NCBI GenBank assembly: GCA_030526515.1
Contig: JAUNCQ010000005.1
Span: 1-52,352, forward strand
Length of the DNA stretch: 52,352 nucleotides
Source of the DNA: Coriobacteriia bacterium
GTDB lineage: Bacteria; Actinomycetota; Coriobacteriia; Coriobacteriales; Eggerthellaceae
Reading direction: 5' to 3'
Below are positions 1-52,352 of the stretch, piece by piece. The translations under genes were made by a program, and so were the position numbers. The notes under the pieces are model-generated. The model saw only the letters and a program-made list of their open reading frames with translations. It was not told the DNA's origin and ran no database searches. Positions within the stretch are counted from its first letter, which is position 1. The number at the start of each line of letters is the position of its first letter.

Positions 1-38
1 GGACGAGCCCGGGCAGCTGGAGCAGCCCCCTCAGGCAT
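1..38 (-). CDS. Possible 5' end of a gene running off the window
   Basis: On the minus strand an ATG at position 38 opens a frame (M-P-E-G-A-A-P-A-A-R-A-R) that stays open to the window edge, 31 bp downstream of the larC-like stop codon. No clear ribosome binding site precedes it and only 12 codons are visible, so the gene is not identified. In lar operons the next gene is often larE or larB, but nothing here shows that. Confidence 0.2.
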   Translation of the reverse strand, partial: MPEGAAPAARAR

Positions 39-68
39 GACCGCCGCAGGCCGCCCGGAGGGGGAGCC

Positions 69-494
69 CTAGCACGCTTCCCCGGACAGGGCGGCCCTGT
101 AGACGTCCTGATAGGCGACACCGGCTTCTCGGCTGACGCGCGCGACGTCGTCGTGTTCGGGATATATCCTCGCGGCGCCCGAGGGGAGCACGACCTCCTT
201 TCCCGCGAGCGACCCGTAAGGGGTGTTCACCTGAACGCTGCGGCGGGGAAGGACCGTGCGCTCCATGACGCAACGGCGCACCCCGATGGTCGTGGTCTGC
301 TCGAAGAGGATGCGCTCGAGCTCGGCGCGCTCGGCCTCGGTGCAAAGGACCTGCACCTGCCAGGCGGGACGGCTCTTTTTGGTGACGAGGGGCAGGCAGT
401 GGGCCTCGCGCGCGCCGGCCTCGAGCAGGAGGTCCAAGGCATGCCCGAGCGCCTCGCCCGTGCAGTCGTCAATGTCGCATTCGAGCCTCAGCAC
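69..494 (-). CDS. larC: LarC C-terminal domain (nickel-pincer cofactor biosynthesis), stand-alone or truncated
   Basis: The protein resembles the C-terminal (LarC2) half of LarC, the nickel insertase that finishes the nickel-pincer nucleotide cofactor of lactate racemase. Visible hallmarks are LECDIDDCTGE at the start, the KKSRPAWQVQVLC block, the TTTIGVR block and a YGSLAGK-PEHDD tail. The frame is open upstream to 857, but those 120 residues are low-complexity R/A/P sequence and run into the palindrome array, so I place the start at the in-frame GTG at 494; it has no convincing Shine-Dalgarno. The LarC1 half is not found in any frame upstream. In some lactobacilli larC1 and larC2 are joined by programmed frameshifting, so a lone LarC2 is either a remnant or the product of an unusual arrangement. 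Codon choice (CTC, TCG, AGG, ATA) differs from the CTG/TCC/CGC usage of the rest of the window, suggesting transfer. Confidence 0.6.
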   Translation of the reverse strand: MLRLECDIDDCTGEALGHALDLLLEAGAREAHCLPLVTKKSRPAWQVQVLCTEAERAELERILFEQTTTIGVRRCVMERTVLPRRSVQVNTPYGSLAGKEVVLPSGAARIYPEHDDVARVSREAGVAYQDVYRAALSGEAC

Positions 495-721
495 CGTCTC
501 GGCCGGCGCGGCGCGGCCGACCCGCTTCGCGGATGGCCGGACCGTGGCTGGCTCGCTTCGCGGCCGGCGCGGCGCTGCGGCCGAGCGCGAGACCACGAGC
601 GACTCTCGAGCCCGTCGACCCTTCCGGTCGGCGGGCTTTCTTTCGTCCTGGGGCCATTTCGCGCTGGAGGGCGTTTGCTGCGGCAGGGCGCTGGCTGCGG
701 TGGGGCGCTCCCTGCCGCGAG

Positions 722-1347
722 GCATTCGCACTTTCGGGCGCGGCGATGTGCGAATGATTCGGCGGCGTTCGCTCTTTGGGCAGTCGTAAAGTCGGAACGA
801 TATTTCGTTCCCACGTTGGCCGCGTTGAATGTGCGAACGACTTCCAGGCGTTCGCACTTTGCGCGCCCGTAATGTCGGAACGATTTATCGTTCCGACATT
901 AGCCTTGGTCATTATGGGAATAAAATTTAGCCCCAAAATCCATTCCCACATTCGTCCCACCGAAAGTCAGAACGACTCGAGGGGCCAAATCCGTTCACAC
1001 AATAGGGGGTTTGCGGGCATATGGGCCGAATACCTCCATTGTGCGAACGACCTGGGCGTACGTACAATGGGACGCCCGCAGAGTGCGAACGAATATTACG
1101 TTCACACAAGAGCCGTAAGCAATGTGTGAACGACCTCGGGGCGTGAAGGGGAGGATCACCACGCCGACGAGGAGACGCCTAGTTTCGGCCGAACATTCAC
1201 CGGCGCGTGGGCAGCGCTCGATGAACGATCGGCGATTCCGAGAAAGCGTCCACGCCCCCTTTCGCGCGTTGAGTGAATGAATCAGGCGTTCACCCGCTGA
1301 CCAGGAGCTTCCCATGAACGACTTTCAGGCCCCTGAATCGTTCATGG
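722..1347. repeat. Array of imperfect palindromes, repeat unit about 42 bp
   Basis: This gene-free stretch carries about ten inverted repeats built on a common plan: GTNNGAAYGA, a 2-15 nt centre, then the complementary arm. The 10-mer GTNNGAAYGA starts at 748, 791, 831, 874, 966, 1041, 1083 and 1124; several steps are 40-43 bp. Best palindromes: 723-731/748-756; 794-800/805-811; 831-839/849-857 (GTGCGAACG with CGTTCGCAC); 871-884/887-900 (14-bp arms, AATGTCGGAACGAT); 915-921/942-948; 1083-1091/1099-1107; 1273-1279/1287-1293; and 1312-1321/1338-1347 (CCATGAACGA with TCGTTCATGG), which continues inward with TTCAGG/CCTGAA. Arm sequences differ between units while staying complementary. No T-tracts follow the hairpins, so they are not ordinary terminators. 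Confidence 0.8.
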
Positions 1348-1591
1348 AGCATCGCCGTCGATTGGGTGAATGACTCCCACGGGCGCGGCAAGTGAGAGGA
1401 GGGCGCCCCGCCGAGCCCCACGGGGCCTGCCGCCTAGCAAATCCGACATCCCAGCAGTTCGGCCGAGCCAGCTACGAGGCGCCCGGCGCCGACGGTCAAT
1501 TGTGAAAGAATGATGACCTGCGGCTCTGGCGCTCATGCGCCCAAAAAATGAGTAAAATACCGTTGAATAACTGAGAGGAGAGCCCGCCCCC
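1348..1591. other. Gene-free stretch before the PASTA gene
   Basis: No gene is seen. A last GTGAATGA half-repeat lies near 1365. Short hairpins such as GCCCCG/CGGGGC (about 1410-1430) and GGCGC-TCAT-GCGCC (about 1527-1540, followed by an A-run) are present. A TAAAAT at 1553-1558 could be a -10 element, but no matching -35 is at the right distance. The Shine-Dalgarno GAGAGGAG for the next gene is at about 1571-1579. Confidence 0.5.
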
Positions 1592-3460
1592 ATGATCTGC
1601 CCGTCCTGCCATACCGAAAACCGCGACACGGCCAAGTTCTGCGACGAATGCGGAACCCGACTGCATGCGCCCGAAGAGGGCATGTCGCTGGAAGCCGAGC
1701 AGGTACAGGACGAAAACCAGGCTGCTGACCTGGGCGAAAGCGCTGGTCAGACCGATGGGGGAGACGAGGCTGCCGACTCCGCAGAGGCCGGCGAGGTCGC
1801 GGAGGCTATGGCGGCCGACGCCGGCGAGCAGGACGGCGCCTCCTCCGACGAGGGCGACGGCTCTGCAGATACCGATGCCGCTGCCAACTCCGCAGACGAC
1901 GCCGCGGCCGACTCCGAGCTGACCGACGACGCCGATGACCAGGCTGATCCCGCCGACTCCGACCCGAACGGGGTGGAGGCCGAAGGCGAAGCGGGCGAAA
2001 GCGCCGACGCTGAGGACGCCTCCGCCGACGCGAACGCCGATGCCGCAGCCGTCCCCGACCCCGCTGACGAGCCGCTGGACCTGGAGGCCCTGCGCAACCC
2101 GGACGGCGTGTCGCTGGCCGACGAGTTCGACTTCCGCGACGTCACCGAGGTCGACGAGCTCGAGCCCGAAGCCGACGACCCGGACCCCGCCTACCTGAAG
2201 GAAACGCTGCCGGACCCCAGCCGCCCGCGCCGCAGGCACCCGCACACCATGAGCGCCGCCGACACTACGGAGATCCCGGTGGTCGGCGCCCCGCAGGACA
2301 TGCTGGTGGACGTGCACTCGCTGCCGGAATCCGCCTGGAAGCCGTCGGACACCCTGGAGATGCCCGCCATCAACGTGGCCGATGAGCCTGCCAACCGCGC
2401 CTTCATCGCTCCCGACGCAGGAACCAAGGAAGCCCGCAAGGCCGAAAAGCAGCGTCGCAAGGAGCAGAAGCGTGCTGCCCGCGAAGACCGCAAGAACAGC
2501 TCCGTGGATTCCCACGGTCGCCCCCGCGTGCCTTGGTCCGCCGGCAAGAAGGTCGGCGTCACCCTGCTGATCCTGGCCCTGGCCGGCGGCGGAGCAGCCG
2601 CTGCTACCTACAACATGCAGCTGTGGGGCGGCAAGTCCGTGCCCAGCGTGGAGGGCCTGTCCGAGGCAGACGCCATCTACCTGCTGCAGAGCGAAGGCTT
2701 CCAGATCGAGTCCGACGAAGTCCCCTCCGACGACGTGGAGGGCATCGTCCTCATGTCCGACCCCGCCAGCGGCTCTCGCGTGGACGAAGGCTCCCAGGTC
2801 ATGCTGCACATCTCCGTCAGCCGCACCATCCCCAAGGTCAAGGGCATGTCCGAAAAGAAGGCTCTGGCCGCCCTCAAGGAAGCCGGCTACGAGAACATCA
2901 TCGACCCCAAGACCGAAAAGCGCGATGACTCCGAGGGCAAGGTCCTGGACGTGTCCCCGAAGGCCGGCTCCAAGGCCAAGTCCTCCGCCGAGGTCCAGCT
3001 GACCCTGTCCGAGTACTACCGCGTCCCCGACGTCAAGGGCAAGTCCAAGGAGCAGGCCCTGACCGAGCTGGACAAGGCCGGATACAACGCCGTGGTCAAG
3101 ATGCAGACCAGCAAGGACGTCGAGCCCGGCAAGGTCATCTCCACCAAGCCCGCCGCCAAGAAGCGCCTGAAGTCCGGCTCCACCGTGACGGTCAACGTCT
3201 CCATCAGCCGCGAGGAGCAGCTGCTGCAGGCCGCCCGCAACTACCTGGCCATCGGCTCCAGCGTCGAGCTCAAGTCCGCATCCTACGTGATCACCTCCGT
3301 CGATGAGCTCACCGTGCATGGCACCAACCAGGTCTACTTCACTATCAGCGGCAAGCCCTTCACCGAGTTCCTGGGCCAGACCCTGTACCTGCCGGTCCGC
3401 GCCGGCACGGGCATCCTGACCTTCGAGGACAACGGCACCGACGTCATTGCCGTGGACTAG
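1592..3460 (+). CDS. Zinc-ribbon, acidic-linker, PASTA-domain membrane protein
   Basis: This 622-residue protein has four parts. Residues 1-25 form a zinc ribbon with two Cys pairs (CPSC and CDEC). Residues about 30-210 are very rich in Ala, Asp and Glu. A basic stretch (KEARKAEKQRRKEQKR) precedes one membrane segment at about 320-340. Outside follow three PASTA repeats (about 350-410, 412-478 and 479-545) and a C-terminal domain of about 75 residues of unknown type. PASTA repeats bind peptidoglycan fragments and normally sit on PknB-type kinases; no kinase domain is present here. The inferred topology is zinc ribbon inside and PASTA outside. The ATG start has GAGAGGAG 5' of it. recO follows after 8 bp, probably in one transcript. 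Domain identification is firm; the cellular role is unknown. Confidence 0.8.
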   Translation: MICPSCHTENRDTAKFCDECGTRLHAPEEGMSLEAEQVQDENQAADLGESAGQTDGGDEAADSAEAGEVAEAMAADAGEQDGASSDEGDGSADTDAAANSADDAAADSELTDDADDQADPADSDPNGVEAEGEAGESADAEDASADANADAAAVPDPADEPLDLEALRNPDGVSLADEFDFRDVTEVDELEPEADDPDPAYLKETLPDPSRPRRRHPHTMSAADTTEIPVVGAPQDMLVDVHSLPESAWKPSDTLEMPAINVADEPANRAFIAPDAGTKEARKAEKQRRKEQKRAAREDRKNSSVDSHGRPRVPWSAGKKVGVTLLILALAGGGAAAATYNMQLWGGKSVPSVEGLSEADAIYLLQSEGFQIESDEVPSDDVEGIVLMSDPASGSRVDEGSQVMLHISVSRTIPKVKGMSEKKALAALKEAGYENIIDPKTEKRDDSEGKVLDVSPKAGSKAKSSAEVQLTLSEYYRVPDVKGKSKEQALTELDKAGYNAVVKMQTSKDVEPGKVISTKPAAKKRLKSGSTVTVNVSISREEQLLQAARNYLAIGSSVELKSASYVITSVDELTVHGTNQVYFTISGKPFTEFLGQTLYLPVRAGTGILTFEDNGTDVIAVD

Positions 3461-3468
3461 GCCCGCCC

Positions 3469-4227
3469 GTGGGCTCCCGCACCTACAACGCCGACGTTCT
3501 GGTGCTGAATAAGACCAAGCTGGGCGAAACAGACCTGATCCTGACCCTCCTGGCCGAAGACGGTCGCCAGCTGCGGGCCGTAGCCCGGGGCGCCCGCAAG
3601 CCAACCAGCTCCTTCAGCTCCCGGCTAGAGCTCTATTCCACAGCCCATGCGCAGCTCATCGAGCGCTCCGGACTGGATATTGTCCGGGAGGTGCGCCTGA
3701 TCAACGGACGGCCCGAGTTTCGCTCCGACCTGGACAAATGCGCCGCCGCAGCCCCCGTGGCCGAGCTGCTGGCCAAGATCACCCAGGAGGGCCTGGCCCA
3801 CGATCGGCTCTTCGAGCTCTCCAACGCCACCCTGGACGCCATCTGCGCCGCCGGCCCCGACCACGCGTCGCTGCTGTGCGCCGCGGGCCTGCTGAAGATC
3901 TGCGCCTTCGCCGGGTTCCGCCCGTCCCTGCGCTCCTGCGCGTCTTGCGGAGGACAGAAGGCCGACTCACTGCGCTTTTCCTTCGACGAGGGCGGCTTCC
4001 TGTGCGAAAGCTGCGCCAGCCACGGCACCGCCGCCTACCTGGACCCCGCCGTAGCCCAGTGGCTGGACGTGCTCATGTACTCCACCTTCGCCCAGCTCAC
4101 GGAGCTCGCGCCCAACCAGTCGGCCGCCGCGGAGTGCATCGACTTCGCCCGCCGCTGGATCCGCACCCACGTGGGCGCCCAGCTGAAGTCCTGCGCCTTC
4201 CTGCTCCAGTGCGGCATGGCCCGTTGA
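3469..4227 (+). CDS. recO: DNA repair protein RecO
   Basis: RecO (252 residues) anneals single strands and helps load RecA onto SSB-coated DNA in the RecFOR pathway. The N-terminal OB fold (YNADVLVLNKTKLGETDLILTLL, then GARKPTSSFSSRLE) is typical, and the central Cys cluster (CASCGG about 40 residues before the C-terminal helices, then CESC) matches the zinc-binding site of Gram-positive RecO. The length is normal for the family. Translation starts at GTG 3469, 8 bp after the PASTA gene stop, so translational coupling is likely. The preceding membrane protein has no obvious functional tie to repair. Confidence 0.93.
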   Translation: MGSRTYNADVLVLNKTKLGETDLILTLLAEDGRQLRAVARGARKPTSSFSSRLELYSTAHAQLIERSGLDIVREVRLINGRPEFRSDLDKCAAAAPVAELLAKITQEGLAHDRLFELSNATLDAICAAGPDHASLLCAAGLLKICAFAGFRPSLRSCASCGGQKADSLRFSFDEGGFLCESCASHGTAAYLDPAVAQWLDVLMYSTFAQLTELAPNQSAAAECIDFARRWIRTHVGAQLKSCAFLLQCGMAR

Positions 4228-4300
4228 CGGATACGGCTCCCCGCAGCTGCGCGGGATGTGCCATAATGGCTCCCAGCAAACTCCAAGGAAAGGAACTTCC

Positions 4301-4558
4301 ATGTACCGATACAACTGCGCCGGCGTGTGCGCCCGCTCCGTCGACTTCGACATCAAGGACGACGGCACCCTGACCAACGTCAGCTTCATGGGCGGCTGCG
4401 CAGGCAACCTGCTGGCAATCGGCAAGCTGGTCGAGGGCAAGGACGCCGCCGAGATCGCCGAGATCCTGAAGGGCAACCGCTGCGGCGGCAAGCCCACCAG
4501 CTGCGGCGACCAGCTGGCAAAGGGCATCGAGGCCGCCCTGGCCCAGCGCAATGCCTAG
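4301..4558 (+). CDS. Small TSCPD-domain protein (TIGR03905-like)
   Basis: An 85-residue protein with the family pattern of TSCPD proteins: an N-terminal [15 protein letters not shown] block, GGCAGN in the middle and the signature T-S-C-(P/G)-D near the C-terminus, here [13 protein letters not shown]. Related domains are found at the C-terminus of class II ribonucleotide reductases, but the stand-alone family has no assigned function. Five cysteines in a small acidic protein suggest metal binding; that is inference. The ATG is preceded by an AAGGAAAGGAA ribosome binding site. The gene lies between recO and the rpsO promoter. Confidence 0.8.
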
Positions 4559-4628
4559 CGCGCGGGACCCAAGGTCACGGGGACGAAAGGAAAGCGAGCG
4601 GCCTTTTCGCCCAAATTGTGAAAATTGC

Positions 4629-4674
4629 TTGCATGTACAGCCTGTACCGCTATAATGGTCAGGCTGTATTTTTT
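4629..4674 (+). promoter_or_regulatory. rpsO promoter nested inside an intrinsic terminator
   Basis: A promoter TTGCAT (4629-4634), 16-bp spacer, TATAAT (4651-4656) lies inside a terminator hairpin: TACAGCCTG (4636-4644) pairs perfectly with CAGGCTGTA (4660-4668), followed by a T-run to 4674. The -10 box sits in the hairpin loop. Transcripts entering from the TSCPD gene would carry the whole hairpin and stop; transcripts starting at about 4663 would lack the 5' arm and pass. Confidence 0.75.
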
Positions 4675-4770
4675 ACGCACTCCGACCTTGGTTCGTACGC
4701 TCCACCGCATACGTACCCAGCTCGGAGCAAGGTTAGCGCGGCGCAAGCCGCAGAAGAAAGGTGGGAAACC

Positions 4771-5058
4771 ATGGCAACTAAGCTCAGCATCACCAAGGAG
4801 CGCACCGCAGAGCTCGTCGCTCAGTTCGGCAAGGGCGAAGGCGACACCGGCAGCCCCGAGGTGCAGGTCGCAATCCTGTCCGAGCGCATCCGCAACCTGA
4901 CGGAGCACCTGAAGGTCCACAAGAAGGACAACCACACCCGTCGTGGCCTGATGATGCTCATCGGTAAGCGCCGCGGTCTGCTGAAGTACATCAAGGACCG
5001 CGACATCGACAACTATCGTCAGCTGATCAAGGCTCTCGGTATCCGCGACAACATCTAA
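4771..5058 (+). CDS. rpsO: 30S ribosomal protein uS15
   Basis: uS15 (95 residues) binds 16S rRNA in the central domain of the 30S subunit and forms inter-subunit bridge B4. The typical blocks are present: [40 protein letters not shown] and [14 protein letters not shown]. The protein is slightly longer than the common 89 residues because of the N-terminal start. The ATG is preceded by GAAAGGTGG. The gene has its own promoter and terminator and precedes pnp, the same order as in many bacteria. The roughly 95-nt leader between the promoter and the start could hold an autoregulatory S15-binding site; I do not recognise a known one. Confidence 0.97.
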
Positions 5059-5069
5059 GAACATGAGGG

Positions 5070-5095
5070 AAGCCCGCTTGGTCGGGCTTTCTTTT
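5070..5095 (+). terminator. rpsO terminator
   Basis: AAGCCCG (5070-5076), 6-nt loop, CGGGCTT (5083-5089), then TTTCTTTT. A strong factor-independent terminator 12 bp after the rpsO stop codon. Confidence 0.9.
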
Positions 5096-5265
5096 CAGCG
5101 GGCGAAAGCGCGCTGGAGAGGGGAGGGCTCGGTGCCCTCCCTGCTGTGTGTTAAGCGGTCGGAAGCACAAGGGGTGCTTCTGCTCGTGGCGGCGCGAAGA
5201 ATAAGTAATGCCGCCGAAGAAGTCGGGCGCAATAGGGCGCTCGAGCAAAGAGAAAGATTTTGCAA
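5096..5265 (+). promoter_or_regulatory. pnp leader with three successive hairpins
   Basis: The 170-nt leader carries GGGAGGGC/GCCCTCCC (about 5117-5138), GAAGCAC-AAGGG-GTGCTTC (about 5161-5179) and a longer-range GGCGGC/GCCGCC pair (about 5190-5217). In enterobacteria pnp is autoregulated through an RNase III-cut leader hairpin; structured leader RNA here fits an analogous role, but no known motif is recognised. A GGGCGAAA copy lies at 5100-5107. No clear promoter was found. Confidence 0.5.
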
Positions 5266-7488
5266 ATGGAAAAAATCGTCGAATCCTTCGAGCTCTACGG
5301 TAAGCAGTACCGCCTGGAGACGGGCGAGCTCGCCAAGCAGGCAACCGGTGCCGTGCTGGTTTCCCAGGGCGACACGACCGTCCTGGTCACCTCCGTGGTG
5401 TCCCAGCAGGAAAAGGATTATGACTTCTTCCCGCTGACGGTGGACTTCATCGAGAAGATGTACTCCGTCGGCCGCATTCCCGGCGGCTACCTGAAGCGCG
5501 AGGCCCGTCCTTCCGAGAAGGGCACGCTGACCGCTCGCATGATCGACCGCCCCATCCGCCCGGGCTTCCCGGACGGCTTCAAGCAGGAAGTGCACGTGGT
5601 GGCAACCACCTTCGTGTGCGACCAGGTGAACGCACCTGACTGCATCTCCGTCATGGGCGCATCCGCCGCGCTGATGGTGGGCGGCGCTCCGTTCGACGGC
5701 CCGGCTGCCTGCGTGCGCATCGGCCGCGACATCGACACCCAGGACTTCATCGTCAACCCGACCTACGAGGAGATGGAGAACTCCGACCTGGAGCTGACCA
5801 TCGCCGGCACCGCTGACTACATCAGCATGGTCGAGGCTGGCGCCCATGAGATCTCCGAAGAGGACATGCTGGCCGCCATGAACCTGGGCCAGAAGGCCAT
5901 TGCCAAGTTCTGCGAGAAGCAGGCCGAGTTCCTGGCCAAGGTCAACCCCGAGCCCATGCCCTACAAGATCCACCAGGCCGACCCGTCCGTGGCCGAGCGC
6001 GTCAACGCTCATCTGGACGAAATGGCCGCTGCCCTGCGCGACGCCGACAAGCAGTCCCGCATGGGCAAGGTCGAGGAGCTGAAGGCTGCCATCAAGGCCA
6101 ACGACTTCACCGAGGAGGAGCAGTCCGCCTGGGGTTCCGACATCGCCGCTGCCTGCAAGGCCCTGGAGAAGAAGGCCATGCGCGCCATGGTCATCGAAAC
6201 CGGCGAGCGCGCCGACGGCCGTACCCCCGAGCAGATCCGCCCGCTGCACATCGTCCCGGGCTACCTGCCCCGCGTCCACGGCTCCGGCCTGTTCCAGCGT
6301 GGCCAGACCCAGGTCATGAGCGTGGCTACCCTGGGCATGCTCAACGAGTGGCAGCGCCTGGACACCATCGAGCCGGTTGACGGCAAGCGCTACATGCACC
6401 ACTACAACTTCCCGCCCTACTGCACCGGCGAAACCGGCCGCATGGGCGCCCCGAAGCGTCGCGAGGTGGGCCACGGCGCCCTGGCCGAGCGCGCTCTGAT
6501 CCCGGTACTTCCCACCGAGGACGACTTCCCGTACGCCATCCGCGTGGTGTCCGAGGTCCTGGAGTCCAACGGCTCCTCCTCCATGGCATCCACCTGCGGC
6601 TCCACCCTGGCGCTGATGGACGCCGGCGTGCCGATCACCCGTCCGGTCTCCGGCATCGCCATGGGCCTGATCAAGGAGGGCGACGACGTCGTCATCCTGT
6701 CCGACATCCAGGGCCTGGAGGACTTCCTGGGCGACATGGACTTCAAGGTCTGCGGTACTGAGAAGGGCATCACCGCCCTGCAGATGGACAACAAGGCCCG
6801 TGGCCTGTCCGTCGAGATCTTGGCCCGCGCCCTAGAGCAGGCCAAGGAGGGCCGTGCCCACATCCTGAGCGCCATGCTCGAGCAGATCGCCGAGCCCCGC
6901 GCCGAGCTGAAGGACACCGCTCCCCGCATCGAGACCATCCACATCCCCGTGGACAAGATCCGCGACGTCATCGGCTCCGGCGGCAAGGTCGTCCGCGGCA
7001 TCCAGGAGGAGACCGGTGCCAGCATCGACATCCAGGAGGACGGCACCATCCACATCGCAGCCGTCGAGGGCCCGGCAGGCGCTGCCGCCAAGGCCATGAT
7101 CCTGGGCATCGTGAAGGAGCCCGAGGTGGGCGAAATCTACACCGGCGAGGTCGTGGGCATCAAGGACTTCGGCGCCTTCGTCAAGCTGACCCCCGGCAAG
7201 GACGGCCTGCTGCACATCAGCCGCATGGCCAACGGCCGCGTGGGCAAGGTGGAGGACGTCCTGAACCTGGGCGACCAGGTGGAGGTCCAGGTCATCGAGG
7301 TGGACGAGAAGGGCAAGATCAGCCTGGACCGCCTGAACAAGCCCGATGCACCCGAGTCCGCATCCCAGGGCCAGGCAGACGCCCGTCCCGGCCGTGGTCC
7401 CCGTCGCGACCGCGGTGAGCGTGGCGAGCGCGGTGGCCGAGGCAACGGCAACGGTGGCCGCACCCCGCGTCGCCGTCACGAGGCCTAA
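5266..7488 (+). CDS. pnp: Polyribonucleotide nucleotidyltransferase (PNPase)
   Basis: PNPase (740 residues from ATG 5266; an in-frame TTG lies 6 nt upstream) degrades RNA 3' to 5' by phosphorolysis. Two RNase PH domains are seen: the first with the IPGGYLKREARPSEK block, the second with HHYNFPPYCTGETGRMG and SNGSSSMASTCG. A KH domain (IRDVIGSGGKVVRGIQEETG, about residues 566-625) and an S1 domain (GEVVGIKDFGAFVKL, about 628-695) follow. The C-terminal tail is rich in Arg and Gly and probably adds RNA contact. The gene follows rpsO after a structured leader and ends at a terminator before dapB. Identification is secure. Confidence 0.97.
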   Translation: MEKIVESFELYGKQYRLETGELAKQATGAVLVSQGDTTVLVTSVVSQQEKDYDFFPLTVDFIEKMYSVGRIPGGYLKREARPSEKGTLTARMIDRPIRPGFPDGFKQEVHVVATTFVCDQVNAPDCISVMGASAALMVGGAPFDGPAACVRIGRDIDTQDFIVNPTYEEMENSDLELTIAGTADYISMVEAGAHEISEEDMLAAMNLGQKAIAKFCEKQAEFLAKVNPEPMPYKIHQADPSVAERVNAHLDEMAAALRDADKQSRMGKVEELKAAIKANDFTEEEQSAWGSDIAAACKALEKKAMRAMVIETGERADGRTPEQIRPLHIVPGYLPRVHGSGLFQRGQTQVMSVATLGMLNEWQRLDTIEPVDGKRYMHHYNFPPYCTGETGRMGAPKRREVGHGALAERALIPVLPTEDDFPYAIRVVSEVLESNGSSSMASTCGSTLALMDAGVPITRPVSGIAMGLIKEGDDVVILSDIQGLEDFLGDMDFKVCGTEKGITALQMDNKARGLSVEILARALEQAKEGRAHILSAMLEQIAEPRAELKDTAPRIETIHIPVDKIRDVIGSGGKVVRGIQEETGASIDIQEDGTIHIAAVEGPAGAAAKAMILGIVKEPEVGEIYTGEVVGIKDFGAFVKLTPGKDGLLHISRMANGRVGKVEDVLNLGDQVEVQVIEVDEKGKISLDRLNKPDAPESASQGQADARPGRGPRRDRGERGERGGRGNGNGGRTPRRRHEA

Positions 7489-7521
7489 GGGCTAAACTGA
7501 GCGCATAAGCGAATGAGAATG

Positions 7522-7556
7522 GCAGGGCCTCATGTTCGTGGGGCCCTGCTTCTGTT
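7522..7556 (+). terminator. Terminator between pnp and dapB
   Basis: GCAGGGCC (7522-7529), 12-nt loop, GGCCCTGC (7542-7549), then TTCTGTT. The stem is GC-rich and the T-tract is short, so read-through into dapB is possible. Confidence 0.65.
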
Positions 7557-7568
7557 AAAGGAGGAAAC

Positions 7569-8339
7569 ATGATCAAGGTTGCTGTTGCCGGCTGCGCCGG
7601 CCGCATGGGCACCGCCGTGGTGAACGTGGTCACCGCCGCCGAGGACATGGAGCTGGTCTGCGGCATCGATCCCTACGGCGTGGACAAGGACCTGGGCTAC
7701 CAGGTGTTCGCCAACATCGACGACGCCCTGGCTGGCGCCCAGTTCGACGTGCTGGTTGACTTCACCCAGCCGTCCGTGGTGGAGGCCACCCTGCGCAAGG
7801 CCCTGCCCGCCGGCGTGGACTGCGTGGTGGGCACCACCGGCCTGTCCAACGCCAAGCTGGAGGAGCTGGCCGCCCTGGCTCCCGAGGGAACCGCGCTGTT
7901 CTTCGCCCCGAACTTCACCACCGGCGCCGTGCTGATGATGCAGTTCGCCAAGGCCGCCGCTCCCTTCTTCCCGGAGGCCGAGGTCATTGAGATGCACCAC
8001 TGCAACAAGAAGGACGCCCCCTCCGGCACCGCCGTGCGCACCGCCCAGATCATCAACGAGGCCCGCGGCCGCGTCAGCACCGCTCCCGGCAGCGAAACCG
8101 AGATCGAGGGCGCCGAGGGCGCACGCGGCGCACTGGTTGAGGGCGTGCCCGTCCACTCCGTCCGCAGCATGGGCTACGTTGCCAGCCAGGAGGTCATCTT
8201 CGGCTCCATGGGCCAGACCCTGACCATCCGCCACGATTCCTGGGACCGCGACTCCTACATGCCGGGCGTCCTGCTGGGCATCCGCAACGTAGGGGAGTGC
8301 GCCGGCCTGGTTGTGGGCCTGGAAAACTTCATGGAGTAA
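7569..8339 (+). CDS. dapB: 4-hydroxy-tetrahydrodipicolinate reductase
   Basis: DapB (256 residues) reduces hydroxy-tetrahydrodipicolinate with NAD(P)H in the lysine/diaminopimelate pathway. The N-terminal dinucleotide fold GCAGRMG, the GTTGLS loop and the catalytic HHCNKKDAPSGTA segment are all present, as is the C-terminal SMGQTLTIRHDSWDR-PG-V block. AAAGGAGG lies 5 nt before the ATG. dapA follows 89 bp downstream; the reductase gene precedes the synthase gene. Confidence 0.95.
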   Translation: MIKVAVAGCAGRMGTAVVNVVTAAEDMELVCGIDPYGVDKDLGYQVFANIDDALAGAQFDVLVDFTQPSVVEATLRKALPAGVDCVVGTTGLSNAKLEELAALAPEGTALFFAPNFTTGAVLMMQFAKAAAPFFPEAEVIEMHHCNKKDAPSGTAVRTAQIINEARGRVSTAPGSETEIEGAEGARGALVEGVPVHSVRSMGYVASQEVIFGSMGQTLTIRHDSWDRDSYMPGVLLGIRNVGECAGLVVGLENFME

Positions 8340-8428
8340 ATTTCGCCCACGTGTCCTATAATTCATAGATTGTTGTACCAACGGCAAATTGCTACGACTT
8401 GCCTGAGCATATATAGAAGGAGAACACC

Positions 8429-9322
8429 ATGTCCCAAGCGCTGCGTTTTGGCCGACTGATTCCCGCAATGGTCACCCCGTTCACCCAGGACGGCGACCTT
8501 GACCTGAAGCGCGCCCGTGAGCTGGCCAACCGACTCATCGAAGGCGGCGCGGACTCCCTGCTGATCAACGCCACCACCGGCGAGGCTCCGACCATCTTCT
8601 ATCCGCAGAAGATCGAGCTGTTCAAGGCCGTGGTGGACGAAGTCGCCGGCCGCGTGCCCGTGATCGCCTACGCTGGCGACAACTGCACCGCCGACTCCGT
8701 GGACTTTGCCAAGCAGGTCCAGGACCTGGGCGTCGACGGCATCATGCTGGTCGTTCCCTACTACAACAAGCCGCCCCAGGAGGGCATGTACCAGCACTTC
8801 AAGACCATTGCCGAGGCTGTGGACCTGCCGGTGCTGCTGTACAACATCCCGGGTCGCTGTGCCATCAACATGACGGCCGAGACCACCCTGCGCCTGGCTC
8901 GCGACGTGAAGAACATCGTGGGCATCAAGGAGGCCTCCGGCGACATGGCCCAGGTGAAGGAGATCATCGACGGCGCCCCCGAGGACTTCGTGGTCTACTC
9001 CGGCGACGACTCCGCCACCCTGGAGATCATGAAGATGGGCGGCGTGGGCGTCGTGTCCACCATCGGCAACGTGTGCCCGGCCCGTATGAAGGAGATCCTG
9101 GAGCTGGCCGCTGAGGGCAAGTGGGAAGAGGCCGAGGCCGCCAACGAGCGCCTGCTGCCCCTGATGGAGGGCCTGTTCGTGACCACGAACCCGATCCTGG
9201 TGAAGGAAGCGCTCAAGCTGGAGGGCTTCCCGGTGGGCGGCGTGCGCCTTCCGCTGATCGACGCCACCCCGGAGCAGTCCGAGGTGCTGGCCGCCACCAT
9301 GAAGCAGGTTGGCGTCCTGTAG
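8429..9322 (+). CDS. dapA: 4-hydroxy-tetrahydrodipicolinate synthase
   Basis: DapA (297 residues) condenses pyruvate and aspartate semialdehyde in the first lysine-specific step. The TIM-barrel landmarks are visible: AMVTPFTQDG at the N-terminus, TTGEAPT, the YYNKPPQEG tyrosine segment, YNIPGR and the Schiff-base lysine in GIKEASGD. AGAAGGAGA precedes the ATG. A TATAAT (8357-8362) lies in the gap after dapB, but no matching -35 is seen, so co-transcription with dapB is as likely as a separate promoter. The gap carries no lysine riboswitch-like fold. Confidence 0.96.
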   Translation: MSQALRFGRLIPAMVTPFTQDGDLDLKRARELANRLIEGGADSLLINATTGEAPTIFYPQKIELFKAVVDEVAGRVPVIAYAGDNCTADSVDFAKQVQDLGVDGIMLVVPYYNKPPQEGMYQHFKTIAEAVDLPVLLYNIPGRCAINMTAETTLRLARDVKNIVGIKEASGDMAQVKEIIDGAPEDFVVYSGDDSATLEIMKMGGVGVVSTIGNVCPARMKEILELAAEGKWEEAEAANERLLPLMEGLFVTTNPILVKEALKLEGFPVGGVRLPLIDATPEQSEVLAATMKQVGVL

Positions 9323-9332
9323 CAGTAAGTGA

Positions 9333-9361
9333 CCAAGGGGACGAAGCTTTCGCCCGCTTGG
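9333..9361 (+). terminator. Hairpin after dapA
   Basis: CCAAG (9333-9337) pairs with CTTGG (9357-9361) and the inner GGGGACGAA pairs with TTCGCCC with one bulge. No T-tract follows. The 3' arm contains the TTTCGCCC motif (9348-9355), and 14 nt later comes GCTTGCA (9370-9376), the same spacing as upstream of rpsO. Confidence 0.5.
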
Positions 9362-9477
9362 TAAAGATAGCTTGCACGGAGGTACGTCCCTTCAGCAGAG
9401 GGGGCGTGCTTTCGTGCGCATAGACGAAGGAAATCCCGAGCGGCCCGCCATGCCGCGATTTCCGGATGGAGGTGAAA

Positions 9478-11298
9478 GTGGCAAAGAACAACGACGAGCG
9501 CGCTGACGAGCAGGGCAAGAAGCAGACCCGCTCCTACAAGCACGTCAAGATCGAGCGCGAGCGCCCGAAGCTGACCCGCGGCGAGCAGGCCGAGCAGCAG
9601 GGCACCAAGCGCAAGTCCCGCCGGGGCAACAAGCCCAAGGCGTCCGATGCGGTGCTGAAGGTCATCCCCCTGGGCGGCCTGGACGCCATCGGCAAGAACA
9701 TGACGGTGTTCGAATGTGGCGACGACATGATCCTGGACGACGCCGGCCTGATGTTCCCTGACGACGAGCATCCCGGCGTTGACCTGATCCTGCCGGACTA
9801 CACGTACGTGCTGCAGAACGCCCACAAGCTTCGCGGCATCGTGGTGACCCACGGCCATGAAGACCACACCGGCTGCCTGCCGTACCTGCTGAAGGACCTG
9901 GACCGCCAGGTGCCCATCTACGCGACCAAGATGACGCTGGGCCTGATCGAGGGCAAGCTGAAGGAGCATCGCATCAAGAACGCGAAGCTGTGCGAGATCA
10001 AGGGCGGCCAGTCCGTGAACATGGGCTGCATGACCGTTGACTTCTTCAGCGTGAACCATTCCATTCCCGGTGCCGTGGGCCTGTTCCTGCAGAGCCCCGC
10101 GGGCAACGTGCTGCACACCGGCGACTTCAAGCTGGACCAGACGCCCATCGACGGCGTCCATACCGACTTCGCCGCCCTGGCGCGGTTCAACAAGATCGGC
10201 GTGGACCTGATGATGAGCGACTCCACCAACGCCCAGAACAACAGCTTCACCCCGTCCGAGGCCGAGGTGGGCAAGACCCTGCGCTCCCTGATCAACCAGG
10301 CCGAGGGCCGCGTGATCATCGCGTCCTTCGCCAGCCACATCCACCGCATGCAGCAGATCTGCGACGCTGCGGTGGGCTGCGGCCGAAAGGTGGTCGTCAC
10401 CGGCCGCTCCATGATCCAGAACACGGACATCGCCCGTCGCCTGGGCTACCTGCGCATTGCAGACGACAACCTGATCGATGCCTACGAGCTCAACGACGTC
10501 CCCGCCGACGAGGTCGTCATCATGTGCACCGGCAGCCAGGGCGAGCCCCTGTCCGCACTGGCCCGCATTGCCAATGGCGAGCACAAGACCATCGACATCG
10601 AGCCCGGTGACACGGTCATCATCAGCGCCACGCCGGTTCCCGGCAACGAAAAGGCCGTGACCCGCGTCATCAACTCCCTGGCCAAGATCGGCGCCGACGT
10701 GTGGGACAAGCGCCGCGCCATGGTGCACGTTTCCGGCCATGCCGGCGCGGAGGAGCTGAAGCTGGTGCTGTCCATCGTGCAGCCCGAGCACTTCATGCCC
10801 GTCCACGGCGAGGCCACCCACCTGCGCGCCCATGCCAAGCTGGCCCGCAAGACCGGCGTGGAGGCCGACAAGATCTTCATCCTGGAGAACGGCGAGTCCC
10901 TGGAGCTGTCCCACAAGGGCGTCCGCATTGGCGAAACCGTCCAGAGCGGCATCGTCTACGTTGACGGCTTCAGCGTGGGCGACACCTCCCAGGAGGTCCT
11001 GGACGAGCGCCGCGCGCTGGGCGAGCAGGGCGTTGCCGTGCTGACCGCAGCCGTGCGCTCCCACGACTACTCCGTGGTGGGCGGCGTGCACCTGGAGATG
11101 CGCGGCATCACCGGCGAAACCGAGGAGTACCTGACCGTGGACTGCGAGGCCACGGTGTTCCAGGCCATGCGCCGCGCCATCAGCAAGGACAAGCCCCTGA
11201 AGGACGTGAAGAAGGTCATGCGGGACTCCCTGCTGTCCATCCTGTGGGAGCGGACCAAGCAGCGCCCCATGGTCATAGTGAACCTGCTGGAGGTCTAG
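9478..11298 (+). CDS. rnj: Ribonuclease J
   Basis: RNase J (606 residues) is a metallo-beta-lactamase/beta-CASP nuclease with 5'-3' exonuclease and endonuclease activity in mRNA decay and rRNA maturation. The zinc ligands appear as VVTHGHEDHTG (HxHxDH), with NHSIPGAVG and HTGDFKLDQ following; the beta-CASP region has SDSTNAQ and FASHIHRMQQI, and HVSGHAGAEELK and MPVHGEATHLRAHA complete the active site. The N-terminus has a basic extension of about 50 residues. I start at GTG 9478 because GGAGG sits 5 nt upstream; an ATG at 9466 is in frame but lacks such spacing. The gene stands between dapA and ftsK. Confidence 0.95.
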   Translation: MAKNNDERADEQGKKQTRSYKHVKIERERPKLTRGEQAEQQGTKRKSRRGNKPKASDAVLKVIPLGGLDAIGKNMTVFECGDDMILDDAGLMFPDDEHPGVDLILPDYTYVLQNAHKLRGIVVTHGHEDHTGCLPYLLKDLDRQVPIYATKMTLGLIEGKLKEHRIKNAKLCEIKGGQSVNMGCMTVDFFSVNHSIPGAVGLFLQSPAGNVLHTGDFKLDQTPIDGVHTDFAALARFNKIGVDLMMSDSTNAQNNSFTPSEAEVGKTLRSLINQAEGRVIIASFASHIHRMQQICDAAVGCGRKVVVTGRSMIQNTDIARRLGYLRIADDNLIDAYELNDVPADEVVIMCTGSQGEPLSALARIANGEHKTIDIEPGDTVIISATPVPGNEKAVTRVINSLAKIGADVWDKRRAMVHVSGHAGAEELKLVLSIVQPEHFMPVHGEATHLRAHAKLARKTGVEADKIFILENGESLELSHKGVRIGETVQSGIVYVDGFSVGDTSQEVLDERRALGEQGVAVLTAAVRSHDYSVVGGVHLEMRGITGETEEYLTVDCEATVFQAMRRAISKDKPLKDVKKVMRDSLLSILWERTKQRPMVIVNLLEV

Positions 11299-11307
11299 TC
11301 CGTCACG

Positions 11308-11374
11308 TTGCAACACCGCAACCTGCGCTATACTGAGATGCGTGTGACCCTATGCGGTCGCACGCATCTTTTTT
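11308..11374 (+). promoter_or_regulatory. ftsK promoter overlapping a strong terminator
   Basis: TTGCAA (11308-11313) and TATACT (11329-11334), spacing 15, form a likely promoter. It runs directly into a hairpin GATGCGTGTGACC (11337-11349), 6-nt loop, GGTCGCACGCATC (11356-11368; one G-U pair), then six T (11369-11374). The expected start at about 11341 falls inside the 5' arm, so RNA from this promoter has a shorter stem than read-through RNA from rnj. Confidence 0.7.
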
Positions 11375-11450
11375 CATGTTTCGGGGCGAAAGCTACGGCC
11401 CGCCCTGCCACCGTAATCACACCAGTCAAACGTACAACAGGAGGGTGCCC

Positions 11451-14186
11451 GTGGCACGTTCGTCCAAGCAGAGCAATCCGGCAAGGGAATCGGGATCCAA
11501 GGCGGCAACGCCCCAGGAGAAGAGCGCCCAGAAGGGCCGCAAGCCCAAGCCCCAGGCCGCGGAGGCTCCGGTCCAGAAGGAGGCCCTGATCGGCAGCAAT
11601 GCCCGGCGCGATATTGCAGGCGTTGCCTTCATAGTGCTGGGCGTGGTGCTGTTCGTGTGCGCCGCGTTCCCGTCCGACGCCATGGTGTCCAACGGCCTGA
11701 GCGTGGGCCTGCACTACGCCTTCGGCATCGGTGCCTACCTGGTGCCCCTGGCCCTGGTGATCGTGGGCGCCTGCTTCCTGGTGCGCTTCGGCCGTGAGCG
11801 CGTGCCGCTGCGCGCCACCATCGGCCTGGCGCTGATCCTGCTGGCCGTGCTCATCATGCTGTCCCTGTTCACCCCGGGTGCGTCCGACGCCAACGCCGGC
11901 GAGGTGCTGAACCCCGCCAAGTTCACCATGCTGGGCGGCCTATTGGGCGGCGGCTTCGCCTGGGTGGGCCTGCAGTTCCTGGGCCAGGCGGTTTCCTGCG
12001 TGATCCTGCTGGGCCTGATCGTGGTGGGCATGGTGATCATCGGCCTGTCCCTGTCCGGCATCATCGAGCACCTGCGTGAAAAGTACGGCAACCCCCGCGG
12101 CGAGCTTGACCCGCGGGTCAACATGCTGGACCGTCCCCAGGCCCGCATCGTGCGCCAGGAGCCCCTGCCCATGGAGCAGGGCGCCCAGCCCGCCGCCGCG
12201 CCCCAGGCCCAGCTGTCCGCGGCTCCCACCGCCGTGATCGAAAACGCCCCGACCCTGCGTGAGAAGCTTGCCGGCAAGATGGGCAAGCGCAACTCCCGCA
12301 AGCTGGCCGCCGCCCCCGAACCTGAGTACGAGTACGAATACGAGCCCGGAGAGGAGCAGCCCACCCAGGTGCTGCCCCAGGATCGGGTCAAGTCCAAGCC
12401 CGCGCCCACGCCCCGCAAGCGTGCGGGCAACAGCGTTGACTTTGCCCCGAAGAAGCGCAACTCCCAGCCTCTGGAGGACGAGCAGCCGCTGGCTCAGGCG
12501 GCAGGCACCGCCGCAGCCCAGGGCGCCGCGCAGGCAGCGGCCCCGGCCCAGAACACCCGCAAGACCCTAGACTTCGCCGCAGCCGGCGCAGCTGGCGCCG
12601 CGACCCAGATGACCCGCAAGCTGGGCGGCAACGGCGCCGCGACCCAGACCATGCCCGCAGTGGACCGCAAGCGCAAGCCCTCCACCCCCATGGCAACGCC
12701 GCGCCCGGACAACGACTTCGAGCTGCCGCCCATGAACCTGCTGGCAACCCGCAAGACCGTCGACGGCGGCGGGGGAGAGATCTCACAGGAGGAGCTGCAG
12801 GAGACCGCGGAGACGCTGCAGACCACCCTGGAGGACTTCGGCATCATGGCCCAGGTGGCTGGCTGGGTCGCCGGCCCCACGGTGACGCTGTTCAAGGTCA
12901 GCCTGCCGGCAGGCGTGCGCGTGAGCCGCATCACCGCCCTCAACGACGACATCGCCCTGGCGCTGGCAGCGCCCGGCGTGCGCATTTTCGCCCCGATCCC
13001 GGGCACCAACTATGTGGGCATCGAGATTCCCAACAAGAGCCGCCGCACCGTGTTCCTGGGCGACGTGCTCCAGAAGGCCAAGGGCGGACCGCTCGAGGTC
13101 GCCATCGGCGAGGACGTGGAGGGCAACCTGATCGTGTCCGACCTGGCCAAGATGCCCCACCTGCTGATCGCGGGCACCACCGGCTCCGGCAAGTCCGTCA
13201 GCATCAACGCCATGATCATGTCCATCCTGATGCGCGCCACGCCTTCCCAGGTCCGCTTCATCATGGTCGACCCCAAGCGCGTCGAGTTCACCCCGTACAA
13301 CGGCATCCCGCACCTGTACGTCCCCGTGGTCACCGAGCCCAAGGACGCCTCCAGCGCCCTGGCCTGGGGCGTTGCCGAGATGGAGAAGCGCCTGAAGGAC
13401 TTCAGCAAGATCGGCGTCCGCAACATAGGCCAGTACAACGCCAAGGTCCAGTCCATGGAGGCGGAGGAAGGGGAGGAAAGCCCCGGCGAGCTGCCCTACA
13501 TCGTGATCATCATCGACGAGCTTGCCGACCTCATGATGAACGTGGGCAAGGAGGTCGAGTTCAGCATCAGCCGTATTGCCCAGCTGGCACGTGCGGCGGG
13601 CATCCACCTGATCGTGGCCACCCAGCGTCCGTCCGCCAACGTGGTGACGGGCCTGATCAAGTCCAACATCACCAACCGCATCAGCTTCAACGTGGCGTCC
13701 TCCATTGACTCCCGCGTCATCCTGGACACCCCGGGCGCGGAAAACCTGATCGGCAACGGCGACCTGCTGCTGAGCAAGCCCGAGTTCGCCAAGCCCCAGC
13801 GCATCCAGGGCTGCTACGTATCCGAGGACGAGATCTTCGACGTGGTCAGCCGCCTGAAGGAGCAGGGCGAGCCGGAGTACCACACCGAGATCCTGAAGAC
13901 CAACCTGGTCACCCTGGGCGACTCCGACCCCAACGGCGGCGGCGGTTCCTGCGAGGACGACGACCCGCTGATCTGGGAGGCCGCCGAGATCGTGGTGTCC
14001 AGCAACCTGGGCTCCACCTCCAACCTGCAGCGCCGCCTGAAGGTGGGCTATGCCCGCGCGGGCCGCATCATGGACATGCTCGAGGACAAGGGCATCGTGG
14101 GCCCGGCCAACGGCTCCAAGCCCCGCGACGTGCTGGTAGATGCTATGGAGTTGGAAACCCTGAAGGCCTTCGAGCAGAATGATTAG
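11451..14186 (+). CDS. ftsK: DNA translocase FtsK/SpoIIIE
   Basis: FtsK (911 residues from GTG 11451) pumps chromosomal DNA at the division septum. Four membrane segments lie at about residues 50-205 (for example GVAFIVLGVVLFVCAAF and ILLGLIVVGMVIIGLSLSG), followed by a 230-residue Ala/Pro/Gln-rich linker. The motor has Walker A GTTGSGKSVSIN and Walker B IIIDELADLMM. The C-terminal winged-helix gamma domain, which reads polar DNA motifs (KOPS/SRS), ends in RRLKVGYARAGRIMDMLE. AGGAGG lies 6 nt before GTG 11451; the frame is open further upstream but through the terminator region. The rodZ-like gene follows 37 bp later. Confidence 0.95.
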   Translation: MARSSKQSNPARESGSKAATPQEKSAQKGRKPKPQAAEAPVQKEALIGSNARRDIAGVAFIVLGVVLFVCAAFPSDAMVSNGLSVGLHYAFGIGAYLVPLALVIVGACFLVRFGRERVPLRATIGLALILLAVLIMLSLFTPGASDANAGEVLNPAKFTMLGGLLGGGFAWVGLQFLGQAVSCVILLGLIVVGMVIIGLSLSGIIEHLREKYGNPRGELDPRVNMLDRPQARIVRQEPLPMEQGAQPAAAPQAQLSAAPTAVIENAPTLREKLAGKMGKRNSRKLAAAPEPEYEYEYEPGEEQPTQVLPQDRVKSKPAPTPRKRAGNSVDFAPKKRNSQPLEDEQPLAQAAGTAAAQGAAQAAAPAQNTRKTLDFAAAGAAGAATQMTRKLGGNGAATQTMPAVDRKRKPSTPMATPRPDNDFELPPMNLLATRKTVDGGGGEISQEELQETAETLQTTLEDFGIMAQVAGWVAGPTVTLFKVSLPAGVRVSRITALNDDIALALAAPGVRIFAPIPGTNYVGIEIPNKSRRTVFLGDVLQKAKGGPLEVAIGEDVEGNLIVSDLAKMPHLLIAGTTGSGKSVSINAMIMSILMRATPSQVRFIMVDPKRVEFTPYNGIPHLYVPVVTEPKDASSALAWGVAEMEKRLKDFSKIGVRNIGQYNAKVQSMEAEEGEESPGELPYIVIIIDELADLMMNVGKEVEFSISRIAQLARAAGIHLIVATQRPSANVVTGLIKSNITNRISFNVASSIDSRVILDTPGAENLIGNGDLLLSKPEFAKPQRIQGCYVSEDEIFDVVSRLKEQGEPEYHTEILKTNLVTLGDSDPNGGGGSCEDDDPLIWEAAEIVVSSNLGSTSNLQRRLKVGYARAGRIMDMLEDKGIVGPANGSKPRDVLVDAMELETLKAFEQND

Positions 14187-14223
14187 TACAATAGGGCCAC
14201 AAGACTACGCAAAGGAGTAGATT

Positions 14224-15459
14224 ATGGCTATGAATGCACCGTTCGGAAAGGTTCTGCGCGACGCTCGTGAAGCGCAGGGAATCGAGCTGAACGAAGCCGC
14301 CCGTCGCCTGCGCATCCGCCCGGACATCCTGAGGGCGATCGAGGCCAACGATTTCGCCCACATGCCGCCCCGCGGCTATGCCCGCAACATGGTGAACGCC
14401 TACGCGCGCTTCCTGGAGCTGAACCCCACGGAGATCACCCGTGCCTACGTGACCGAGATGAACGCCTATTCCGCAGGCGCTGACGCTGATTATGACGAAA
14501 GCCCCCGTCGCTCCCGCTCCGGTGCCGACGCACACGGCGATCGCTCTTACAGGAGCGAAAACGGCCGTCAGGTGTACTCCGACCGCATGGATAGCCGCAG
14601 CTCCGTCGGCTACGCCGACCTGCGCTCCGGCAGCCAGGTGGGCAGGGGAGCACGCCCCAGCTCCGGCGGCCAGCCCTACACCAACTTCTACAGCGGCGGC
14701 AACCAGGGCGCCGGCGGCATCCTGGACTTCATCAAGGAGAAGTGGTTCCTGTTCGCGGGTGCCATCGTGGTGATCCTGCTGATCGTGCTGGTGTTCAACG
14801 TGATCTCCTGCGCCACCAAGGCACCCGAGGAGGAAACGCCCACCGTGCCCATCACCGGCGTGGCTGACACCACCGGCGGCTCCGAGTCCGGCGAAGGCTC
14901 TGGCACCGGCACCACCACCGAGCCCGCTCCGGCTCCCGTGGAGACCGCTCCCACCGCAGCCAACTTCACGTACAAGGTGTCCAGCGGCGCCACCGCCTAC
15001 GTGCAGGTCAACGTGGACGGCAAGAACGTCCTGGACGACGACGTGTCCGACTCCCAGTCCTACGAGGTCAAGGGCAAGCTGACCTTCATGACCGACAGCC
15101 CGGACAACGTCACCTGCACCGTGGACAACGAGAAGGTGAAGCTGAAGGAGAACAGCATCGGCCTGTACGAGTGCACCGTTGACTTTGCCAAGATCCTGAG
15201 CGACTGGCAGAAGGACCACCCGACCGCAGGCACGACCGTGACCGGCACCACCACGGGCACCACCGGAACCACGGGTACGGATACCGCCACCTCCGGCAAC
15301 ACCGCATCCTCCGCCGGCACCGCAGGCGCGAACTCCGCCAGCTCCGCTTCGTCGACCAACACCGCCAGCTCTGCAGGCGCAACCGGCACCACCGGCGGCG
15401 ACACCTCCACCACCGAAACCACCGGTGAGGGCGAAGGCTCCTCCACCGAGTCCAACTAG
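14224..15459 (+). CDS. rodZ: RodZ-like membrane-anchored HTH protein
   Basis: A 411-residue protein with an N-terminal Cro-type HTH (residues about 8-75: FGKVLRDAREAQGIELNEAARR and RGYARNMVNAYARFLEL), a Ser/Arg-rich linker, one membrane segment near residues 177-200 (LFAGAIVVILLIVLVFNVIS) and an outer domain of the DUF4115 type (about 250-335). The tail of about 75 residues is almost only Thr, Ser, Gly and Ala. RodZ links MreB to the membrane and governs rod shape; in this family the HTH binds protein rather than DNA. No mreB is in the window. AAAGGAG precedes the ATG. Placement between ftsK and yajQ is common in Gram-positives. Confidence 0.8.
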   Translation: MAMNAPFGKVLRDAREAQGIELNEAARRLRIRPDILRAIEANDFAHMPPRGYARNMVNAYARFLELNPTEITRAYVTEMNAYSAGADADYDESPRRSRSGADAHGDRSYRSENGRQVYSDRMDSRSSVGYADLRSGSQVGRGARPSSGGQPYTNFYSGGNQGAGGILDFIKEKWFLFAGAIVVILLIVLVFNVISCATKAPEEETPTVPITGVADTTGGSESGEGSGTGTTTEPAPAPVETAPTAANFTYKVSSGATAYVQVNVDGKNVLDDDVSDSQSYEVKGKLTFMTDSPDNVTCTVDNEKVKLKENSIGLYECTVDFAKILSDWQKDHPTAGTTVTGTTTGTTGTTGTDTATSGNTASSAGTAGANSASSASSTNTASSAGATGTTGGDTSTTETTGEGEGSSTESN

Positions 15460-15477
15460 ATCCCAGAAAGGAATCCC

Positions 15478-15975
15478 ATGGCTAAGGAATCAAGCTTCGA
15501 CGTCGTGTCCACCATCGACCTGCAGGAGGTCGACAACGCCTACCAGCAGGCAAAGCGCGAGATCGCTACCCGCTATGACTTGAAGGACTCCGGCGCCTCC
15601 ATCGACTTCAGCAAGTCCGAGAAGACCCTGACCGTGAGCGCTCCCGCTGACTTCGTCTGCCGTCAGGTGAAGGACGTCCTGGAGACCAAGCTGCTCAAGC
15701 GCGGCATCGAGCTGAACGCGCTGGACTGGGGCAACCCGCAGAACGCTACCGGCGGCACCGTGCGTCAGGTGGCCAAGCTGATCGACGGCATTGACAAGGA
15801 AACCGCTGGCAAGATCAACAAGGACATCAAGGCCCTGAAGCTGAAGTGCAAGGTCCAGATCGAGTCCGACAAGCTGCGCGTGAGCTCCGCCTCCCGCGAC
15901 ACCCTGCAGGAGGTCATCCAGTTCCTGAAGGGCAAGGACTACGGCCAGCCGCTGCAGTTCAACAACTATCGCTAA
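15478..15975 (+). CDS. yajQ: YajQ family nucleotide-binding protein
   Basis: A 165-residue protein matching YajQ over its whole length (SSFDVVSTIDLQEVDNA at the start, GKDYGQPLQFNNYR at the end). The family has two ferredoxin-like domains and binds RNA or nucleotides; a Xanthomonas member binds cyclic di-GMP. The molecular job here is not known. AGAAAGGAAT precedes the ATG. The gene sits 18 bp after the rodZ-like gene and 32 bp before rimO, probably in one operon. Confidence 0.93.
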   Translation: MAKESSFDVVSTIDLQEVDNAYQQAKREIATRYDLKDSGASIDFSKSEKTLTVSAPADFVCRQVKDVLETKLLKRGIELNALDWGNPQNATGGTVRQVAKLIDGIDKETAGKINKDIKALKLKCKVQIESDKLRVSSASRDTLQEVIQFLKGKDYGQPLQFNNYR

Positions 15976-16007
15976 TCAGCCACACACATCTGAACAGAAA
16001 GAACGCC

Positions 16008-17354
16008 ATGTCTATGCATAACAGCATTGGCGCCGAAGCGGCCTGCACCCAGCAGGTCGCTTTCGTCACCCTGGGTTGCGCCAAGAACGAAGTGGATACC
16101 GCTCGCATGAAGAGGGCCCTGCGCGCCGCCGGCTATACGGTGGGCGAAGACCCCGAGCAGGCTCAGTGCGTGGTCGTGAACACCTGCTCCTTCATCCAGG
16201 ACGCCACCGAGGAAAGCCTGGACACCATCTTCGAGCTGGCCCAGCTTCCCAGCATGAGGGAGAACGGCGCCAAGATCATCGCCGCCGGCTGCATGCCGGC
16301 CCGCTACGGCAACGACCTCCAGGACGAGCTGACCGAGGCCCAGGCCTTCGTGCCCTGCTCCAAGGAGGACGACATTGCCGCCGTGGTCGCGTCCCTGATC
16401 GGCCCGGGTGCTGCCGTGGGCACTCCCAACGCCGTCGAGCTGGGAGCCCATGACTACGAGCCCACCGCCGGCCCCTTCAGCACCTACGTGAAGATCTCCG
16501 ACGGCTGCGACCGGTTCTGCTCCTACTGCACCATCCCGTACATCCGCGGCCGCTACCACAGCTTCGACTTTGCCACCGTTCAGGGCGAAGTCCGCTCTGC
16601 GGTCGAGGCCGGCGTGCGCGAGGTCATCCTGATTGCCCAGGACACGGGCCGCTGGGGCGCCGACTTCGACGAGCCCCGCAGCCTTGCCTGGCTCATGGGC
16701 ACCCTTGCCGAGGAGTTCCCGCAGACCTGGTTCCGCGTCATGTACGTGCAGCCGGAGGGCATCACCGATGAGCTGCTGACCGTCATGCGCGACCATGCCA
16801 ACATCTGCCGCTACCTGGACATTCCGCTGCAGCACGTCAACGGCAAGGTCCTGAAGGACATGAACCGCACCGGCGACCGCGCGTATTTCGACCAGGTCTG
16901 CGCCCACGTGCGCCAGATGGTGCCCGGCATCACCCTGCGCACCACGCTCATTGCGGGCTTCCCGGGCGAAACCGACGACCAGTTCGAGGAGCTCTGCGAC
17001 TTCGTGGAGGAATGCGACTTCGATTACATCGGCGTGTTCCCGTACTCTCAGGAGGAGGGCACCCGTGCGGCCTCCATGCCCGATCAGCTTTCGCCCGAGG
17101 AAAAGCAGGACCGCGCACAGCGCGTACGCGACCTCGCAGACGCCGTTTGCACGGCTCGTGTTGCAGAACGGGCAGGTCAGCGTGTTACCGTACTGATTGA
17201 GGGTTTGGAAGAAGACGGCCAGCTGTACGGCCGCGCCATGAGCCAGGCCCCCGAAGTGGACGGTTGCACCTACGTCAACGGCGGAAACCCGGGCGACGTG
17301 GTGGAGGTGACCGTCACCGACACGCTGTTCTACGAAATGGAGGGCGAGCTCTGA
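16008..17354 (+). CDS. rimO: Ribosomal protein uS12 methylthiotransferase RimO
   Basis: RimO (448 residues) is a radical-SAM enzyme that methylthiolates Asp88/89 of ribosomal protein uS12. Order of domains: N-terminal UPF0004 with the three cluster-binding cysteines (TLGCAKNEVDT, NTCSFIQDA, AGCMPARY), the radical SAM motif CDRFCSYC (CxxxCxxC) and a C-terminal TRAM domain (VTVLIEGLEEDGQLYGRA). The LGCAKN-VD and SFI-DA-EES wording separates it from the MiaB found at 23.8 kb. I use the ATG at 16008; a second in-frame ATG is 6 nt later. Its TGA overlaps the ATG of the next gene, so the two are translationally coupled. Confidence 0.95.
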   Translation: MSMHNSIGAEAACTQQVAFVTLGCAKNEVDTARMKRALRAAGYTVGEDPEQAQCVVVNTCSFIQDATEESLDTIFELAQLPSMRENGAKIIAAGCMPARYGNDLQDELTEAQAFVPCSKEDDIAAVVASLIGPGAAVGTPNAVELGAHDYEPTAGPFSTYVKISDGCDRFCSYCTIPYIRGRYHSFDFATVQGEVRSAVEAGVREVILIAQDTGRWGADFDEPRSLAWLMGTLAEEFPQTWFRVMYVQPEGITDELLTVMRDHANICRYLDIPLQHVNGKVLKDMNRTGDRAYFDQVCAHVRQMVPGITLRTTLIAGFPGETDDQFEELCDFVEECDFDYIGVFPYSQEEGTRAASMPDQLSPEEKQDRAQRVRDLADAVCTARVAERAGQRVTVLIEGLEEDGQLYGRAMSQAPEVDGCTYVNGGNPGDVVEVTVTDTLFYEMEGEL

Positions 17355-18442
17355 TGAGCAGCCAAAACGACAAGACGACCGTATGGACCCCGGCCAACGT
17401 GGTGACGGTGGTACGCATTGCCGGCGTGCCGCTGTTCGTGGCGGCGTTCCTGGCACCGTGGCCCGCCTGGCTTCCCGGCGGCCATGAGATCGCCTGGGCG
17501 CAGCCCTGGGTGGCCGCCGCGCTGTTCGCCGTTCTGGCGGCAACCGACGGCGTTGACGGATACCTGGCACGCAGCCGCAACGAGGTCACCGACTTCGGCA
17601 AGTTCGTGGACCCGCTGGCAGACAAGATTCTGGTGGCGGCTGCGCTGCTTGCCCTGACGGAGCTTCAGATCCTGCCCTCGTGGGTCGCTCTGGTCATCTT
17701 GGTGCGCGAGTTCATCGTCTCCGGCCTGCGCATGATCGCCGCAGCTCAGGGCGCCGTGGTGGCAGCCAGCTGGTACGGCAAGGCTAAGACCTGCTTCCAG
17801 ATCGCGGCCATCCTCATGTTCATCCTGAAGGATGCCATCATGCCCGACTCCCAGCTGCTGTTCCTGGGCAGCTGGCTGGTCATGCTGATCGCGCTGGCGC
17901 TGACCATCGTGTCCATGGTGGACTACTTCATGAAGTGCCGCGGCTTCCTGGGTCTGGGCCCCAAGCCCGAGCCCGAGCCGACCCTGGCGGAGCAGGTGGT
18001 TGCCGCTGCCAAGGACGCCAACGTGACGCTGGGCACGGCCGAAAGCCTGACCGGCGGCCTGATCAGCGCCGAGCTGACCAGCGTTCCCGGCAGCTCAGCC
18101 GTGGTGCGCGGCGGCGTGACCTCCTACGCCATTGACGTGAAGGAGAACCTCTTGGGCGTCAGCGGCGACGTGCTGGAGTCCCAGGGCGCCGTGGACCAGG
18201 ACGTGGTCCTGCAAATGGCACAGGGCGCAGCCGAAAAGCTCCGCGCCGACCTGGTGGTCGCCGTGTCCGGCATTGCCGGCCCCGGTGGCGCCGAGCCGGA
18301 CAAGCCGGTGGGCACCGTCTGGATGGGCTGGTGGTTCAAGGGCCAGTCCGGCGCCGAGCGCCTGCAGCTGAAGGGCGACCGCGATAAGATTCGCCAGCAG
18401 ACGGCGCACGCGGCCCTGAAGAAGATGAAGGACCTGCTGTAG
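17354..18442 (+). CDS. Fusion of PgsA (phosphatidylglycerophosphate synthase) and CinA C-terminal domain (NMN amidase)
   Basis: One unbroken frame of 362 residues holds two enzymes. Residues about 1-195 are a CDP-alcohol phosphatidyltransferase with the full motif DG-x2-AR-x8-G-x3-D-x3-D ([11 protein letters not shown] to FVDPLADK) and several membrane segments; this should make phosphatidylglycerophosphate. After a short GPKPEPEP linker (about residue 200) comes the CinA C-terminal domain (PncC) with [24 protein letters not shown] and VSGIAGPGG, which deamidates nicotinamide mononucleotide. In related genomes pgsA and cinA are usually adjacent separate genes before recA. The ATG overlaps the rimO stop (ATGA). 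No stop or shift lies in the linker, so the fusion looks real. Confidence 0.9.
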
Positions 18443-18472
18443 CGAGCGCCACGGGACTCAGATACCGCTTCG

Positions 18473-18507
18473 AGGCGGGCGAAGGCCAAGCTGGTTTTCG
18501 CCCGCCT
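18473..18507 (+). terminator. Terminator after pgsA-cinA
   Basis: AGGCGGGCGAA (18473-18483) pairs perfectly with TTCGCCCGCCT (18497-18507), 13-nt loop, followed by TTGATTT. Both arms are built on the GGGCGAA motif. Confidence 0.85.
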
Positions 18508-18659
18508 TTGATTTGGAACGAACTCAGGTCAGGGCGAAACGAATCGGAATCCGTTCAGAATCCGGTTCAGATCGCACCGAATGCGCATCAGGGGCAGGAG
18601 AGGGATTCCATAGAGCCGCTCCAGAGGGAGCCCAGATCCGAGTGGCAAAATGCCACTAT

Positions 18660-18700
18660 CGAACAAATGTCTTGACGCGCAAACATTTGTTCGAGATAAT
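18660..18700 (+). promoter_or_regulatory. recA promoter with LexA boxes
   Basis: TTGACG (18672-18677), 17-bp spacer, GATAAT (18695-18700). The spacer contains CAAACATTTGTTCG (18680-18693), the exact reverse complement of CGAACAAATGTTTG found beside lexA. A second half-site CGAACAAATGT (18660-18670) abuts the -35. LexA bound here would block RNA polymerase directly. Confidence 0.9.
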
Positions 18701-18740
18701 ACGAACAACACACAAGCAGCTCAATCGAGAAGGTGGGGGA

Positions 18741-19799
<1,059 letters not shown>

Positions 19800-19800
19800 C

Positions 19801-20433
19801 ATGGCCGCTTCCAAGCAGCAGACCATTTCCGAGCTGCGCCGTCAGATGAAGAGCATCGAGTCTGGCGGCGCAGCCGTCTTTCAGGAGCCGGTCCGCCCGC
19901 AGTGGGAGAACTGCGCCTGCGAAGACCCCGACGGCGAGTTTGACGCACGACGCGCAATGGACCCCTTCGATTTGGACGAGCAGCAGCGTGCCTTCGCGCG
20001 CATCGAGAGCCTGTTCATGCATCGGGACCGCAGCGAGCATGAGATGCGCACGCGTCTTGCCCAGGAGGATTTCACCCTAGACGCCATCGATCATGCGGTG
20101 GGGAAGGCCAAGCGATGCGGTTTGATCGACGACGCCCGGTTTGCCGACGCGTTCATTCGCGCACGTATTCGTTCTGGCAAGGGAAACTGCGCCATCGAGC
20201 ACGACCTGCGCCAGAGGGGAGTGGAGCCGTCGTCCCTGCCGGACTGGCCCTACCAGTATCAGGAAACCTCTCGCGAAAGACAGGTCGAGCGTGCGTTTGC
20301 CCTGTTGGAGCGCCAACCTCCCCGGTCAAAGAACCCTCTGCGCTCGGCCTATCAGAAGCTGGTGCGCAAGGGGTACTCGAGTTCCGTGGCCAACGAGGTC
20401 GCCCAGCGATGGTTCCGCTCCAATTTCGACTAA
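19801..20433 (+). CDS. recX: RecA modulator RecX
   Basis: RecX (210 residues) caps and limits RecA filaments. The three-helix repeats are recognisable: RSEHEMRTRLAQEDFTLDAID, then CGLIDDARFADAFIRARIRSGKGN, and YQKLVRKGYSSSVANEV near the end. The first 70 residues (E/D-rich) are not conserved in the family. The ATG directly follows the recA stop with one base between, so translation is coupled to recA and SOS control is shared. Confidence 0.88.
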   Translation: MAASKQQTISELRRQMKSIESGGAAVFQEPVRPQWENCACEDPDGEFDARRAMDPFDLDEQQRAFARIESLFMHRDRSEHEMRTRLAQEDFTLDAIDHAVGKAKRCGLIDDARFADAFIRARIRSGKGNCAIEHDLRQRGVEPSSLPDWPYQYQETSRERQVERAFALLERQPPRSKNPLRSAYQKLVRKGYSSSVANEVAQRWFRSNFD

Positions 20434-20609
20434 CTTTGTCACACAGTCCCTCTATTTAGGTTAGAATAAACAGCACGTGAGTATTCGTACCCGATTGGGT
20501 ATTTTGTTATAGATACAAATCAAGACAATCTCTTTCGAGTAGTTCGTATGCTCATGCCTGGCTATTGCCTGGCATTTTATATGTCATAACCCGTTTGGAA
20601 GGAGAACGA

Positions 20610-22142
20610 ATGACCGAAGTCATCATGGTCGTAGTCGGCGCAGTCGTCGGCATCGTTCTCGGCATCGTCGCAGCTCGCTTCATCGGCAACTCTTCCACCA
20701 AGAAGGCAGCCGAGGAGGCTCGAAACACCATCGATGAGGCAAAGCGCACGGCCGAGACCCTGAAGAAGGAAGCCCTGCTCGAGGCAAAGGACGAGGTCCT
20801 GAAGATCCGTCACGACGCCGAGGTCGAGAACAAGGAGCGCATGCGCGAAGTTCGCGCAGCCGAGAACCGCGTCTCCCAGCGCGAGGAGTCCCTGGACCGT
20901 CGCGTGGAGACCCTGGACAAGCGCGAGCATCAGATTTCCTCCCTGCAGGGCCAGCTGGACAAGCGCGAGCGCGAGCTCGACGCTGCCGAGGCTGAGATCG
21001 GCGAGCGCCTGGAAGAGGTCGCCGGCATGACCTCCGAGGAGGCCAAGGAGGAGCTGCTGGAAGCCCTGCGTGACGAGGTGACCCACGAGTCCGCCGCCAT
21101 CATCCGCGACGCCGAGGCACGTGCCAAGGCAGAGGCTGACAAGAAGTCCCGCGAGATCCTGGGCCTGGCCATCCAGCGCGTTGCCGCTGATCACTCCGCC
21201 GAGAGCACCGTCTCCACCATCAGCATCCCGTCTGACGACCTGAAGGGCCGCATCATCGGTCGCGAGGGCCGCAACATCCGCTCCTTCGAGCAGATCACCG
21301 GCACCAACCTGATCATCGACGACACGCCCGAGTGCGTCACCATCTCCTGCTTCGACCCGGTCCGCCGCGAGATCGGCCGCGTCACCATGGAGAACCTGAT
21401 CTCCGACGGCCGCATCCATCCGGCACGCATCGAGGAGATGTTCGCCAAGGCCACCAACTTCGTGGAGCAGCGCGTCATGGAGGCAGGCGAGCAGGCCTCC
21501 TTCGACACCGGAATCCATGACCTGCATCCGGAGATCGTCCGCACCATCGGCCGTCTGCGCTACCGCACCTCCTATGGCCAGAACGTCCTGAACCACTCCC
21601 TGGAGGTCGCCTACCTGTCCGGTGTCATGGCCGCAGAGCTGGGCCTGGACCCGGTTCGCGCAAAGCGCGCCGGCCTGCTGCATGACCTGGGCAAGGCCAT
21701 CGACCACGAGATCGACGGCTCCCATGCCGTCATCGGCGCCGACCTTGCTCGTCGTTTCGGCGAAAAGGCCGATATCGTCCACGCCATCGAGGCTCATCAC
21801 AACGACGTCGAGCCCAACAGCGTCCTGGACGTGCTGGTGCAGGCTGCTGACGCCGTGTCCGCCGCCCGCCCCGGTGCACGCAAGGAAACCCTGGACGCCT
21901 ACATCAAGCGTCTTGAGAAGTTCGAGGAGATCGCCAACTCCCACGAGGGCGTTTCCCAGACCTACGCTATCCAGGCTGGTCGCGAGGTTCGCGTCATGGT
22001 CGAGCCCGAGGTCGTCGATGAGGCCGCAGCCGTTGTGCTGGCTCACGACATCGCTCACCAGATCGAGAACGAGATGCAGTACCCCGGCCAGGTCAAGGTC
22101 GTGGTCATCCGCGAGAGCCGCGCCGTCGACTACGCGAAGTAG
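20610..22142 (+). CDS. rny: Ribonuclease Y
   Basis: RNase Y (510 residues) is the membrane-bound endonuclease that starts mRNA decay in many Gram-positives. Residues 1-25 are a membrane anchor ([21 protein letters not shown]), about 30-190 a long charged coiled coil, about 200-265 a KH domain ([21 protein letters not shown]) and about 320-430 an HD domain with [21 protein letters not shown] precedes the ATG at 20610; a start in the upstream open frame lacks such a site. The 176-bp gap before it holds a small TACCC/GGGTA hairpin and a TAGAAT without a well-spaced -35, so its promoter is unclear. The next gene starts 10 bp after the stop. Confidence 0.96.
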
Positions 22143-22151
22143 CACCTCTGC

Positions 22152-23228
22152 ATGAACCAGCTGACTTCCTTCTTGGATGAGGTTGCAACCGAAAGCCATC
22201 TCCGAGTCGAAACCGACCTCGGGGATGGCTTCGTTCGTCTGCGCACCGATGAAGCCGAGCGCAGGCAGGCTGCCCATGACATCCGTACCAACGAAGACAT
22301 GATCATCGAGCTGCTGCGCAACTCCCGCGACGCCCACGCCCGCAACATCTTCCTGGCCTTCGCCAAATCCGGGGACGATAGGGTAGTGGTGGTCGTCGAC
22401 GACGGCGACGGCATCCCCGCCCACATGCACGAGCGGGTCTTCGAGCCTCGCGTCACGTCCAAGCTGGACAGCATGCACTTGGACAAGTGGGGCATCCACG
22501 GCCGCGGCATGGCCCTGTACGCCGTCAAGGTGAACGCGCGGGAGTCCCGCATCTGCTGCTCCGCCCCGGGGAAGGGCTGCAGCCTGTACGCCCGCACGAA
22601 TCCGGACAAGGTGGTCGAGAAGGCAGACCAGTCCACATTCCCCACCTTCATCCTGAAGGACGGCGGCAAGGTGACCGTCAAGGGCCCGAAGAACATCCTG
22701 CGCACCGCCTGCGAGTTCGCCCTGGAGCACCGCAGCTCGGTTTCGCTGTACGTAGGCTCCATCTCCCAGATCGCCGCAACGCTGTACGAGTTCGGCTGCG
22801 CCACCATCTCCTCGGTTGAGCGCGCATTCGGCGACGGTCGCCAGGACTCCGCCGTGGTCAAGCGGCTGGCTTTCGCCCGTGACTGCCAGGAGTTCGCCCA
22901 GATCGCCCACGAGCTGGGCCTGGACATGTCCGAGCGCTCCGCCCGCCGCATCATGGACGGGGAGGTCCGTCCCGCGCCCGAGATCAAGGAGCTCATCACC
23001 TTCGTCGACCAGCGCGAGCAGGCTGCCGCACCCGCCAAGACGCCGCGGAAGCGCACGTCTGGCGGCATCCGTTTCGCCCCAGAGGACCTGTCCCGTTTCA
23101 AGGACACCGTGGCCCGGGCCTACGCCGAGCTGGCAGATGCCTACTATCTGGAGTCGGACCCACATATTGTGGTTCAAAAGCGCTCGGACGCACTACATAT
23201 ATCGATTCCGCTGTACCCGAATTCCTAA
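22152..23228 (+). CDS. Orphan HATPase (GHKL) protein between rny and spoVS
   Basis: A 358-residue soluble protein with a complete GHKL ATP-binding fold: N-box IELLRNSRDA (residues 52-61), G1 DDGDGIP (83-89), a kinase-type FEPRVTSK (98-105), and G2 HGRGMALYAV (116-125). There is no membrane segment, no HisKA dimerisation/phospho-accepting helix and no receiver domain, so it is not an ordinary sensor kinase. The C-terminal 150 residues (including HELGLDMSERSARRIMDGEV and a basic stretch PAKTPRKR) are not recognised; part may be helix-turn-helix-like. It starts 10 bp after rny. In Bacillus the corresponding place between rny and spoVS is held by the phosphodiesterase gene ymdB. Possible roles are an RNA-decay partner, a stress-related kinase or a MORC/MutL-like clamp; none is shown. 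Confidence 0.75.
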   Translation: MNQLTSFLDEVATESHLRVETDLGDGFVRLRTDEAERRQAAHDIRTNEDMIIELLRNSRDAHARNIFLAFAKSGDDRVVVVVDDGDGIPAHMHERVFEPRVTSKLDSMHLDKWGIHGRGMALYAVKVNARESRICCSAPGKGCSLYARTNPDKVVEKADQSTFPTFILKDGGKVTVKGPKNILRTACEFALEHRSSVSLYVGSISQIAATLYEFGCATISSVERAFGDGRQDSAVVKRLAFARDCQEFAQIAHELGLDMSERSARRIMDGEVRPAPEIKELITFVDQREQAAAPAKTPRKRTSGGIRFAPEDLSRFKDTVARAYAELADAYYLESDPHIVVQKRSDALHISIPLYPNS

Positions 23229-23256
23229 ATAGGGGAGTCGAAGCAGCGCTTTATCC

Positions 23257-23285
23257 TTGCGCGACATAATGCGAACAGATACAAT
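23257..23285 (+). promoter_or_regulatory. Likely spoVS promoter
   Basis: TTGCGC (23257-23262), 17-bp spacer, TACAAT (23280-23285), in the 142-bp gap between the HATPase gene and spoVS. The spacer includes CGAACAGAT, which resembles half a LexA box but lacks the second half. Confidence 0.55.
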
Positions 23286-23370
23286 CTCCAGACAGCACAC
23301 AAAATCGTCACACACCAAAACGAACGACTAACACCGCTGAAACAACGCACTATCAAGAAAAGGAAAACAC

Positions 23371-23721
23371 GTGTCCTCAACCGTAGAAGCCTCGGCAGGC
23401 ATCGGCTGCCTGAAGGTATCTTCCAAGTCTTCTCCCGCCTCCGTCGCCGGCGCAATCGCTGGCATGATCAAGGACGGAGCCCTCGTTGAAATCCAGGCTG
23501 TTGGAGCCGGCGCCGTCAACCAGGCCGTCAAGGCAATCGCCATCTCCCGCGGCTTCCTTTCGCCCGTAGGCATCGAGATCGCCTGCATTCCGTCCTTCGC
23601 AGACATCGTCATCGACGGCGAGTACCGCACCGCGATCCGCTTCGCGGTCGAGCCCCGCTACATGCGCGGCGTGCCTCAGGAGTACGCGGGCGAAAGCGAC
23701 GTCTCTTATTCTTTCGAGTAG
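23371..23721 (+). CDS. spoVS: SpoVS-related (Alba-like) nucleic-acid-binding protein
   Basis: A 116-residue protein whose first 86 residues match SpoVS: LKVSSKSSPASVAGAIAG, IQAVGAGAVNQAVKAIAISRGF and the IEIACIPSFADIVIDGEYRTAIRFAVEPR end. SpoVS belongs to the Alba superfamily and acts in Bacillus sporulation, yet it occurs in many non-sporulating bacteria, presumably as an RNA or DNA binder. The protein is longer than usual: about 20 extra C-terminal residues (YAGESDVSYSFE) are not part of the family. Start is GTG with AAAAGGAAAA upstream. It lies between the HATPase gene and miaB, as in Firmicutes rny-spoVS-miaB neighbourhoods. Confidence 0.9.
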   Translation: MSSTVEASAGIGCLKVSSKSSPASVAGAIAGMIKDGALVEIQAVGAGAVNQAVKAIAISRGFLSPVGIEIACIPSFADIVIDGEYRTAIRFAVEPRYMRGVPQEYAGESDVSYSFE

Positions 23722-23770
23722 TATTCCGGCGCAACTGCGCCATCGAACCACCAGGAGTTGAATTCTGTCC

Positions 23771-25126
23771 ATGACCCATGCCCTCAATGACCTTGCATAC
23801 CATGTAATCGTTTTCGGCTGCCAGATGAACAAGCATGACTCGGAACGAGCTTCTGGCATGCTCGAGGCGTTGGGAGCCTACTCCGTGGACAGCGTCGAGG
23901 CCGCTGACGTCGTGGTCTTCATGACCTGCTGCGTCCGCGAGGCCGCTGACGTGCGCCTGTACGGCCAGGTTGCCAGCATGAAGAACATCCCGCTGCGCGA
24001 GGGCACGCCCCTGAGCAAGCGCATCGTTGCCGTGGGAGGTTGCATCGGCCAGCGCGACGGCCAGGAGCTGGTAGACAAGATGCCGCACCTGGACGTGGTG
24101 TTCGGCACCCACAACCTGGCATCCCTGCCCACGCTGCTGACCGAGGCCGTTCAGAAGGGCGGCCACAGGGTCCAGGTCCTGGAAAGCTCCACCGAGTTCC
24201 CCACGGACCTGCCCACCCAGCGCGAGCACGAATGGGCCGCATGGCTGCCGATCACCATCGGCTGCAACAACTTCTGCTCTTACTGCATTGTCCCGTACGT
24301 CCGCGGTCGAGAGAAGTCCCGTACCATCGAGGACATCACCGAAGAGGCGCAGCGCTACGTGGACGCAGGCGTGACCGAGATCACCCTGCTGGGCCAGAAC
24401 GTCAACTCCTACGGCCGTGACCTGTACGGGGAGCCCCGTTTCGCCCAGATCCTGAAGGCCGTGGCAGGTACCGGCGTCAAGCGCCTGCGCTTTGCCACCA
24501 GCCATCCCAAGGACCTGAGCGACGAGGTCATTGCCCTGTTCGGCGAGCTGCCGTGCCTCATGCCCGCCCTGCACCTGCCGGTCCAGTCGGGCTCCAACCG
24601 CATCCTGAAGGAGATGAACCGCCGCTACACCCGCGAGCACTATCTGGAGCTCATCCGCAAGGTGCGCGAGGTCCGTCCCGACATCGCCCTTTCCACGGAC
24701 ATCATCGTGGGCTTCCCGGGCGAAACCGAGGAGGACTTCCAGCAGACCTATGACCTGGTGAAGGAAGTGGGCTACGGCCAGGTGTTCACGTTCATCTACT
24801 CCAAGCGCGAGGGCACTCCCGCCGCCAAGATGGAAGACGATACGCCCCGCGAGGTCATCCAGGAGCGCTTCGACCGCCTGGTCGAGCTGGTCCAGGCCCA
24901 GGCCTACGAGCAGAACCAGAAGGACGCCGACGCTACCGTGGAGGTCCTGGTCGAGGGCACGTCCAAGCGCGACGCGAACCTGCTGGTGGGCAAGAGCCCC
25001 AAGAACCAGACCGTTCACGCGCCGATCCCCGAGGGCCGCACCATCGACGAGCTGGCGGGCACCTACGTCAGCGTCAAGGTGGACACCGCTCGCACCTGGT
25101 ATCTTTCCGGCACCGTGGTCGACTAG
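23771..25126 (+). CDS. miaB: tRNA-2-methylthio-N6-dimethylallyladenosine synthase MiaB
   Basis: MiaB (451 residues) adds the methylthio group to i6A37 of tRNA. The N-terminal half has the cluster cysteines (FGCQMNKHDSE, TCCVRE, GGCIGQRDG), the radical SAM motif is CNNFCSYC and the TRAM domain is at the end (VEVLVEGTSKRD). FGCQMN and VREAAD distinguish it from RimO. The Shine-Dalgarno AGGAG is 13-14 nt before the ATG, longer than usual, so initiation may be weak or use another codon. miaA follows after 3 bp, giving the two steps of ms2i6A synthesis in one operon. Confidence 0.95.
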   Translation: MTHALNDLAYHVIVFGCQMNKHDSERASGMLEALGAYSVDSVEAADVVVFMTCCVREAADVRLYGQVASMKNIPLREGTPLSKRIVAVGGCIGQRDGQELVDKMPHLDVVFGTHNLASLPTLLTEAVQKGGHRVQVLESSTEFPTDLPTQREHEWAAWLPITIGCNNFCSYCIVPYVRGREKSRTIEDITEEAQRYVDAGVTEITLLGQNVNSYGRDLYGEPRFAQILKAVAGTGVKRLRFATSHPKDLSDEVIALFGELPCLMPALHLPVQSGSNRILKEMNRRYTREHYLELIRKVREVRPDIALSTDIIVGFPGETEEDFQQTYDLVKEVGYGQVFTFIYSKREGTPAAKMEDDTPREVIQERFDRLVELVQAQAYEQNQKDADATVEVLVEGTSKRDANLLVGKSPKNQTVHAPIPEGRTIDELAGTYVSVKVDTARTWYLSGTVVD

Positions 25127-25129
25127 GCC

Positions 25130-26095
25130 ATGGACGCCGTCATGCACAGCCAGGTGCTCCCCACCCCCGTCGTGTGCGTGGTGGGCGCCACCGCATCCGG
25201 CAAGACCGACCTTGCCGTTGACCTGGGCATTGCCCTGGGCGGCCAGGTGGTCAGCGCAGACTCCATGCAGGTGTACCGCGGAATGGACATCGGTACCGGC
25301 AAGCTGCCCGTGGCCGACCGGCGCGTGACCCACTACGGCTTCGACCTGGTGGACCCCGGCGAGCCCTATTCGGCGGCCCTGTTCCAGCCCTATGCCCGCG
25401 AGTGCTTCCAGCGCATCTGCGACCAGGGACAGGTGCCCATCCTGTGCGGCGGCACCGGATTCTACGTGCGCGCCGCCATTGACGACTACGAGTTCCCGGC
25501 AGGGGAGCAGGTGGGCAATCCCGTGCGCGACCAGTGGACCGCCTTCGAGCAGGAGCACGGCGCCCATGCGCTGTGGCTGGAGCTGCAGCAGCGGGACCCC
25601 CGCAGCGCCGCCGTCATCCACGAGAACAACGTCAAGCGCGTGATCCGCGCCTTCGAGATGCTGGCGGAAGGCGCCTGCTACGCCGACCAGCTGGAGGCCC
25701 TGCAGGCGATTCCCCAGGCGCTGCCCGCGGTGTTCGTGGGCCTGGAATGGGATCGCGAGAAGCTGTACCAGCGCATCAACCTGCGCGTGGACCGCATGAT
25801 CGAGTCCGGCTTGGTAGCCGAGGTCCAGGGCCTGCTTGACCAAGGCTTCCGCCAAGGCATCACCGCTCCCCAGGCCATCGGCTACAAGGAGATCGTGGCC
25901 TACCTGGACGGGGAGTGTTCCCTGGACGAGGCGGCCGAGCAGATCAAGATGGCCACGCGCCGCTACGCCAAGCGCCAGGGCACGTGGTTTCGCAAGGACA
26001 AGCGCATCACCTGGCTGCGTCCGGAGGGCAAGGACCCCCAGGAGCTGCTGCAGGAGGCGCTTGACGTCATAGAGCCGGCGTTGGGCCGGCGGTAA
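25130..26095 (+). CDS. miaA: tRNA dimethylallyltransferase MiaA
   Basis: MiaA (321 residues) transfers the dimethylallyl group to A37 of tRNAs that read codons starting with U. The P-loop GATASGKTDLAV, SADSMQVYRGMDIGTGKLP, CGGTGFYVRA and the C-terminal IKMATRRYAKRQGTWFRKD block are all present, and the length is standard. A second in-frame ATG at 25142 is an alternative start. The substrate-providing partner of MiaB lies directly upstream; hflX follows 20 bp later, an order also known from other bacteria. Confidence 0.96.
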   Translation: MDAVMHSQVLPTPVVCVVGATASGKTDLAVDLGIALGGQVVSADSMQVYRGMDIGTGKLPVADRRVTHYGFDLVDPGEPYSAALFQPYARECFQRICDQGQVPILCGGTGFYVRAAIDDYEFPAGEQVGNPVRDQWTAFEQEHGAHALWLELQQRDPRSAAVIHENNVKRVIRAFEMLAEGACYADQLEALQAIPQALPAVFVGLEWDREKLYQRINLRVDRMIESGLVAEVQGLLDQGFRQGITAPQAIGYKEIVAYLDGECSLDEAAEQIKMATRRYAKRQGTWFRKDKRITWLRPEGKDPQELLQEALDVIEPALGRR

Positions 26096-26115
26096 CGCAA
26101 GAAGAAAGGTAGAGC

Positions 26116-27435
26116 ATGTCTGAATTCGAATCCGTCATCACCCGCGGCTGCACGACCATTCTGGAGCAGCGGCGCGAAAAGGCCGTGCTGGTGGGCATCG
26201 ACCGCCCTGGCACCACCTGGCCCCTGGAGGCATCCCTGGCAGAGCTGTCCCGCCTGGTAGACACCGCCGGCGCCGACACCGTGGCCACCACCTCCCAGAA
26301 GGTGGACTCCCCGAACCCCCGCACCTTCGTGGGCTCGGGCAAGGCGGAGGAGATCGCCGACCTGTGCCGCGCCTACGCTGCGGACCTGGTGGTGTTCGAC
26401 GACGAGCTCACCCCGTCCCAGCAGTCCAACATGGAGCGTACCATGCCCAAGGACGTGAAGGTCATCGACCGTACCGCGCTGATCCTGGACATCTTCGCCC
26501 TGCATGCCACCAGCAAGGAGGGCCGCCTGCAGGTGCGCCTGGCCCAGAACCAGTATCTGCTCCCGCGCCTGCGCGGCATGTGGGCCCATCTGGCCTCCAA
26601 CCGCATGGGCGGCGGCGTTGGATCCCGCTTCGGTGAGGGCGAAAGCCAGCTCGAGGTCGACCGCCGTATGGTCCGCAAGCGCATCACCTCCATCAAGCGC
26701 GAGCTCGAGCACGTCTCCAAGGTTCGCGCCGTCCAGCGCGAGAGCCGCTACGCCAGCAACACCTTCAAGGTGGCCCTGGCCGGTTACACCAACGCCGGCA
26801 AGTCCAGCCTGCTGAACAACATGACCAACGCCGAGGTGCTCAGCTACGACAAGCTCTTCGCCACCCTGGACTCCACCACCCGCAAGCTGGTGCTGCCCGA
26901 GGGTCGCGAGGTCACCCTGACCGACACCGTCGGCTTCATCCAGAAGCTGCCCCACACCCTGGTGGATGCATTCAAGTCCACCCTGGAGGAAGTCGTGGGC
27001 GCTGACCTGATCCTGCACGTGGTGGACGTTTCCTCCAACGAGTTCGAGGACCAGATGATCGCCGTGGACGAGGTGCTCGGTCAGATCAAGGCCCAGGAGA
27101 TCGACCGCGTGGTGGTCTTCAACAAGTGTGACCTGATCTCCGAGGAGCAGATCCAGGGCATGCGCACCCGCTTTCCCAACGCGGTGTTCGTTTCGTCCGT
27201 GACCAACTACGGCATCGACGATCTGATCACCCGCATCGGCTTGATCGCCTCCTCCCGCGACCGCCGCCTGTGCGCCCTGGTGCCCTACAGCAAGGGCGAT
27301 CTGGTCTCCCTGGCCCATCAGCAGTGCCGCATCATCAGCGAAGAGTACCGCGAGGACGGCACCTACCTGGTCATGTTGGCAAGCCCAGCCATTGCCGTGC
27401 GCTTCAACGACTACCTGACCGAGGAAGGGGAGTAG
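26116..27435 (+). CDS. hflX: Ribosome-splitting GTPase HflX
   Basis: HflX (439 residues) is a translational GTPase that binds the 50S subunit and splits stalled or heat-damaged ribosomes. The N-terminal HflX domain (FVGSGKAEEIADLC, FDDELTPSQQSNME, RTALILDIFALHATSKEG) is followed by the glycine-rich GGGVGSRFGEGESQLE segment and a G domain with G1 GYTNAGKSSLLN, G3 DTVGFIQKLPH and G4 NKCD. The ATG is preceded by GAAAGGTAGAG. It ends the long plus-strand core block; a bidirectional terminator separates it from lexA. Confidence 0.96.
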   Translation: MSEFESVITRGCTTILEQRREKAVLVGIDRPGTTWPLEASLAELSRLVDTAGADTVATTSQKVDSPNPRTFVGSGKAEEIADLCRAYAADLVVFDDELTPSQQSNMERTMPKDVKVIDRTALILDIFALHATSKEGRLQVRLAQNQYLLPRLRGMWAHLASNRMGGGVGSRFGEGESQLEVDRRMVRKRITSIKRELEHVSKVRAVQRESRYASNTFKVALAGYTNAGKSSLLNNMTNAEVLSYDKLFATLDSTTRKLVLPEGREVTLTDTVGFIQKLPHTLVDAFKSTLEEVVGADLILHVVDVSSNEFEDQMIAVDEVLGQIKAQEIDRVVVFNKCDLISEEQIQGMRTRFPNAVFVSSVTNYGIDDLITRIGLIASSRDRRLCALVPYSKGDLVSLAHQQCRIISEEYREDGTYLVMLASPAIAVRFNDYLTEEGE

Positions 27436-27490
27436 GGGCTCCCTTTCGCCCGTATGCGCGCCCTGTGCATGCGTCAGCCCCGTAAACACG

Positions 27491-27523
27491 ACGCCCTCGC
27501 AACCAAGACGGCTGCGAGGGCGT
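27491..27523. terminator. Bidirectional terminator between hflX and lexA
   Basis: ACGCCCTCGCA (27491-27501) pairs perfectly with TGCGAGGGCGT (27513-27523). It serves the convergent genes hflX (plus) and lexA (minus). The T-tracts are short on both sides. Confidence 0.85.
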
Positions 27524-27545
27524 TCTGCTATCTGATGTCGTAACG

Positions 27546-28217
27546 CTACAGGCGGCGGAAAACGGCCACCACCTTGCCGGCGATGGAGCAGTCGCGGGTG
27601 ATGATGGGCTCCATGGAGGAGTTCTCCGGCTGCAGACGGATGTGGTCGGCCTCGCGGAAGTAGCGCTTGACCGTTGCGCCGTCATCGATGATGGCAACCA
27701 CGATGTCGCCGTTGTTGGCGTTGGGCTGCTCCTTCACGACCACGTAGTCGCCGTCGTTGATGCCGCACTCAACCATGCTGTCACCCCTGACGGAGAGCAT
27801 GAAGGATGCTGCATCGCCCACGATATCCGTAGGCAGGGACATGGTGTCCTCAATGTTCTGCTCAGCCAGAATCGGCACGCCGGCCGCCACGTTGCCCACC
27901 AGGGGTACTTCAACCGTACGGGCGAAAGAGGGGGTCAGCACGTTGCTGAACATCTGGGCACGGGAGGCCTGCTCAACCTCGGGCTCGGATGCTTCGCCCT
28001 CCTGGTCGACCAAGATGATGGAGCGGGACTTGTGCGCGTCGCGCTTGATCAGGCCCTTGTCCTCCAGCGCCTTCAGATGCACGTGGACGGTGGAAGGGGA
28101 GGACAGGCCGAGTTCCTTGCAGATGTCACGGACAGTGGGAGCGTACCCCCTCTCCTCGATGCACTTGCGGATGCAGTCGAGAACGGCCTTCTGTCGCTTT
28201 GATGGTTCGGAGCCCAT
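27546..28217 (-). CDS. lexA: SOS repressor LexA
   Basis: LexA (223 residues) represses SOS genes until RecA filaments trigger its self-cleavage. The N-terminal winged helix (KRQKAVLDCIRKCIEERGYAPTVRDICKELG, SSPSTVHVHLKALEDKG) is followed by the Ala-Gly cleavage site in VGNVAAGVPILAEQ, the catalytic serine in RGDSM and the catalytic lysine in ATVKRYF. The start at 28217 (MGSEPSKRQ) is preceded by GGAAAGGAC; the frame is open further upstream, but through the operator region. The upstream region holds three LexA boxes, so lexA is autoregulated together with the divergent gene. Confidence 0.96.
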   Translation of the reverse strand: MGSEPSKRQKAVLDCIRKCIEERGYAPTVRDICKELGLSSPSTVHVHLKALEDKGLIKRDAHKSRSIILVDQEGEASEPEVEQASRAQMFSNVLTPSFARTVEVPLVGNVAAGVPILAEQNIEDTMSLPTDIVGDAASFMLSVRGDSMVECGINDGDYVVVKEQPNANNGDIVVAIIDDGATVKRYFREADHIRLQPENSSMEPIITRDCSIAGKVVAVFRRL

Positions 28218-28238
28218 ATGCTGTCCTTTCCTATATTG

Positions 28239-28308
28239 CGAACAAATGTTTGAATATTTGTTGACATGAACTTTTGTTCGAATTATTATAAACACGAACA
28301 TTGGTTCT
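28239..28308 (+). promoter_or_regulatory. Divergent SOS control region with three LexA boxes
   Basis: Boxes: CGAACAAATGTTTG (28239-28252), TGAACTTTTGTTCG (28267-28280, reverse CGAACAAAAGTTCA) and CGAACATTGGTTCT (28295-28308). The middle box fills the spacer of a near-ideal plus-strand promoter: TTGACA (28261-28266), 17 bp, TATTAT (28284-28289), and the third box covers the expected start site near 28296. The minus-strand lexA promoter is less obvious. Confidence 0.9.
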
Positions 28309-28332
28309 ATGCAAGGAGCAGGAGGCAAACAA

Positions 28333-28638
28333 ATGGCAGAATTCGCAAATATCTCCTTCGTGCAGGGCACCTCGGCACTCAAGATCGAGCACACGGCCCA
28401 TCAGAACGTCGTTCGCCTCGAACAGGAAGACTTCTGCCGAAGCATCTACCAGCAGGAATCCGAGCCCGAGCCCATCACCTACTGCGACTACGTGCGCGAA
28501 TGCGCTCGCGAGGCAGCCGAGGTGATCGCCCACGGAAGCCTGGAGACCACCATGCCGGCCATGTTCACCCGTCCGCAGGCAGCAGTCCTCGGCACCATCA
28601 TCGGCGCCCTGACGCTGTTCTGCATGTTCTTCGCCTAA
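28333..28638 (+). CDS. SOS-controlled small tail-anchored protein, candidate division inhibitor
   Basis: A 101-residue protein that I do not recognise by sequence. It is acidic, with residues 1-80 soluble (QEDFCRSIYQQESEPEPITY, CDYVRECAREAAEVIAHG) and a hydrophobic segment at 82-101 (AAVLGTIIGALTLFCMFF) that forms the extreme C-terminus, so it should be tail-anchored with the bulk in the cytoplasm. GGAGCAGGAGG lies before ATG 28333; ATG 28309 is in frame but too close to the expected transcript start. The promoter has LexA boxes in its spacer and at its start site. The place between lexA and nrdR is that of SOS division inhibitors in other Gram-positives (YneA, DivS, ChiZ), but LysM is absent here. 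Confidence 0.75.
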   Translation: MAEFANISFVQGTSALKIEHTAHQNVVRLEQEDFCRSIYQQESEPEPITYCDYVRECAREAAEVIAHGSLETTMPAMFTRPQAAVLGTIIGALTLFCMFFA

Positions 28639-28683
28639 TCCCGCAACCCCGGTCTTGCTGCGTTGGCCGCGGGTTCTTACTTG

Positions 28684-28716
28684 GGCCGCCCCCGATCTTG
28701 CTGCGCGGGGGCGGCC
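28684..28716 (+). terminator. Terminator after the SOS small gene
   Basis: GGCCGCCCCCG (28684-28694) pairs perfectly with CGGGGGCGGCC (28706-28716), followed by TCCTCTTT. It ends the SOS transcript before nrdR. The string CTTGCTGCG occurs both just before it and in its loop. Confidence 0.85.
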
Positions 28717-28752
28717 TCCTCTTTCGTCCTGAAAAGAGGGGAGTGGACCATA

Positions 28753-28802
28753 CAATTTATTGATTTTGTCCTGCGAAACTATGACTTGAAAACAATATCT
28801 AG
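28753..28802 (+). promoter_or_regulatory. Candidate NrdR boxes upstream of nrdR
   Basis: CAATATCTAG (28793-28802) fits the NrdR-box core CWATATMTWG, and CAATTTATTG (28753-28762) fits with one mismatch. The two are 40 bp apart start to start, about four helical turns. This AT-rich stretch is the nrdR promoter region and suggests autoregulation. Confidence 0.55.
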
Positions 28803-28837
28803 TATGCTGTCCCTAGTCCCATCTAGGAAGGATGCCT

Positions 28838-29299
28838 ATGCGCTGCCCCTCATGTTCGCACCTGGAGTCCAAGGTCGTTGACTCCCGATCCAATGACGAC
28901 AGCACCTCCATTCGCCGTCGAAGGGAATGCCTGAAATGCGGCACTCGCTTCACCACGTACGAGCGTCTGGGCGAAAACCCCATGATCGTCATCAAGTCCG
29001 ACGGCTCCTCGGAGGCATACAGCCGTGACAAGCTGTTCCGCGGCATCCTGGTTGCCTGCGCCAAGCGCCCGGTGAGCGCTGACGCCATCAGCAGCATCAT
29101 CGACGACATCGAGGTCGAAATCCGCAAGCATCCCAAGTGCGAGATCGGATCCAAGGAGCTCGGAGACATGGTCGTGGAGCGATTGGGCCAGCTGGACGTA
29201 GTGGCGTACGTGCGCTTCGCCAGCGTCTACAAGGACTACCAGGACATCGAGGAGTTCATGGGTGCACTGGACGCACTCCAGAAGAAGAACCAGGACTAA
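28838..29299 (+). CDS. nrdR: Transcriptional repressor NrdR
   Basis: NrdR (153 residues) represses ribonucleotide reductase genes in response to bound ATP/dATP. The N-terminal zinc ribbon MRCPSCSHLESKVVDSR and CLKCGTRFTTYER is followed by the ATP-cone domain (VIKSDGSSEAYSRDKLFRGIL, CAKRPVS). I use ATG 28838 because AGGAAGG sits 6 nt upstream and NrdR proteins begin MRCP; ATG 28832 is in frame. It lies beside the lexA region as in many actinobacteria, and dut follows 13 bp later, grouping dNTP-pool control genes. Confidence 0.96.
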   Translation: MRCPSCSHLESKVVDSRSNDDSTSIRRRRECLKCGTRFTTYERLGENPMIVIKSDGSSEAYSRDKLFRGILVACAKRPVSADAISSIIDDIEVEIRKHPKCEIGSKELGDMVVERLGQLDVVAYVRFASVYKDYQDIEEFMGALDALQKKNQD

Positions 29300-29312
29300 T
29301 ACGGAGGCTCAG

Positions 29313-29750
29313 ATGGTGACCCTTCCGGTCAAGCTGTTCGATGAGGGAATCGAACAGCCTTCCTATGCATACGCAGGAGATGCGGGCCTTGACCTGCGCT
29401 CGACTATTGACGCGACCCTGATGCCGGGGGAGAGGCTCATGGCGCCCACAGGCATCGGCGTGGCCCTGCCGCAGGGTTACGCAGGCCTGGTGGTCCCCAG
29501 GAGCGGACTGGCAGCCAAGCACGGCATATCCGTGGTAAACGCACCGGGCCTGATCGACAGCGGCTATAGGGGAGAGATCCGCGTGGTGCTGATCAACCTG
29601 GACCCCCGTGAGCCATTCCAGATCAAACGAGGCGACCGCATTGCCCAGCTGATGGTGGTGCCGTTTGCCCATGCGGACATCGCGGTCGTACCTGAGCTGG
29701 ATCAGACGGAACGAGACGCCGGCGGCTTCGGCAGCAGCGGTGTGAATTAG
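29313..29750 (+). CDS. dut: dUTP diphosphatase
   Basis: Trimeric dUTPase (145 residues) hydrolyses dUTP to dUMP and keeps uracil out of DNA. All five motifs are seen: AGDAGLDLRS, PRSGLAAKHGI, GLIDSGYRGEIRVVLIN, RGDRIAQLMVVP and RDAGGFGSSG. ACGGAGG lies before the ATG. It follows nrdR closely, so the pair is probably co-transcribed. Confidence 0.96.
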   Translation: MVTLPVKLFDEGIEQPSYAYAGDAGLDLRSTIDATLMPGERLMAPTGIGVALPQGYAGLVVPRSGLAAKHGISVVNAPGLIDSGYRGEIRVVLINLDPREPFQIKRGDRIAQLMVVPFAHADIAVVPELDQTERDAGGFGSSGVN

Positions 29751-29772
29751 GTTTACATAACTTGGAGCACTT

Positions 29773-30249
29773 ATGAATCCCATGCCCAACAAGAACTTGA
29801 CGGACAAAGAATACCTGAGCCTGGCAAAGAGCCTTGCCCGCACATCAGCTATCGCAATCATCTGCGCTGCAGTGAGCATGTTCATCGGCGGCATTGCGCT
29901 GAGCACCGTCGGCGTGCTTGTAGCATTGGTTTCCTTCGTGTCTGCGCGAAAGGTAGTCCAGGGCATCAGTCAAGAGAATCAATCTACAGCAGCCATAGAT
30001 GAATACCTGGCCGCCTACAGCAGATTAAAGGCTACTCTGATCGCCGCAGTTTTCGCCCTGATAATCAACGTGGCTTCTGTGGCGTATATCTGGCCGCAGA
30101 TCCAGGAATATCTGGCAACGGGAGATCCCAGCAGCCTGAGCCAGATGCTCGGCGGCAATGGTTCCTCCAACAACGGCAGTTCCGGTTTCTGGGGCTCTGG
30201 TAGTTCCGGAACGGGCAGTGCGCCGTCCTCCGGCGGTTCCTTCTGGTAG
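29773..30249 (+). CDS. Small membrane protein with Gly/Ser-rich tail, unknown
   Basis: A 158-residue protein not recognised. Two or three membrane segments are visible: about residues 24-57 (AIAIICAAVSMFIGGIALSTVGVL, possibly two helices in a hairpin) and 88-110 (TLIAAVFALIINVASVAYIWP). The last 35 residues are Gly/Ser/Asn with Trp (SGFWGSGSS, SSGGSFW). It starts 22 bp after dut with GGAG upstream, so it is likely in the same transcript. Codon choice is less GC-rich at third positions than in the core genes. Confidence 0.65.
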   Translation: MNPMPNKNLTDKEYLSLAKSLARTSAIAIICAAVSMFIGGIALSTVGVLVALVSFVSARKVVQGISQENQSTAAIDEYLAAYSRLKATLIAAVFALIINVASVAYIWPQIQEYLATGDPSSLSQMLGGNGSSNNGSSGFWGSGSSGTGSAPSSGGSFW

Positions 30250-30268
30250 AGCGGGCGCTCCCCCTGGC

Positions 30269-30297
30269 ATCAGGCAATTTATACATATATTGCTGAT
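30269..30297. promoter_or_regulatory. AT-rich inverted repeat before the hybrid kinase gene
   Basis: ATCAGGCAAT (30269-30278) pairs with ATTGCTGAT (30289-30297) with one bulged G, within an AT-rich island (about 30277-30318) that stands out from the GC-rich surroundings. It may be an operator or promoter for the kinase gene; several -10-like hexamers overlap, so no single promoter is assigned. About 110 nt of leader follow. Confidence 0.45.
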
Positions 30298-30421
30298 AAT
30301 ATATGTTATGTAAACCTATCTAAGATCGCCAAGGGCGGCCCCACAGGAGTAAATTCCCACCCATGCAGTCGGAAAGCAGTATCATGTTTTCAGCTGAGTA
30401 ATCGTCAACAGGAGAAACGTG

Positions 30422-33121
30422 ATGGCACGCCTTTACGATACCGGCGAGAAGAACGCGAGAGGGTTTCGCGCCCCGCTGACCCGTCGAATGATGAACGCCT
30501 GGCTCTATGCAGGCCTGGAAAAGCATGAGTACGCCGAAATCAAAGATGCGTACCACACGCCGAACTCGTCGACTCTTTACTACGGCGCGCTTCTGGCGCT
30601 TCTCGCTACGCTGACCGTCGTAGTGTCGGGCACGTTCGCGCAATCCACGCTCCCCCACGAAATGGCGTACCTGACCTTTGGCGCCGCAAACCTTGCCATC
30701 GCAGCAGCCTCCTATCTCCTGAAGAGAAACGACCAACCCGCCCCTACCCTCCTTGTGGTGGTTTTCGCCCTCTCCGTATACCTCTTCGGAATATTCGTCG
30801 GCGCTGTCCACGAGACGCACACACTCGCCGTCACCTTCATGGTGTCTCTCATCCTCATTCCGATGGTGTTCAACTCAACCCCTGCGGTCATGCTCAGCGA
30901 GATGATTGCCGTCGCCGTTCTCTTTATCCTCACGGTCTCCCAGCACAAGGCCCCGGAGGCGGCGCAGGTCGACATTGCCAATGCCATAAACTTCAGCGTC
31001 ATAAGCCTTGTGGCGAATATCTACGTGTACAAGACGAAGGCAAGAGGCTACCTGGAGGGCATCAGGAGGGTTAAGAACGAAACGGCGCTGGAAGCCGCAA
31101 ATTCCAAGAACGTCGAGCTTCTGGCTGCGGAGCGCGAGCACAGCAGCATCATCGAGTCGCTGGCGCGTATCTACATCTCCATGGCTCGCATCGACCTGCG
31201 CAAGGAAACGTTCCAAAGAATCGCATCCCAGAAGCAGAGCAAGTATGCCCTCGGCGAAGAATACGACGCGCACAAGGTCAAGCAGTCAATCATCGAACGC
31301 AGCGTAGCACCAGATTTCATCCCCCTGATCAAAGCGTTCCTAGACATCGACACCATCGCCGAGCGTCTGGGCGACCAGCCCATCATCTCCCAGACGTTCC
31401 AGGACAACCACGGTACATGGCAAAAGTGCATCATCGTGCCTATGTCCAAGGATGCTAGCGGCCAGGTAATATCGGTGATCGTGGCTATTCTGGACGTAAA
31501 CGCAGAAATGACTGTTCTGGAGTCAAAAGACCACCTGATTCAAGCACTGGCAATCCCCTACGACAACGTCTTTGCCGTCGACGCAAATAGCGGAGACAGC
31601 GTATGCTTCCAGATGTCCCGGGAGACCAAGAACATCCGCGGGCACAAGTACGTTACCAGCGGCTACAAGCTCGGCCTGGCCAGCTACGTGAAGGACTTCG
31701 TCCTCGAGGACGATCGTCAGTTATTCGACGCAATCAGCAATGCCCCCTCCGCCCTGGCCCTGCTGGAATCGAAGACGACCTATTCCTTCACCTACCGAAT
31801 GGTGCGAAACGGTCGCCTGCAATACTACCAGTGCATGATGGTCTTGCCCGACCCTGCCCGCAAAGAGTTTGTGATGGCCTTCCGTAACGTCAGCGACGAG
31901 AAGCGACTCGAACTCATTCAACAGCAGCGGCTTGAAAAGGCCCTGGTGAACGCAGAGTCGGCCAGCAAGGCAAAGTCCGACTTCCTGTTCAACATGAGTC
32001 ACGACATCCGAACGCCCATGAACGCCATCATGGGATTCCGCGACCTGCTGGAAAAGCACCAGGACGACCCCGTGCGCAGGCAGGACTGCCTGGACAAGAT
32101 CAAGGCCGCCAACGAGGTGCTCTTGTCCATCATTAACAACGTCCTGGAGATGACCCGCATCGAGCAGGGCGCCATCGGAGTGGACGAGACGCCGGCAAGC
32201 GTCGACCAGTTCTGCGACGGCATCGAATCCATGTTCTGCGAGATGATGGCCGCCAAGGGCATCGACTTCACAATCGAAAACAACGTGACACACCCATACG
32301 TCTACGCCGACTTGCCCAAGACCCGCGAGCTGTTCATCAACATCGTCTCCAACGCCTACAAGTACACGAACCCTGGCGGAAGCGTACGGGTGACGATCGA
32401 GGAAACACCCTCCGATGACCCAAGCAAGACCACATTCAAGTCCACCGTGACCGACACCGGCATAGGCATGAGCAAGGAATTCCTGCCACGCATGTTCGAC
32501 GAGTTCTCCCGCGAGAACAACACCACGGATGCGAAGATCGAGGGCACCGGCCTGGGCATGCCCATCGTCAAGCGCCTGGCCGACCTCATGGGCGGACACG
32601 TAGAGGTCGAAAGCGAAAAGGGCGTCGGCACCACCGTCACCTTCATCAACTCCCACCGCATCGCCAACGCAGAGGAATGCGGAGGCATCATCGACCGCAC
32701 GATCGACTTGGATCTGATCGCCGGCAAGCGCATCCTGCTTGCGGAAGACAACGACCTCAACGCCGAAATTGCCATTGAGCTTCTGGGCGAAGCAGGCCTC
32801 GAAGTCGAGCGCGCAGAGGATGGCGCCATTTGCTGCGACATGCTCAAAGCCGCCGAGCCGGGATACTACGACCTCATCCTCATGGACATCCAGATGCCAA
32901 ACATGAACGGCTACGACGCAGCCATCGCAATCAGGAACCTGGCCGACCCCATAAAGGCCTCCATCCCCATTGTGGCCATGACCGCGAACGCATTCGAGGA
33001 GGATAAGCAGGAGGCCCTGCTATGCGGCATGAATGGGCACCTTGCCAAACCGGTTAATGCGAAGGAGATCCTGCGCCACCTCTCGAGCCTGTTCAAGAAC
33101 AATCAGGGCACAACGCGTTAG
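30422..33121 (+). CDS. Hybrid sensor histidine kinase / response regulator (paralogue 1)
   Basis: An 899-residue membrane kinase. It begins with a short cytoplasmic stretch carrying AWLYAGLEKHEY, then about six membrane segments (residues 55-210), a coiled coil, and a long sensory region (about 230-490) with PAS-like features. The HisKA domain has NMSHDIRTPMNAIMGF with the phospho-accepting His near residue 527; the HATPase has N-box, DTGIGMS and EGTGLGM. A receiver domain at the C-terminus (LLAEDNDLN, LILMDIQMP; Asp near 822) ends the protein. No DNA-binding regulator gene adjoins it. AGGAGA precedes ATG 30422. It is paralogous to the kinase at 39.4-41.7 kb but has about 130 more residues in the sensory region. 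The signal is unknown. Confidence 0.9.
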   Translation: MARLYDTGEKNARGFRAPLTRRMMNAWLYAGLEKHEYAEIKDAYHTPNSSTLYYGALLALLATLTVVVSGTFAQSTLPHEMAYLTFGAANLAIAAASYLLKRNDQPAPTLLVVVFALSVYLFGIFVGAVHETHTLAVTFMVSLILIPMVFNSTPAVMLSEMIAVAVLFILTVSQHKAPEAAQVDIANAINFSVISLVANIYVYKTKARGYLEGIRRVKNETALEAANSKNVELLAAEREHSSIIESLARIYISMARIDLRKETFQRIASQKQSKYALGEEYDAHKVKQSIIERSVAPDFIPLIKAFLDIDTIAERLGDQPIISQTFQDNHGTWQKCIIVPMSKDASGQVISVIVAILDVNAEMTVLESKDHLIQALAIPYDNVFAVDANSGDSVCFQMSRETKNIRGHKYVTSGYKLGLASYVKDFVLEDDRQLFDAISNAPSALALLESKTTYSFTYRMVRNGRLQYYQCMMVLPDPARKEFVMAFRNVSDEKRLELIQQQRLEKALVNAESASKAKSDFLFNMSHDIRTPMNAIMGFRDLLEKHQDDPVRRQDCLDKIKAANEVLLSIINNVLEMTRIEQGAIGVDETPASVDQFCDGIESMFCEMMAAKGIDFTIENNVTHPYVYADLPKTRELFINIVSNAYKYTNPGGSVRVTIEETPSDDPSKTTFKSTVTDTGIGMSKEFLPRMFDEFSRENNTTDAKIEGTGLGMPIVKRLADLMGGHVEVESEKGVGTTVTFINSHRIANAEECGGIIDRTIDLDLIAGKRILLAEDNDLNAEIAIELLGEAGLEVERAEDGAICCDMLKAAEPGYYDLILMDIQMPNMNGYDAAIAIRNLADPIKASIPIVAMTANAFEEDKQEALLCGMNGHLAKPVNAKEILRHLSSLFKNNQGTTR

Positions 33122-33155
33122 CCTGCAGCCCAAGAAGCCTAATATAGCCAGCTGA

Positions 33156-33734
33156 TCAGTCCGTCGCCGACGCCATGATCACCACGTACCGGTCCATGGC
33201 TCCGTCATAGAACGTCCAGCAGGATGCACCCCACCATTCATGCCCCATGTCGAAGTAGTCCGACCAGCCGGTGGACCACTCGTACGCCACCAGCGCATCA
33301 ATCCCCTGAGGAAACAGCGCCTGGTTGACCAGCTCGAAGTCCTCCCTGCCATAGCGCTCACGAACAATCTGGCCCTCGATCACCACGGGCTCGGTGCCAT
33401 GGGGCGGCTCCAGGAAGGCGGTCCAGTACGGAATCCTGTCGTCCTGGTACGGGCCATCGTAGTACATGAGCTCTCTTTCAGGGAGACCATCGAATCTGCG
33501 AGGAATTTCCAGAATGCTGCCAGGGTCAACCAGCATGGCCGCCGCCTTGCCCACATCCCAGGACCACCCGCCCTGCACGCGGGCCGAGCACTCCGCCATA
33601 GCCAGGTCCAGGGCCCGCCTGTGCGCCTCAAGGCCGCACGCGCCGTCATCCTCGGCCGCCAGCAGATAATCAACGCAGCAGCATCCGTAGCGTTCCAGAA
33701 CGCGAAGGAACCTTTCGTCCTCCAACTTCCTCAT
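33156..33734 (-). CDS. Hypothetical protein, Trp/Tyr-rich
   Basis: A 192-residue soluble protein with no family that I recognise. It starts with a helical acidic region (LEDERFLRVLERYGCCCVDYLL), has a WSWDVGKAAAMLVDPGSILEIP segment, and is rich in aromatic residues toward the end (EWSTGWSDYFDMGHEWWG, WTFYDG). There is no signal peptide or membrane segment. The start at 33734 is supported by GGAGGTG six nt upstream. It converges with the kinase gene (35 bp between stops) and diverges from the SDR gene. The look is that of a single-domain globular protein; a role as an immunity protein is possible but unsupported. Confidence 0.6.
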   Translation of the reverse strand: MRKLEDERFLRVLERYGCCCVDYLLAAEDDGACGLEAHRRALDLAMAECSARVQGGWSWDVGKAAAMLVDPGSILEIPRRFDGLPERELMYYDGPYQDDRIPYWTAFLEPPHGTEPVVIEGQIVRERYGREDFELVNQALFPQGIDALVAYEWSTGWSDYFDMGHEWWGASCWTFYDGAMDRYVVIMASATD

Positions 33735-33762
33735 GGGCGCCACCTCCTACAGAGCCTTGACC

Positions 33763-33876
33763 AGCGGGCGAAAACGCCTGAAGCCAACCCGCCAAGCCCA
33801 TGGTAACGGGTTTTCACGCGAACAGGAGCGCGCACGCGAAATCATAACTCAGGGACCCGCGCGCCTTTCGCCCGCT
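33763..33876. repeat. Perfect 11-bp inverted repeats AGCGGGCGAAA / TTTCGCCCGCT, 92 bp apart
   Basis: AGCGGGCGAAA at 33763-33773 and TTTCGCCCGCT at 33866-33876 lie in the divergent promoter region between the hypothetical gene and the SDR gene. A second nested pair ACGGGTT/AACCCGT is nearby. Both arms contain the over-represented GGGCGAAA motif. Confidence 0.7.
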
Positions 33877-33980
33877 AGACGAAGAACCCGTCCCCTTTTG
33901 CCGCCGTGCCCCATCCTCCGCGACGCCAGGGTGCATGATGGGACCGTAGTAGTAGACACCCGAAGGAAAGGCGCAGACCT

Positions 33981-34730
33981 ATGAAACTTCTGGAAGGAAA
34001 GGTCGCCATCATCACCGGCGGCACTCGCGGCATCGGCTTCGAGATCGTTCGCACGTTCCTGGAAAACGGCGCCAAGGTGGCCCTGTGCGGCTCCCGCCAG
34101 GAAACCGCCGACAAGGCAGCCGCCAAGCTGCGTGAGGAAAACCCCGAGTGGGAGATCGAGGCAATTGCCCCCGACCTGTCCGACCCCGCATCCGTGAAGG
34201 AGGCCTTCACGGCCGTCAAGGACAAGTGGGGCCGCATCGACGTCCTGGGCAACAACGCCGGCATCTCCGCCCGCGACTCCCTGTACGAATACGACCCGGA
34301 GGATTTCAAGCGCCTCATGGACCTGAACGTCAACTCCGTGTTCTACGGCATCCAGGCAGTCGCCCCCATCATGAAGGAGCAGGGCGGCGGATCTATCATC
34401 AACACCAGCTCCATGGTGGGCCGCTACGGCCAGCCCCGCGGCTGCGCCTACCCCACCTCCAAGTTCGCCGTGAACGGCCTGACCCTGTCCCTGGCCCGCG
34501 AGCTGGCTCCTGACGGAATCCGCGTGAACGCCGTGTCCCCGGGCGTCACCCATACCGACATGGTGGACAACCTGCCCGAGTCCGTCATCCAGCCGCTGAT
34601 CGCATCCATTCCGCTGGGCCGCATGGGCACCCCGAAGGACATCGCCAACGCCTACCTGTTCCTGGCAAGCGATATGAGCTCCTATATTTCCGGCCAGATC
34701 CTGGGCGTGGACGGCCTGAGCCGCCCGTAA
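33981..34730 (+). CDS. Short-chain dehydrogenase, BaiA-like (candidate 3-alpha-hydroxysteroid dehydrogenase)
   Basis: A 249-residue classical SDR. The cofactor motif TGGTRGIGF, APDLSDP, NNAGIS, catalytic Ser143/144, Tyr157 and Lys161 (YPTSK) and the end motif VSPGVTHTDM are all present. From memory of the family, the length, TGGTRGIGF, the APDL block, YPxSK spacing and the YLFLASD-S-VDG-RP ending resemble BaiA, the bile-acid 3-alpha-hydroxysteroid dehydrogenase of Clostridium scindens, more than FabG. Coriobacteria from the gut are known for hydroxysteroid dehydrogenases. The substrate is therefore a proposal; other SDR substrates are possible. CGAAGGAAAGG precedes the ATG. An acyltransferase gene follows 19 bp downstream, probably co-transcribed. 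Confidence 0.8.
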   Translation: MKLLEGKVAIITGGTRGIGFEIVRTFLENGAKVALCGSRQETADKAAAKLREENPEWEIEAIAPDLSDPASVKEAFTAVKDKWGRIDVLGNNAGISARDSLYEYDPEDFKRLMDLNVNSVFYGIQAVAPIMKEQGGGSIINTSSMVGRYGQPRGCAYPTSKFAVNGLTLSLARELAPDGIRVNAVSPGVTHTDMVDNLPESVIQPLIASIPLGRMGTPKDIANAYLFLASDMSSYISGQILGVDGLSRP

Positions 34731-34749
34731 GCGCACCAAAGGAATACGT

Positions 34750-35802
34750 ATGGCAAGGCCTCGCATCGAATGGCTTGATTCCCTGCGGGGCCTTGCCATG
34801 TTCTTCGTCATTTTCGGGCACGCGTGGGCGCTGCCCGCCTGGGGCAAGATGCTCATCTACAGCTTCCACATGCCCCTGTTCTTCGCCATATCCGGTGCGG
34901 TTTTCCGCGTGTCCAAGTACGACCGCCTCCGCGACTGCGCCCTGGACAAGGCCAAGGGCCTGCTCCTCCCCTACCTGCTGCTGTACCTGGTGAACATCCC
35001 GCTGCAGCTGATCAGCTTCGGGGTTTTCGCCAACACGTTCTATTCGCCTCAAGACCTGCTGCTGGGCTTCCTGACCGGTAGCGTCATGGGCAACTCCGCC
35101 TGCTGGCCCCTGTGGTTCCTGCCCTGCCTGTACCTGGTCAGCGTCCTGTTCTGGATGCTGGCGCGTCTTGAGGTCAGGACGAAAGCCCCGCTGTGGCTCA
35201 CCGTGAGCCTGGTATTCGCCCTGGGCGTGGCAATCTGGGAGCTGGCACCCGGTCAGGGCCTGCTCCACTGGAAGACGGTGCCCATGGCCATGCTCTTCTA
35301 CTACCTGGGCCACGCCTTCATGAAGCACCGGGAGTCCGTGTTTCGTGCAATCGACTACGACGCAGGACGAAAATGCCGCCAGTCCCTGCGGTTCTTCGCA
35401 ACCCTGGCAATCCTGCTGGTCGCAGGCCTGTGGATGGGCTGGCTCAACGGCAAGATCTCCATGATGAGCAACATCTACCACAACTACGGCCTGATGCTGG
35501 GCTCCGCCTGCTGTACCAGCCTGGCCCTGGCCATGGTCACCATGGCGCTGCCCAAGGTCCGCATGCTGGACTTCGCGGGCAAGAACTCCCTGGGCTTCTT
35601 CGGCCTGCACCGCAACCTGCTCCATGGGATCGAGAACTGCACCCTGAACTTCCCGCTTCTGGGCTCCAACGCCCTGGTTGCCACGGCAGTGGTCTGGGCG
35701 GTGCTGTTCCCGCTGTGCGCCTTCGGCAACCGCTTCTTCCCGCCGCTGGTGGGCAAGTGGGCCAAGCCCATGCCGAAGGCTGCAGTCGCCAGCAAGGCCT
35801 AG
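34750..35802 (+). CDS. Membrane acyltransferase (acyltransferase family 3)
   Basis: A 350-residue integral membrane protein with about ten hydrophobic segments and the family-3 N-terminus EWLDSLRGLAMFFVIFGHAW, containing the conserved R and catalytic-type H. HMPLFFAISG and WPLWFLPCLYL are also typical. Such enzymes O-acetylate or otherwise acylate surface sugars, peptidoglycan or small molecules. It starts 19 bp after the SDR gene, so the two may act on one substrate, but the sequence does not show which. Start ATG is preceded by CAAAGGAAT. Confidence 0.85.
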   Translation: MARPRIEWLDSLRGLAMFFVIFGHAWALPAWGKMLIYSFHMPLFFAISGAVFRVSKYDRLRDCALDKAKGLLLPYLLLYLVNIPLQLISFGVFANTFYSPQDLLLGFLTGSVMGNSACWPLWFLPCLYLVSVLFWMLARLEVRTKAPLWLTVSLVFALGVAIWELAPGQGLLHWKTVPMAMLFYYLGHAFMKHRESVFRAIDYDAGRKCRQSLRFFATLAILLVAGLWMGWLNGKISMMSNIYHNYGLMLGSACCTSLALAMVTMALPKVRMLDFAGKNSLGFFGLHRNLLHGIENCTLNFPLLGSNALVATAVVWAVLFPLCAFGNRFFPPLVGKWAKPMPKAAVASKA

Positions 35803-35863
35803 CCCGAGCAAACGCAAAGCCCACGAGCGGCGCTGCATCCGAATCCGCCCCAGAACGCAAAAA

Positions 35864-35902
35864 GGCCCCGGAGCGCTCAGCCGCAACCGAGGCCCCGGGG
35901 CC
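35864..35902 (-). terminator. Terminator of cobW, facing the acyltransferase gene
   Basis: GGCCCCGG (35864-35871) pairs with CCGGGGCC (35895-35902). On the minus strand the hairpin is followed by TTTTT, so it ends the cobW transcript; it may also serve the convergent plus-strand gene. Confidence 0.8.
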
Positions 35903-35914
35903 GAAATCCCAATG

Positions 35915-37228
35915 CTATGCCAGGCAGGCGTCCAGGTCGGCCTCGACCTTGGCGCGGTCCATGCCCTTGCCTATGATCACCAGCTGCACGCGGCGATCGC
36001 CAACCTCTTCGTCCCAGTTGTCCTGGACCTCAGGGTACTCCTGGAAGATCTGCTCCAGCTCCTCCGGCGTGGAGGCAGCAGCCCAGGGGCCGGACTCGGT
36101 GGCGTAGACTTGGCGACCGGCCTGCTCGAAGATGATGGTGGTCTCCCAGTCGTCGTCGAACCACAGCAGGCCCTTGCAGCGGATGATGTCCTGGGGCCAG
36201 TCCATGGAAAACGCCCGCAGCTTCTCGCGGTCGAAGGGCGTGCGGCGCTCGTAAACGAAGGTGCTGATGCCGAATTCGGCCACGTGGTCATGCTCGCCGT
36301 CGTGGCAGTGGCCGCAGGCGCAGCCGGGACCGTGCTCGTGGTGATGCTCGTGACCGTGATCGTGCTCATGCGCATGGCCGTGCTCGTGGTCGTGGCAGCC
36401 GCAGTCGCAGTCCTCGCCATGCTCGTAGTCATGGTCGTGACCATGCTCGCTTTCGCCCCCTTCAGCAGCCTGACGGGCAGCGGCCTTTTCCTTGTCAGCC
36501 CGGTCCATCTCGCTGGCCCAGGTGGCAGAGGTCAGGACGCCCTCCAGGTCGAAGGAGCCTGTGTCCAGCAGCTCGGCCAGGTCGATGTTGCCGCGAACCG
36601 CCTCGATCATCTTGGCCTTCTTCTGCAGGCCGCGGACGATGGCCTTCAGCTCAGCCATCTGCTCAGGCGTCACGGAGTCGGCCTTGTTCATGACCAACGT
36701 GGAGCAGAACTCGATCTGGCTGATCAGGAGGCTGGCAATGTCGTGCTCCTCCAGGTCCTCGTCCAGCAGGTCCTGGCCGCCGTTGAACTCGTCGAACATG
36801 CGGGCGCAGTCCACCACGGCAATGACGTTGTCAATGACCATGGGAGCATCGCCTTCGCCCGCCTCCTGGCAGAACTCGCTGATGGTGAAGGCAATGGGCG
36901 CGGGCTCGCACACGCCGGAGGCCTCGATGATGATGTAGTCGAAGTCGCCGGAGTTGGCGATCTCACGCAGCTGCAGCGCCAGGTCCTCGGACAGCGTGCA
37001 GCAGATGCAGCCGTTGGTCATGGGAATCAGGCTGTCGTCCATGGTGGTCAGGGCGCCGGTCTTGGCAATCAGGTCCGCGTCCACATTGACCTCGCCGATG
37101 TCGTTGACGATCACGGCGGCGCGGATGCCCTGGGTGTTGGTGAGGATGTGATTCAGCAACGTGGTCTTGCCGGCTCCCAGGTAGCCGGTGATCATCGCTA
37201 TCTTGATGGGTTCTTGCTCCTGCGTCAT
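35915..37228 (-). CDS. CobW/COG0523 GTPase with a long His/Asp/Cys-rich metal-binding stretch
   Basis: A 437-residue metallochaperone-type GTPase. P-loop GYLGAGKTT (about residues 15-23), the metal motif CICC (74-77), the guanine motif NKAD and a C-terminal CobW domain are present. Between the two domains (about 265-320) lies a stretch of roughly 55 residues made almost only of His, Asp, Glu, Gly and Cys (for instance HGHDHDYEHGEDCDCGCHDH), a likely metal store. Members of the family deliver Zn, Co, Fe or assist Ni; the metal cannot be told from sequence. LarC and an NiFe hydrogenase in the same window make nickel plausible. Start 37228 has GGAGC just upstream. Confidence 0.88.
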   Translation of the reverse strand: MTQEQEPIKIAMITGYLGAGKTTLLNHILTNTQGIRAAVIVNDIGEVNVDADLIAKTGALTTMDDSLIPMTNGCICCTLSEDLALQLREIANSGDFDYIIIEASGVCEPAPIAFTISEFCQEAGEGDAPMVIDNVIAVVDCARMFDEFNGGQDLLDEDLEEHDIASLLISQIEFCSTLVMNKADSVTPEQMAELKAIVRGLQKKAKMIEAVRGNIDLAELLDTGSFDLEGVLTSATWASEMDRADKEKAAARQAAEGGESEHGHDHDYEHGEDCDCGCHDHEHGHAHEHDHGHEHHHEHGPGCACGHCHDGEHDHVAEFGISTFVYERRTPFDREKLRAFSMDWPQDIIRCKGLLWFDDDWETTIIFEQAGRQVYATESGPWAAASTPEELEQIFQEYPEVQDNWDEEVGDRRVQLVIIGKGMDRAKVEADLDACLA

Positions 37229-37278
37229 AGGTGCTCCAATCATGGTCAATCAGCGGGCGAAACAGCCGCCCGGTCAAG

Positions 37279-37821
37279 CTACTCGATGCTGGCGCCCAGC
37301 AGACGGGCTTCCTCCAGGCCGGGATTGCCTGCAATGGCGCCCTTCTCATACACGCTGCCCACGGCCACCACGCCCAGGACCTCCTGCTTGCAGTAGTTGG
37401 CGCACACGTTGAAGGAGTCGATCAGCGGCTGAGCCGTGGACGGATCCTTGTCCTCATAGGTCAGCAGCAGCGCAACCTCCTTGATGCCGAAGGGCTTGGC
37501 AATACCGCAGAACATGCGGTCCTGGAAGGCCTTGATCTGGGCCGGATAGCTGTAGTAGTACATGGGAATGGCGAACACCAGCACGTCGGCCCAGCGCAGC
37601 TCCGGATAGAAGTCCTGCATCTGGTCTTTCTGGACGCATTCGCCCTCATGGCCGAAGCAGTACTCGCAGGCCTGGCAGCCTGCGATCTTCGCATGGCCCA
37701 CCTCGATCAGCTTGACCTCATGGCCGGCGCCCTTCGCGCCCTCCATGAACGCATCCGCCAGCTGGGCGGAGTTTCCGCCGCTACGGGGGCTGCCGTGGAC
37801 CACCAGGATGTTCTTCGCCAT
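37279..37821 (-). CDS. Flavodoxin-fold NADPH-dependent FMN reductase
   Basis: A 180-residue flavoprotein of the FMN-reductase family. It begins with ILVVHGSPRSGGNSAQLADAF (phosphate-binding loop) and has the PMYYYSYPAQIKAFQDR segment. A Cys group C-x2-C-x2-C-x6-C (GCQACEYC to ECVQ) has the spacing of iron-sulfur flavoproteins, so a 4Fe-4S cluster is possible. It would transfer electrons in redox defence or metabolism; substrate unknown. It lies upstream of cobW on the same strand with about 50 bp between. Confidence 0.85.
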   Translation of the reverse strand: MAKNILVVHGSPRSGGNSAQLADAFMEGAKGAGHEVKLIEVGHAKIAGCQACEYCFGHEGECVQKDQMQDFYPELRWADVLVFAIPMYYYSYPAQIKAFQDRMFCGIAKPFGIKEVALLLTYEDKDPSTAQPLIDSFNVCANYCKQEVLGVVAVGSVYEKGAIAGNPGLEEARLLGASIE

Positions 37822-37881
37822 GGTTCGCTCCTTGTCTTTCGCTCAGATATTCCGAATCTACGGGACCGAATACCCGCTTCC

Positions 37882-38316
37882 CTACGCGGGCTCTACCAGC
37901 GTGTCGTACAGCGCGTACAGCTCAGGCAGCGCGCGCTTGATGCTGGTGGGCTTGAAGCCGTCCGCCTCCACGATGCAGTGGGTGGACTCCGCCGTGGCCA
38001 GGGGCCGGTCGTTTTCCAGGTCCATGCCCTGGGTATAGAACTCGTAGGCGTAGGTGGTCTTGGTGGGCCGGTTGCTGATCACGCGGGTGCGGACTATGAC
38101 CGTGTCGCCGTAGCGCAGGGGGCTTCCGTAGTGCAGGTGGGCGTCTACCACGGGCGAAAGATAGCCCAGCTCCTCCATCTGCGCGTACGGGTAGCCGGCA
38201 GCCTCCAGGAACGCGGTGCGGGCATCCTCCATGTACAGCAGGTAGTTGGCGTGGTACACAACGCCCATCTGGTCGGTTTCCGCATAGCGGACCTTAATGG
38301 GTACGTCGACGATCAT
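37882..38316 (-). CDS. Acyl-CoA thioesterase, YbgC/4-hydroxybenzoyl-CoA type
   Basis: A 144-residue hot-dog thioesterase. The N-terminal VRYAETDQMGVVYHANYLLYMEDAR segment carries the catalytic Asp of the family, and LHYGSPLRYGDTVIV follows. It hydrolyses acyl-CoA or acyl-ACP. In menaquinone makers a related enzyme (MenI) cleaves DHNA-CoA just before MenA; the adjacent, divergent prenyltransferase makes that role attractive, though only by position. Start 38316 is chosen because GAGGAG lies 4 nt upstream; a start 12 nt earlier is in frame. Confidence 0.85.
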   Translation of the reverse strand: MIVDVPIKVRYAETDQMGVVYHANYLLYMEDARTAFLEAAGYPYAQMEELGYLSPVVDAHLHYGSPLRYGDTVIVRTRVISNRPTKTTYAYEFYTQGMDLENDRPLATAESTHCIVEADGFKPTSIKRALPELYALYDTLVEPA

Positions 38317-38411
38317 TTGGCTCCTCATTCACGTTGAGCGGGTCCCTTGCGGGACGTATTTTGCAAAACACCATTATACTAAAGCAGCAATCCACAGACT
38401 AAGGAATCACC

Positions 38412-39356
38412 GTGACCAAGAACACCACGCCCGCAAAGCGCTACAACAACCTGACGCCCCTCATGATCTTGCAGCTGGCCGCCCCGCACACCTGGTCGGC
38501 CGCCATCATGCCCGTGCTCCTGTCCGCCTGCATTGCCGCCGCCGGCGGCGCCGGCCTGAGCGTGGTCATGTTCGTGGTGCTGCTGGCCATATGCGTGCTC
38601 ATGCAGTCCGCGGTGAACACCCTGAACGACTACATGGACTACGTGAAGGGCGCCGACACCGTGGAAAACCAGCTGGACCCCACCGATGCGGTGCTGGTCT
38701 ACAACAACGTGAACCCCAAGCAGGTGCTGGCGCTGGTGGTCCTTCAGCTGGTGCTGAGCTTTGCCCTGGGAATCTACGTGATCCTGCAGACCAGCTGGAT
38801 CACCCTGGCCATTGGCCTGGCAGGCTTGGCGGTGCTGGTCTTCTACTCCGTGGGCAAGGTGCCCCTGTCCTACCTGCCCCTGGGAGAGTTCGCCAGCGGC
38901 TTCACCATGGGCGGCCTGGAGACCCTGGCCTGCACCTACGCCCTGACCGGCACCTTCAGCTGGTACCCGCTGCTGGTCAGCGTCCCCCTCATGTGTACCA
39001 TCGGCCTGATCAACTTCACCAACAACACCTGCGACATAGAAAAGGACATCGAGGCCGACCGCAAGACCCTGTCGGTGCACCTGGGCCGCCCCAAGGCGCG
39101 CCGCGCCTACAAGGGGCTGCTGTTCACGTCCCTGGCCCTCATGTGCGTGCTGGTGGCAGTGTTCTACACCCCGGGCCTGGTCGTGTGCGCCTGCATGCTG
39201 GCAGCCGGCTACCCGCTGCTGAAAGCCCTGTGCGCCAACCCGCTGGTGCTCCAGTCCCGCGGCCCGGCCATGGCCCAGGCGGTCAGCGTCAACATCACCT
39301 TCAACGTGTTCTACGACGCCGCCATCCTATTCGGCTCCTGCGCGGTCCTGCTCTAG
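38412..39356 (+). CDS. menA: 1,4-dihydroxy-2-naphthoate prenyltransferase-like (MenA, UbiA family)
   Basis: A 314-residue integral membrane prenyltransferase with eight or nine hydrophobic segments and two Asp-rich motifs, NDYMDYVKG and NNTCDIEKDIEADRKT, the Mg-diphosphate sites of UbiA enzymes. The Asn-Asp-rich first motif and the overall pattern fit MenA, which makes demethylmenaquinone. Other UbiA substrates cannot be excluded. Start is GTG with TAAGGA upstream. A TATACT (38375-38380) in the 95-bp divergent gap with the thioesterase gene is a possible -10. Confidence 0.82.
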   Translation: MTKNTTPAKRYNNLTPLMILQLAAPHTWSAAIMPVLLSACIAAAGGAGLSVVMFVVLLAICVLMQSAVNTLNDYMDYVKGADTVENQLDPTDAVLVYNNVNPKQVLALVVLQLVLSFALGIYVILQTSWITLAIGLAGLAVLVFYSVGKVPLSYLPLGEFASGFTMGGLETLACTYALTGTFSWYPLLVSVPLMCTIGLINFTNNTCDIEKDIEADRKTLSVHLGRPKARRAYKGLLFTSLALMCVLVAVFYTPGLVVCACMLAAGYPLLKALCANPLVLQSRGPAMAQAVSVNITFNVFYDAAILFGSCAVLL

Positions 39357-39360
39357 AGCG

Positions 39361-39377
39361 GGACGAAAATTTCGTCC
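39361..39377. terminator. Palindrome GGACGAAAATTTCGTCC between convergent genes
   Basis: A perfect inverted repeat around a single A, lying between the menA stop (39356) and the kinase stop (39379). As RNA it would form a 6-7 bp stem on either strand, so it may be a small bidirectional terminator. The arms GGACGAAA are one base off the GGGCGAAA motif. Confidence 0.55.
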
Positions 39378-39378
39378 T

Positions 39379-41691
39379 CTAACGATCAGAGGCCTGGGCC
39401 ACCTGGAGGATCTTGGTCAGCTGCACGTAGATGTCCTTCACGTTGATGGGTTTGGCCAGATGGCCGTTCATGCCGCTGCGGAAGGCGTCGCGACGGTCTT
39501 CCTCGAAGGCGTTGGCCGTCATGGCCACGATGGGCACGCTGGCCTTGATCGGGTCCGTCATGCGGCGGATGGCCACGGTGGCCTCGTAGCCGTTCATGAC
39601 CGGCATCTGGATGTCCATGAGCACCAGGTCGTAGTAGCGCGAATCGTTCTGGACGATCAGGTCGAAGCAGGCGCGGCCGTCCGCTGCGCGGTCCACCTGG
39701 AAGCCGGCGTCCTGCAGGATCTCGATGGCGATCTCGGCGTTGAGATCGTTGTCCTCCGCCAGCAGCACCCGCTTGCCCCGGAACAGGGTCATGTCCACGG
39801 TGCGGTCCATCTGCTTCAGGCAGTCTTCGGCCTCCGCGATGCGGTGCGGCAGGACCACCTCCACGATGGTGCCCTGGCCCTTGTGGCTCTTCACGTTGAT
39901 GCTGCCGCCCAGAATGGACACCAGCTGCTTGACGATGGGCATGCCCAGGCCAGTGCCCTCGATGCCGGCATCGGTGGTGGTGTTCTCGCGGCTGAACTCG
40001 TCGAAGACATGGGGCAGGAACTCCTCGCTCATGCCAATGCCGTCGTCGGCCACCGTGGTGCGGAACAGGGCAATGCCCTCCTGGGTGCTGGGCAGCTCGT
40101 CAACCTGCCAGATCACGTTGCCGCCGGGCTTGGTGTACTTGTAGGCGTTGGAGATCAGGTTGATGAACACGTCGCGGGACTTGGCCACATCACAGTATAC
40201 GTAGTCGTGCTCCACGTTCACCTGGGTAACGAAGTTGATCTGCTTGTCCTGCATCATCTCAGCGAACATGGAGGTGATGCCGTCGCAGTACTGCTCAACG
40301 TTGCCAACGATTTCGTCCAACTCCATGGAGGACTGCTCTATGCGGGTCATCTCCAGCACGTTGTTGATGATGGACAGGAGCACGTCGTTGGCACTGGCGA
40401 TCTTGTCCAGGTAGTCCTGACGACGAACGGGGTCGTCCTGGTGCTTTTCCAGCAGGTCGCGGAAGCCCATGATGGCGTTCATGGGAGTGCGGATGTCGTG
40501 GCTCATGTTGAACAGGAAGTTCGTCTTGGCCTTGTTGGCGTTTTCGGTGGCAATCAGCGCCTGCTCCAGCTCCGCCTGGGTCCGCAGCTGCTTGACCTTG
40601 GTGTCGTGGATGGAGCGGGTGGCGAAAATGACCTGGGCAACCTGGCCCTGCTCGTCGCGAGCTGCCTCGATGAAGGTGACCTGGCGCCATTCGCGGGGGT
40701 AGGCTTCGTCCCCCGTGGTGAACAGGGCGCTTTCGTACTCTTCCGTCACCAGCTTCTTACCGGACATGCGCTCTTGCAGCGTGTCCAGGCTCACGAAGTC
40801 CTTGATGCGCTGGTAGTGATGGGGCGCCACCATCTCGGTCGCGAAGAACTCCAGGGCGTCGTCGGCCGTAGCGAAGTCGCGAATTCGACGCCTCACCTCC
40901 TCCTCGCAGGCCACCTGGTGGAACTGAAGGTTCCGCAGATCCAGCAGGTACATGGCGGTGTAGATTTCGCCCAAGGACGCGAAGATGCGCGTGTTGGCGG
41001 CCAGCTCCTGGTTGGCGGAGGTGTTCAGCTGGGTCATGGACTCGATGGTGTCCATGCGGTCCACCAGGTCGCGGTTGGCACGACGCAGCTTGAGGCGGGA
41101 CAGCTCATGGCGGGCCTTAGCCGCGCAGATATGCAGGTTGACGGCCACGCTGATCAGGGCGAAGGCCAGAGCGTCGGCAATGTCCACGAAGGCCACCGAG
41201 GGAGGTTCGAACGCAGCGGCCAATATGATGAAGATCACGGTGCATATCAGCATCTCGCCCAGCAGCAGGGCCGGAGACCCGCCCAGGATCATGGGCATGA
41301 CCACTATGACCACCATGAAGGTCACCGAGAGCTGCTCCGCCGTACCGATGGTGCCGGTGTAGATGCTCAGGCCGTAGACGGAAAGCGAGAACAGCACCAT
41401 GCCCGCGTACGTGCGCTTCATGCCGCGCTCAGCGCCGGAGTGCACCAGGCCCATGACCACCAGGTTCGCCAGGCACACGGTGAAGTACGCCACGCGGTTG
41501 CCCTCCAGCAGCGGATCCATGTAGGTCAGAATGGCGAAGAGCATGGTCATCGCGGCGATGACGCCCGGCAGCACCTTCATGATCTGTATGTTTGACTTCA
41601 GCAGGGGACGCTTGACCGCCTGATACTCCTGCTCGGACAGACCGGCGTACAGCCAGGCCCTACGTGCCTTTTCCTTCAGGGAAGAACCCAT
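39379..41691 (-). CDS. Hybrid sensor histidine kinase / response regulator (paralogue 2)
   Basis: A 770-residue relative of the kinase at 30.4 kb. It shares the N-terminal AWLYAGLSEQEY element, a six-segment membrane domain (about 35-190), a coiled coil with a shorter sensory region, HisKA with NMSHDIRTPMNAIMGF (His near residue 398), a HATPase (DDGIGMS, EGTGLGM) and a receiver (LLAEDNDLN, LVLMDIQMP; Asp near 693). The stretch around the phospho-accepting His is identical to paralogue 1 over about 30 residues, pointing to recent duplication or gene conversion. There is no partner regulator nearby, so output must go through another protein. The 174-bp upstream gap shows no clear promoter. Confidence 0.9.
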   Translation of the reverse strand: MGSSLKEKARRAWLYAGLSEQEYQAVKRPLLKSNIQIMKVLPGVIAAMTMLFAILTYMDPLLEGNRVAYFTVCLANLVVMGLVHSGAERGMKRTYAGMVLFSLSVYGLSIYTGTIGTAEQLSVTFMVVIVVMPMILGGSPALLLGEMLICTVIFIILAAAFEPPSVAFVDIADALAFALISVAVNLHICAAKARHELSRLKLRRANRDLVDRMDTIESMTQLNTSANQELAANTRIFASLGEIYTAMYLLDLRNLQFHQVACEEEVRRRIRDFATADDALEFFATEMVAPHHYQRIKDFVSLDTLQERMSGKKLVTEEYESALFTTGDEAYPREWRQVTFIEAARDEQGQVAQVIFATRSIHDTKVKQLRTQAELEQALIATENANKAKTNFLFNMSHDIRTPMNAIMGFRDLLEKHQDDPVRRQDYLDKIASANDVLLSIINNVLEMTRIEQSSMELDEIVGNVEQYCDGITSMFAEMMQDKQINFVTQVNVEHDYVYCDVAKSRDVFINLISNAYKYTKPGGNVIWQVDELPSTQEGIALFRTTVADDGIGMSEEFLPHVFDEFSRENTTTDAGIEGTGLGMPIVKQLVSILGGSINVKSHKGQGTIVEVVLPHRIAEAEDCLKQMDRTVDMTLFRGKRVLLAEDNDLNAEIAIEILQDAGFQVDRAADGRACFDLIVQNDSRYYDLVLMDIQMPVMNGYEATVAIRRMTDPIKASVPIVAMTANAFEEDRRDAFRSGMNGHLAKPINVKDIYVQLTKILQVAQASDR

Positions 41692-41865
41692 GAACAGCCA
41701 CCTTGCTCAACTCGATATGCATGCACTTGACGCGTCGGGCAGACGCACGGTCGTACCCAGAATCAAGCTATCACAGGGACGGCTGCTCTCCATATTTGTT
41801 TGAAATACCGTTACCTAACGAATGCGCTGCTCAGGACGAAATCCACGTCGCGACCCGCGGCGAAG

Positions 41866-42879
41866 CTACTCCCAGGTCAGGGTGGCAACGCTCCCCCACA
41901 GCTGTTGCAAGCAGCAGGGATCCGCGGCCAGGCGCGGTCCCCACAGGGCAAGCAGGTCCTCCGGGGTCACCGGCTCCTCCTGGGGCAGCAGTCCGCTCAG
42001 GGCGGCGATGCGTCCCAGCAGCACCTGGGGCGAGCCGTATTCCTGCAGCAGGGCGTCCAGATGGGCGGCCTTGTGGCGCTTGGCCAGCCGCTCCCCCGTG
42101 GGCGCGCAGATCAGCGGCACGTGGGCATAGGTGACGCCCGGCAGCCCCAGGGACTCCTGGAGCAGCATCTGCTGGCAGCAGGAGTCCAGCAGGTCGTTGC
42201 CTCGCACCACGCTGGTAACGCCCTGGACGGCATCGTCGCAGACCACGGCCAGCTGGTAGGCGAAGGAGCCATCGGCACGGCGGATCACGACGTCACCGGC
42301 CTGGGACACCACATCCTGGCGCACGTCCCCGGCTACCTGGTCCCGGAAGGCGAACACGCTGCCCTCAGACCGCGCCTGGCAGGCGCGGGACACGTCCAGG
42401 CGCCACGAGGGACCGGGTCGGCCCTGGGACCGCACCAGGGCGTCCCGAGCCTGCTGCTCAGCGGCCGAAAGCCCCTTGCAGGTGCCGGCATAGACCTGGT
42501 GCTCTCCCCTATGGGGAGCCGATGCCGCCTTCAGGTCCGCACGGGTGCAGAAGCACGGATACGTGAGCTGGTTTTCGCCCAGAAGGTCAAAGGCCAGGCG
42601 GTATGCCTCATCACGGCCGGACTGGTAGAACGGACCCTCATCCCAGGTCAAGCCCAGCAGCTCGTAGTCCCGCATGACCTGGTCAACGTACTCCTGGCGG
42701 GAACGGGTCTGGTCCAGGTCCTCTATGCGCAGGACCATGCGCCCGTCCTGGGCCTTGGCCACCAGCCAGGCCACCAGGGACGCGAACACGTTGCCGGCAT
42801 GCATGCGACCGGTGGGAGACGGAGCGAAGCGCCCCACCACGGGACGCTTCGCATTGTGATTCGTATGCAGTTCGGACAT
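41866..42879 (-). CDS. gluQ: Glutamyl-Q tRNA(Asp) synthetase-like protein
   Basis: A 337-residue GluRS paralogue lacking the anticodon-binding domain. The HIGH-like element is FAPSPTGRMHAGN, followed by RIEDLDQTRS; a zinc site is formed by CFCTRAD and YAGTC, and the KMSKS-like loop is LAKRHKA. GluQ attaches glutamate to queuosine in tRNA(Asp) after activation without tRNA. The length slightly exceeds the usual 290-310. The gene is 10 bp downstream of iorB and probably co-transcribed; no functional tie is evident. Confidence 0.9.
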   Translation of the reverse strand: MSELHTNHNAKRPVVGRFAPSPTGRMHAGNVFASLVAWLVAKAQDGRMVLRIEDLDQTRSRQEYVDQVMRDYELLGLTWDEGPFYQSGRDEAYRLAFDLLGENQLTYPCFCTRADLKAASAPHRGEHQVYAGTCKGLSAAEQQARDALVRSQGRPGPSWRLDVSRACQARSEGSVFAFRDQVAGDVRQDVVSQAGDVVIRRADGSFAYQLAVVCDDAVQGVTSVVRGNDLLDSCCQQMLLQESLGLPGVTYAHVPLICAPTGERLAKRHKAAHLDALLQEYGSPQVLLGRIAALSGLLPQEEPVTPEDLLALWGPRLAADPCCLQQLWGSVATLTWE

Positions 42880-42888
42880 GGATCCGAC

Positions 42889-43476
42889 TTAGCGCTGGGC
42901 GAAGGCCCTGCCTGCTGCGAACGCCTTCAAGTTGGCGTCCACGAACTTCTCCGGCACGCGCTGCTTGATGCACTCAACCCAGGTCTCCTCCGTGAAGTCC
43001 AGGCTGGCGGACAGGGCGCCCAGCAGGACCACGTTGGCAGCCTTGGCGGTGCCGGCTTCTGCGGCCAGCGGAGCAGCGGGGATCAGGACGGCGCCTTCGG
43101 CCTCCAGGTCCTGGTTCATGCGGGGCGGCATGGCAGCCTTGCCGGTGGCAACGGACTGGGGCTTGATGACCTCGTCGTTCACCAGCAGGAAGCCGCCTTT
43201 CTTCAGGAACGGCAGGTTGCGCAGGGCCTCCATCTTCTCGAAGGAGACCACGCAGTCGCAGCAGCCCTTGTCGGCAACCATGGACTTCACGTCCTTGCCG
43301 AAACGGACCACGGTGGTGACGGCACCGCCGCGCTGGGACATGCCGTGAATTTCGCTCACCTTCACCTGAACGCCCGAAGCCATGGCGGCGCGGGCCAGCA
43401 GGTCGGCGGCAAGGATGGTGCCCTGGCCGCCCACGCCGCACAGGAGCACGGTGGTGGTTTCATGGGAGTTCAGCAT
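42889..43476 (-). CDS. iorB: Indolepyruvate:ferredoxin oxidoreductase, beta subunit
   Basis: IorB (195 residues) is the small (gamma-type) subunit of indolepyruvate oxidoreductase. GVGGQGTILAADLLARAA, SEIHGMSQRGGAV and LLVNDEVIKPQSV are typical. The enzyme converts arylpyruvates from aromatic amino acids to aryl-acetyl-CoA and CO2, reducing ferredoxin. The ATG overlaps the iorA stop by one base (TAATG), so subunit amounts are coupled. Confidence 0.94.
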   Translation of the reverse strand: MLNSHETTTVLLCGVGGQGTILAADLLARAAMASGVQVKVSEIHGMSQRGGAVTTVVRFGKDVKSMVADKGCCDCVVSFEKMEALRNLPFLKKGGFLLVNDEVIKPQSVATGKAAMPPRMNQDLEAEGAVLIPAAPLAAEAGTAKAANVVLLGALSASLDFTEETWVECIKQRVPEKFVDANLKAFAAGRAFAQR

Positions 43477-45218
43477 TAGCGGGCTCCTTCCATCTGCTCG
43501 ATTGCCTTGAAGCCGCAGTACTGGGCGCACTGGCCACAGCCGATGCACTGGGCGGTGTCGATGCTGGCCAGGCCAGATTCGGGATCGCGGGCGATGGCCG
43601 GGCAGCCCAGGGAGGTGCAGACGCCGCAGCCGGTGCAGGCGCCGTTCACCAGGTAGGGAGCCTTGCGGGTGCGGTCCAACAGCACGCAGGGGCTGCGGAA
43701 CACCAGCACTGACAGCTCGTCGCTGCGGGTGGCTTCCTTGATGGCCGTGCGGACGGCCTTCATGTCGTTGGGGTCGATGGTGCGAACGTCCTCAACGCCC
43801 AGCGCGCGGACCACGCCCTCCAGGTCCAACTCACGGCTGGGACGGTTCTGCAGGGTCTGGCCGTTGAAGGGATTGCCCTGACGGCCGGTCATGGCGGTGG
43901 TGCGGTTGTCCAGCACGCAGATGGTGCCTGCGCCGCGGTTGTACACGGTGCTGATCAGGGAGCTCAGGCCGGAGTGGCCGAAGGTGGAGTCGCCGATCAC
44001 CGCGCACACGGGCCTGTGCTCGGTGCCCTCCAGGGCAAGCTCGAAGCCGTGGGCCATGGAAACGGAGGCGCCCATGTCCACGCAGGTGTCCATGGCGGAA
44101 AGGGGCGGCAGGGCACCCAGGGTATAGCAGCCAATGTCGCCGGTGACGATGGCCTTGGCACGGGCCAGCTCCTTGAACACCAGGCGGTGCGGGCAGCCCG
44201 GGCACAGCGCCGGCGGGCGGCCGGGCAGGTTAGCGGGGGCGTCGGTGAACTCCGGTGCCTCCTTGCCGAAGGCGACGCGGATCAGACCCGGGGTCAGCTC
44301 GCCGTCACGGGGCAGGCCGCAGGGGAACTCCGCGACCTCCACGCCGCAGGCGCGCACGGCCTGGGTCAGGTAGTCGGAGCCCTCCTCCACCACGTACAGG
44401 TCCTGGACGGAGGCGGCGAAGTCGCGGATGGACTGCGGGCACAGGGGCCAGGTCACGCCCAGCTTCAGGACGGAAGCCTCGGGCATGGCCTCGGACACAT
44501 GCTGGTAGGCGGCGCCGGCACAGATGATGCCCAGCTTGCCTTCGCCCTGGAAGACCTTGTTGTACTCGCAGGCACCGGCCCATTCGGCCAGCTCGGCATC
44601 GCGCTGCAGCTGCACCTTGCGGCGGGGCTTGGCGAAGGCAGGCATCATGACCCACTTCTGGGGGTTGGACTCGTAGGGCTTCAGCTCGACCTCAGCACGC
44701 TCGCCAGTCTGGACCGGGGTCTTGGTGTGGCTGATGCGCACGGAGGAGCGGATGAAGAACGGCACGTCGAAGCGCTCGGAAAGGTCATAGGCGGCCTTGG
44801 TGAACGCATAGGCCTCCGCTGCGTCGGCCGGGTCCATCATGGGAATATGGGCAGCCTGGGCGTAGAAGTGGGAGTCCTGCTCGTTCTGGGAGGAGTACAT
44901 GCCCGGGTCGTCGGCTGCCAGGATGACGAAGCCGCCGTTGACGCCGGTGTAGGCAGCCGTGAACAGCGGATCGGCTGCCACGTTCACGCCCACGTGCTTC
45001 ATGGTCGCCAGGACGCGGGCGCCGGCAGCAGAAGCGCCGATGCCCACCTCAAGGGCCACCTTCTCATTGGTGCACCACTCGGCGTACACGCCTTCCTTCT
45101 TCGCGAAGTTCTCCAGCGTTTCCGTGGAGGGGGTACCCGGGTACGCCACGCCCACGCGGACGCCTGCTTCCCAAGCGCCCTGGGCAATGGCCTCATTGCC
45201 AGAAAGTAGTTCCATCAT
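43476..45218 (-). CDS. iorA: Indolepyruvate:ferredoxin oxidoreductase, alpha subunit
   Basis: IorA (580 residues from ATG 45218; ATG 45215 is equally possible) holds the thiamine diphosphate and the electron path. The N-terminal domain has GNEAIAQGAWEAGV and YPGTPSTE; the TPP-binding domain has GDIGCYTLG, GDSTFGHSG and LDNRTTAMTG; the C-terminus carries two 4Fe-4S motifs, CTGCGVCTSLGCP and CIGCGQCAQYC. Reduced ferredoxin from this reaction can feed the Ech hydrogenase encoded at the right end. GAAGGGA lies before the start. The FHA gene stop is 25 bp upstream. Confidence 0.96.
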   Translation of the reverse strand: MMELLSGNEAIAQGAWEAGVRVGVAYPGTPSTETLENFAKKEGVYAEWCTNEKVALEVGIGASAAGARVLATMKHVGVNVAADPLFTAAYTGVNGGFVILAADDPGMYSSQNEQDSHFYAQAAHIPMMDPADAAEAYAFTKAAYDLSERFDVPFFIRSSVRISHTKTPVQTGERAEVELKPYESNPQKWVMMPAFAKPRRKVQLQRDAELAEWAGACEYNKVFQGEGKLGIICAGAAYQHVSEAMPEASVLKLGVTWPLCPQSIRDFAASVQDLYVVEEGSDYLTQAVRACGVEVAEFPCGLPRDGELTPGLIRVAFGKEAPEFTDAPANLPGRPPALCPGCPHRLVFKELARAKAIVTGDIGCYTLGALPPLSAMDTCVDMGASVSMAHGFELALEGTEHRPVCAVIGDSTFGHSGLSSLISTVYNRGAGTICVLDNRTTAMTGRQGNPFNGQTLQNRPSRELDLEGVVRALGVEDVRTIDPNDMKAVRTAIKEATRSDELSVLVFRSPCVLLDRTRKAPYLVNGACTGCGVCTSLGCPAIARDPESGLASIDTAQCIGCGQCAQYCGFKAIEQMEGAR

Positions 45219-45242
45219 GTTCCCTTCGGTTCGCAAAGCGCC

Positions 45243-45692
45243 TTAGTCCTGCTCGAATACCAGGCAGAAGACGCCGATCTGAATCTGATCGCCGGGAGCC
45301 AGCGTCGCGGACTCCACCGGGCGGTTGTTCACCCACAGGCCGTTGTAGGAGTTGGTGTCCTCCATCTTGAAGAAGTCGCCGTCAGCATAGATGCGGGCAT
45401 GCTGGCGGGACACCGTCATGTCGTTCAGGAAGATGTCGCAGTGGGGATTTCGTCCCACGACCTGCTCTTTGGCGGGCAGGTCGTAGACCATGCCGATCTG
45501 CGGGCCCTTCACCACGCGCAGGCGGGAGCGCAGCACGGACGGGATGTTCAGCGATGCGCGGATAGGCTCGGACTCGGGAGCGCCGATGGCCTGGAAGCGC
45601 TGGGTGCTGCCGGGAAGGTTGTAGCCGCATGCCTGGCATGCCGCCCATTCCGGGGAAACGGCGTTACCGCAAATGGGGCACGTTTCGCTCAT
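45243..45692 (-). CDS. Zinc-ribbon FHA-domain protein
   Basis: A 149-residue protein with an N-terminal zinc ribbon (CPICG and CQACG) and a C-terminal FHA domain (about 65-147) with the phosphothreonine-binding elements VVGRNPHCDIFLND, VSRQHARI and NSYNGLWVNN. FHA domains read phosphothreonine set by Ser/Thr kinases. No kinase is in the window. It lies between dacF and iorA. The combination zinc ribbon plus FHA parallels the zinc-ribbon/PASTA protein at 1.6 kb. Confidence 0.88.
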   Translation of the reverse strand: MSETCPICGNAVSPEWAACQACGYNLPGSTQRFQAIGAPESEPIRASLNIPSVLRSRLRVVKGPQIGMVYDLPAKEQVVGRNPHCDIFLNDMTVSRQHARIYADGDFFKMEDTNSYNGLWVNNRPVESATLAPGDQIQIGVFCLVFEQD

Positions 45693-45710
45693 GGTTCACC
45701 TGCTTTCTGC

Positions 45711-47129
45711 CTACAGAGAAGACGCAGTGGTCTTGTCGTTCAGCAACGGGGTTTGATTTATCAGCGTATCAGGAGCCTGGGTCTTACCGAACAGCAAGCG
45801 GTCGAAAAACACGCCAATGGCCTCGAACGGATTGGGACCGCGCTGCTCCTCCAGGGCCACCAGGTCAGCCTCGGCAACCACCTGGTTGTGCTGGCTGAAC
45901 ACCAGCTTGCCCACCACGTCGCCCACACGGATGTCGCCGGACAGGTCCTTCATCTGGATCTCCTGGCTCACGTTGCCGTTCAGGTCGAACAGCGGCACCG
46001 TTGCGGAGCTGTTGGACAGGCCCACGGCAAAGGTGGCGTCGGTCCAGCCCGGGTAGCCCACGCGCGCCATGACCGGCACCTCCAGGGTCTGGCCGTTCTG
46101 GTTGACCTGCATGGTCTCAGGGCTGTTGGCCAGGGCGTAATTGACGGTATGACCGTACACCCAGTCAAGCAGGGTGCTGGTGTCGGTGAAGCGCTGCCAT
46201 TCATCCGTGGACTTCAGGACAATGCAGTACACGTCGCGGTCACCGCGGTTGCAGGCGGCCGCGAAGCAGTTGCCCGCCTTTTCGGTGTAGCCGGTCTTCA
46301 CACCGCATAGGCCCTCGTAGTTGCCCAGCAGCTCGTCGGTGGGCTCCAGGCGGATGCCCGCCGGAGAGCCGTCGCGAGTGATCTTGATGGTGGTCTCGCC
46401 CATGGACACCACCTCGCGGAAGGTGTCGTTCTGCATGGCTGCCGCCACCATGGTGGCAACGTCCTTTGCGGTGCTGTGCAGGCTGCCGGTGTACTCGTCG
46501 AAGTCCAGGCCGTGAGCGTTGCTGAACTCCGAGCTGGTCATGCCCAGCTCCTGGGCCTTGGCGTTCATGGCGTCGACGAAGGCCTGGTTGCAGGCGTACT
46601 CGTTGGTGGCGTCGCCGCCGTTGCTGTCAAGCATGCGGCCACCGTAGAACTCGGCAATGGCCTGGGCGGCGTCGTTGCCGGAGGGAATCATGAGGGCCTT
46701 AAGCGCCTCGGCAAGGGTCAGCTTGTCACCTGCCTGGAGCTCAGCGGAGGACTCGCCGATCTTGGCGGCGGTCTGGCTGACGGTGATCACGTCGTCCAGG
46801 GAGCCCTGCTCCAGGGCCACGATAGCGGTCATGATCTTGGTAATGGATGCGATCTGGGTCTCCACTTCGGCGTTTCGGTCGAAGTAGACCTGGCCGTCCT
46901 CGTCCACCACGTAGACGTACTCCGCCGCCACGCTGGGGCACTGGGCCACGGTCAGGCCGCGGGCCTCGACGGTTTCGCCCATTACCAGGTCCGCCTTGCG
47001 CACGTCGGCAAGGGCGGGCACGGTCCAGGCTGCCGTCAGGGCAAGGGTCAGAACGGCGGCCAGCAGAGCCGCCGCAGGACGGGCGGCAACGCGTCGGATG
47101 GGGTGCGTTTCGGGTTTCGGGTATCCCAT
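45711..47129 (-). CDS. dacF: D-alanyl-D-alanine carboxypeptidase, DacF/PBP5 type
   Basis: A 472-residue penicillin-binding protein of low molecular mass. A signal peptide lies at the N-terminus (RPAAALLAAVLTLALTAAWTVPALA). Catalytic motifs are SITK (SxxK), SGN (SxN) and KTG in the order of S11 peptidases, and a C-terminal beta domain follows. It trims the terminal D-Ala of peptidoglycan stem peptides outside the membrane. Start 47129 (MGYPKPETH) has GAAAGGAAA upstream. There is no obvious C-terminal membrane anchor, unlike many DacA proteins. It stands in an envelope gene group with the VanW-type protein and a PgsA enzyme. Confidence 0.92.
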   Translation of the reverse strand: MGYPKPETHPIRRVAARPAAALLAAVLTLALTAAWTVPALADVRKADLVMGETVEARGLTVAQCPSVAAEYVYVVDEDGQVYFDRNAEVETQIASITKIMTAIVALEQGSLDDVITVSQTAAKIGESSAELQAGDKLTLAEALKALMIPSGNDAAQAIAEFYGGRMLDSNGGDATNEYACNQAFVDAMNAKAQELGMTSSEFSNAHGLDFDEYTGSLHSTAKDVATMVAAAMQNDTFREVVSMGETTIKITRDGSPAGIRLEPTDELLGNYEGLCGVKTGYTEKAGNCFAAACNRGDRDVYCIVLKSTDEWQRFTDTSTLLDWVYGHTVNYALANSPETMQVNQNGQTLEVPVMARVGYPGWTDATFAVGLSNSSATVPLFDLNGNVSQEIQMKDLSGDIRVGDVVGKLVFSQHNQVVAEADLVALEEQRGPNPFEAIGVFFDRLLFGKTQAPDTLINQTPLLNDKTTASSL

Positions 47130-47224
47130 GCGTTTCCTTTCAAGCTCGAGGTTTAAATCAGCACGCACGGCCCGAAGGCCGCGCGCTAAGGGTATGTTCA
47201 GGGCGAAAGCCCCGGCGGCGAACG

Positions 47225-49834
47225 CTATTCGCCGTAATCTTCCGTATAGGACCCGGATTCACCGCCGCCGGTGCCCAGCAGCGTGACCTCGTCCTTGGGG
47301 TCGTACTCGGAAGTGAAGGTGTCCTCGCTGACGATCTCACCGTCGGCGTCCTTCACTATGCGGATGACGGACACGATGGATCCGTTGGTGCCAGTGGTCT
47401 GGAGCTCCGTGTACCCTTCAGGATAGTCGGGGTCCTTCTTGGTGACCTTCTTGAACTTCCGGCCAGGCTCCCAGTCCCCCACCTTCGTTTCCACGGTGTA
47501 GCCGGGGCTGATGCCGTACAGCGCCACCGTCACCGACGAATCGGTGTAGGAGGTGCGCATGAGCACGTCGGACTCCGTGGGGTTGGTCCACTCCAGGTCA
47601 AGGTCGGGCCAGCTCACCGCCGCGTCACGGCCTTCCGGATAGGACGCGATGTAGAGCGAATGGTTGCGGCGCTTCGGCACCGGGAAGCCGGCCTCGTACA
47701 CGGCGTTGAATACCGTAGTGGCCACCTGGCACACGCCGCCGCCGATGGAGTCCACGTACTCGCCGTCCATGATGGAGCCGGCGGCCTGGAAGCCCTTCTC
47801 CTCGGTGCTTTCGCCCGCCACCTGGTTGAACGACCAGCTTCCGCCGGCGGGGCAGATGGAGTTGTTCAGCTCGTCCGCGGCAACATGGATGTTGTTGACG
47901 CGGGCCTCGGTACCGTCACCGGTGTTGTACTCCGTGGTAAAGGAGGAGATCTGCTCGATCACGCCGGAGTCCAGAGCCTCCTGGAACGGCATGGTCTGAG
48001 GGATCGGACCCACGCCCACCTGGATAGTGACGGGGTTGCCGTCGGCTTCCTTGGCACCGTCCTGGGCCGGGTTCTGATCGTCACCGAACAGGGCCACGGT
48101 CAGGTCATGGGCTGCCTGGGGAATCTGGGGCATGGTGCCCTCGCCGGTGATGTGCACGGTAGGCTCAGGCCCGTCGACGGTAAAGCGCACGGTGATGCCC
48201 TTCTTGTCGGCGGTCTGCTTCAGCTGATGCACGATGCTTGCCCGAGAGGCGTTTTCGTCAATATAGGGAACCAGCTCCCAGCCGCCCTTGCGCTCCTGGA
48301 CGCGGGTGGCCACCCAGGACCCCACGTCCGCTGCGCTGGCTTGCCAGCTGGTGTTCTGATACACGATCACGGCGCCGTCGGCGATGGCGTTGTTCACCCT
48401 GTCGCGCACGGCCTCCGCAGCCTCCTGCTCAATGCGCAGGGGCGTGTAGGGCGCGTTGGCCACGAACTCGCCGCAGCCGTTTTCAGAGGTCAGGACCACC
48501 TGGCGGATATTCCCGGACAGCTCGTCGCGGTCGACCATGTAGCCGTCATGGCCTTCGGTGACGGACGCCTTGCCCTCCTCTACCTTGATGTTCCAGTCAA
48601 CACGGGGGTCGCCGATGGTCTTGTCGATCTTCTGGGCGAAATCCTCCACCTTGGCCTCGTCGAAGGTCAGGTCAAGGTCCAGCTTCACGCCGCCGAAGAG
48701 GGCATTCAGGCGACCCAGGAACAGGCCGTCGCCACGACCCACCTCGAAGGCAGCCTGGGAGCGGGCGGCGTAGTCCACCGCAGCGCCCAGCTCAGCCGGG
48801 GTGATGTCCCACTTCTGCGTGTTCGCCTGGACCTCTTCCACGGAAAGCTGCTCTTCGGGGCCCAGGTCCTTGACCTGGCCGTTCTTGACGGCCTCCTTCT
48901 GCTCTTCGCCGGCGTAGATGGTCACGACGCCCTGGTAGATGCGTCCCTGGTACACCTGGGACAGCTTCTCCTGGGCCTGGGCGACCGTCAGGCCGCTCAG
49001 GTCGACGCCGCCCACCTGCACGCCCGGGAGCACCTTGCCCCAGTTCAATCCGGCATCCACGCCAATGAGCAGGACCAGCGCCAGGACAACGCCCAGCACC
49101 AGCTTGACCGCATTGTTCAGGGCAAAAGGAACGTTCGGAGCCTTCGGCCCACCGCCACGACGACCGCCGCCGCGGGTCTGCAACGCAGGAGCGCCCAGGC
49201 TGGGACCGGCGGAGCCGCGTCCCTGACGGGAGCGGCCTTCGCCCTTGGTCCACAGGGCAGGGGTATTGAAATCAGGGGCTGCGGAGCGCTGCTGCCGAGC
49301 ACGCTGAGGCGCGGGGGCCTTTTCAGCCGCTGCGGCCTTAGCGGGCTTGGGACCCTTTGCCAGCCTGCCTGCAGCAGGATCTTTGGCGCCACGCTGCAGC
49401 TTGGGTATAGCAGGGTCCTTCAGGCCCAGGTTCAGCTTGGGAATCTTGGGCAGGGAGTCCAGGCTCAACGGCAGGGACTTCTTCTGAACGGCCTGGGCCT
49501 TCTGATTCTTGGGAGAGCGGGCCCCCTTGGCAGCATGGGCACCCTTCGGCATGTCCTGGACCCTCGATGCCCTGGGCGCAACCTCGGCGGCCTGCTTCTG
49601 TCGCACCCGGGCAGGACGCGCAGACGCAGCAGCCTTCGGAACGGCTTTGGGAGCAGCCTTGGTCGCAGGCTTCGGAGCGGCCTTTGCGGTCACCTTTGCT
49701 GCGGCCTTCGCAGGAGCGGCGCTCTTGCGCTTGGTGGTTCGATTGGCATTGCGCGGCTCCTTCTTAGCCTGCTGCACCTTTACCGAGGTGCGAGCGCGCT
49801 TGTGCGGAGCCGGATTGGTCTTTCCGGATTCCAT
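47225..49834 (-). CDS. VanW-family protein with G5-like end and a long histone H1-like cytoplasmic tail
   Basis: An 869-residue protein. Residues 1-240 are strongly basic and made of Lys, Ala, Pro and Arg with H1-like runs (AKAAAKVTAKAAPKPATKAA) and an RGGGRRGGG patch. One membrane segment is at about 243-265. Outside come peptidoglycan-binding-like repeats (two domains, about 270-600), the VanW domain (about 610-770: EISSF-like start, CPAGGSWSFNQVAG, GGGVCQVATTVFNA, RRNHSLYIASYPEG) and a G5-like module at the end. YoaR/VanW proteins are cell-wall associated but their activity is unknown. The start codon overlaps the stop of pgsA (ATGA). The tail length is unusual for the family and should sit in the cytoplasm, where it could bind DNA or RNA. 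Confidence 0.87.
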   Translation of the reverse strand: MESGKTNPAPHKRARTSVKVQQAKKEPRNANRTTKRKSAAPAKAAAKVTAKAAPKPATKAAPKAVPKAAASARPARVRQKQAAEVAPRASRVQDMPKGAHAAKGARSPKNQKAQAVQKKSLPLSLDSLPKIPKLNLGLKDPAIPKLQRGAKDPAAGRLAKGPKPAKAAAAEKAPAPQRARQQRSAAPDFNTPALWTKGEGRSRQGRGSAGPSLGAPALQTRGGGRRGGGPKAPNVPFALNNAVKLVLGVVLALVLLIGVDAGLNWGKVLPGVQVGGVDLSGLTVAQAQEKLSQVYQGRIYQGVVTIYAGEEQKEAVKNGQVKDLGPEEQLSVEEVQANTQKWDITPAELGAAVDYAARSQAAFEVGRGDGLFLGRLNALFGGVKLDLDLTFDEAKVEDFAQKIDKTIGDPRVDWNIKVEEGKASVTEGHDGYMVDRDELSGNIRQVVLTSENGCGEFVANAPYTPLRIEQEAAEAVRDRVNNAIADGAVIVYQNTSWQASAADVGSWVATRVQERKGGWELVPYIDENASRASIVHQLKQTADKKGITVRFTVDGPEPTVHITGEGTMPQIPQAAHDLTVALFGDDQNPAQDGAKEADGNPVTIQVGVGPIPQTMPFQEALDSGVIEQISSFTTEYNTGDGTEARVNNIHVAADELNNSICPAGGSWSFNQVAGESTEEKGFQAAGSIMDGEYVDSIGGGVCQVATTVFNAVYEAGFPVPKRRNHSLYIASYPEGRDAAVSWPDLDLEWTNPTESDVLMRTSYTDSSVTVALYGISPGYTVETKVGDWEPGRKFKKVTKKDPDYPEGYTELQTTGTNGSIVSVIRIVKDADGEIVSEDTFTSEYDPKDEVTLLGTGGGESGSYTEDYGE

Positions 49835-50505
49835 CAGGCGTCCGCCTTACCCGCAGCCAGCTCTTCCTTGGAGCGCTTGATGCCGAACACACCGCAGACG
49901 GTGTAATAGATAGTAGTGAAGATGCACAGCAGCAGGCCCGCGTACACGAACCAGATTCCCACAGAGCAGGGAGCTCCGTTGAACCCGGGCAGCCAGTCGA
50001 AGCTGCACCAGCCAACGCCCGGGACAATGGGGGCGTTCAGGAGCAGCAGGGCAAAGCCCACGAACAGGAAAGTGGTAGCCAGCTTGCCGGTGAAGATGAC
50101 GGGGACCCGCACCTTCCAGTGCTTGATCAGGACGGCGCCGCCAACCAGCAGGTACAGGTCGCGAACAACCACCAGGATCACGATCCACAGTGGCAGTCGG
50201 CCCACCAGCAGAAGTCCCAGCACGCCGAAGATCATCAGCAGGCGGTCCACCGCAGGATCCAGCAGACGACCAAGCTTGCTGACGGTATTGGTACGACGGG
50301 CAATCTGCCCGTCCAGGAAATCAGTGCAGGCGGCAACGGCGAACACCACGGTTGCGGTGATGTTGGCGCCGCCGATCAGCAGGACCAGGAACAGGGGCAC
50401 CATGCACAGACGAATGAAGGTGATGATGTTGGAGATGGTGAAGATCTCGTCCGTGACCTCCTGCTCAGCCATCTCGACGTTTCCCTTGGGATGCTTGCCC
50501 TTCAT
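49834..50505 (-). CDS. CDP-alcohol phosphatidyltransferase (second PgsA-type enzyme)
   Basis: A 223-residue integral membrane enzyme with the complete catalytic motif (DFLDGQIARR to LGRLLDPAVDR) and five or six hydrophobic segments. It transfers a phosphatidyl group from CDP-diacylglycerol to an alcohol. The other family member in this window is the PgsA-CinA fusion, so this one may make phosphatidylglycerophosphate, cardiolipin or phosphatidylinositol phosphate; the sequence does not decide. I start at ATG 50505 (MKGKHPKG) behind GGAAAGGGGGC. The stop overlaps the VanW start. Confidence 0.88.
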   Translation of the reverse strand: MKGKHPKGNVEMAEQEVTDEIFTISNIITFIRLCMVPLFLVLLIGGANITATVVFAVAACTDFLDGQIARRTNTVSKLGRLLDPAVDRLLMIFGVLGLLLVGRLPLWIVILVVVRDLYLLVGGAVLIKHWKVRVPVIFTGKLATTFLFVGFALLLLNAPIVPGVGWCSFDWLPGFNGAPCSVGIWFVYAGLLLCIFTTIYYTVCGVFGIKRSKEELAAGKADA

Positions 50506-50541
50506 TTCGCCCCCTTTCCTGACCATGTTCTACAACTAAAA

Positions 50542-50559
50542 CCGGGCCCAGGGGCCCGG
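50542..50559 (-). terminator. Hairpin with T-tract upstream of pgsA
   Basis: CCGGGCC (50542-50548) pairs with GGCCCGG (50553-50559). On the minus strand TTTTAG follows the hairpin, so it is a second terminator for transcripts leaving the hydrogenase operon. Confidence 0.7.
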
Positions 50560-50596
50560 ATTTTGAGCACAGTCCATTATACCGATTTGGTAAATG

Positions 50597-50624
50597 GGGG
50601 TAACCCCCAACGGGAGGTTACCCC
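50597..50624 (-). terminator. Terminator after echF
   Basis: GGGGTAACC (50597-50605) pairs perfectly with GGTTACCCC (50616-50624), 7-33 bp after the echF stop on the minus strand. With the hairpin at 50542-50559 it forms a double terminator. Confidence 0.75.
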
Positions 50625-50630
50625 AGGAAT

Positions 50631-51236
50631 TTACTCAGATTCCTTATTCTGCTTTGCCATGAACGCAGCGCGCACCTTCACGGCCTTTTCATAGGGCAGC
50701 TTGGCCAGCTTTGCGTCCATGTCAGGGTCGCCCGTGGGCTCGATGGACGGCTCGGCCGGCTTGCCCTGCTTGGCCATGAACGCGGCACGAAGCTTGACCG
50801 CCTTGTCGTAGGGCAGCTTCGCGAGCTTGGCGTCCATGTCGGGATCGCCCGTGGGCTCCACGGTCTTGGCCTCGCCCTCCGGCTCCTCCTTCTTGGGCTC
50901 GGGCACGGTGATGACCTCCGGCTCGATCTTGGTGGAGATATGCGGAATGTCCGGGTTCATGACCAGGGACTTCTTGGGGCACTCGGACACGCAGTAGCCG
51001 CACTGGACGCACTGAAAGTGGTTGATGGCCCAGGTACGGCCCTTCTTGTCCACCTCGATGGCACCGCAGGGGCAGCGCTTCATGCAGATGCCGCACAGGA
51101 TGCAGGTCTGCACGTCAACGATGACGAAGCCCTTGCGACCAGCCGGCGCCTTCTTCTGCTCCAGGGGGTACAGACACGTCTCGGGCTGCTTGAACAAGGA
51201 GCCCAGGGTCATCTTGCCCAGTTTGAAACCACCCAT
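50631..51236 (-). CDS. echF: Ech-type hydrogenase ferredoxin subunit (EchF) with duplicated C-terminal motif
   Basis: A 201-residue polyferredoxin-type subunit. The start MGGFKLGKMTLGSLFKQPET is typical of HycF/EchF/NuoI-like subunits, and two 4Fe-4S motifs are seen: CILCGICMKRCPCGAI (about 45-60) and CVQCGYCVSECP (about 76-87). It carries electrons from ferredoxin to the small hydrogenase subunit. After a Pro/Glu linker comes a tail not found in the usual EchF: two near-identical 31-residue units at 127-157 and 166-196 (EPTGDPDMDAKLAKLPY...), 39 residues apart. It is the last gene of the operon, 5 bp after echE, with a double terminator behind it. Confidence 0.9.
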   Translation of the reverse strand: MGGFKLGKMTLGSLFKQPETCLYPLEQKKAPAGRKGFVIVDVQTCILCGICMKRCPCGAIEVDKKGRTWAINHFQCVQCGYCVSECPKKSLVMNPDIPHISTKIEPEVITVPEPKKEEPEGEAKTVEPTGDPDMDAKLAKLPYDKAVKLRAAFMAKQGKPAEPSIEPTGDPDMDAKLAKLPYEKAVKVRAAFMAKQNKESE

Positions 51237-51241
51237 GGTTC

Positions 51242-52330
51242 CTACCTTTCAGTGCAGCTGATGCACGGGTCGATGGTCAGAATGATGTTGTTGACGTCCG
51301 CCAGGTCGCAGCCCTGCAGGGCCTTGGTCATGCCGCCCAGGTTGTAGCTGGTTGGGGTGCGGATGCGCATGCGCTCCAGGTTCTTGGTGCCGTTGCCGCG
51401 GGAGTAGTAGTAGCACTCGCCGCGGGGCTGCTCCACCACGTGGCAGGCCTCGGCGCCGTCAGCGGGAGCGCCCTTGACGGCCACGGCGATTTCGCCCGCG
51501 GGAATCTTGCTGATCATTTCCTTGATGATGTCGATGGACTGCAGGACCTCCTTGCAGCGGACCACGCAGCGCTCGTAGCAGTCGCCGCCGGTGCCCACGA
51601 TGGGCTCGAAGCCCTCAAGCAGGCCGTAGCCGCCGTTGCCCAGGGTACGCACGTCATAGGTGACGCCGGAGGCGCGGCCGAAGGGGCCCACCATGCCCAG
51701 GTCGATGGCGTCTTCCTTGGACACGTAGCCCACGCCCTTGGTGCGGTTCTGGATGGAGCTGTCCTTCAGGAAGGTGTTCATGATCTGCTTGTAGTCGCCC
51801 ATGATGCCGTCCAGCACGGTGATGAACTCACGCAGGGTGGCATCGTCGATGTCACGGGCAACGCCGCCGACCTTAACCACGCTGAAGATGACGCGACCAC
51901 CGGTGGTCTTCTCGAACAGGTCCAGCACGCGCTCACGCAGGCGCCAGCAGTGCATGAACAGGCTCTCAAAGCCGAAGGCGTCAGCAGCCAGGCCCAACCA
52001 CAGGATATGGGAGTGGACTCGGGACAGCTCGTGCCAGATGGTACGCAGGGCCTCGGCGCGGTCGGGAACCTTCACGTCCATGAGCTTCTCCACCGTTTCG
52101 GCGTAGCCCATGGAGTGACCGAAGGCGCAGATGCCGCAGATGCGCTCCACGACGTAGATGAACTGGTTGTAGTCACGGGTTTCGACCAGCTTCTCAAGGC
52201 CGCGGTGGACGAAACCGATCTGCGGGATGCAGTCGATGACCTTTTCGTCCTCCACCACCAGGTCCAGGTGCAGCGGCTCAGGCAGAACCGGATGCTGCGG
52301 ACCGAAGGGAACGACCGTACGCTTGCTCAT
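51242..52330 (-). CDS. echE: Ech-type (group 4) NiFe hydrogenase large subunit
   Basis: A 362-residue homologue of EchE/HycE/NuoD. Both nickel-binding Cys pairs are present: RICGIC (N-terminal motif) and DPCISC (C-terminal motif), so it should be a true hydrogenase and not a Complex I NuoD, which lacks them. The protein ends three residues after the last Cys (TER), so there is no peptide for an endoprotease to remove, as reported for some Ech and Coo enzymes. It would use reduced ferredoxin to make H2 while moving ions across the membrane. The ATG is at 52330; the small subunit and the membrane subunits are expected beyond the window. Confidence 0.95.
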   Translation of the reverse strand: MSKRTVVPFGPQHPVLPEPLHLDLVVEDEKVIDCIPQIGFVHRGLEKLVETRDYNQFIYVVERICGICAFGHSMGYAETVEKLMDVKVPDRAEALRTIWHELSRVHSHILWLGLAADAFGFESLFMHCWRLRERVLDLFEKTTGGRVIFSVVKVGGVARDIDDATLREFITVLDGIMGDYKQIMNTFLKDSSIQNRTKGVGYVSKEDAIDLGMVGPFGRASGVTYDVRTLGNGGYGLLEGFEPIVGTGGDCYERCVVRCKEVLQSIDIIKEMISKIPAGEIAVAVKGAPADGAEACHVVEQPRGECYYYSRGNGTKNLERMRIRTPTSYNLGGMTKALQGCDLADVNNIILTIDPCISCTER

Positions 52331-52331
52331 G

Positions 52332-52352
52332 TTATTCGCCCTCCCCTTCTGC
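52332..52352 (-). CDS. 3' end of the next upstream gene of the hydrogenase operon
   Basis: Reading the minus strand from the edge gives A-E-G-E-G-E and a TAA stop at 52334-52332, one base before the echE ATG. A frame ending so close fits the upstream operon member, most likely EchD (30-kDa, NuoC-like), but six residues cannot prove this. Confidence 0.45.
   Translation of the reverse strand, partial: AEGEGE

Follow-up and report, generated by a model that had tools for sequence, protein, structure and literature searches.

A regular array of short inverted half-sites occupies positions 723-1132 of the window, by which we mean the whole stretch of 52,352 bp that was analysed. It is probably a single copy of a BIME/MITE-like repeat that is discrete, dispersed, non-coding and non-autonomous and is recognised on DNA by a protein acting in trans. 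The conserved quantity is the distance between the half-sites on the DNA, which is retained through a nearly complete turnover of the linkers and through changes in the half-sites themselves.

Layout and geometry of the array

The half-site L is the 9-bp GTGNGAAYG, and R is its reverse complement. Along the main element (block A, 723-1132, whose plus orientation was set to match copies C33, C14 and C77) the two orientations alternate in the order R723 L748 R766 L791 R806 L831 R849 L874 R889 L914 R941 L966 R992 L1041 R1057 L1083 R1099 L1124. The element opens with the half-site R0, CATTCGCAC (723-731, minus strand), continues with eight L..R palindromes and closes with the half-site L9, GTGTGAACG (1124-1132, plus strand), the two terminal half-sites being the left and right edges of the similarity between copies. 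The half-sites of units 1 (748-774, L748..R766) and 3 (831-857, L831..R849) are 18 bp apart, with perfect 9-bp arms in unit 3, and those of units 2 (791-814, L791..R806) and 4 (870-901, L874..R889) are 15 bp apart, with perfect 15-bp arms in unit 4. The distance is 27 bp in unit 5 (914-949, L914..R941) and 26 bp in unit 6 (966-1000, L966..R992), after which a central spacer (1001-1040) bearing a GGGGG..CC(T/C)CC stem puts 49 bp between R992 and L1041. Unit 7 (1041-1065, L1041..R1057) and unit 8 (1083-1107, L1083..R1099) both have 16 bp; most copies have 27 bp in unit 8, so that 11 bp, or about one helical turn, is missing there from the window copy, a feature common to C34. An element comprises about 18 half-sites in one set layout with a single central gap.

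All eight 10-mers that the earlier note had placed at 748, 791, 831, 874, 966, 1041, 1083 and 1124, as well as the arm pairs quoted in it, are present in the sequence. Its steps of 40-43 bp are correct, the fuller rule being 25/26 bp from R to L, 15/16/18/26/27 bp from L to R and one central gap of 48/49 bp. The palindrome array is real: 19 half-sites fall within 700-1400, where dinucleotide shuffles average 1.5, and the longest chain conforming to the spacing rule numbers 9, whereas no chain exceeds 2 in 300 shuffles or in unrelated loci totalling 851 kb. A chance origin is ruled out by the half-site count together with the chain statistics. A CRISPR array is not indicated either, the half-sites being inverted and variable rather than identical direct repeats with unique spacers.

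The region 722-1347, previously taken for a single array, really consists of two blocks, 723-1132 and 1194-1372, with different half-sites. Block B (1194-1372; half-sites GTGAAYG/ATGAAYG) reads R1194 L1219 L1271 R1287 L1312 R1339 L1364 and contains a CCATGAACGA/TCGTTCATGG palindrome. Its distances of 25, 52, 16, 25, 27 and 25 bp belong, except for the 52, to the same set as in block A, and arrays of this type also adjoin copies C14 and C46. Block B is thus the same layout built on a different half-site sequence.

In the source genome, the right arm is followed by the next left arm at 25 bp in 59 and at 26 bp in 7 of the 66 linkers counted, the central gap apart, while the left-to-right distances are 15, 16, 18, 26 or 27 bp. 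A small number of positions, at which divergence hid a half-site or an additional, spurious one was scored, do not enter this tally, and because the copies are kin it makes them look more independent than they are. The spacing classes were initially defined on this genome, and the sister species G001 served as an outside check, giving R26L 27 times, R25L 5, L26R 37, L27R 3, and in the centre R48L 10 and R49L 1, with scattered other values from diverged sites. The central gap is 48 or 49 bp in both species. Between copies, identity is 81% in the arms, 53% in the loops and 39% in the linkers, which, with linker lengths of 25/26 bp, means that the linker sequence is nearly randomised while its length is fixed. 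In the closest pair of copies, the arms changed half as much as the remainder (8% versus 16%).

Sites of the same orientation lie in helical phase. At 10.5 bp the resultant is 0.81 (L) and 0.67 (R) for the window copy (C31) and 0.91 (L) and 0.92 (R) for C77, two related copies that do not amount to independent tests. In a scan of 8-14 bp, the best helical period was 10.40-10.50 bp, and only 0.0001-0.0014 of jittered controls scored as high; the L-to-R distances of 18 bp fall off the half-turn series of 15.75/26.25 bp. Among the three options offered by the earlier note (an operator array on one face of the helix, a folded RNA or a hairpin substrate for a recombinase), the first therefore fits best, with its phase of about 10.5 bp, fixed linker length and free linker sequence. 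A G001 subfamily with TACGCGAACGA half-sites retains a 26-26-48-26-26 layout. Since the spacing is retained both in block B and in this subfamily, the geometry persists beyond both the linker sequence and the half-site sequence.

Copies, ends and genomic surroundings

DNA and pattern searches revealed at least ten dispersed intergenic copies of the ~425 bp element in the source genome, a draft of 93 contigs and 2.4 Mb: C14, C31 (the window), C33, C34, C45, C46, C63, C77, C80 and C81. The ten were aligned unit by unit, and similarity ends on both sides of them; seven complete copies (416-428 bp in the alignment) match throughout, and C80, C34 and C45 are partial. A coding function was rejected, as reading frames do not persist from copy to copy but are interrupted by stops and by length differences of a single base.

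The covariance-model search of relatives proposed earlier found arrays in the source genome and G001, where the spacing is retained, and weakly in G033, which belongs to another genus of the family. Built on units 6 and 7, the model matched nine copies in the source genome, about a dozen places in G001 and three weak ones in G033, and nothing in 146 further relatives. Half-site enrichment among 138 family genomes was confined to G033 and the two species in which the source genus was compared. The exact 26-bp right-left module occurred, among 397 genomes of the order, only in G001 (the source genome uses 25 bp), and the core model, in a sample of 396 genomes of the phylum, matched the source genome only. 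At least 112 stretches in named genomes have the exact hairpin pattern, and a density scan found in them no motif array, just scattered chance hairpins. Searches of phages, plasmids and viral contigs gave nothing convincing, nine viral-contig matches being judged to be at about chance level, and literature searches returned no description of the element.

In G033 the copies (L201 2228-2554, L202 2590-2991, L203 1935-2314) represent a looser relative with TTGTGTGAACGACGAA half-sites, steps of 29 and 34 bp and, in the centre, about 110 bp of inserted sequence. With 93% identity over 374 bp, two of these copies point to a more recent spread in G033. Arrays of G001 lie in mosaics with other repeat families (L188 584-966, L200 1296-1730, L196 1733-1901), for example, CAGCCGCACAATCG..CGATTGTGNGGCTG and TGTCAATTTG..CAAATTGACA palindromes.

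The ends of the element are sharp: identity between copies falls at once to about 0.3 outside R0, and within 20 bp outside L9. They carry terminal inverted repeats, the repeat being the 9-bp half-site, which is imperfect in several copies. For target-site duplications, the best match in the ten old copies was no better than in re-paired flanks. The element is missing from two orthologous loci in G001. The prfB-tkt intergenic region, which bears a copy in the source genome, is about 150 bp long without a copy in G001 and short without a copy in G023 and G033. The PASTA gene adjoining the window copy has in G001 an ortholog preceded by a gene for what appears from its sequence to be an Era-like GTPase, with no array. 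Given its sharp ends at the terminal half-sites and its absence from two orthologous loci of G001, we conclude that it is a discrete, spreading, non-autonomous element. Absence from G001 could also be loss, and no copy in the source genome has flanking genes in common with any G001 copy; we infer that the element has spread within each genome, since its many copies occupy unrelated positions.

The 95 bp preceding the PASTA gene (window 1496-1591) are nearly unchanged in G001, and everything further upstream differs; a conserved promoter region here borders a rearrangement junction. This junction is where the window copy is placed, given that G001 has a different upstream gene, no array and conservation only from about window 1496. 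On the other side, the array had been said to start where homology to larC ends, and it actually starts about 200 bp past the larC-like match (99-515). That match is confined to the C-terminal portion of the profile for the nickel-insertion (LarC) family (238-375 of 375), and a separate LarC match (profile 41-202) is found in a 614-aa frame on contig C20. A strong terminator-like stem of 13 pairs with a T-rich tail (608-638, plus strand) precedes the element by about 85 bp, and no obvious plus-strand gene ends there.

As to the genes flanking the arrays, whose identity the earlier note wished to see established, they have ordinary, unrelated functions and stand in convergent, codirectional and divergent arrangements. 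Pfam identified a release factor, transketolase, a zinc-ribbon protein, GntR, radical SAM proteins, a LysR regulator, a Flg_new-repeat protein and a choloylglycine hydrolase-family protein, and no transposase among these neighbours. Y1_Tnp genes (PF01797, RAYT-type) are absent from the source genome and G001, and the three in G033 all lie away from any half-site. Neither the neighbours nor the half-site matches in the draft genome included a parent transposon with the same ends, and none of the searches showed the units to be decayed copies of a known transposon end.

Arm complementarity and rival explanations

Within units, the arms mismatch at 1.36 positions on average, versus 1.67 when the arms are re-dealt among copies, and none of 5000 permutations was as low. 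The covarying arms claimed earlier are thus confirmed for units 4, 5, 6 and 7, whereas units 1-3 show essentially no gain and unit 8 little. Covariation is strongest in unit 4 (0.56 mismatches within versus 1.75 across copies) and is seen also in unit 5 (1.38 versus 2.17); the signal comes from arm positions 3, 4 and 6, and a pair count on units 6 and 7 agrees with it there. When right arms were paired instead with the left arms of the next units, the only gains were weak ones at R0-L1, R6-L7 and R8-L9, and a long central 6R-7L hairpin showed covariation not above shuffles.

These data bear on the possibility that each copy is transcribed into a structured RNA of ~425 nt with nine hairpins, in which base pairing is selected. 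Covariation beyond permutation in units 4-7, the pair count and strong folding relative to shuffles speak for such an RNA. However, covariation does not run through all the proposed stems, the arm sequence is fixed beyond the needs of pairing, and an RNA would not be expected to combine a constant linker length with a random linker sequence. Compared with shuffles, each strand folds far better, and the two do so about equally well (z of -8.3 and -6.6), which is how palindromic DNA would fold. The Rfam search gave no family match at the gathering score, and no promoter-like site was found at the array by a scan covering certain promoter types. Moreover, template switching between arms can create and maintain compensatory changes (PMC8794818), so that covariation alone does not show RNA, and the complementarity of the arms should not by itself be taken as evidence for RNA function. 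With genuine covariation in units 4-7 alone, RNA folding is the weaker reading; we consider such an RNA unlikely.

A hairpin substrate for a recombinase, the third option of the earlier note, would agree with the discrete and dispersed character of the element, but the searches turned up no associated transposase. Hairpins on which single-strand transposases act account for many of the palindromes dispersed in bacteria. A substrate of a REP-associated tyrosine transposase, i.e., a true BIME or REPIN cluster, would account for the alternating orientation, the intergenic dispersed location and the compensatory changes, all known from BIMEs and REPINs (PMC2817692, PMC3116915), but the lack of Y1_Tnp in both species, its remoteness from half-sites in G033 and the fixed linkers, set against the inter-REP segments of varying length in BIMEs (PMC2817692), make this quite improbable. 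We find it equally hard to credit that the array serves a host regulator as an operator for the adjoining genes: the inverted half-sites in helical phase do look operator-like and the window copy lies upstream of the PASTA gene promoter region, yet copies occur between genes of all relative orientations and beside unrelated functions, and that promoter region is conserved in G001 without an array. Chance or an assembly artefact has a negligible probability, for although several copies lie near contig ends (C14, C31, C34, C45), others are inside long contigs (C33, C46, C77, C80, C81), the same architecture occurs in a second genome, and the chain statistics exclude coincidence.

We therefore return to the repeat recognised on DNA in trans. 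On this view, a DNA-binding protein encoded elsewhere would recognise the half-sites on one helix face in a cooperative manner and build a nucleoprotein array. Such an array might either promote copying of the element, with a transposase or recombinase acting in trans, or benefit the host through chromosome organisation or insulation. The complementarity of arms in units 4-7 may come from the twofold symmetry of the sites together with homogenisation of the arms by template switching. Against recognition on DNA stand this covariation, which DNA binding alone would not require, and the L-to-R distances of 18 bp noted above. The slow change of the arms in old dispersed copies argues for continued use at the host level or for several long-lived lineages of replicating elements. 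More tentatively, the array might be an undescribed lineage-specific chromosomal element, a scaffold of ~18 half-sites in which helical geometry and not linker sequence is selected in each copy, read by a host protein and assembled by it into a nucleoprotein structure of constant size, e.g., for chromosome organisation, the half-site and the protein co-evolving in subfamilies. No half-site-binding protein was found in the source genome, a draft from which the partner gene could be missing. The repeat recognised in trans leads to a testable prediction, namely, a protein reading an inverted pair 25 bp apart and arrayed on one face of the helix.

Comparison with known palindromic repeats

Like BIMEs, which are composed of REPs mobilised by RAYT and to which host proteins, among them IHF and gyrase, attach (PMC2817692), the element is intergenic and dispersed and consists of alternating palindromic units with compensatory changes in the arms. 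Unlike BIMEs, whose inter-REP segments vary in length (PMC2817692), it has linkers of fixed length and a set layout in which a single central gap interrupts the series of about 18 half-sites, and it has no RAYT in the source genome or G001; the half-site frequency table and the alignment revealed no GTAG-type tag at the palindrome end. A REPIN is an inverted pair in which spacer length matters more than spacer sequence (PMC3116915), and the same preference for length is seen here, but in about nine helix-phased pairs of set order with no link to a transposase. CGTC-tagged REPs likewise are palindromic repeats with no known dedicated transposase, and the study that deals with them lists no case in Actinobacteria (PMC3733652); they differ in their stems, loops and array organisation, and the window copy lacks a terminal CGTC tag. 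With MITEs the element shares its short non-coding body, terminal inverted half-sites, sharp ends and presence or absence between species, although no target-site duplication or parent transposon was found and repeats of the same motif, set at constant distances, take up its interior. Taken together, BIME- and REPIN-like behaviour without RAYT and tags, and MITE-like ends without a known parent or a target duplication, allow us to conclude that the element belongs with the dispersed non-autonomous palindromic repeats, a known kind, as a variant of it.

Follow-up and report, generated by a model that had tools for sequence, protein, structure and literature searches.

A predicted GHL-type ATPase encoded directly downstream of rny in Coriobacteriia and its possible role as an accessory factor of RNase Y

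The gene that directly follows rny in a member of the Coriobacteriia encodes a soluble protein that, judging from its sequence and a structural model, is probably a GHL-type ATPase with an intact Bergerat ATP site, predicted to hydrolyze ATP. Because the gene directly follows rny wherever we examined it, its product, here called the ATPase, probably takes part in mRNA decay as an energy-driven partner or regulator. A narrower reading, in which it would be a dedicated accessory factor whose ATP cycle gates RNase Y, stands at about an even chance on the sequence and model evidence.

The ATPase gene and its surroundings

We analyzed a window of 52,352 nucleotides, the whole stretch of DNA under study, from contig JAUNCQ010000005.1 of assembly GCA_030526515.1. 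An earlier, sequence-only reading had described an open reading frame carrying the motifs LLRNSRDA, DDGDGIP, FEPRVTSK, and HGRGMALYAV, and all four are present in the ATPase gene (Table 1). The same reading placed the gene between rny and spoVS, as it is, and 10 bp after rny, where the gap is in fact 9 nt; the gap from the ATPase gene to spoVS is 142 nt. A pattern search recovered no promoter-like site in either of these two intergenic gaps, and the 9-nt gap holds neither a promoter-like nor a terminator-like site. The N terminus of RNase Y has a hydrophobic, membrane-anchor-like stretch. Upstream in the window, positions 17354-18442 (+) encode a 362-residue fusion of PgsA (CDP-alcohol phosphatidyltransferase, 2.9e-41) and CinA (1.8e-51), which are two separate genes in Collinsella (L187).

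Table 1. Features of the ATPase gene, its product, and its neighbors in the window. Invariance counts refer to 48 full-length homologues from several classes.
Feature	Coordinates	Strand	Evidence and remarks
Promoter-like site upstream of rny	20438..20467	+	Pattern match only
rny, RNase Y, 510 aa	20610..22142	+	TIGR03319 2.9e-216; RNase_Y_N, KH_1, HD
ATPase gene (P0001), GHL-type	22152..23228	+	358 aa; HATPase_c 1.3e-8
N-terminal helix/arm, residues 1-17	22152..22202	+	Helix 2-16 at low pLDDT; F7 48/48
GHL (Bergerat-fold) domain, residues about 18-203, boundaries inferred	22203..22760	+	Profile and fold
N box, E53-x3-N57-x2-D60	22308..22331	+	48/48; aligned with ELVENSLDA of MutL
G1 box, D83-DGDGI-P89	22398..22418	+	D83, G87, P89 48/48
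F box and VTSK, residues 97-104	22440..22463	+	F97, V101, T102, K104 48/48; compare ATSK in MutL
G2 box, GIHGRGMALY, residues 114-123	22491..22520	+	H116-L122 48/48; compare GFRGEALYSI in MutL
Helical domain with HTH-like element, residues about 204-292	22761..23027	+	C-terminal model
S260-x-R262-x3-R266 motif, one helix	22929..22949	+	Invariant 48/48 across classes
Variable linker, residues about 293-309	23028..23078	+	pLDDT <50 at 294-303; length 10-25, median charge +2
C-terminal helix and beta-hairpin unit, residues 310-358	23079..23225	+	H310-330, E340-344, E347-351
spoVS	23371..23721	+	PF04232 5e-35; often a neighbor, not obligatorily

The ATP site resembles that of MutL and other GHL proteins

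The N, G1, F/lid, and G2 boxes all lie in one domain, which matched HATPase_c above the Pfam cut-off and also HATPase_c_3 (7.2e-7). In GHL enzymes the catalytic residue is a glutamate that precedes the N-box asparagine by four positions (E29/N33 in MutL and E42/N46 in GyrB), and the aligned E53 is the presumed catalytic glutamate of the ATPase. Residues 1-17 form a possible dimer-swap arm.

MutL ranked first in a single-sequence search of solved structures, and a profile of 48 members matched Aquifex MutL at 3.7e-9, MLH1 at 1.3e-6, and Bacillus MutL at 1.3e-5, with the best histidine kinase, CckA, at 2.7e-4. An AlphaFold model built from 33 sequences has a mean pLDDT of 87.7. Kinases and MutL were intermixed at the top of a Foldseek search with this model. 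Structural re-alignment again placed MutL first (Z 13.5, 158 aligned, rmsd 4.4), with topoisomerase VI-B and GyrB also leading and no histidine kinase among the 50 best entries. The matches to MutL, topoisomerase VI-B, and GyrB span about residues 31-284, at Z 11-13.5. It is this order by profile and fold that favors a GHL protein over a kinase; E53 alone is undecisive, since an N-box glutamate of this kind is also found in RsbW-type kinases. The label "kinase-type" given to the domain at first sight is thus not retained.

Membership in several known families was examined and rejected. A sensor histidine kinase was rejected because a Pfam scan allowing E values up to 1 showed no HisKA and because fewer than 50 residues precede the ATPase domain; the scan likewise contained no sensor or receiver domain, as had been claimed from the sequence. 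A SpoIIAB/RsbW kinase was discarded because HATPase_c_2 (PF13581) was not among the matches at E up to 1. The protein is also not a full member of the MutL family, as TIGR00585 scored 30.7 bits against a cut-off of 180 and covered residues 51-108 only.

The family designated f40 (L170, L171, and L172) has shorter proteins (307-317 residues) whose G2 box is altered to PHGAGLSLYH, and L170 has Q at the E53 position. HATPase_c is still matched in the f40 proteins, which are possibly losing ATPase activity, judging from these substitutions. An ATP site that is degenerate in places in f40 counts against the proposed accessory role.

The C-terminal half is specific to the family

As the sequence-only reading had proposed, we predicted the structure of the C-terminal half. 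Residues 178-358, modeled alone from 48 sequences, gave a confident fold (mean pLDDT 90.2): the part as far as about residue 290 is helical, and a linker connects it to a long helix followed by a beta hairpin. Within the helical part, the segment LGLxxSERxAxRILxGEI resembles a helix-turn-helix (HTH) with a longer turn, and the HTH-like domain has weak winged-helix-like fold matches at Z 2-4. Y331 is near-invariant in the terminal unit, residues 310-358.

The C-terminal half had been called unclassified, and no search overturned this. A C-terminal profile searched against the PDB gave no better match than an unrelated GTPase subunit (0.044); Pfam on 48 C-terminal halves produced scattered weak matches only (e.g., Nif11 in 3/48) and no significant HTH; Foldseek returned nothing below E 0.9; and re-alignment gave Z of at most 5.1. 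Neither Pfam on the 48 halves nor the fold searches matched the C-terminal dimerization/endonuclease domain of MutL. No S5-like domain was reported in the C-terminal fold searches, which excludes nothing. A SpoVS-like fold (2eh1) for the last 50 residues was considered and dropped, as a Z of 3.3 is too weak to use. By sequence and modeled fold, therefore, the C-terminal half is family-specific, with no known family matched convincingly.

The basic patch that, in the sequence-only reading, could bind nucleic acid turned out to be the low-confidence, variable, disordered linker (about residues 293-309) between net-acidic segments. The two folded parts have median net charges of -2.5 and -2 and are acidic in most members, which argues against RNA binding by this half. 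Nucleic acid binding is not favored because the folded parts are acidic and the basic patch is a variable linker.

Distribution and gene order

Counted without correction for phylogeny, as are all distribution and co-occurrence figures here, the ATPase gene is near-universal in the class Coriobacteriia: it is present in 97 of 100 relatives, far above what chance would give, and in 195 of the 197 class-sample genomes. The tally of 170/170 for good genomes includes one, G009, whose match is weak (2.3e-4) and does not represent the ATPase gene. It is a core single-copy gene of Eggerthella, Gordonibacter, Adlercreutzia, Slackia, and Collinsella. Several other actinomycetotal families also carry it, and 97 of the 246 genomes in our phylum sample have it at strong scores. 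RNase Y is encoded in 96 of these 97, the exception (G480) being a 79%-complete draft. SpoVS is absent from 28 of the 97, these being families f40, f49, and two others, and occurs without the ATPase in ten genomes. The carriers are gut and environmental bacteria.

The order of rny and the ATPase gene is highly conserved, and the scattering of the gene among relatives that would have spoken against a link was not seen. Directly upstream on the same strand lies rny in all 150 ATPase loci, some of which share one genome, and spoVS lies within 2.5 kb downstream in 139 of them. Across the 150 loci, the median gap is 21.5 nt between rny and the ATPase gene and 163 nt between the ATPase gene and spoVS. 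Outside Coriobacteriia, 68/68 matches compared by coordinates follow rny directly, with gaps between profile matches of -2 to 550 nt (median, 43). The wider order is recA-recX-rny-ATPase-(spoVS)-miaB-miaA. In family f5 (L035, L045, and L050), of the same taxonomic order, the rny-ATPase pair is kept, but neither spoVS nor miaB turned up in the sequence retrieved downstream. A defense or phage gene was rejected, with no PADLOC match and no viral contig; the sole plasmid record with the gene, from Collinsella and 0.9 Mb long, has the usual chromosomal gene order.

The ATPase gene is missing beside rny in some genomes. In the finished genome G009 (genus g9, of the same family as the window), rny and spoVS are intact and are separated by some 240 A+T-rich nucleotides with no ATPase gene, most simply the result of a natural deletion. 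This locus (L181; G009:C1:1015000-1027000), in a 1.4-Mb genome, offers a natural deletion strain for comparison. At the five loci with rny and without the ATPase that we read, no copy lies near rny; of the genes searched for, the one that follows is spoVS or miaB.

RNase Y is the favored partner

The most likely partner of the ATPase is RNase Y, not SpoVS, because SpoVS is missing from 28 of 97 ATPase genomes, whereas rny is missing only once, from the 79%-complete draft. Of the two links first suggested from the sequence, the one between a conserved ATPase-like protein and the RNA-decay gene rny is thus borne out by gene order; the equal case made for SpoVS falls away with 28/97 genomes lacking SpoVS against 96/97 with RNase Y, and SpoVS is ruled out as an obligatory partner. 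RNase Y does not need the ATPase, since 81 genomes of the phylum sample have rny without it. The conserved neighborhood could simply reflect inherited order, recA, recX, miaB, and miaA being conserved there too, and this counts against the proposed role.

We compared evolutionary distances in a mirror-tree test of 79 loci. The partial correlation of the ATPase is 0.097 with RNase Y, 0.343 with RecA, and 0.291 with MiaB, so rate co-variation gives no specific support for a link between the ATPase and RNase Y. In the same 79 loci, which have recA, rny, spoVS, and miaB, the distances of RNase Y and SpoVS co-vary strongly with the other genes controlled (partial r, 0.584), which may point to a link between these two.

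Proposed role and alternatives

Bacillus RNase Y is redirected by partner proteins (PMC10470536). In GHKL+S5 modules, ATP alters protein-protein interactions and the S5 domain supplies a basic finger (PMC2292703), and R262/R266 could by analogy form such a finger. As in other GHL proteins, ATP binding would cause dimerization through the N-terminal arm, and hydrolysis would open the dimer. The C-terminal half, with its S-x-R-x3-R helix, might sense nucleotide through an S5-like basic finger or dock on membrane-anchored RNase Y, and the ATP cycle would gate the engagement of RNase Y or the choice of substrate RNA. The ATPase would modulate RNase Y without being an essential subunit, given that one lineage lacking it keeps rny. 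We put at slightly below an even chance the broader proposal that it represents a new MutL-like GHL family dedicated to RNase Y, in which ATP drives a clamp or switch that controls the onset of mRNA decay in Coriobacteriia as well as in other RNase Y-using Actinomycetota.

Other explanations draw on the same data. The ATPase might be a DNA-acting GHL clamp, MutL- or MORC-like, that belongs with recA, recX, and SpoVS and sits beside rny by chance: DNA enzymes are its closest relatives in both fold and profile searches, its gene lies downstream of recA and recX, and its distances track RecA above RNase Y with other genes controlled (0.343 versus 0.097). We consider this unlikely, as recA stays beside rny in lineages without the ATPase (L182, L183, and L184), rny is absent from only one incomplete draft among the 97 ATPase genomes, no restriction-modification neighbors were seen, and SpoVS is dispensable. 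A role for the ATPase in loading or remodeling SpoVS would suit the 139/150 loci with spoVS within 2.5 kb, but the 28 of 97 ATPase genomes without SpoVS (f40 and f49 included), the ten genomes with the reverse pattern, and the shorter median distance to rny than to spoVS make it improbable.

Two further alternatives stem from the protein itself. The HTH-like element, with its invariant S260, R262, and R266 and weak winged-helix matches, could bind DNA, possibly at its own operon's promoter, with ATP serving as the signal; such a transcription regulator is improbable given matches at Z 2-4 only, no significant Pfam HTH, and a net-acidic domain. It is very unlikely that the ATPase is a GHKL protein kinase, of either the SpoIIAB/RsbW or the histidine kinase kind, with RNase Y or SpoVS as its phosphorylation target: the Bergerat fold, the kinases among the Foldseek matches, and the N-box glutamate shared with RsbW-type enzymes would accommodate this reading, yet HisKA and HATPase_c_2 were not found in the Pfam scan, and MutL-type proteins come first by profile and fold, with no histidine kinase in the 50 best re-aligned entries.

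We found no paper or curated family describing the ATPase gene, no paper joining RNase Y and GHKL proteins, and none on the regulation of RNase Y in Coriobacteriia; in the literature searched, no GHKL protein is described with a role in mRNA decay. The known GHL ATPases are DNA machines (MutL, gyrase, topoisomerase VI, and MORC) or chaperones (Hsp90). If the proposed role in the function of RNase Y, an endonuclease that cleaves mRNA, is true, GHL machinery would extend to RNA turnover, suggesting a concrete route by which the cellular ATP level could control mRNA decay. Being core, single-copy, and unnamed in gut bacteria, the ATPase gene is testable and matters for annotation.

Comparison with known systems

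The N-terminal ATPase of MutL/MLH shares with our protein the GHL fold, the E-x3-N-x2-D motif, ATSK/VTSK, and the RG-ALYSI box (E value, 3.7e-9; Z up to 13.5). Unlike MutL, whose second and C-terminal domains were not detected in it, the ATPase has its own C-terminal half and is fixed beside rny. MORC and paraMORC proteins (PMC2292703) are likewise prokaryotic GHKL ATPases with an extra C-terminal part, and they match weakly by profile (0.019-0.05). They are, however, mobile and sporadic, mostly in restriction-modification operons, and have an S5 domain, whereas the ATPase is core and syntenic beside rny. A MORC/paraMORC neighborhood was also rejected: rny is upstream in 150/150 loci, the Collinsella neighbors are annotated as housekeeping genes, and there is no PADLOC match.

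RicT/RicA/RicF (the Y-complex) of Bacillus (PMC10470536) are partners that redirect RNase Y, a functional analogy only, as they are unrelated to the ATPase in sequence. All 10 genomes tested have a RicT-type (PSP1) gene alongside the ATPase, so the ATPase is not a stand-in for RicT. YmdB (TIGR00282) follows rny in Firmicutes, as seen in Vescimonas, but is a metallophosphoesterase of another fold, and it was not found in the Coriobacteriia of our sample. The parallel with YmdB drawn by the sequence-only reading is right as to the shared position after rny; a strict replacement does not hold, since families f33 and f40 carry both YmdB and the ATPase. The same gene in Collinsella (WP_271759152.1), to which NCBI gives the generic name "ATP-binding protein" with no family or function assigned, stands in the order recA-recX-rny-gene-spoVS-miaB-miaA-hflX.

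Follow-up and report, generated by a model that had tools for sequence, protein, structure and literature searches.

Divergently from lexA, in a stretch of 52,352 nucleotides of Eggerthellaceae DNA (the whole analysed stretch is called the window below), lies a gene whose 101-residue product is very probably, to judge from gene order and a conserved N-terminal motif, an ortholog of the YneA/ChiZ-type proteins left after loss of the LysM domain, and which almost certainly stands, as its promoter region indicates, under LexA-controlled SOS regulation. The best explanation overall, which appears moderately likely, is that the product inhibits division as YneA and ChiZ do, is repressed by LexA, lost its extracytoplasmic LysM in evolution and would act by its helix. 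Small lexA-linked SOS membrane inhibitors, some of them LysM-less, are already known. The novelty lies in a form that, throughout the lineage, has nothing on the outer side of the membrane, in its descent from a LysM-bearing YneA-like protein by loss of a domain, in a cytoplasmic motif common to the two forms and in a natural series of reductions down to a peptide of 23 residues.

The lexA-divergent gene, its promoter and LexA boxes

The lexA gene itself occupies positions 27546–28217 of the minus strand and encodes a product with Pfam peptidase S24 and LexA DNA-binding domains. On its divergent side the open reading frame of the SOS protein extends over 28333–28638 of the plus strand, with the start ATG at 28333, the stop at 28636–28638 and the Shine-Dalgarno sequence AGGAGG at 28320–28325 (plus strand), and its tail-anchored, LysM-less product of the YneA/ChiZ type is MAEFANISFVQGTSALKIEHTAHQNVVRLEQEDFCRSIYQQESEPEPITYCDYVRECAREAAEVIAHGSLETTMPAMFTRPQAAVLGTIIGALTLFCMFFA. 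The conserved downstream neighbour is nrdR (28832–29299, plus strand). An alternative in-frame ATG at 28309 would give 109 residues and is a possible start; the ATG at 28333 is preferred, since homologues support it and the ribosome site of the 28309 start is weaker.

The sigma-70-type promoter TTGACA-17-TATTAT (28261–28289, plus strand), which the sequence-only reading had placed divergently from lexA, was confirmed with 11 of 12 consensus bases; on this strand TTGACA (−35) lies at 28261–28266 and TATTAT at 28284–28289, separated by a spacer of 17 bp. Two promoter-like sites were found in 1.7 kb, with 0.5 expected. Compared with the LexA box pattern CGAACN4GTTCG, the region contains three boxes, each with one mismatch and with no strand assigned: CGAACAAATGTTTG at 28239–28252, nearest to lexA and with an equivalent in most family loci; TGAACTTTTGTTCG at 28267–28280, inside the promoter spacer and filling most of it; and CGAACATTGGTTCT at 28295–28308, over the expected transcription start. 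The spacer box and the start-site box had been recognized before, and it is their number that had to be corrected to three by the additional lexA-side box at 28239.

Five one-mismatch LexA sites occur in the 52-kb window against 1.8 expected by chance, three of the five at this locus, and this count taken alone is only weakly unusual. A chance origin of the boxes is ruled out because those at 28239, 28267 and 28295 are spaced exactly 28 bp apart and because the arrangement is conserved across the family, where loci with the gene repeat the phased pair at the promoter and the start site, usually accompanied by the lexA-proximal third box. A count by hand from the locus scan gave the promoter pattern in 41 of the 46 family loci that carry the gene and in none of the 7 without it, and therefore the promoter is assigned to the 101-residue gene and not to lexA. 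The SOS control suggested earlier thus gains support from the LexA boxes together with their conservation across the family.

Boxes of this type are also seen elsewhere. In the recA promoter region of the window a LexA box CAAACATTTGTTCG with one mismatch is located at 18680–18693, after a TTGACG hexamer and ahead of the recA coding sequence starting at about 18742, which is the same design as at lexA. In another locus (L237; G000:C33:31627–31680) three clustered LexA-like boxes, one of them exact, lie just upstream of a putative further SOS gene, the product of which, from the look of the sequence, resembles a radical-SAM protein with a helix-hairpin-helix-like C-terminus. In a genome-wide scan the box was no more frequent than in the reversed control (94 versus 130), so the regulon cannot be defined from the box motif alone.

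Protein layout and kinship with LysM-bearing proteins

The product carries a conserved cytoplasmic motif G-T-S-A-L-K at residues 12–17 (28366–28383, plus strand), which is common to the LysM-bearing orthologs, a second short conserved motif NVVRL at residues 25–29 (28405–28419, plus strand), with the family form RIIxFP, and a C-terminal transmembrane helix at residues 80–100 (28570–28632, plus strand), which ends one residue before the stop. The longer family proteins have in common M-x-x-F...G-T-S-A-L-x-P, then R-I-I-x-F-P, then L-R-x-G...G, and then the helix; G12, A15 and L16 are invariant in the N-terminal motif. The AlphaFold2 model built on a 15-sequence alignment gives helix 80–100 confidently (pLDDT 88–94), a moderate helix at residues 50–67 and disorder elsewhere, the N-terminal half being largely disordered (pTM 0.26), and the description of a 101-residue product with a hydrophobic segment at the extreme C-terminus is borne out by the confident helix. 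The predicted topology is a single transmembrane helix with the N-terminus inside (N-in). The family mean of the net charge N-terminal to the helix is +1.4, and the 17-residue helix core is followed by 0–4 residues in 45 family members, leaving no extracellular C-terminal part. The 101-residue protein has no Pfam or NCBIfam match, the YneA equivalog NF010723 included, and is thus without LysM, as had been stated from the sequence.

For the comparison of loci lexA was located at family level in 138 genomes, at order level in 147 and at class level in 149, and the divergent side was read in selected loci; the window's family is denoted f1 and the named loci belong to Eggerthellaceae. Single-sequence searches with the 101-residue protein returned no matches in viral and genome collections and, among relatives, homologues in its own genus only (40% identity), and further homologues were found via the lexA neighbourhood instead of direct sequence search. 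The survey of Coriobacteriia lexA-nrdR intervals that the sequence-only reading had recommended yielded the tail-anchored protein in 45 of 59 f1 loci (73–136 residues, median 103), a 23-residue helix-only peptide in 7 and no gene in the remaining 7, and LysM forms in sister families.

The lexA-nrdR slot is the same across the class, which supports the YneA/DivS/ChiZ position originally attributed to the gene. Among the sister families (f4, f10 and f2) and at 20 outgroup loci the slot is occupied by an N-in protein that has a single helix and exposes about 76 residues, including LysM (Pfam E 2.6e-5 to 1.3e-10), outside the membrane, for which the best NCBIfam match is YneA (NF010723) with 45–59 bits, aligned up to positions 4–86 of 87; the equivalog cut-off being 60 bits, the sister-family orthologs fall just below it. 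The N-terminal tails of the f4/f10 LysM proteins and of the tail-anchored family were matched by hhalign at 89.4% (P 2e-6, score 32.1), with 30 column shuffles reaching at most 9.3, and the tail-anchored N-terminal motif found no hhalign match in the outgroup LysM N-termini; false open reading frames in L088 and L098 were left out of the N-terminal comparison. The kinship with the LysM forms is drawn from two supports, synteny and a 21-column motif. Independent invention is ruled out by the N-terminal motif common to the LysM orthologs, and the idea of a different, independent design, put forward before, is not supported: the protein appears to be a LysM-loss ortholog of the YneA/ChiZ type with the same N-in layout as ChiZ.

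The LexA+NrdR tree unites the tail-anchored families (f1, f3, f6, f8 and f9) with the short forms of f5 in one clade (94/91), adjoining a LysM clade (98/94) that comprises f2, f4 and f10 and, with an outer tail of 22 residues, f7; the LysM outgroups are at the root. On the simplest reading of this tree LysM would have been lost about three times in the class if it was never regained, with two label changes on the unrooted tree. LysM is in any case a rare domain in the order. Of 82 f4/f10 genomes, 72 have it next to lexA, and 66 of these 72 have no other LysM. Its relocation elsewhere in the genome is ruled out for the window's family, where 37 of 41 sampled genomes, that of the window included, have no LysM anywhere and the 4 exceptions do not have it beside lexA.

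Selection and the helix-only forms

Pooled over nine close pairs, dN/dS is lowest in the helix (0.17), followed by the N-motif (0.27) and the linker (0.42). By these sequence comparisons the gene is real, conserved and under purifying selection in every region, and a chance open reading frame is ruled out by dN/dS. Truncation by frameshift or another artefact of metagenome-assembled genomes is likewise ruled out, as the same architecture is present in isolates, e.g., Gordonibacter, Paraeggerthella, and Raoultibacter; it is also contradicted by the occurrence of this architecture in nearly all f1 loci with the gene and by the absence, in the window, of any LysM reading frame between the stop and nrdR.

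In Adlercreutzia (genus g6, with A. hattorii, A. muris, A. caecimuris, and A. mucosicola) all seven genomes read have, in place of the tail-anchored protein, a 23-residue peptide (type MARYEFPIAFALSTIASFLIFFA) that is equipped with a ribosome site and lies under the same LexA boxes (loci L045, L050, L162–L167, and L180), and dN of this 23-mer is well below dS in every pair. Helix-only proteins of 29–48 residues occupy the same SOS slot in families f11, f13 and f14, a separate clade of the class (L101/L151, L120/L153, L121/L156, L152, L154, and L155). Both gene and promoter are lost in L053/L170, L061/L169, L064/L168 and L181–L184, where at least one LexA-like box is kept on the lexA side; with these 7 of the 59 family loci lacking the gene, the lineage can evidently do without it.

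Known inhibitors, proposed action and alternatives

As in the lexA-linked SOS inhibitor group of YneA, ChiZ, DivS and SosA, the gene adjoins lexA, is divergent from it and lies under LexA boxes. YneA of Bacillus subtilis is similar in its divergence from lexA, its LexA boxes, its small size and its one helix; it has almost no cytoplasmic part and needs LysM to inhibit, whereas the window protein possesses a cytoplasmic tail but no outer part. ChiZ (Rv2719c) of Mycobacterium tuberculosis is SOS-induced and N-in, with a long disordered tail and then a single helix, and its gene presumably also lies between lexA and nrdR; it differs in retaining an outer linker and LysM, and the likeness is one of published layout rather than of alignment. 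The cytoplasmic tail of ChiZ comprises 64 disordered residues and is followed by helix 65–86 and then by LysM, and tail and helix alone cause filamentation (PMC7355643), so that the N-terminal membrane segment earlier ascribed to YneA, DivS and ChiZ alike is wrong for ChiZ.

Two further members of the group have no LysM. DivS of Corynebacterium glutamicum is lexA-linked and SOS-induced with a single helix (PMC3989709, PMC6851548), and is set apart, by description, through its extracellular C-terminus. SosA of Staphylococcus aureus is lexA-adjacent, 77 residues long and also has a single helix; its helix is at 10–30 and its conserved outer residues are essential (PMC6851548), whereas the window protein has no outer residues. 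For inhibitors consisting of the helix only, such as the Adlercreutzia 23-mer, a precedent is the 29-residue SOS membrane peptide SidA of Caulobacter crescentus, which inhibits via FtsW (PMC4211646); SidA is from another phylum and its predicted binding is on the opposite side of FtsW TM7, and analogy, not kinship, is claimed.

By analogy with these systems there is a good probability that the 101-residue protein is a division inhibitor, and the chances that it acts through its helix on FtsW are about even. RecA-driven cleavage of LexA would free the triple-box promoter, and the protein would be inserted N-in, with a disordered cytoplasmic tail bearing the G-T-S-A-L and I-I-x-F-P motifs and a single helix predicted to end flush with the outer membrane face. 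The helix would dock on a septal peptidoglycan synthase, most likely FtsW, and hold division during DNA repair, while the tail would assist and be dispensable, Adlercreutzia having been left with just the 23 residues of the helix. This mode, with the tail as an accessory, is favoured because no surviving form lacks the helix and no other part is as strongly constrained; a check of nine genomes found FtsW/RodA-family proteins in each of them. The YneA helix binds FtsW TM7 and suffices for mid-cell placement, yet YneA without LysM, which still localises in B. subtilis, does not block division, LysM being required for inhibition (PMC13396833). This inert LysM-less YneA is the main doubt about the helix-FtsW mode, and since SosA in turn needs its outer residues, the truncated form could be inactive or changed in role. 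The literature searched contained no expression, localisation or phenotype data for this protein and did not treat the SOS control of division in these bacteria.

The same inactivity of YneA without LysM, together with the missing gene in 7 of 59 family loci and its reduction to 23 residues in Adlercreutzia, would suit a decaying remnant, only weakly useful, whose checkpoint function is gone or going after the LysM loss; such decay is very improbable in view of the purifying selection in every region, the 23-mer included, of the promoter, boxes and ribosome site conserved in most loci with the gene, and of the persistence of the tail-anchored form across several families. It is fairly unlikely that the tail is the working part, its G-T-S-A-L and I-I-x-F-P motifs binding a cytoplasmic divisome protein (FtsZ, SepF, or the tails of FtsQ/FtsI) with the helix as a mere anchor: the N-motif is indeed conserved between the tail-anchored and LysM forms, with the dN/dS given above, but Adlercreutzia, f11, f13 and f14 keep the helix with little or no tail, the helix is the region under the strongest constraint, and the outgroup LysM proteins are without the motif.

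Distinctly unlikely is an SOS-induced depolarising peptide of the TisB/DinQ kind, the helix of which would disturb the membrane potential and slow growth without divisome binding. The helix-only forms of 23–48 residues do resemble DinQ, an SOS-controlled single-transmembrane toxic peptide (PMC3567139); however, the slot is orthologous to that of the YneA/ChiZ-type LysM proteins and the longer members have the same cytoplasmic motif, the Shine-Dalgarno sequence is strong in most members, and no antisense partner was seen among the genes, small RNAs aside.

Activity of the LysM-less inhibitor preferred here would mean that its helix can by itself arrest the synthesis of the septal wall, which conflicts with the LysM-blocking model of B. 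subtilis YneA. The known systems present a puzzle in this respect, as in B. subtilis the YneA helix localises and LysM blocks, whereas mycobacterial ChiZ needs just tail and helix. Because the lineage offers a natural series of domain deletions in the same slot (tail-helix-LysM, tail-helix, helix alone, and no gene), the division-stopping part can be tested with native proteins. It is a nearly even matter whether the whole family runs its SOS division checkpoint by proteins with nothing outside the membrane, down to the bare 23-residue helix of Adlercreutzia; as a candidate inhibitor of a SEDS wall polymerase, this peptide would be very small.
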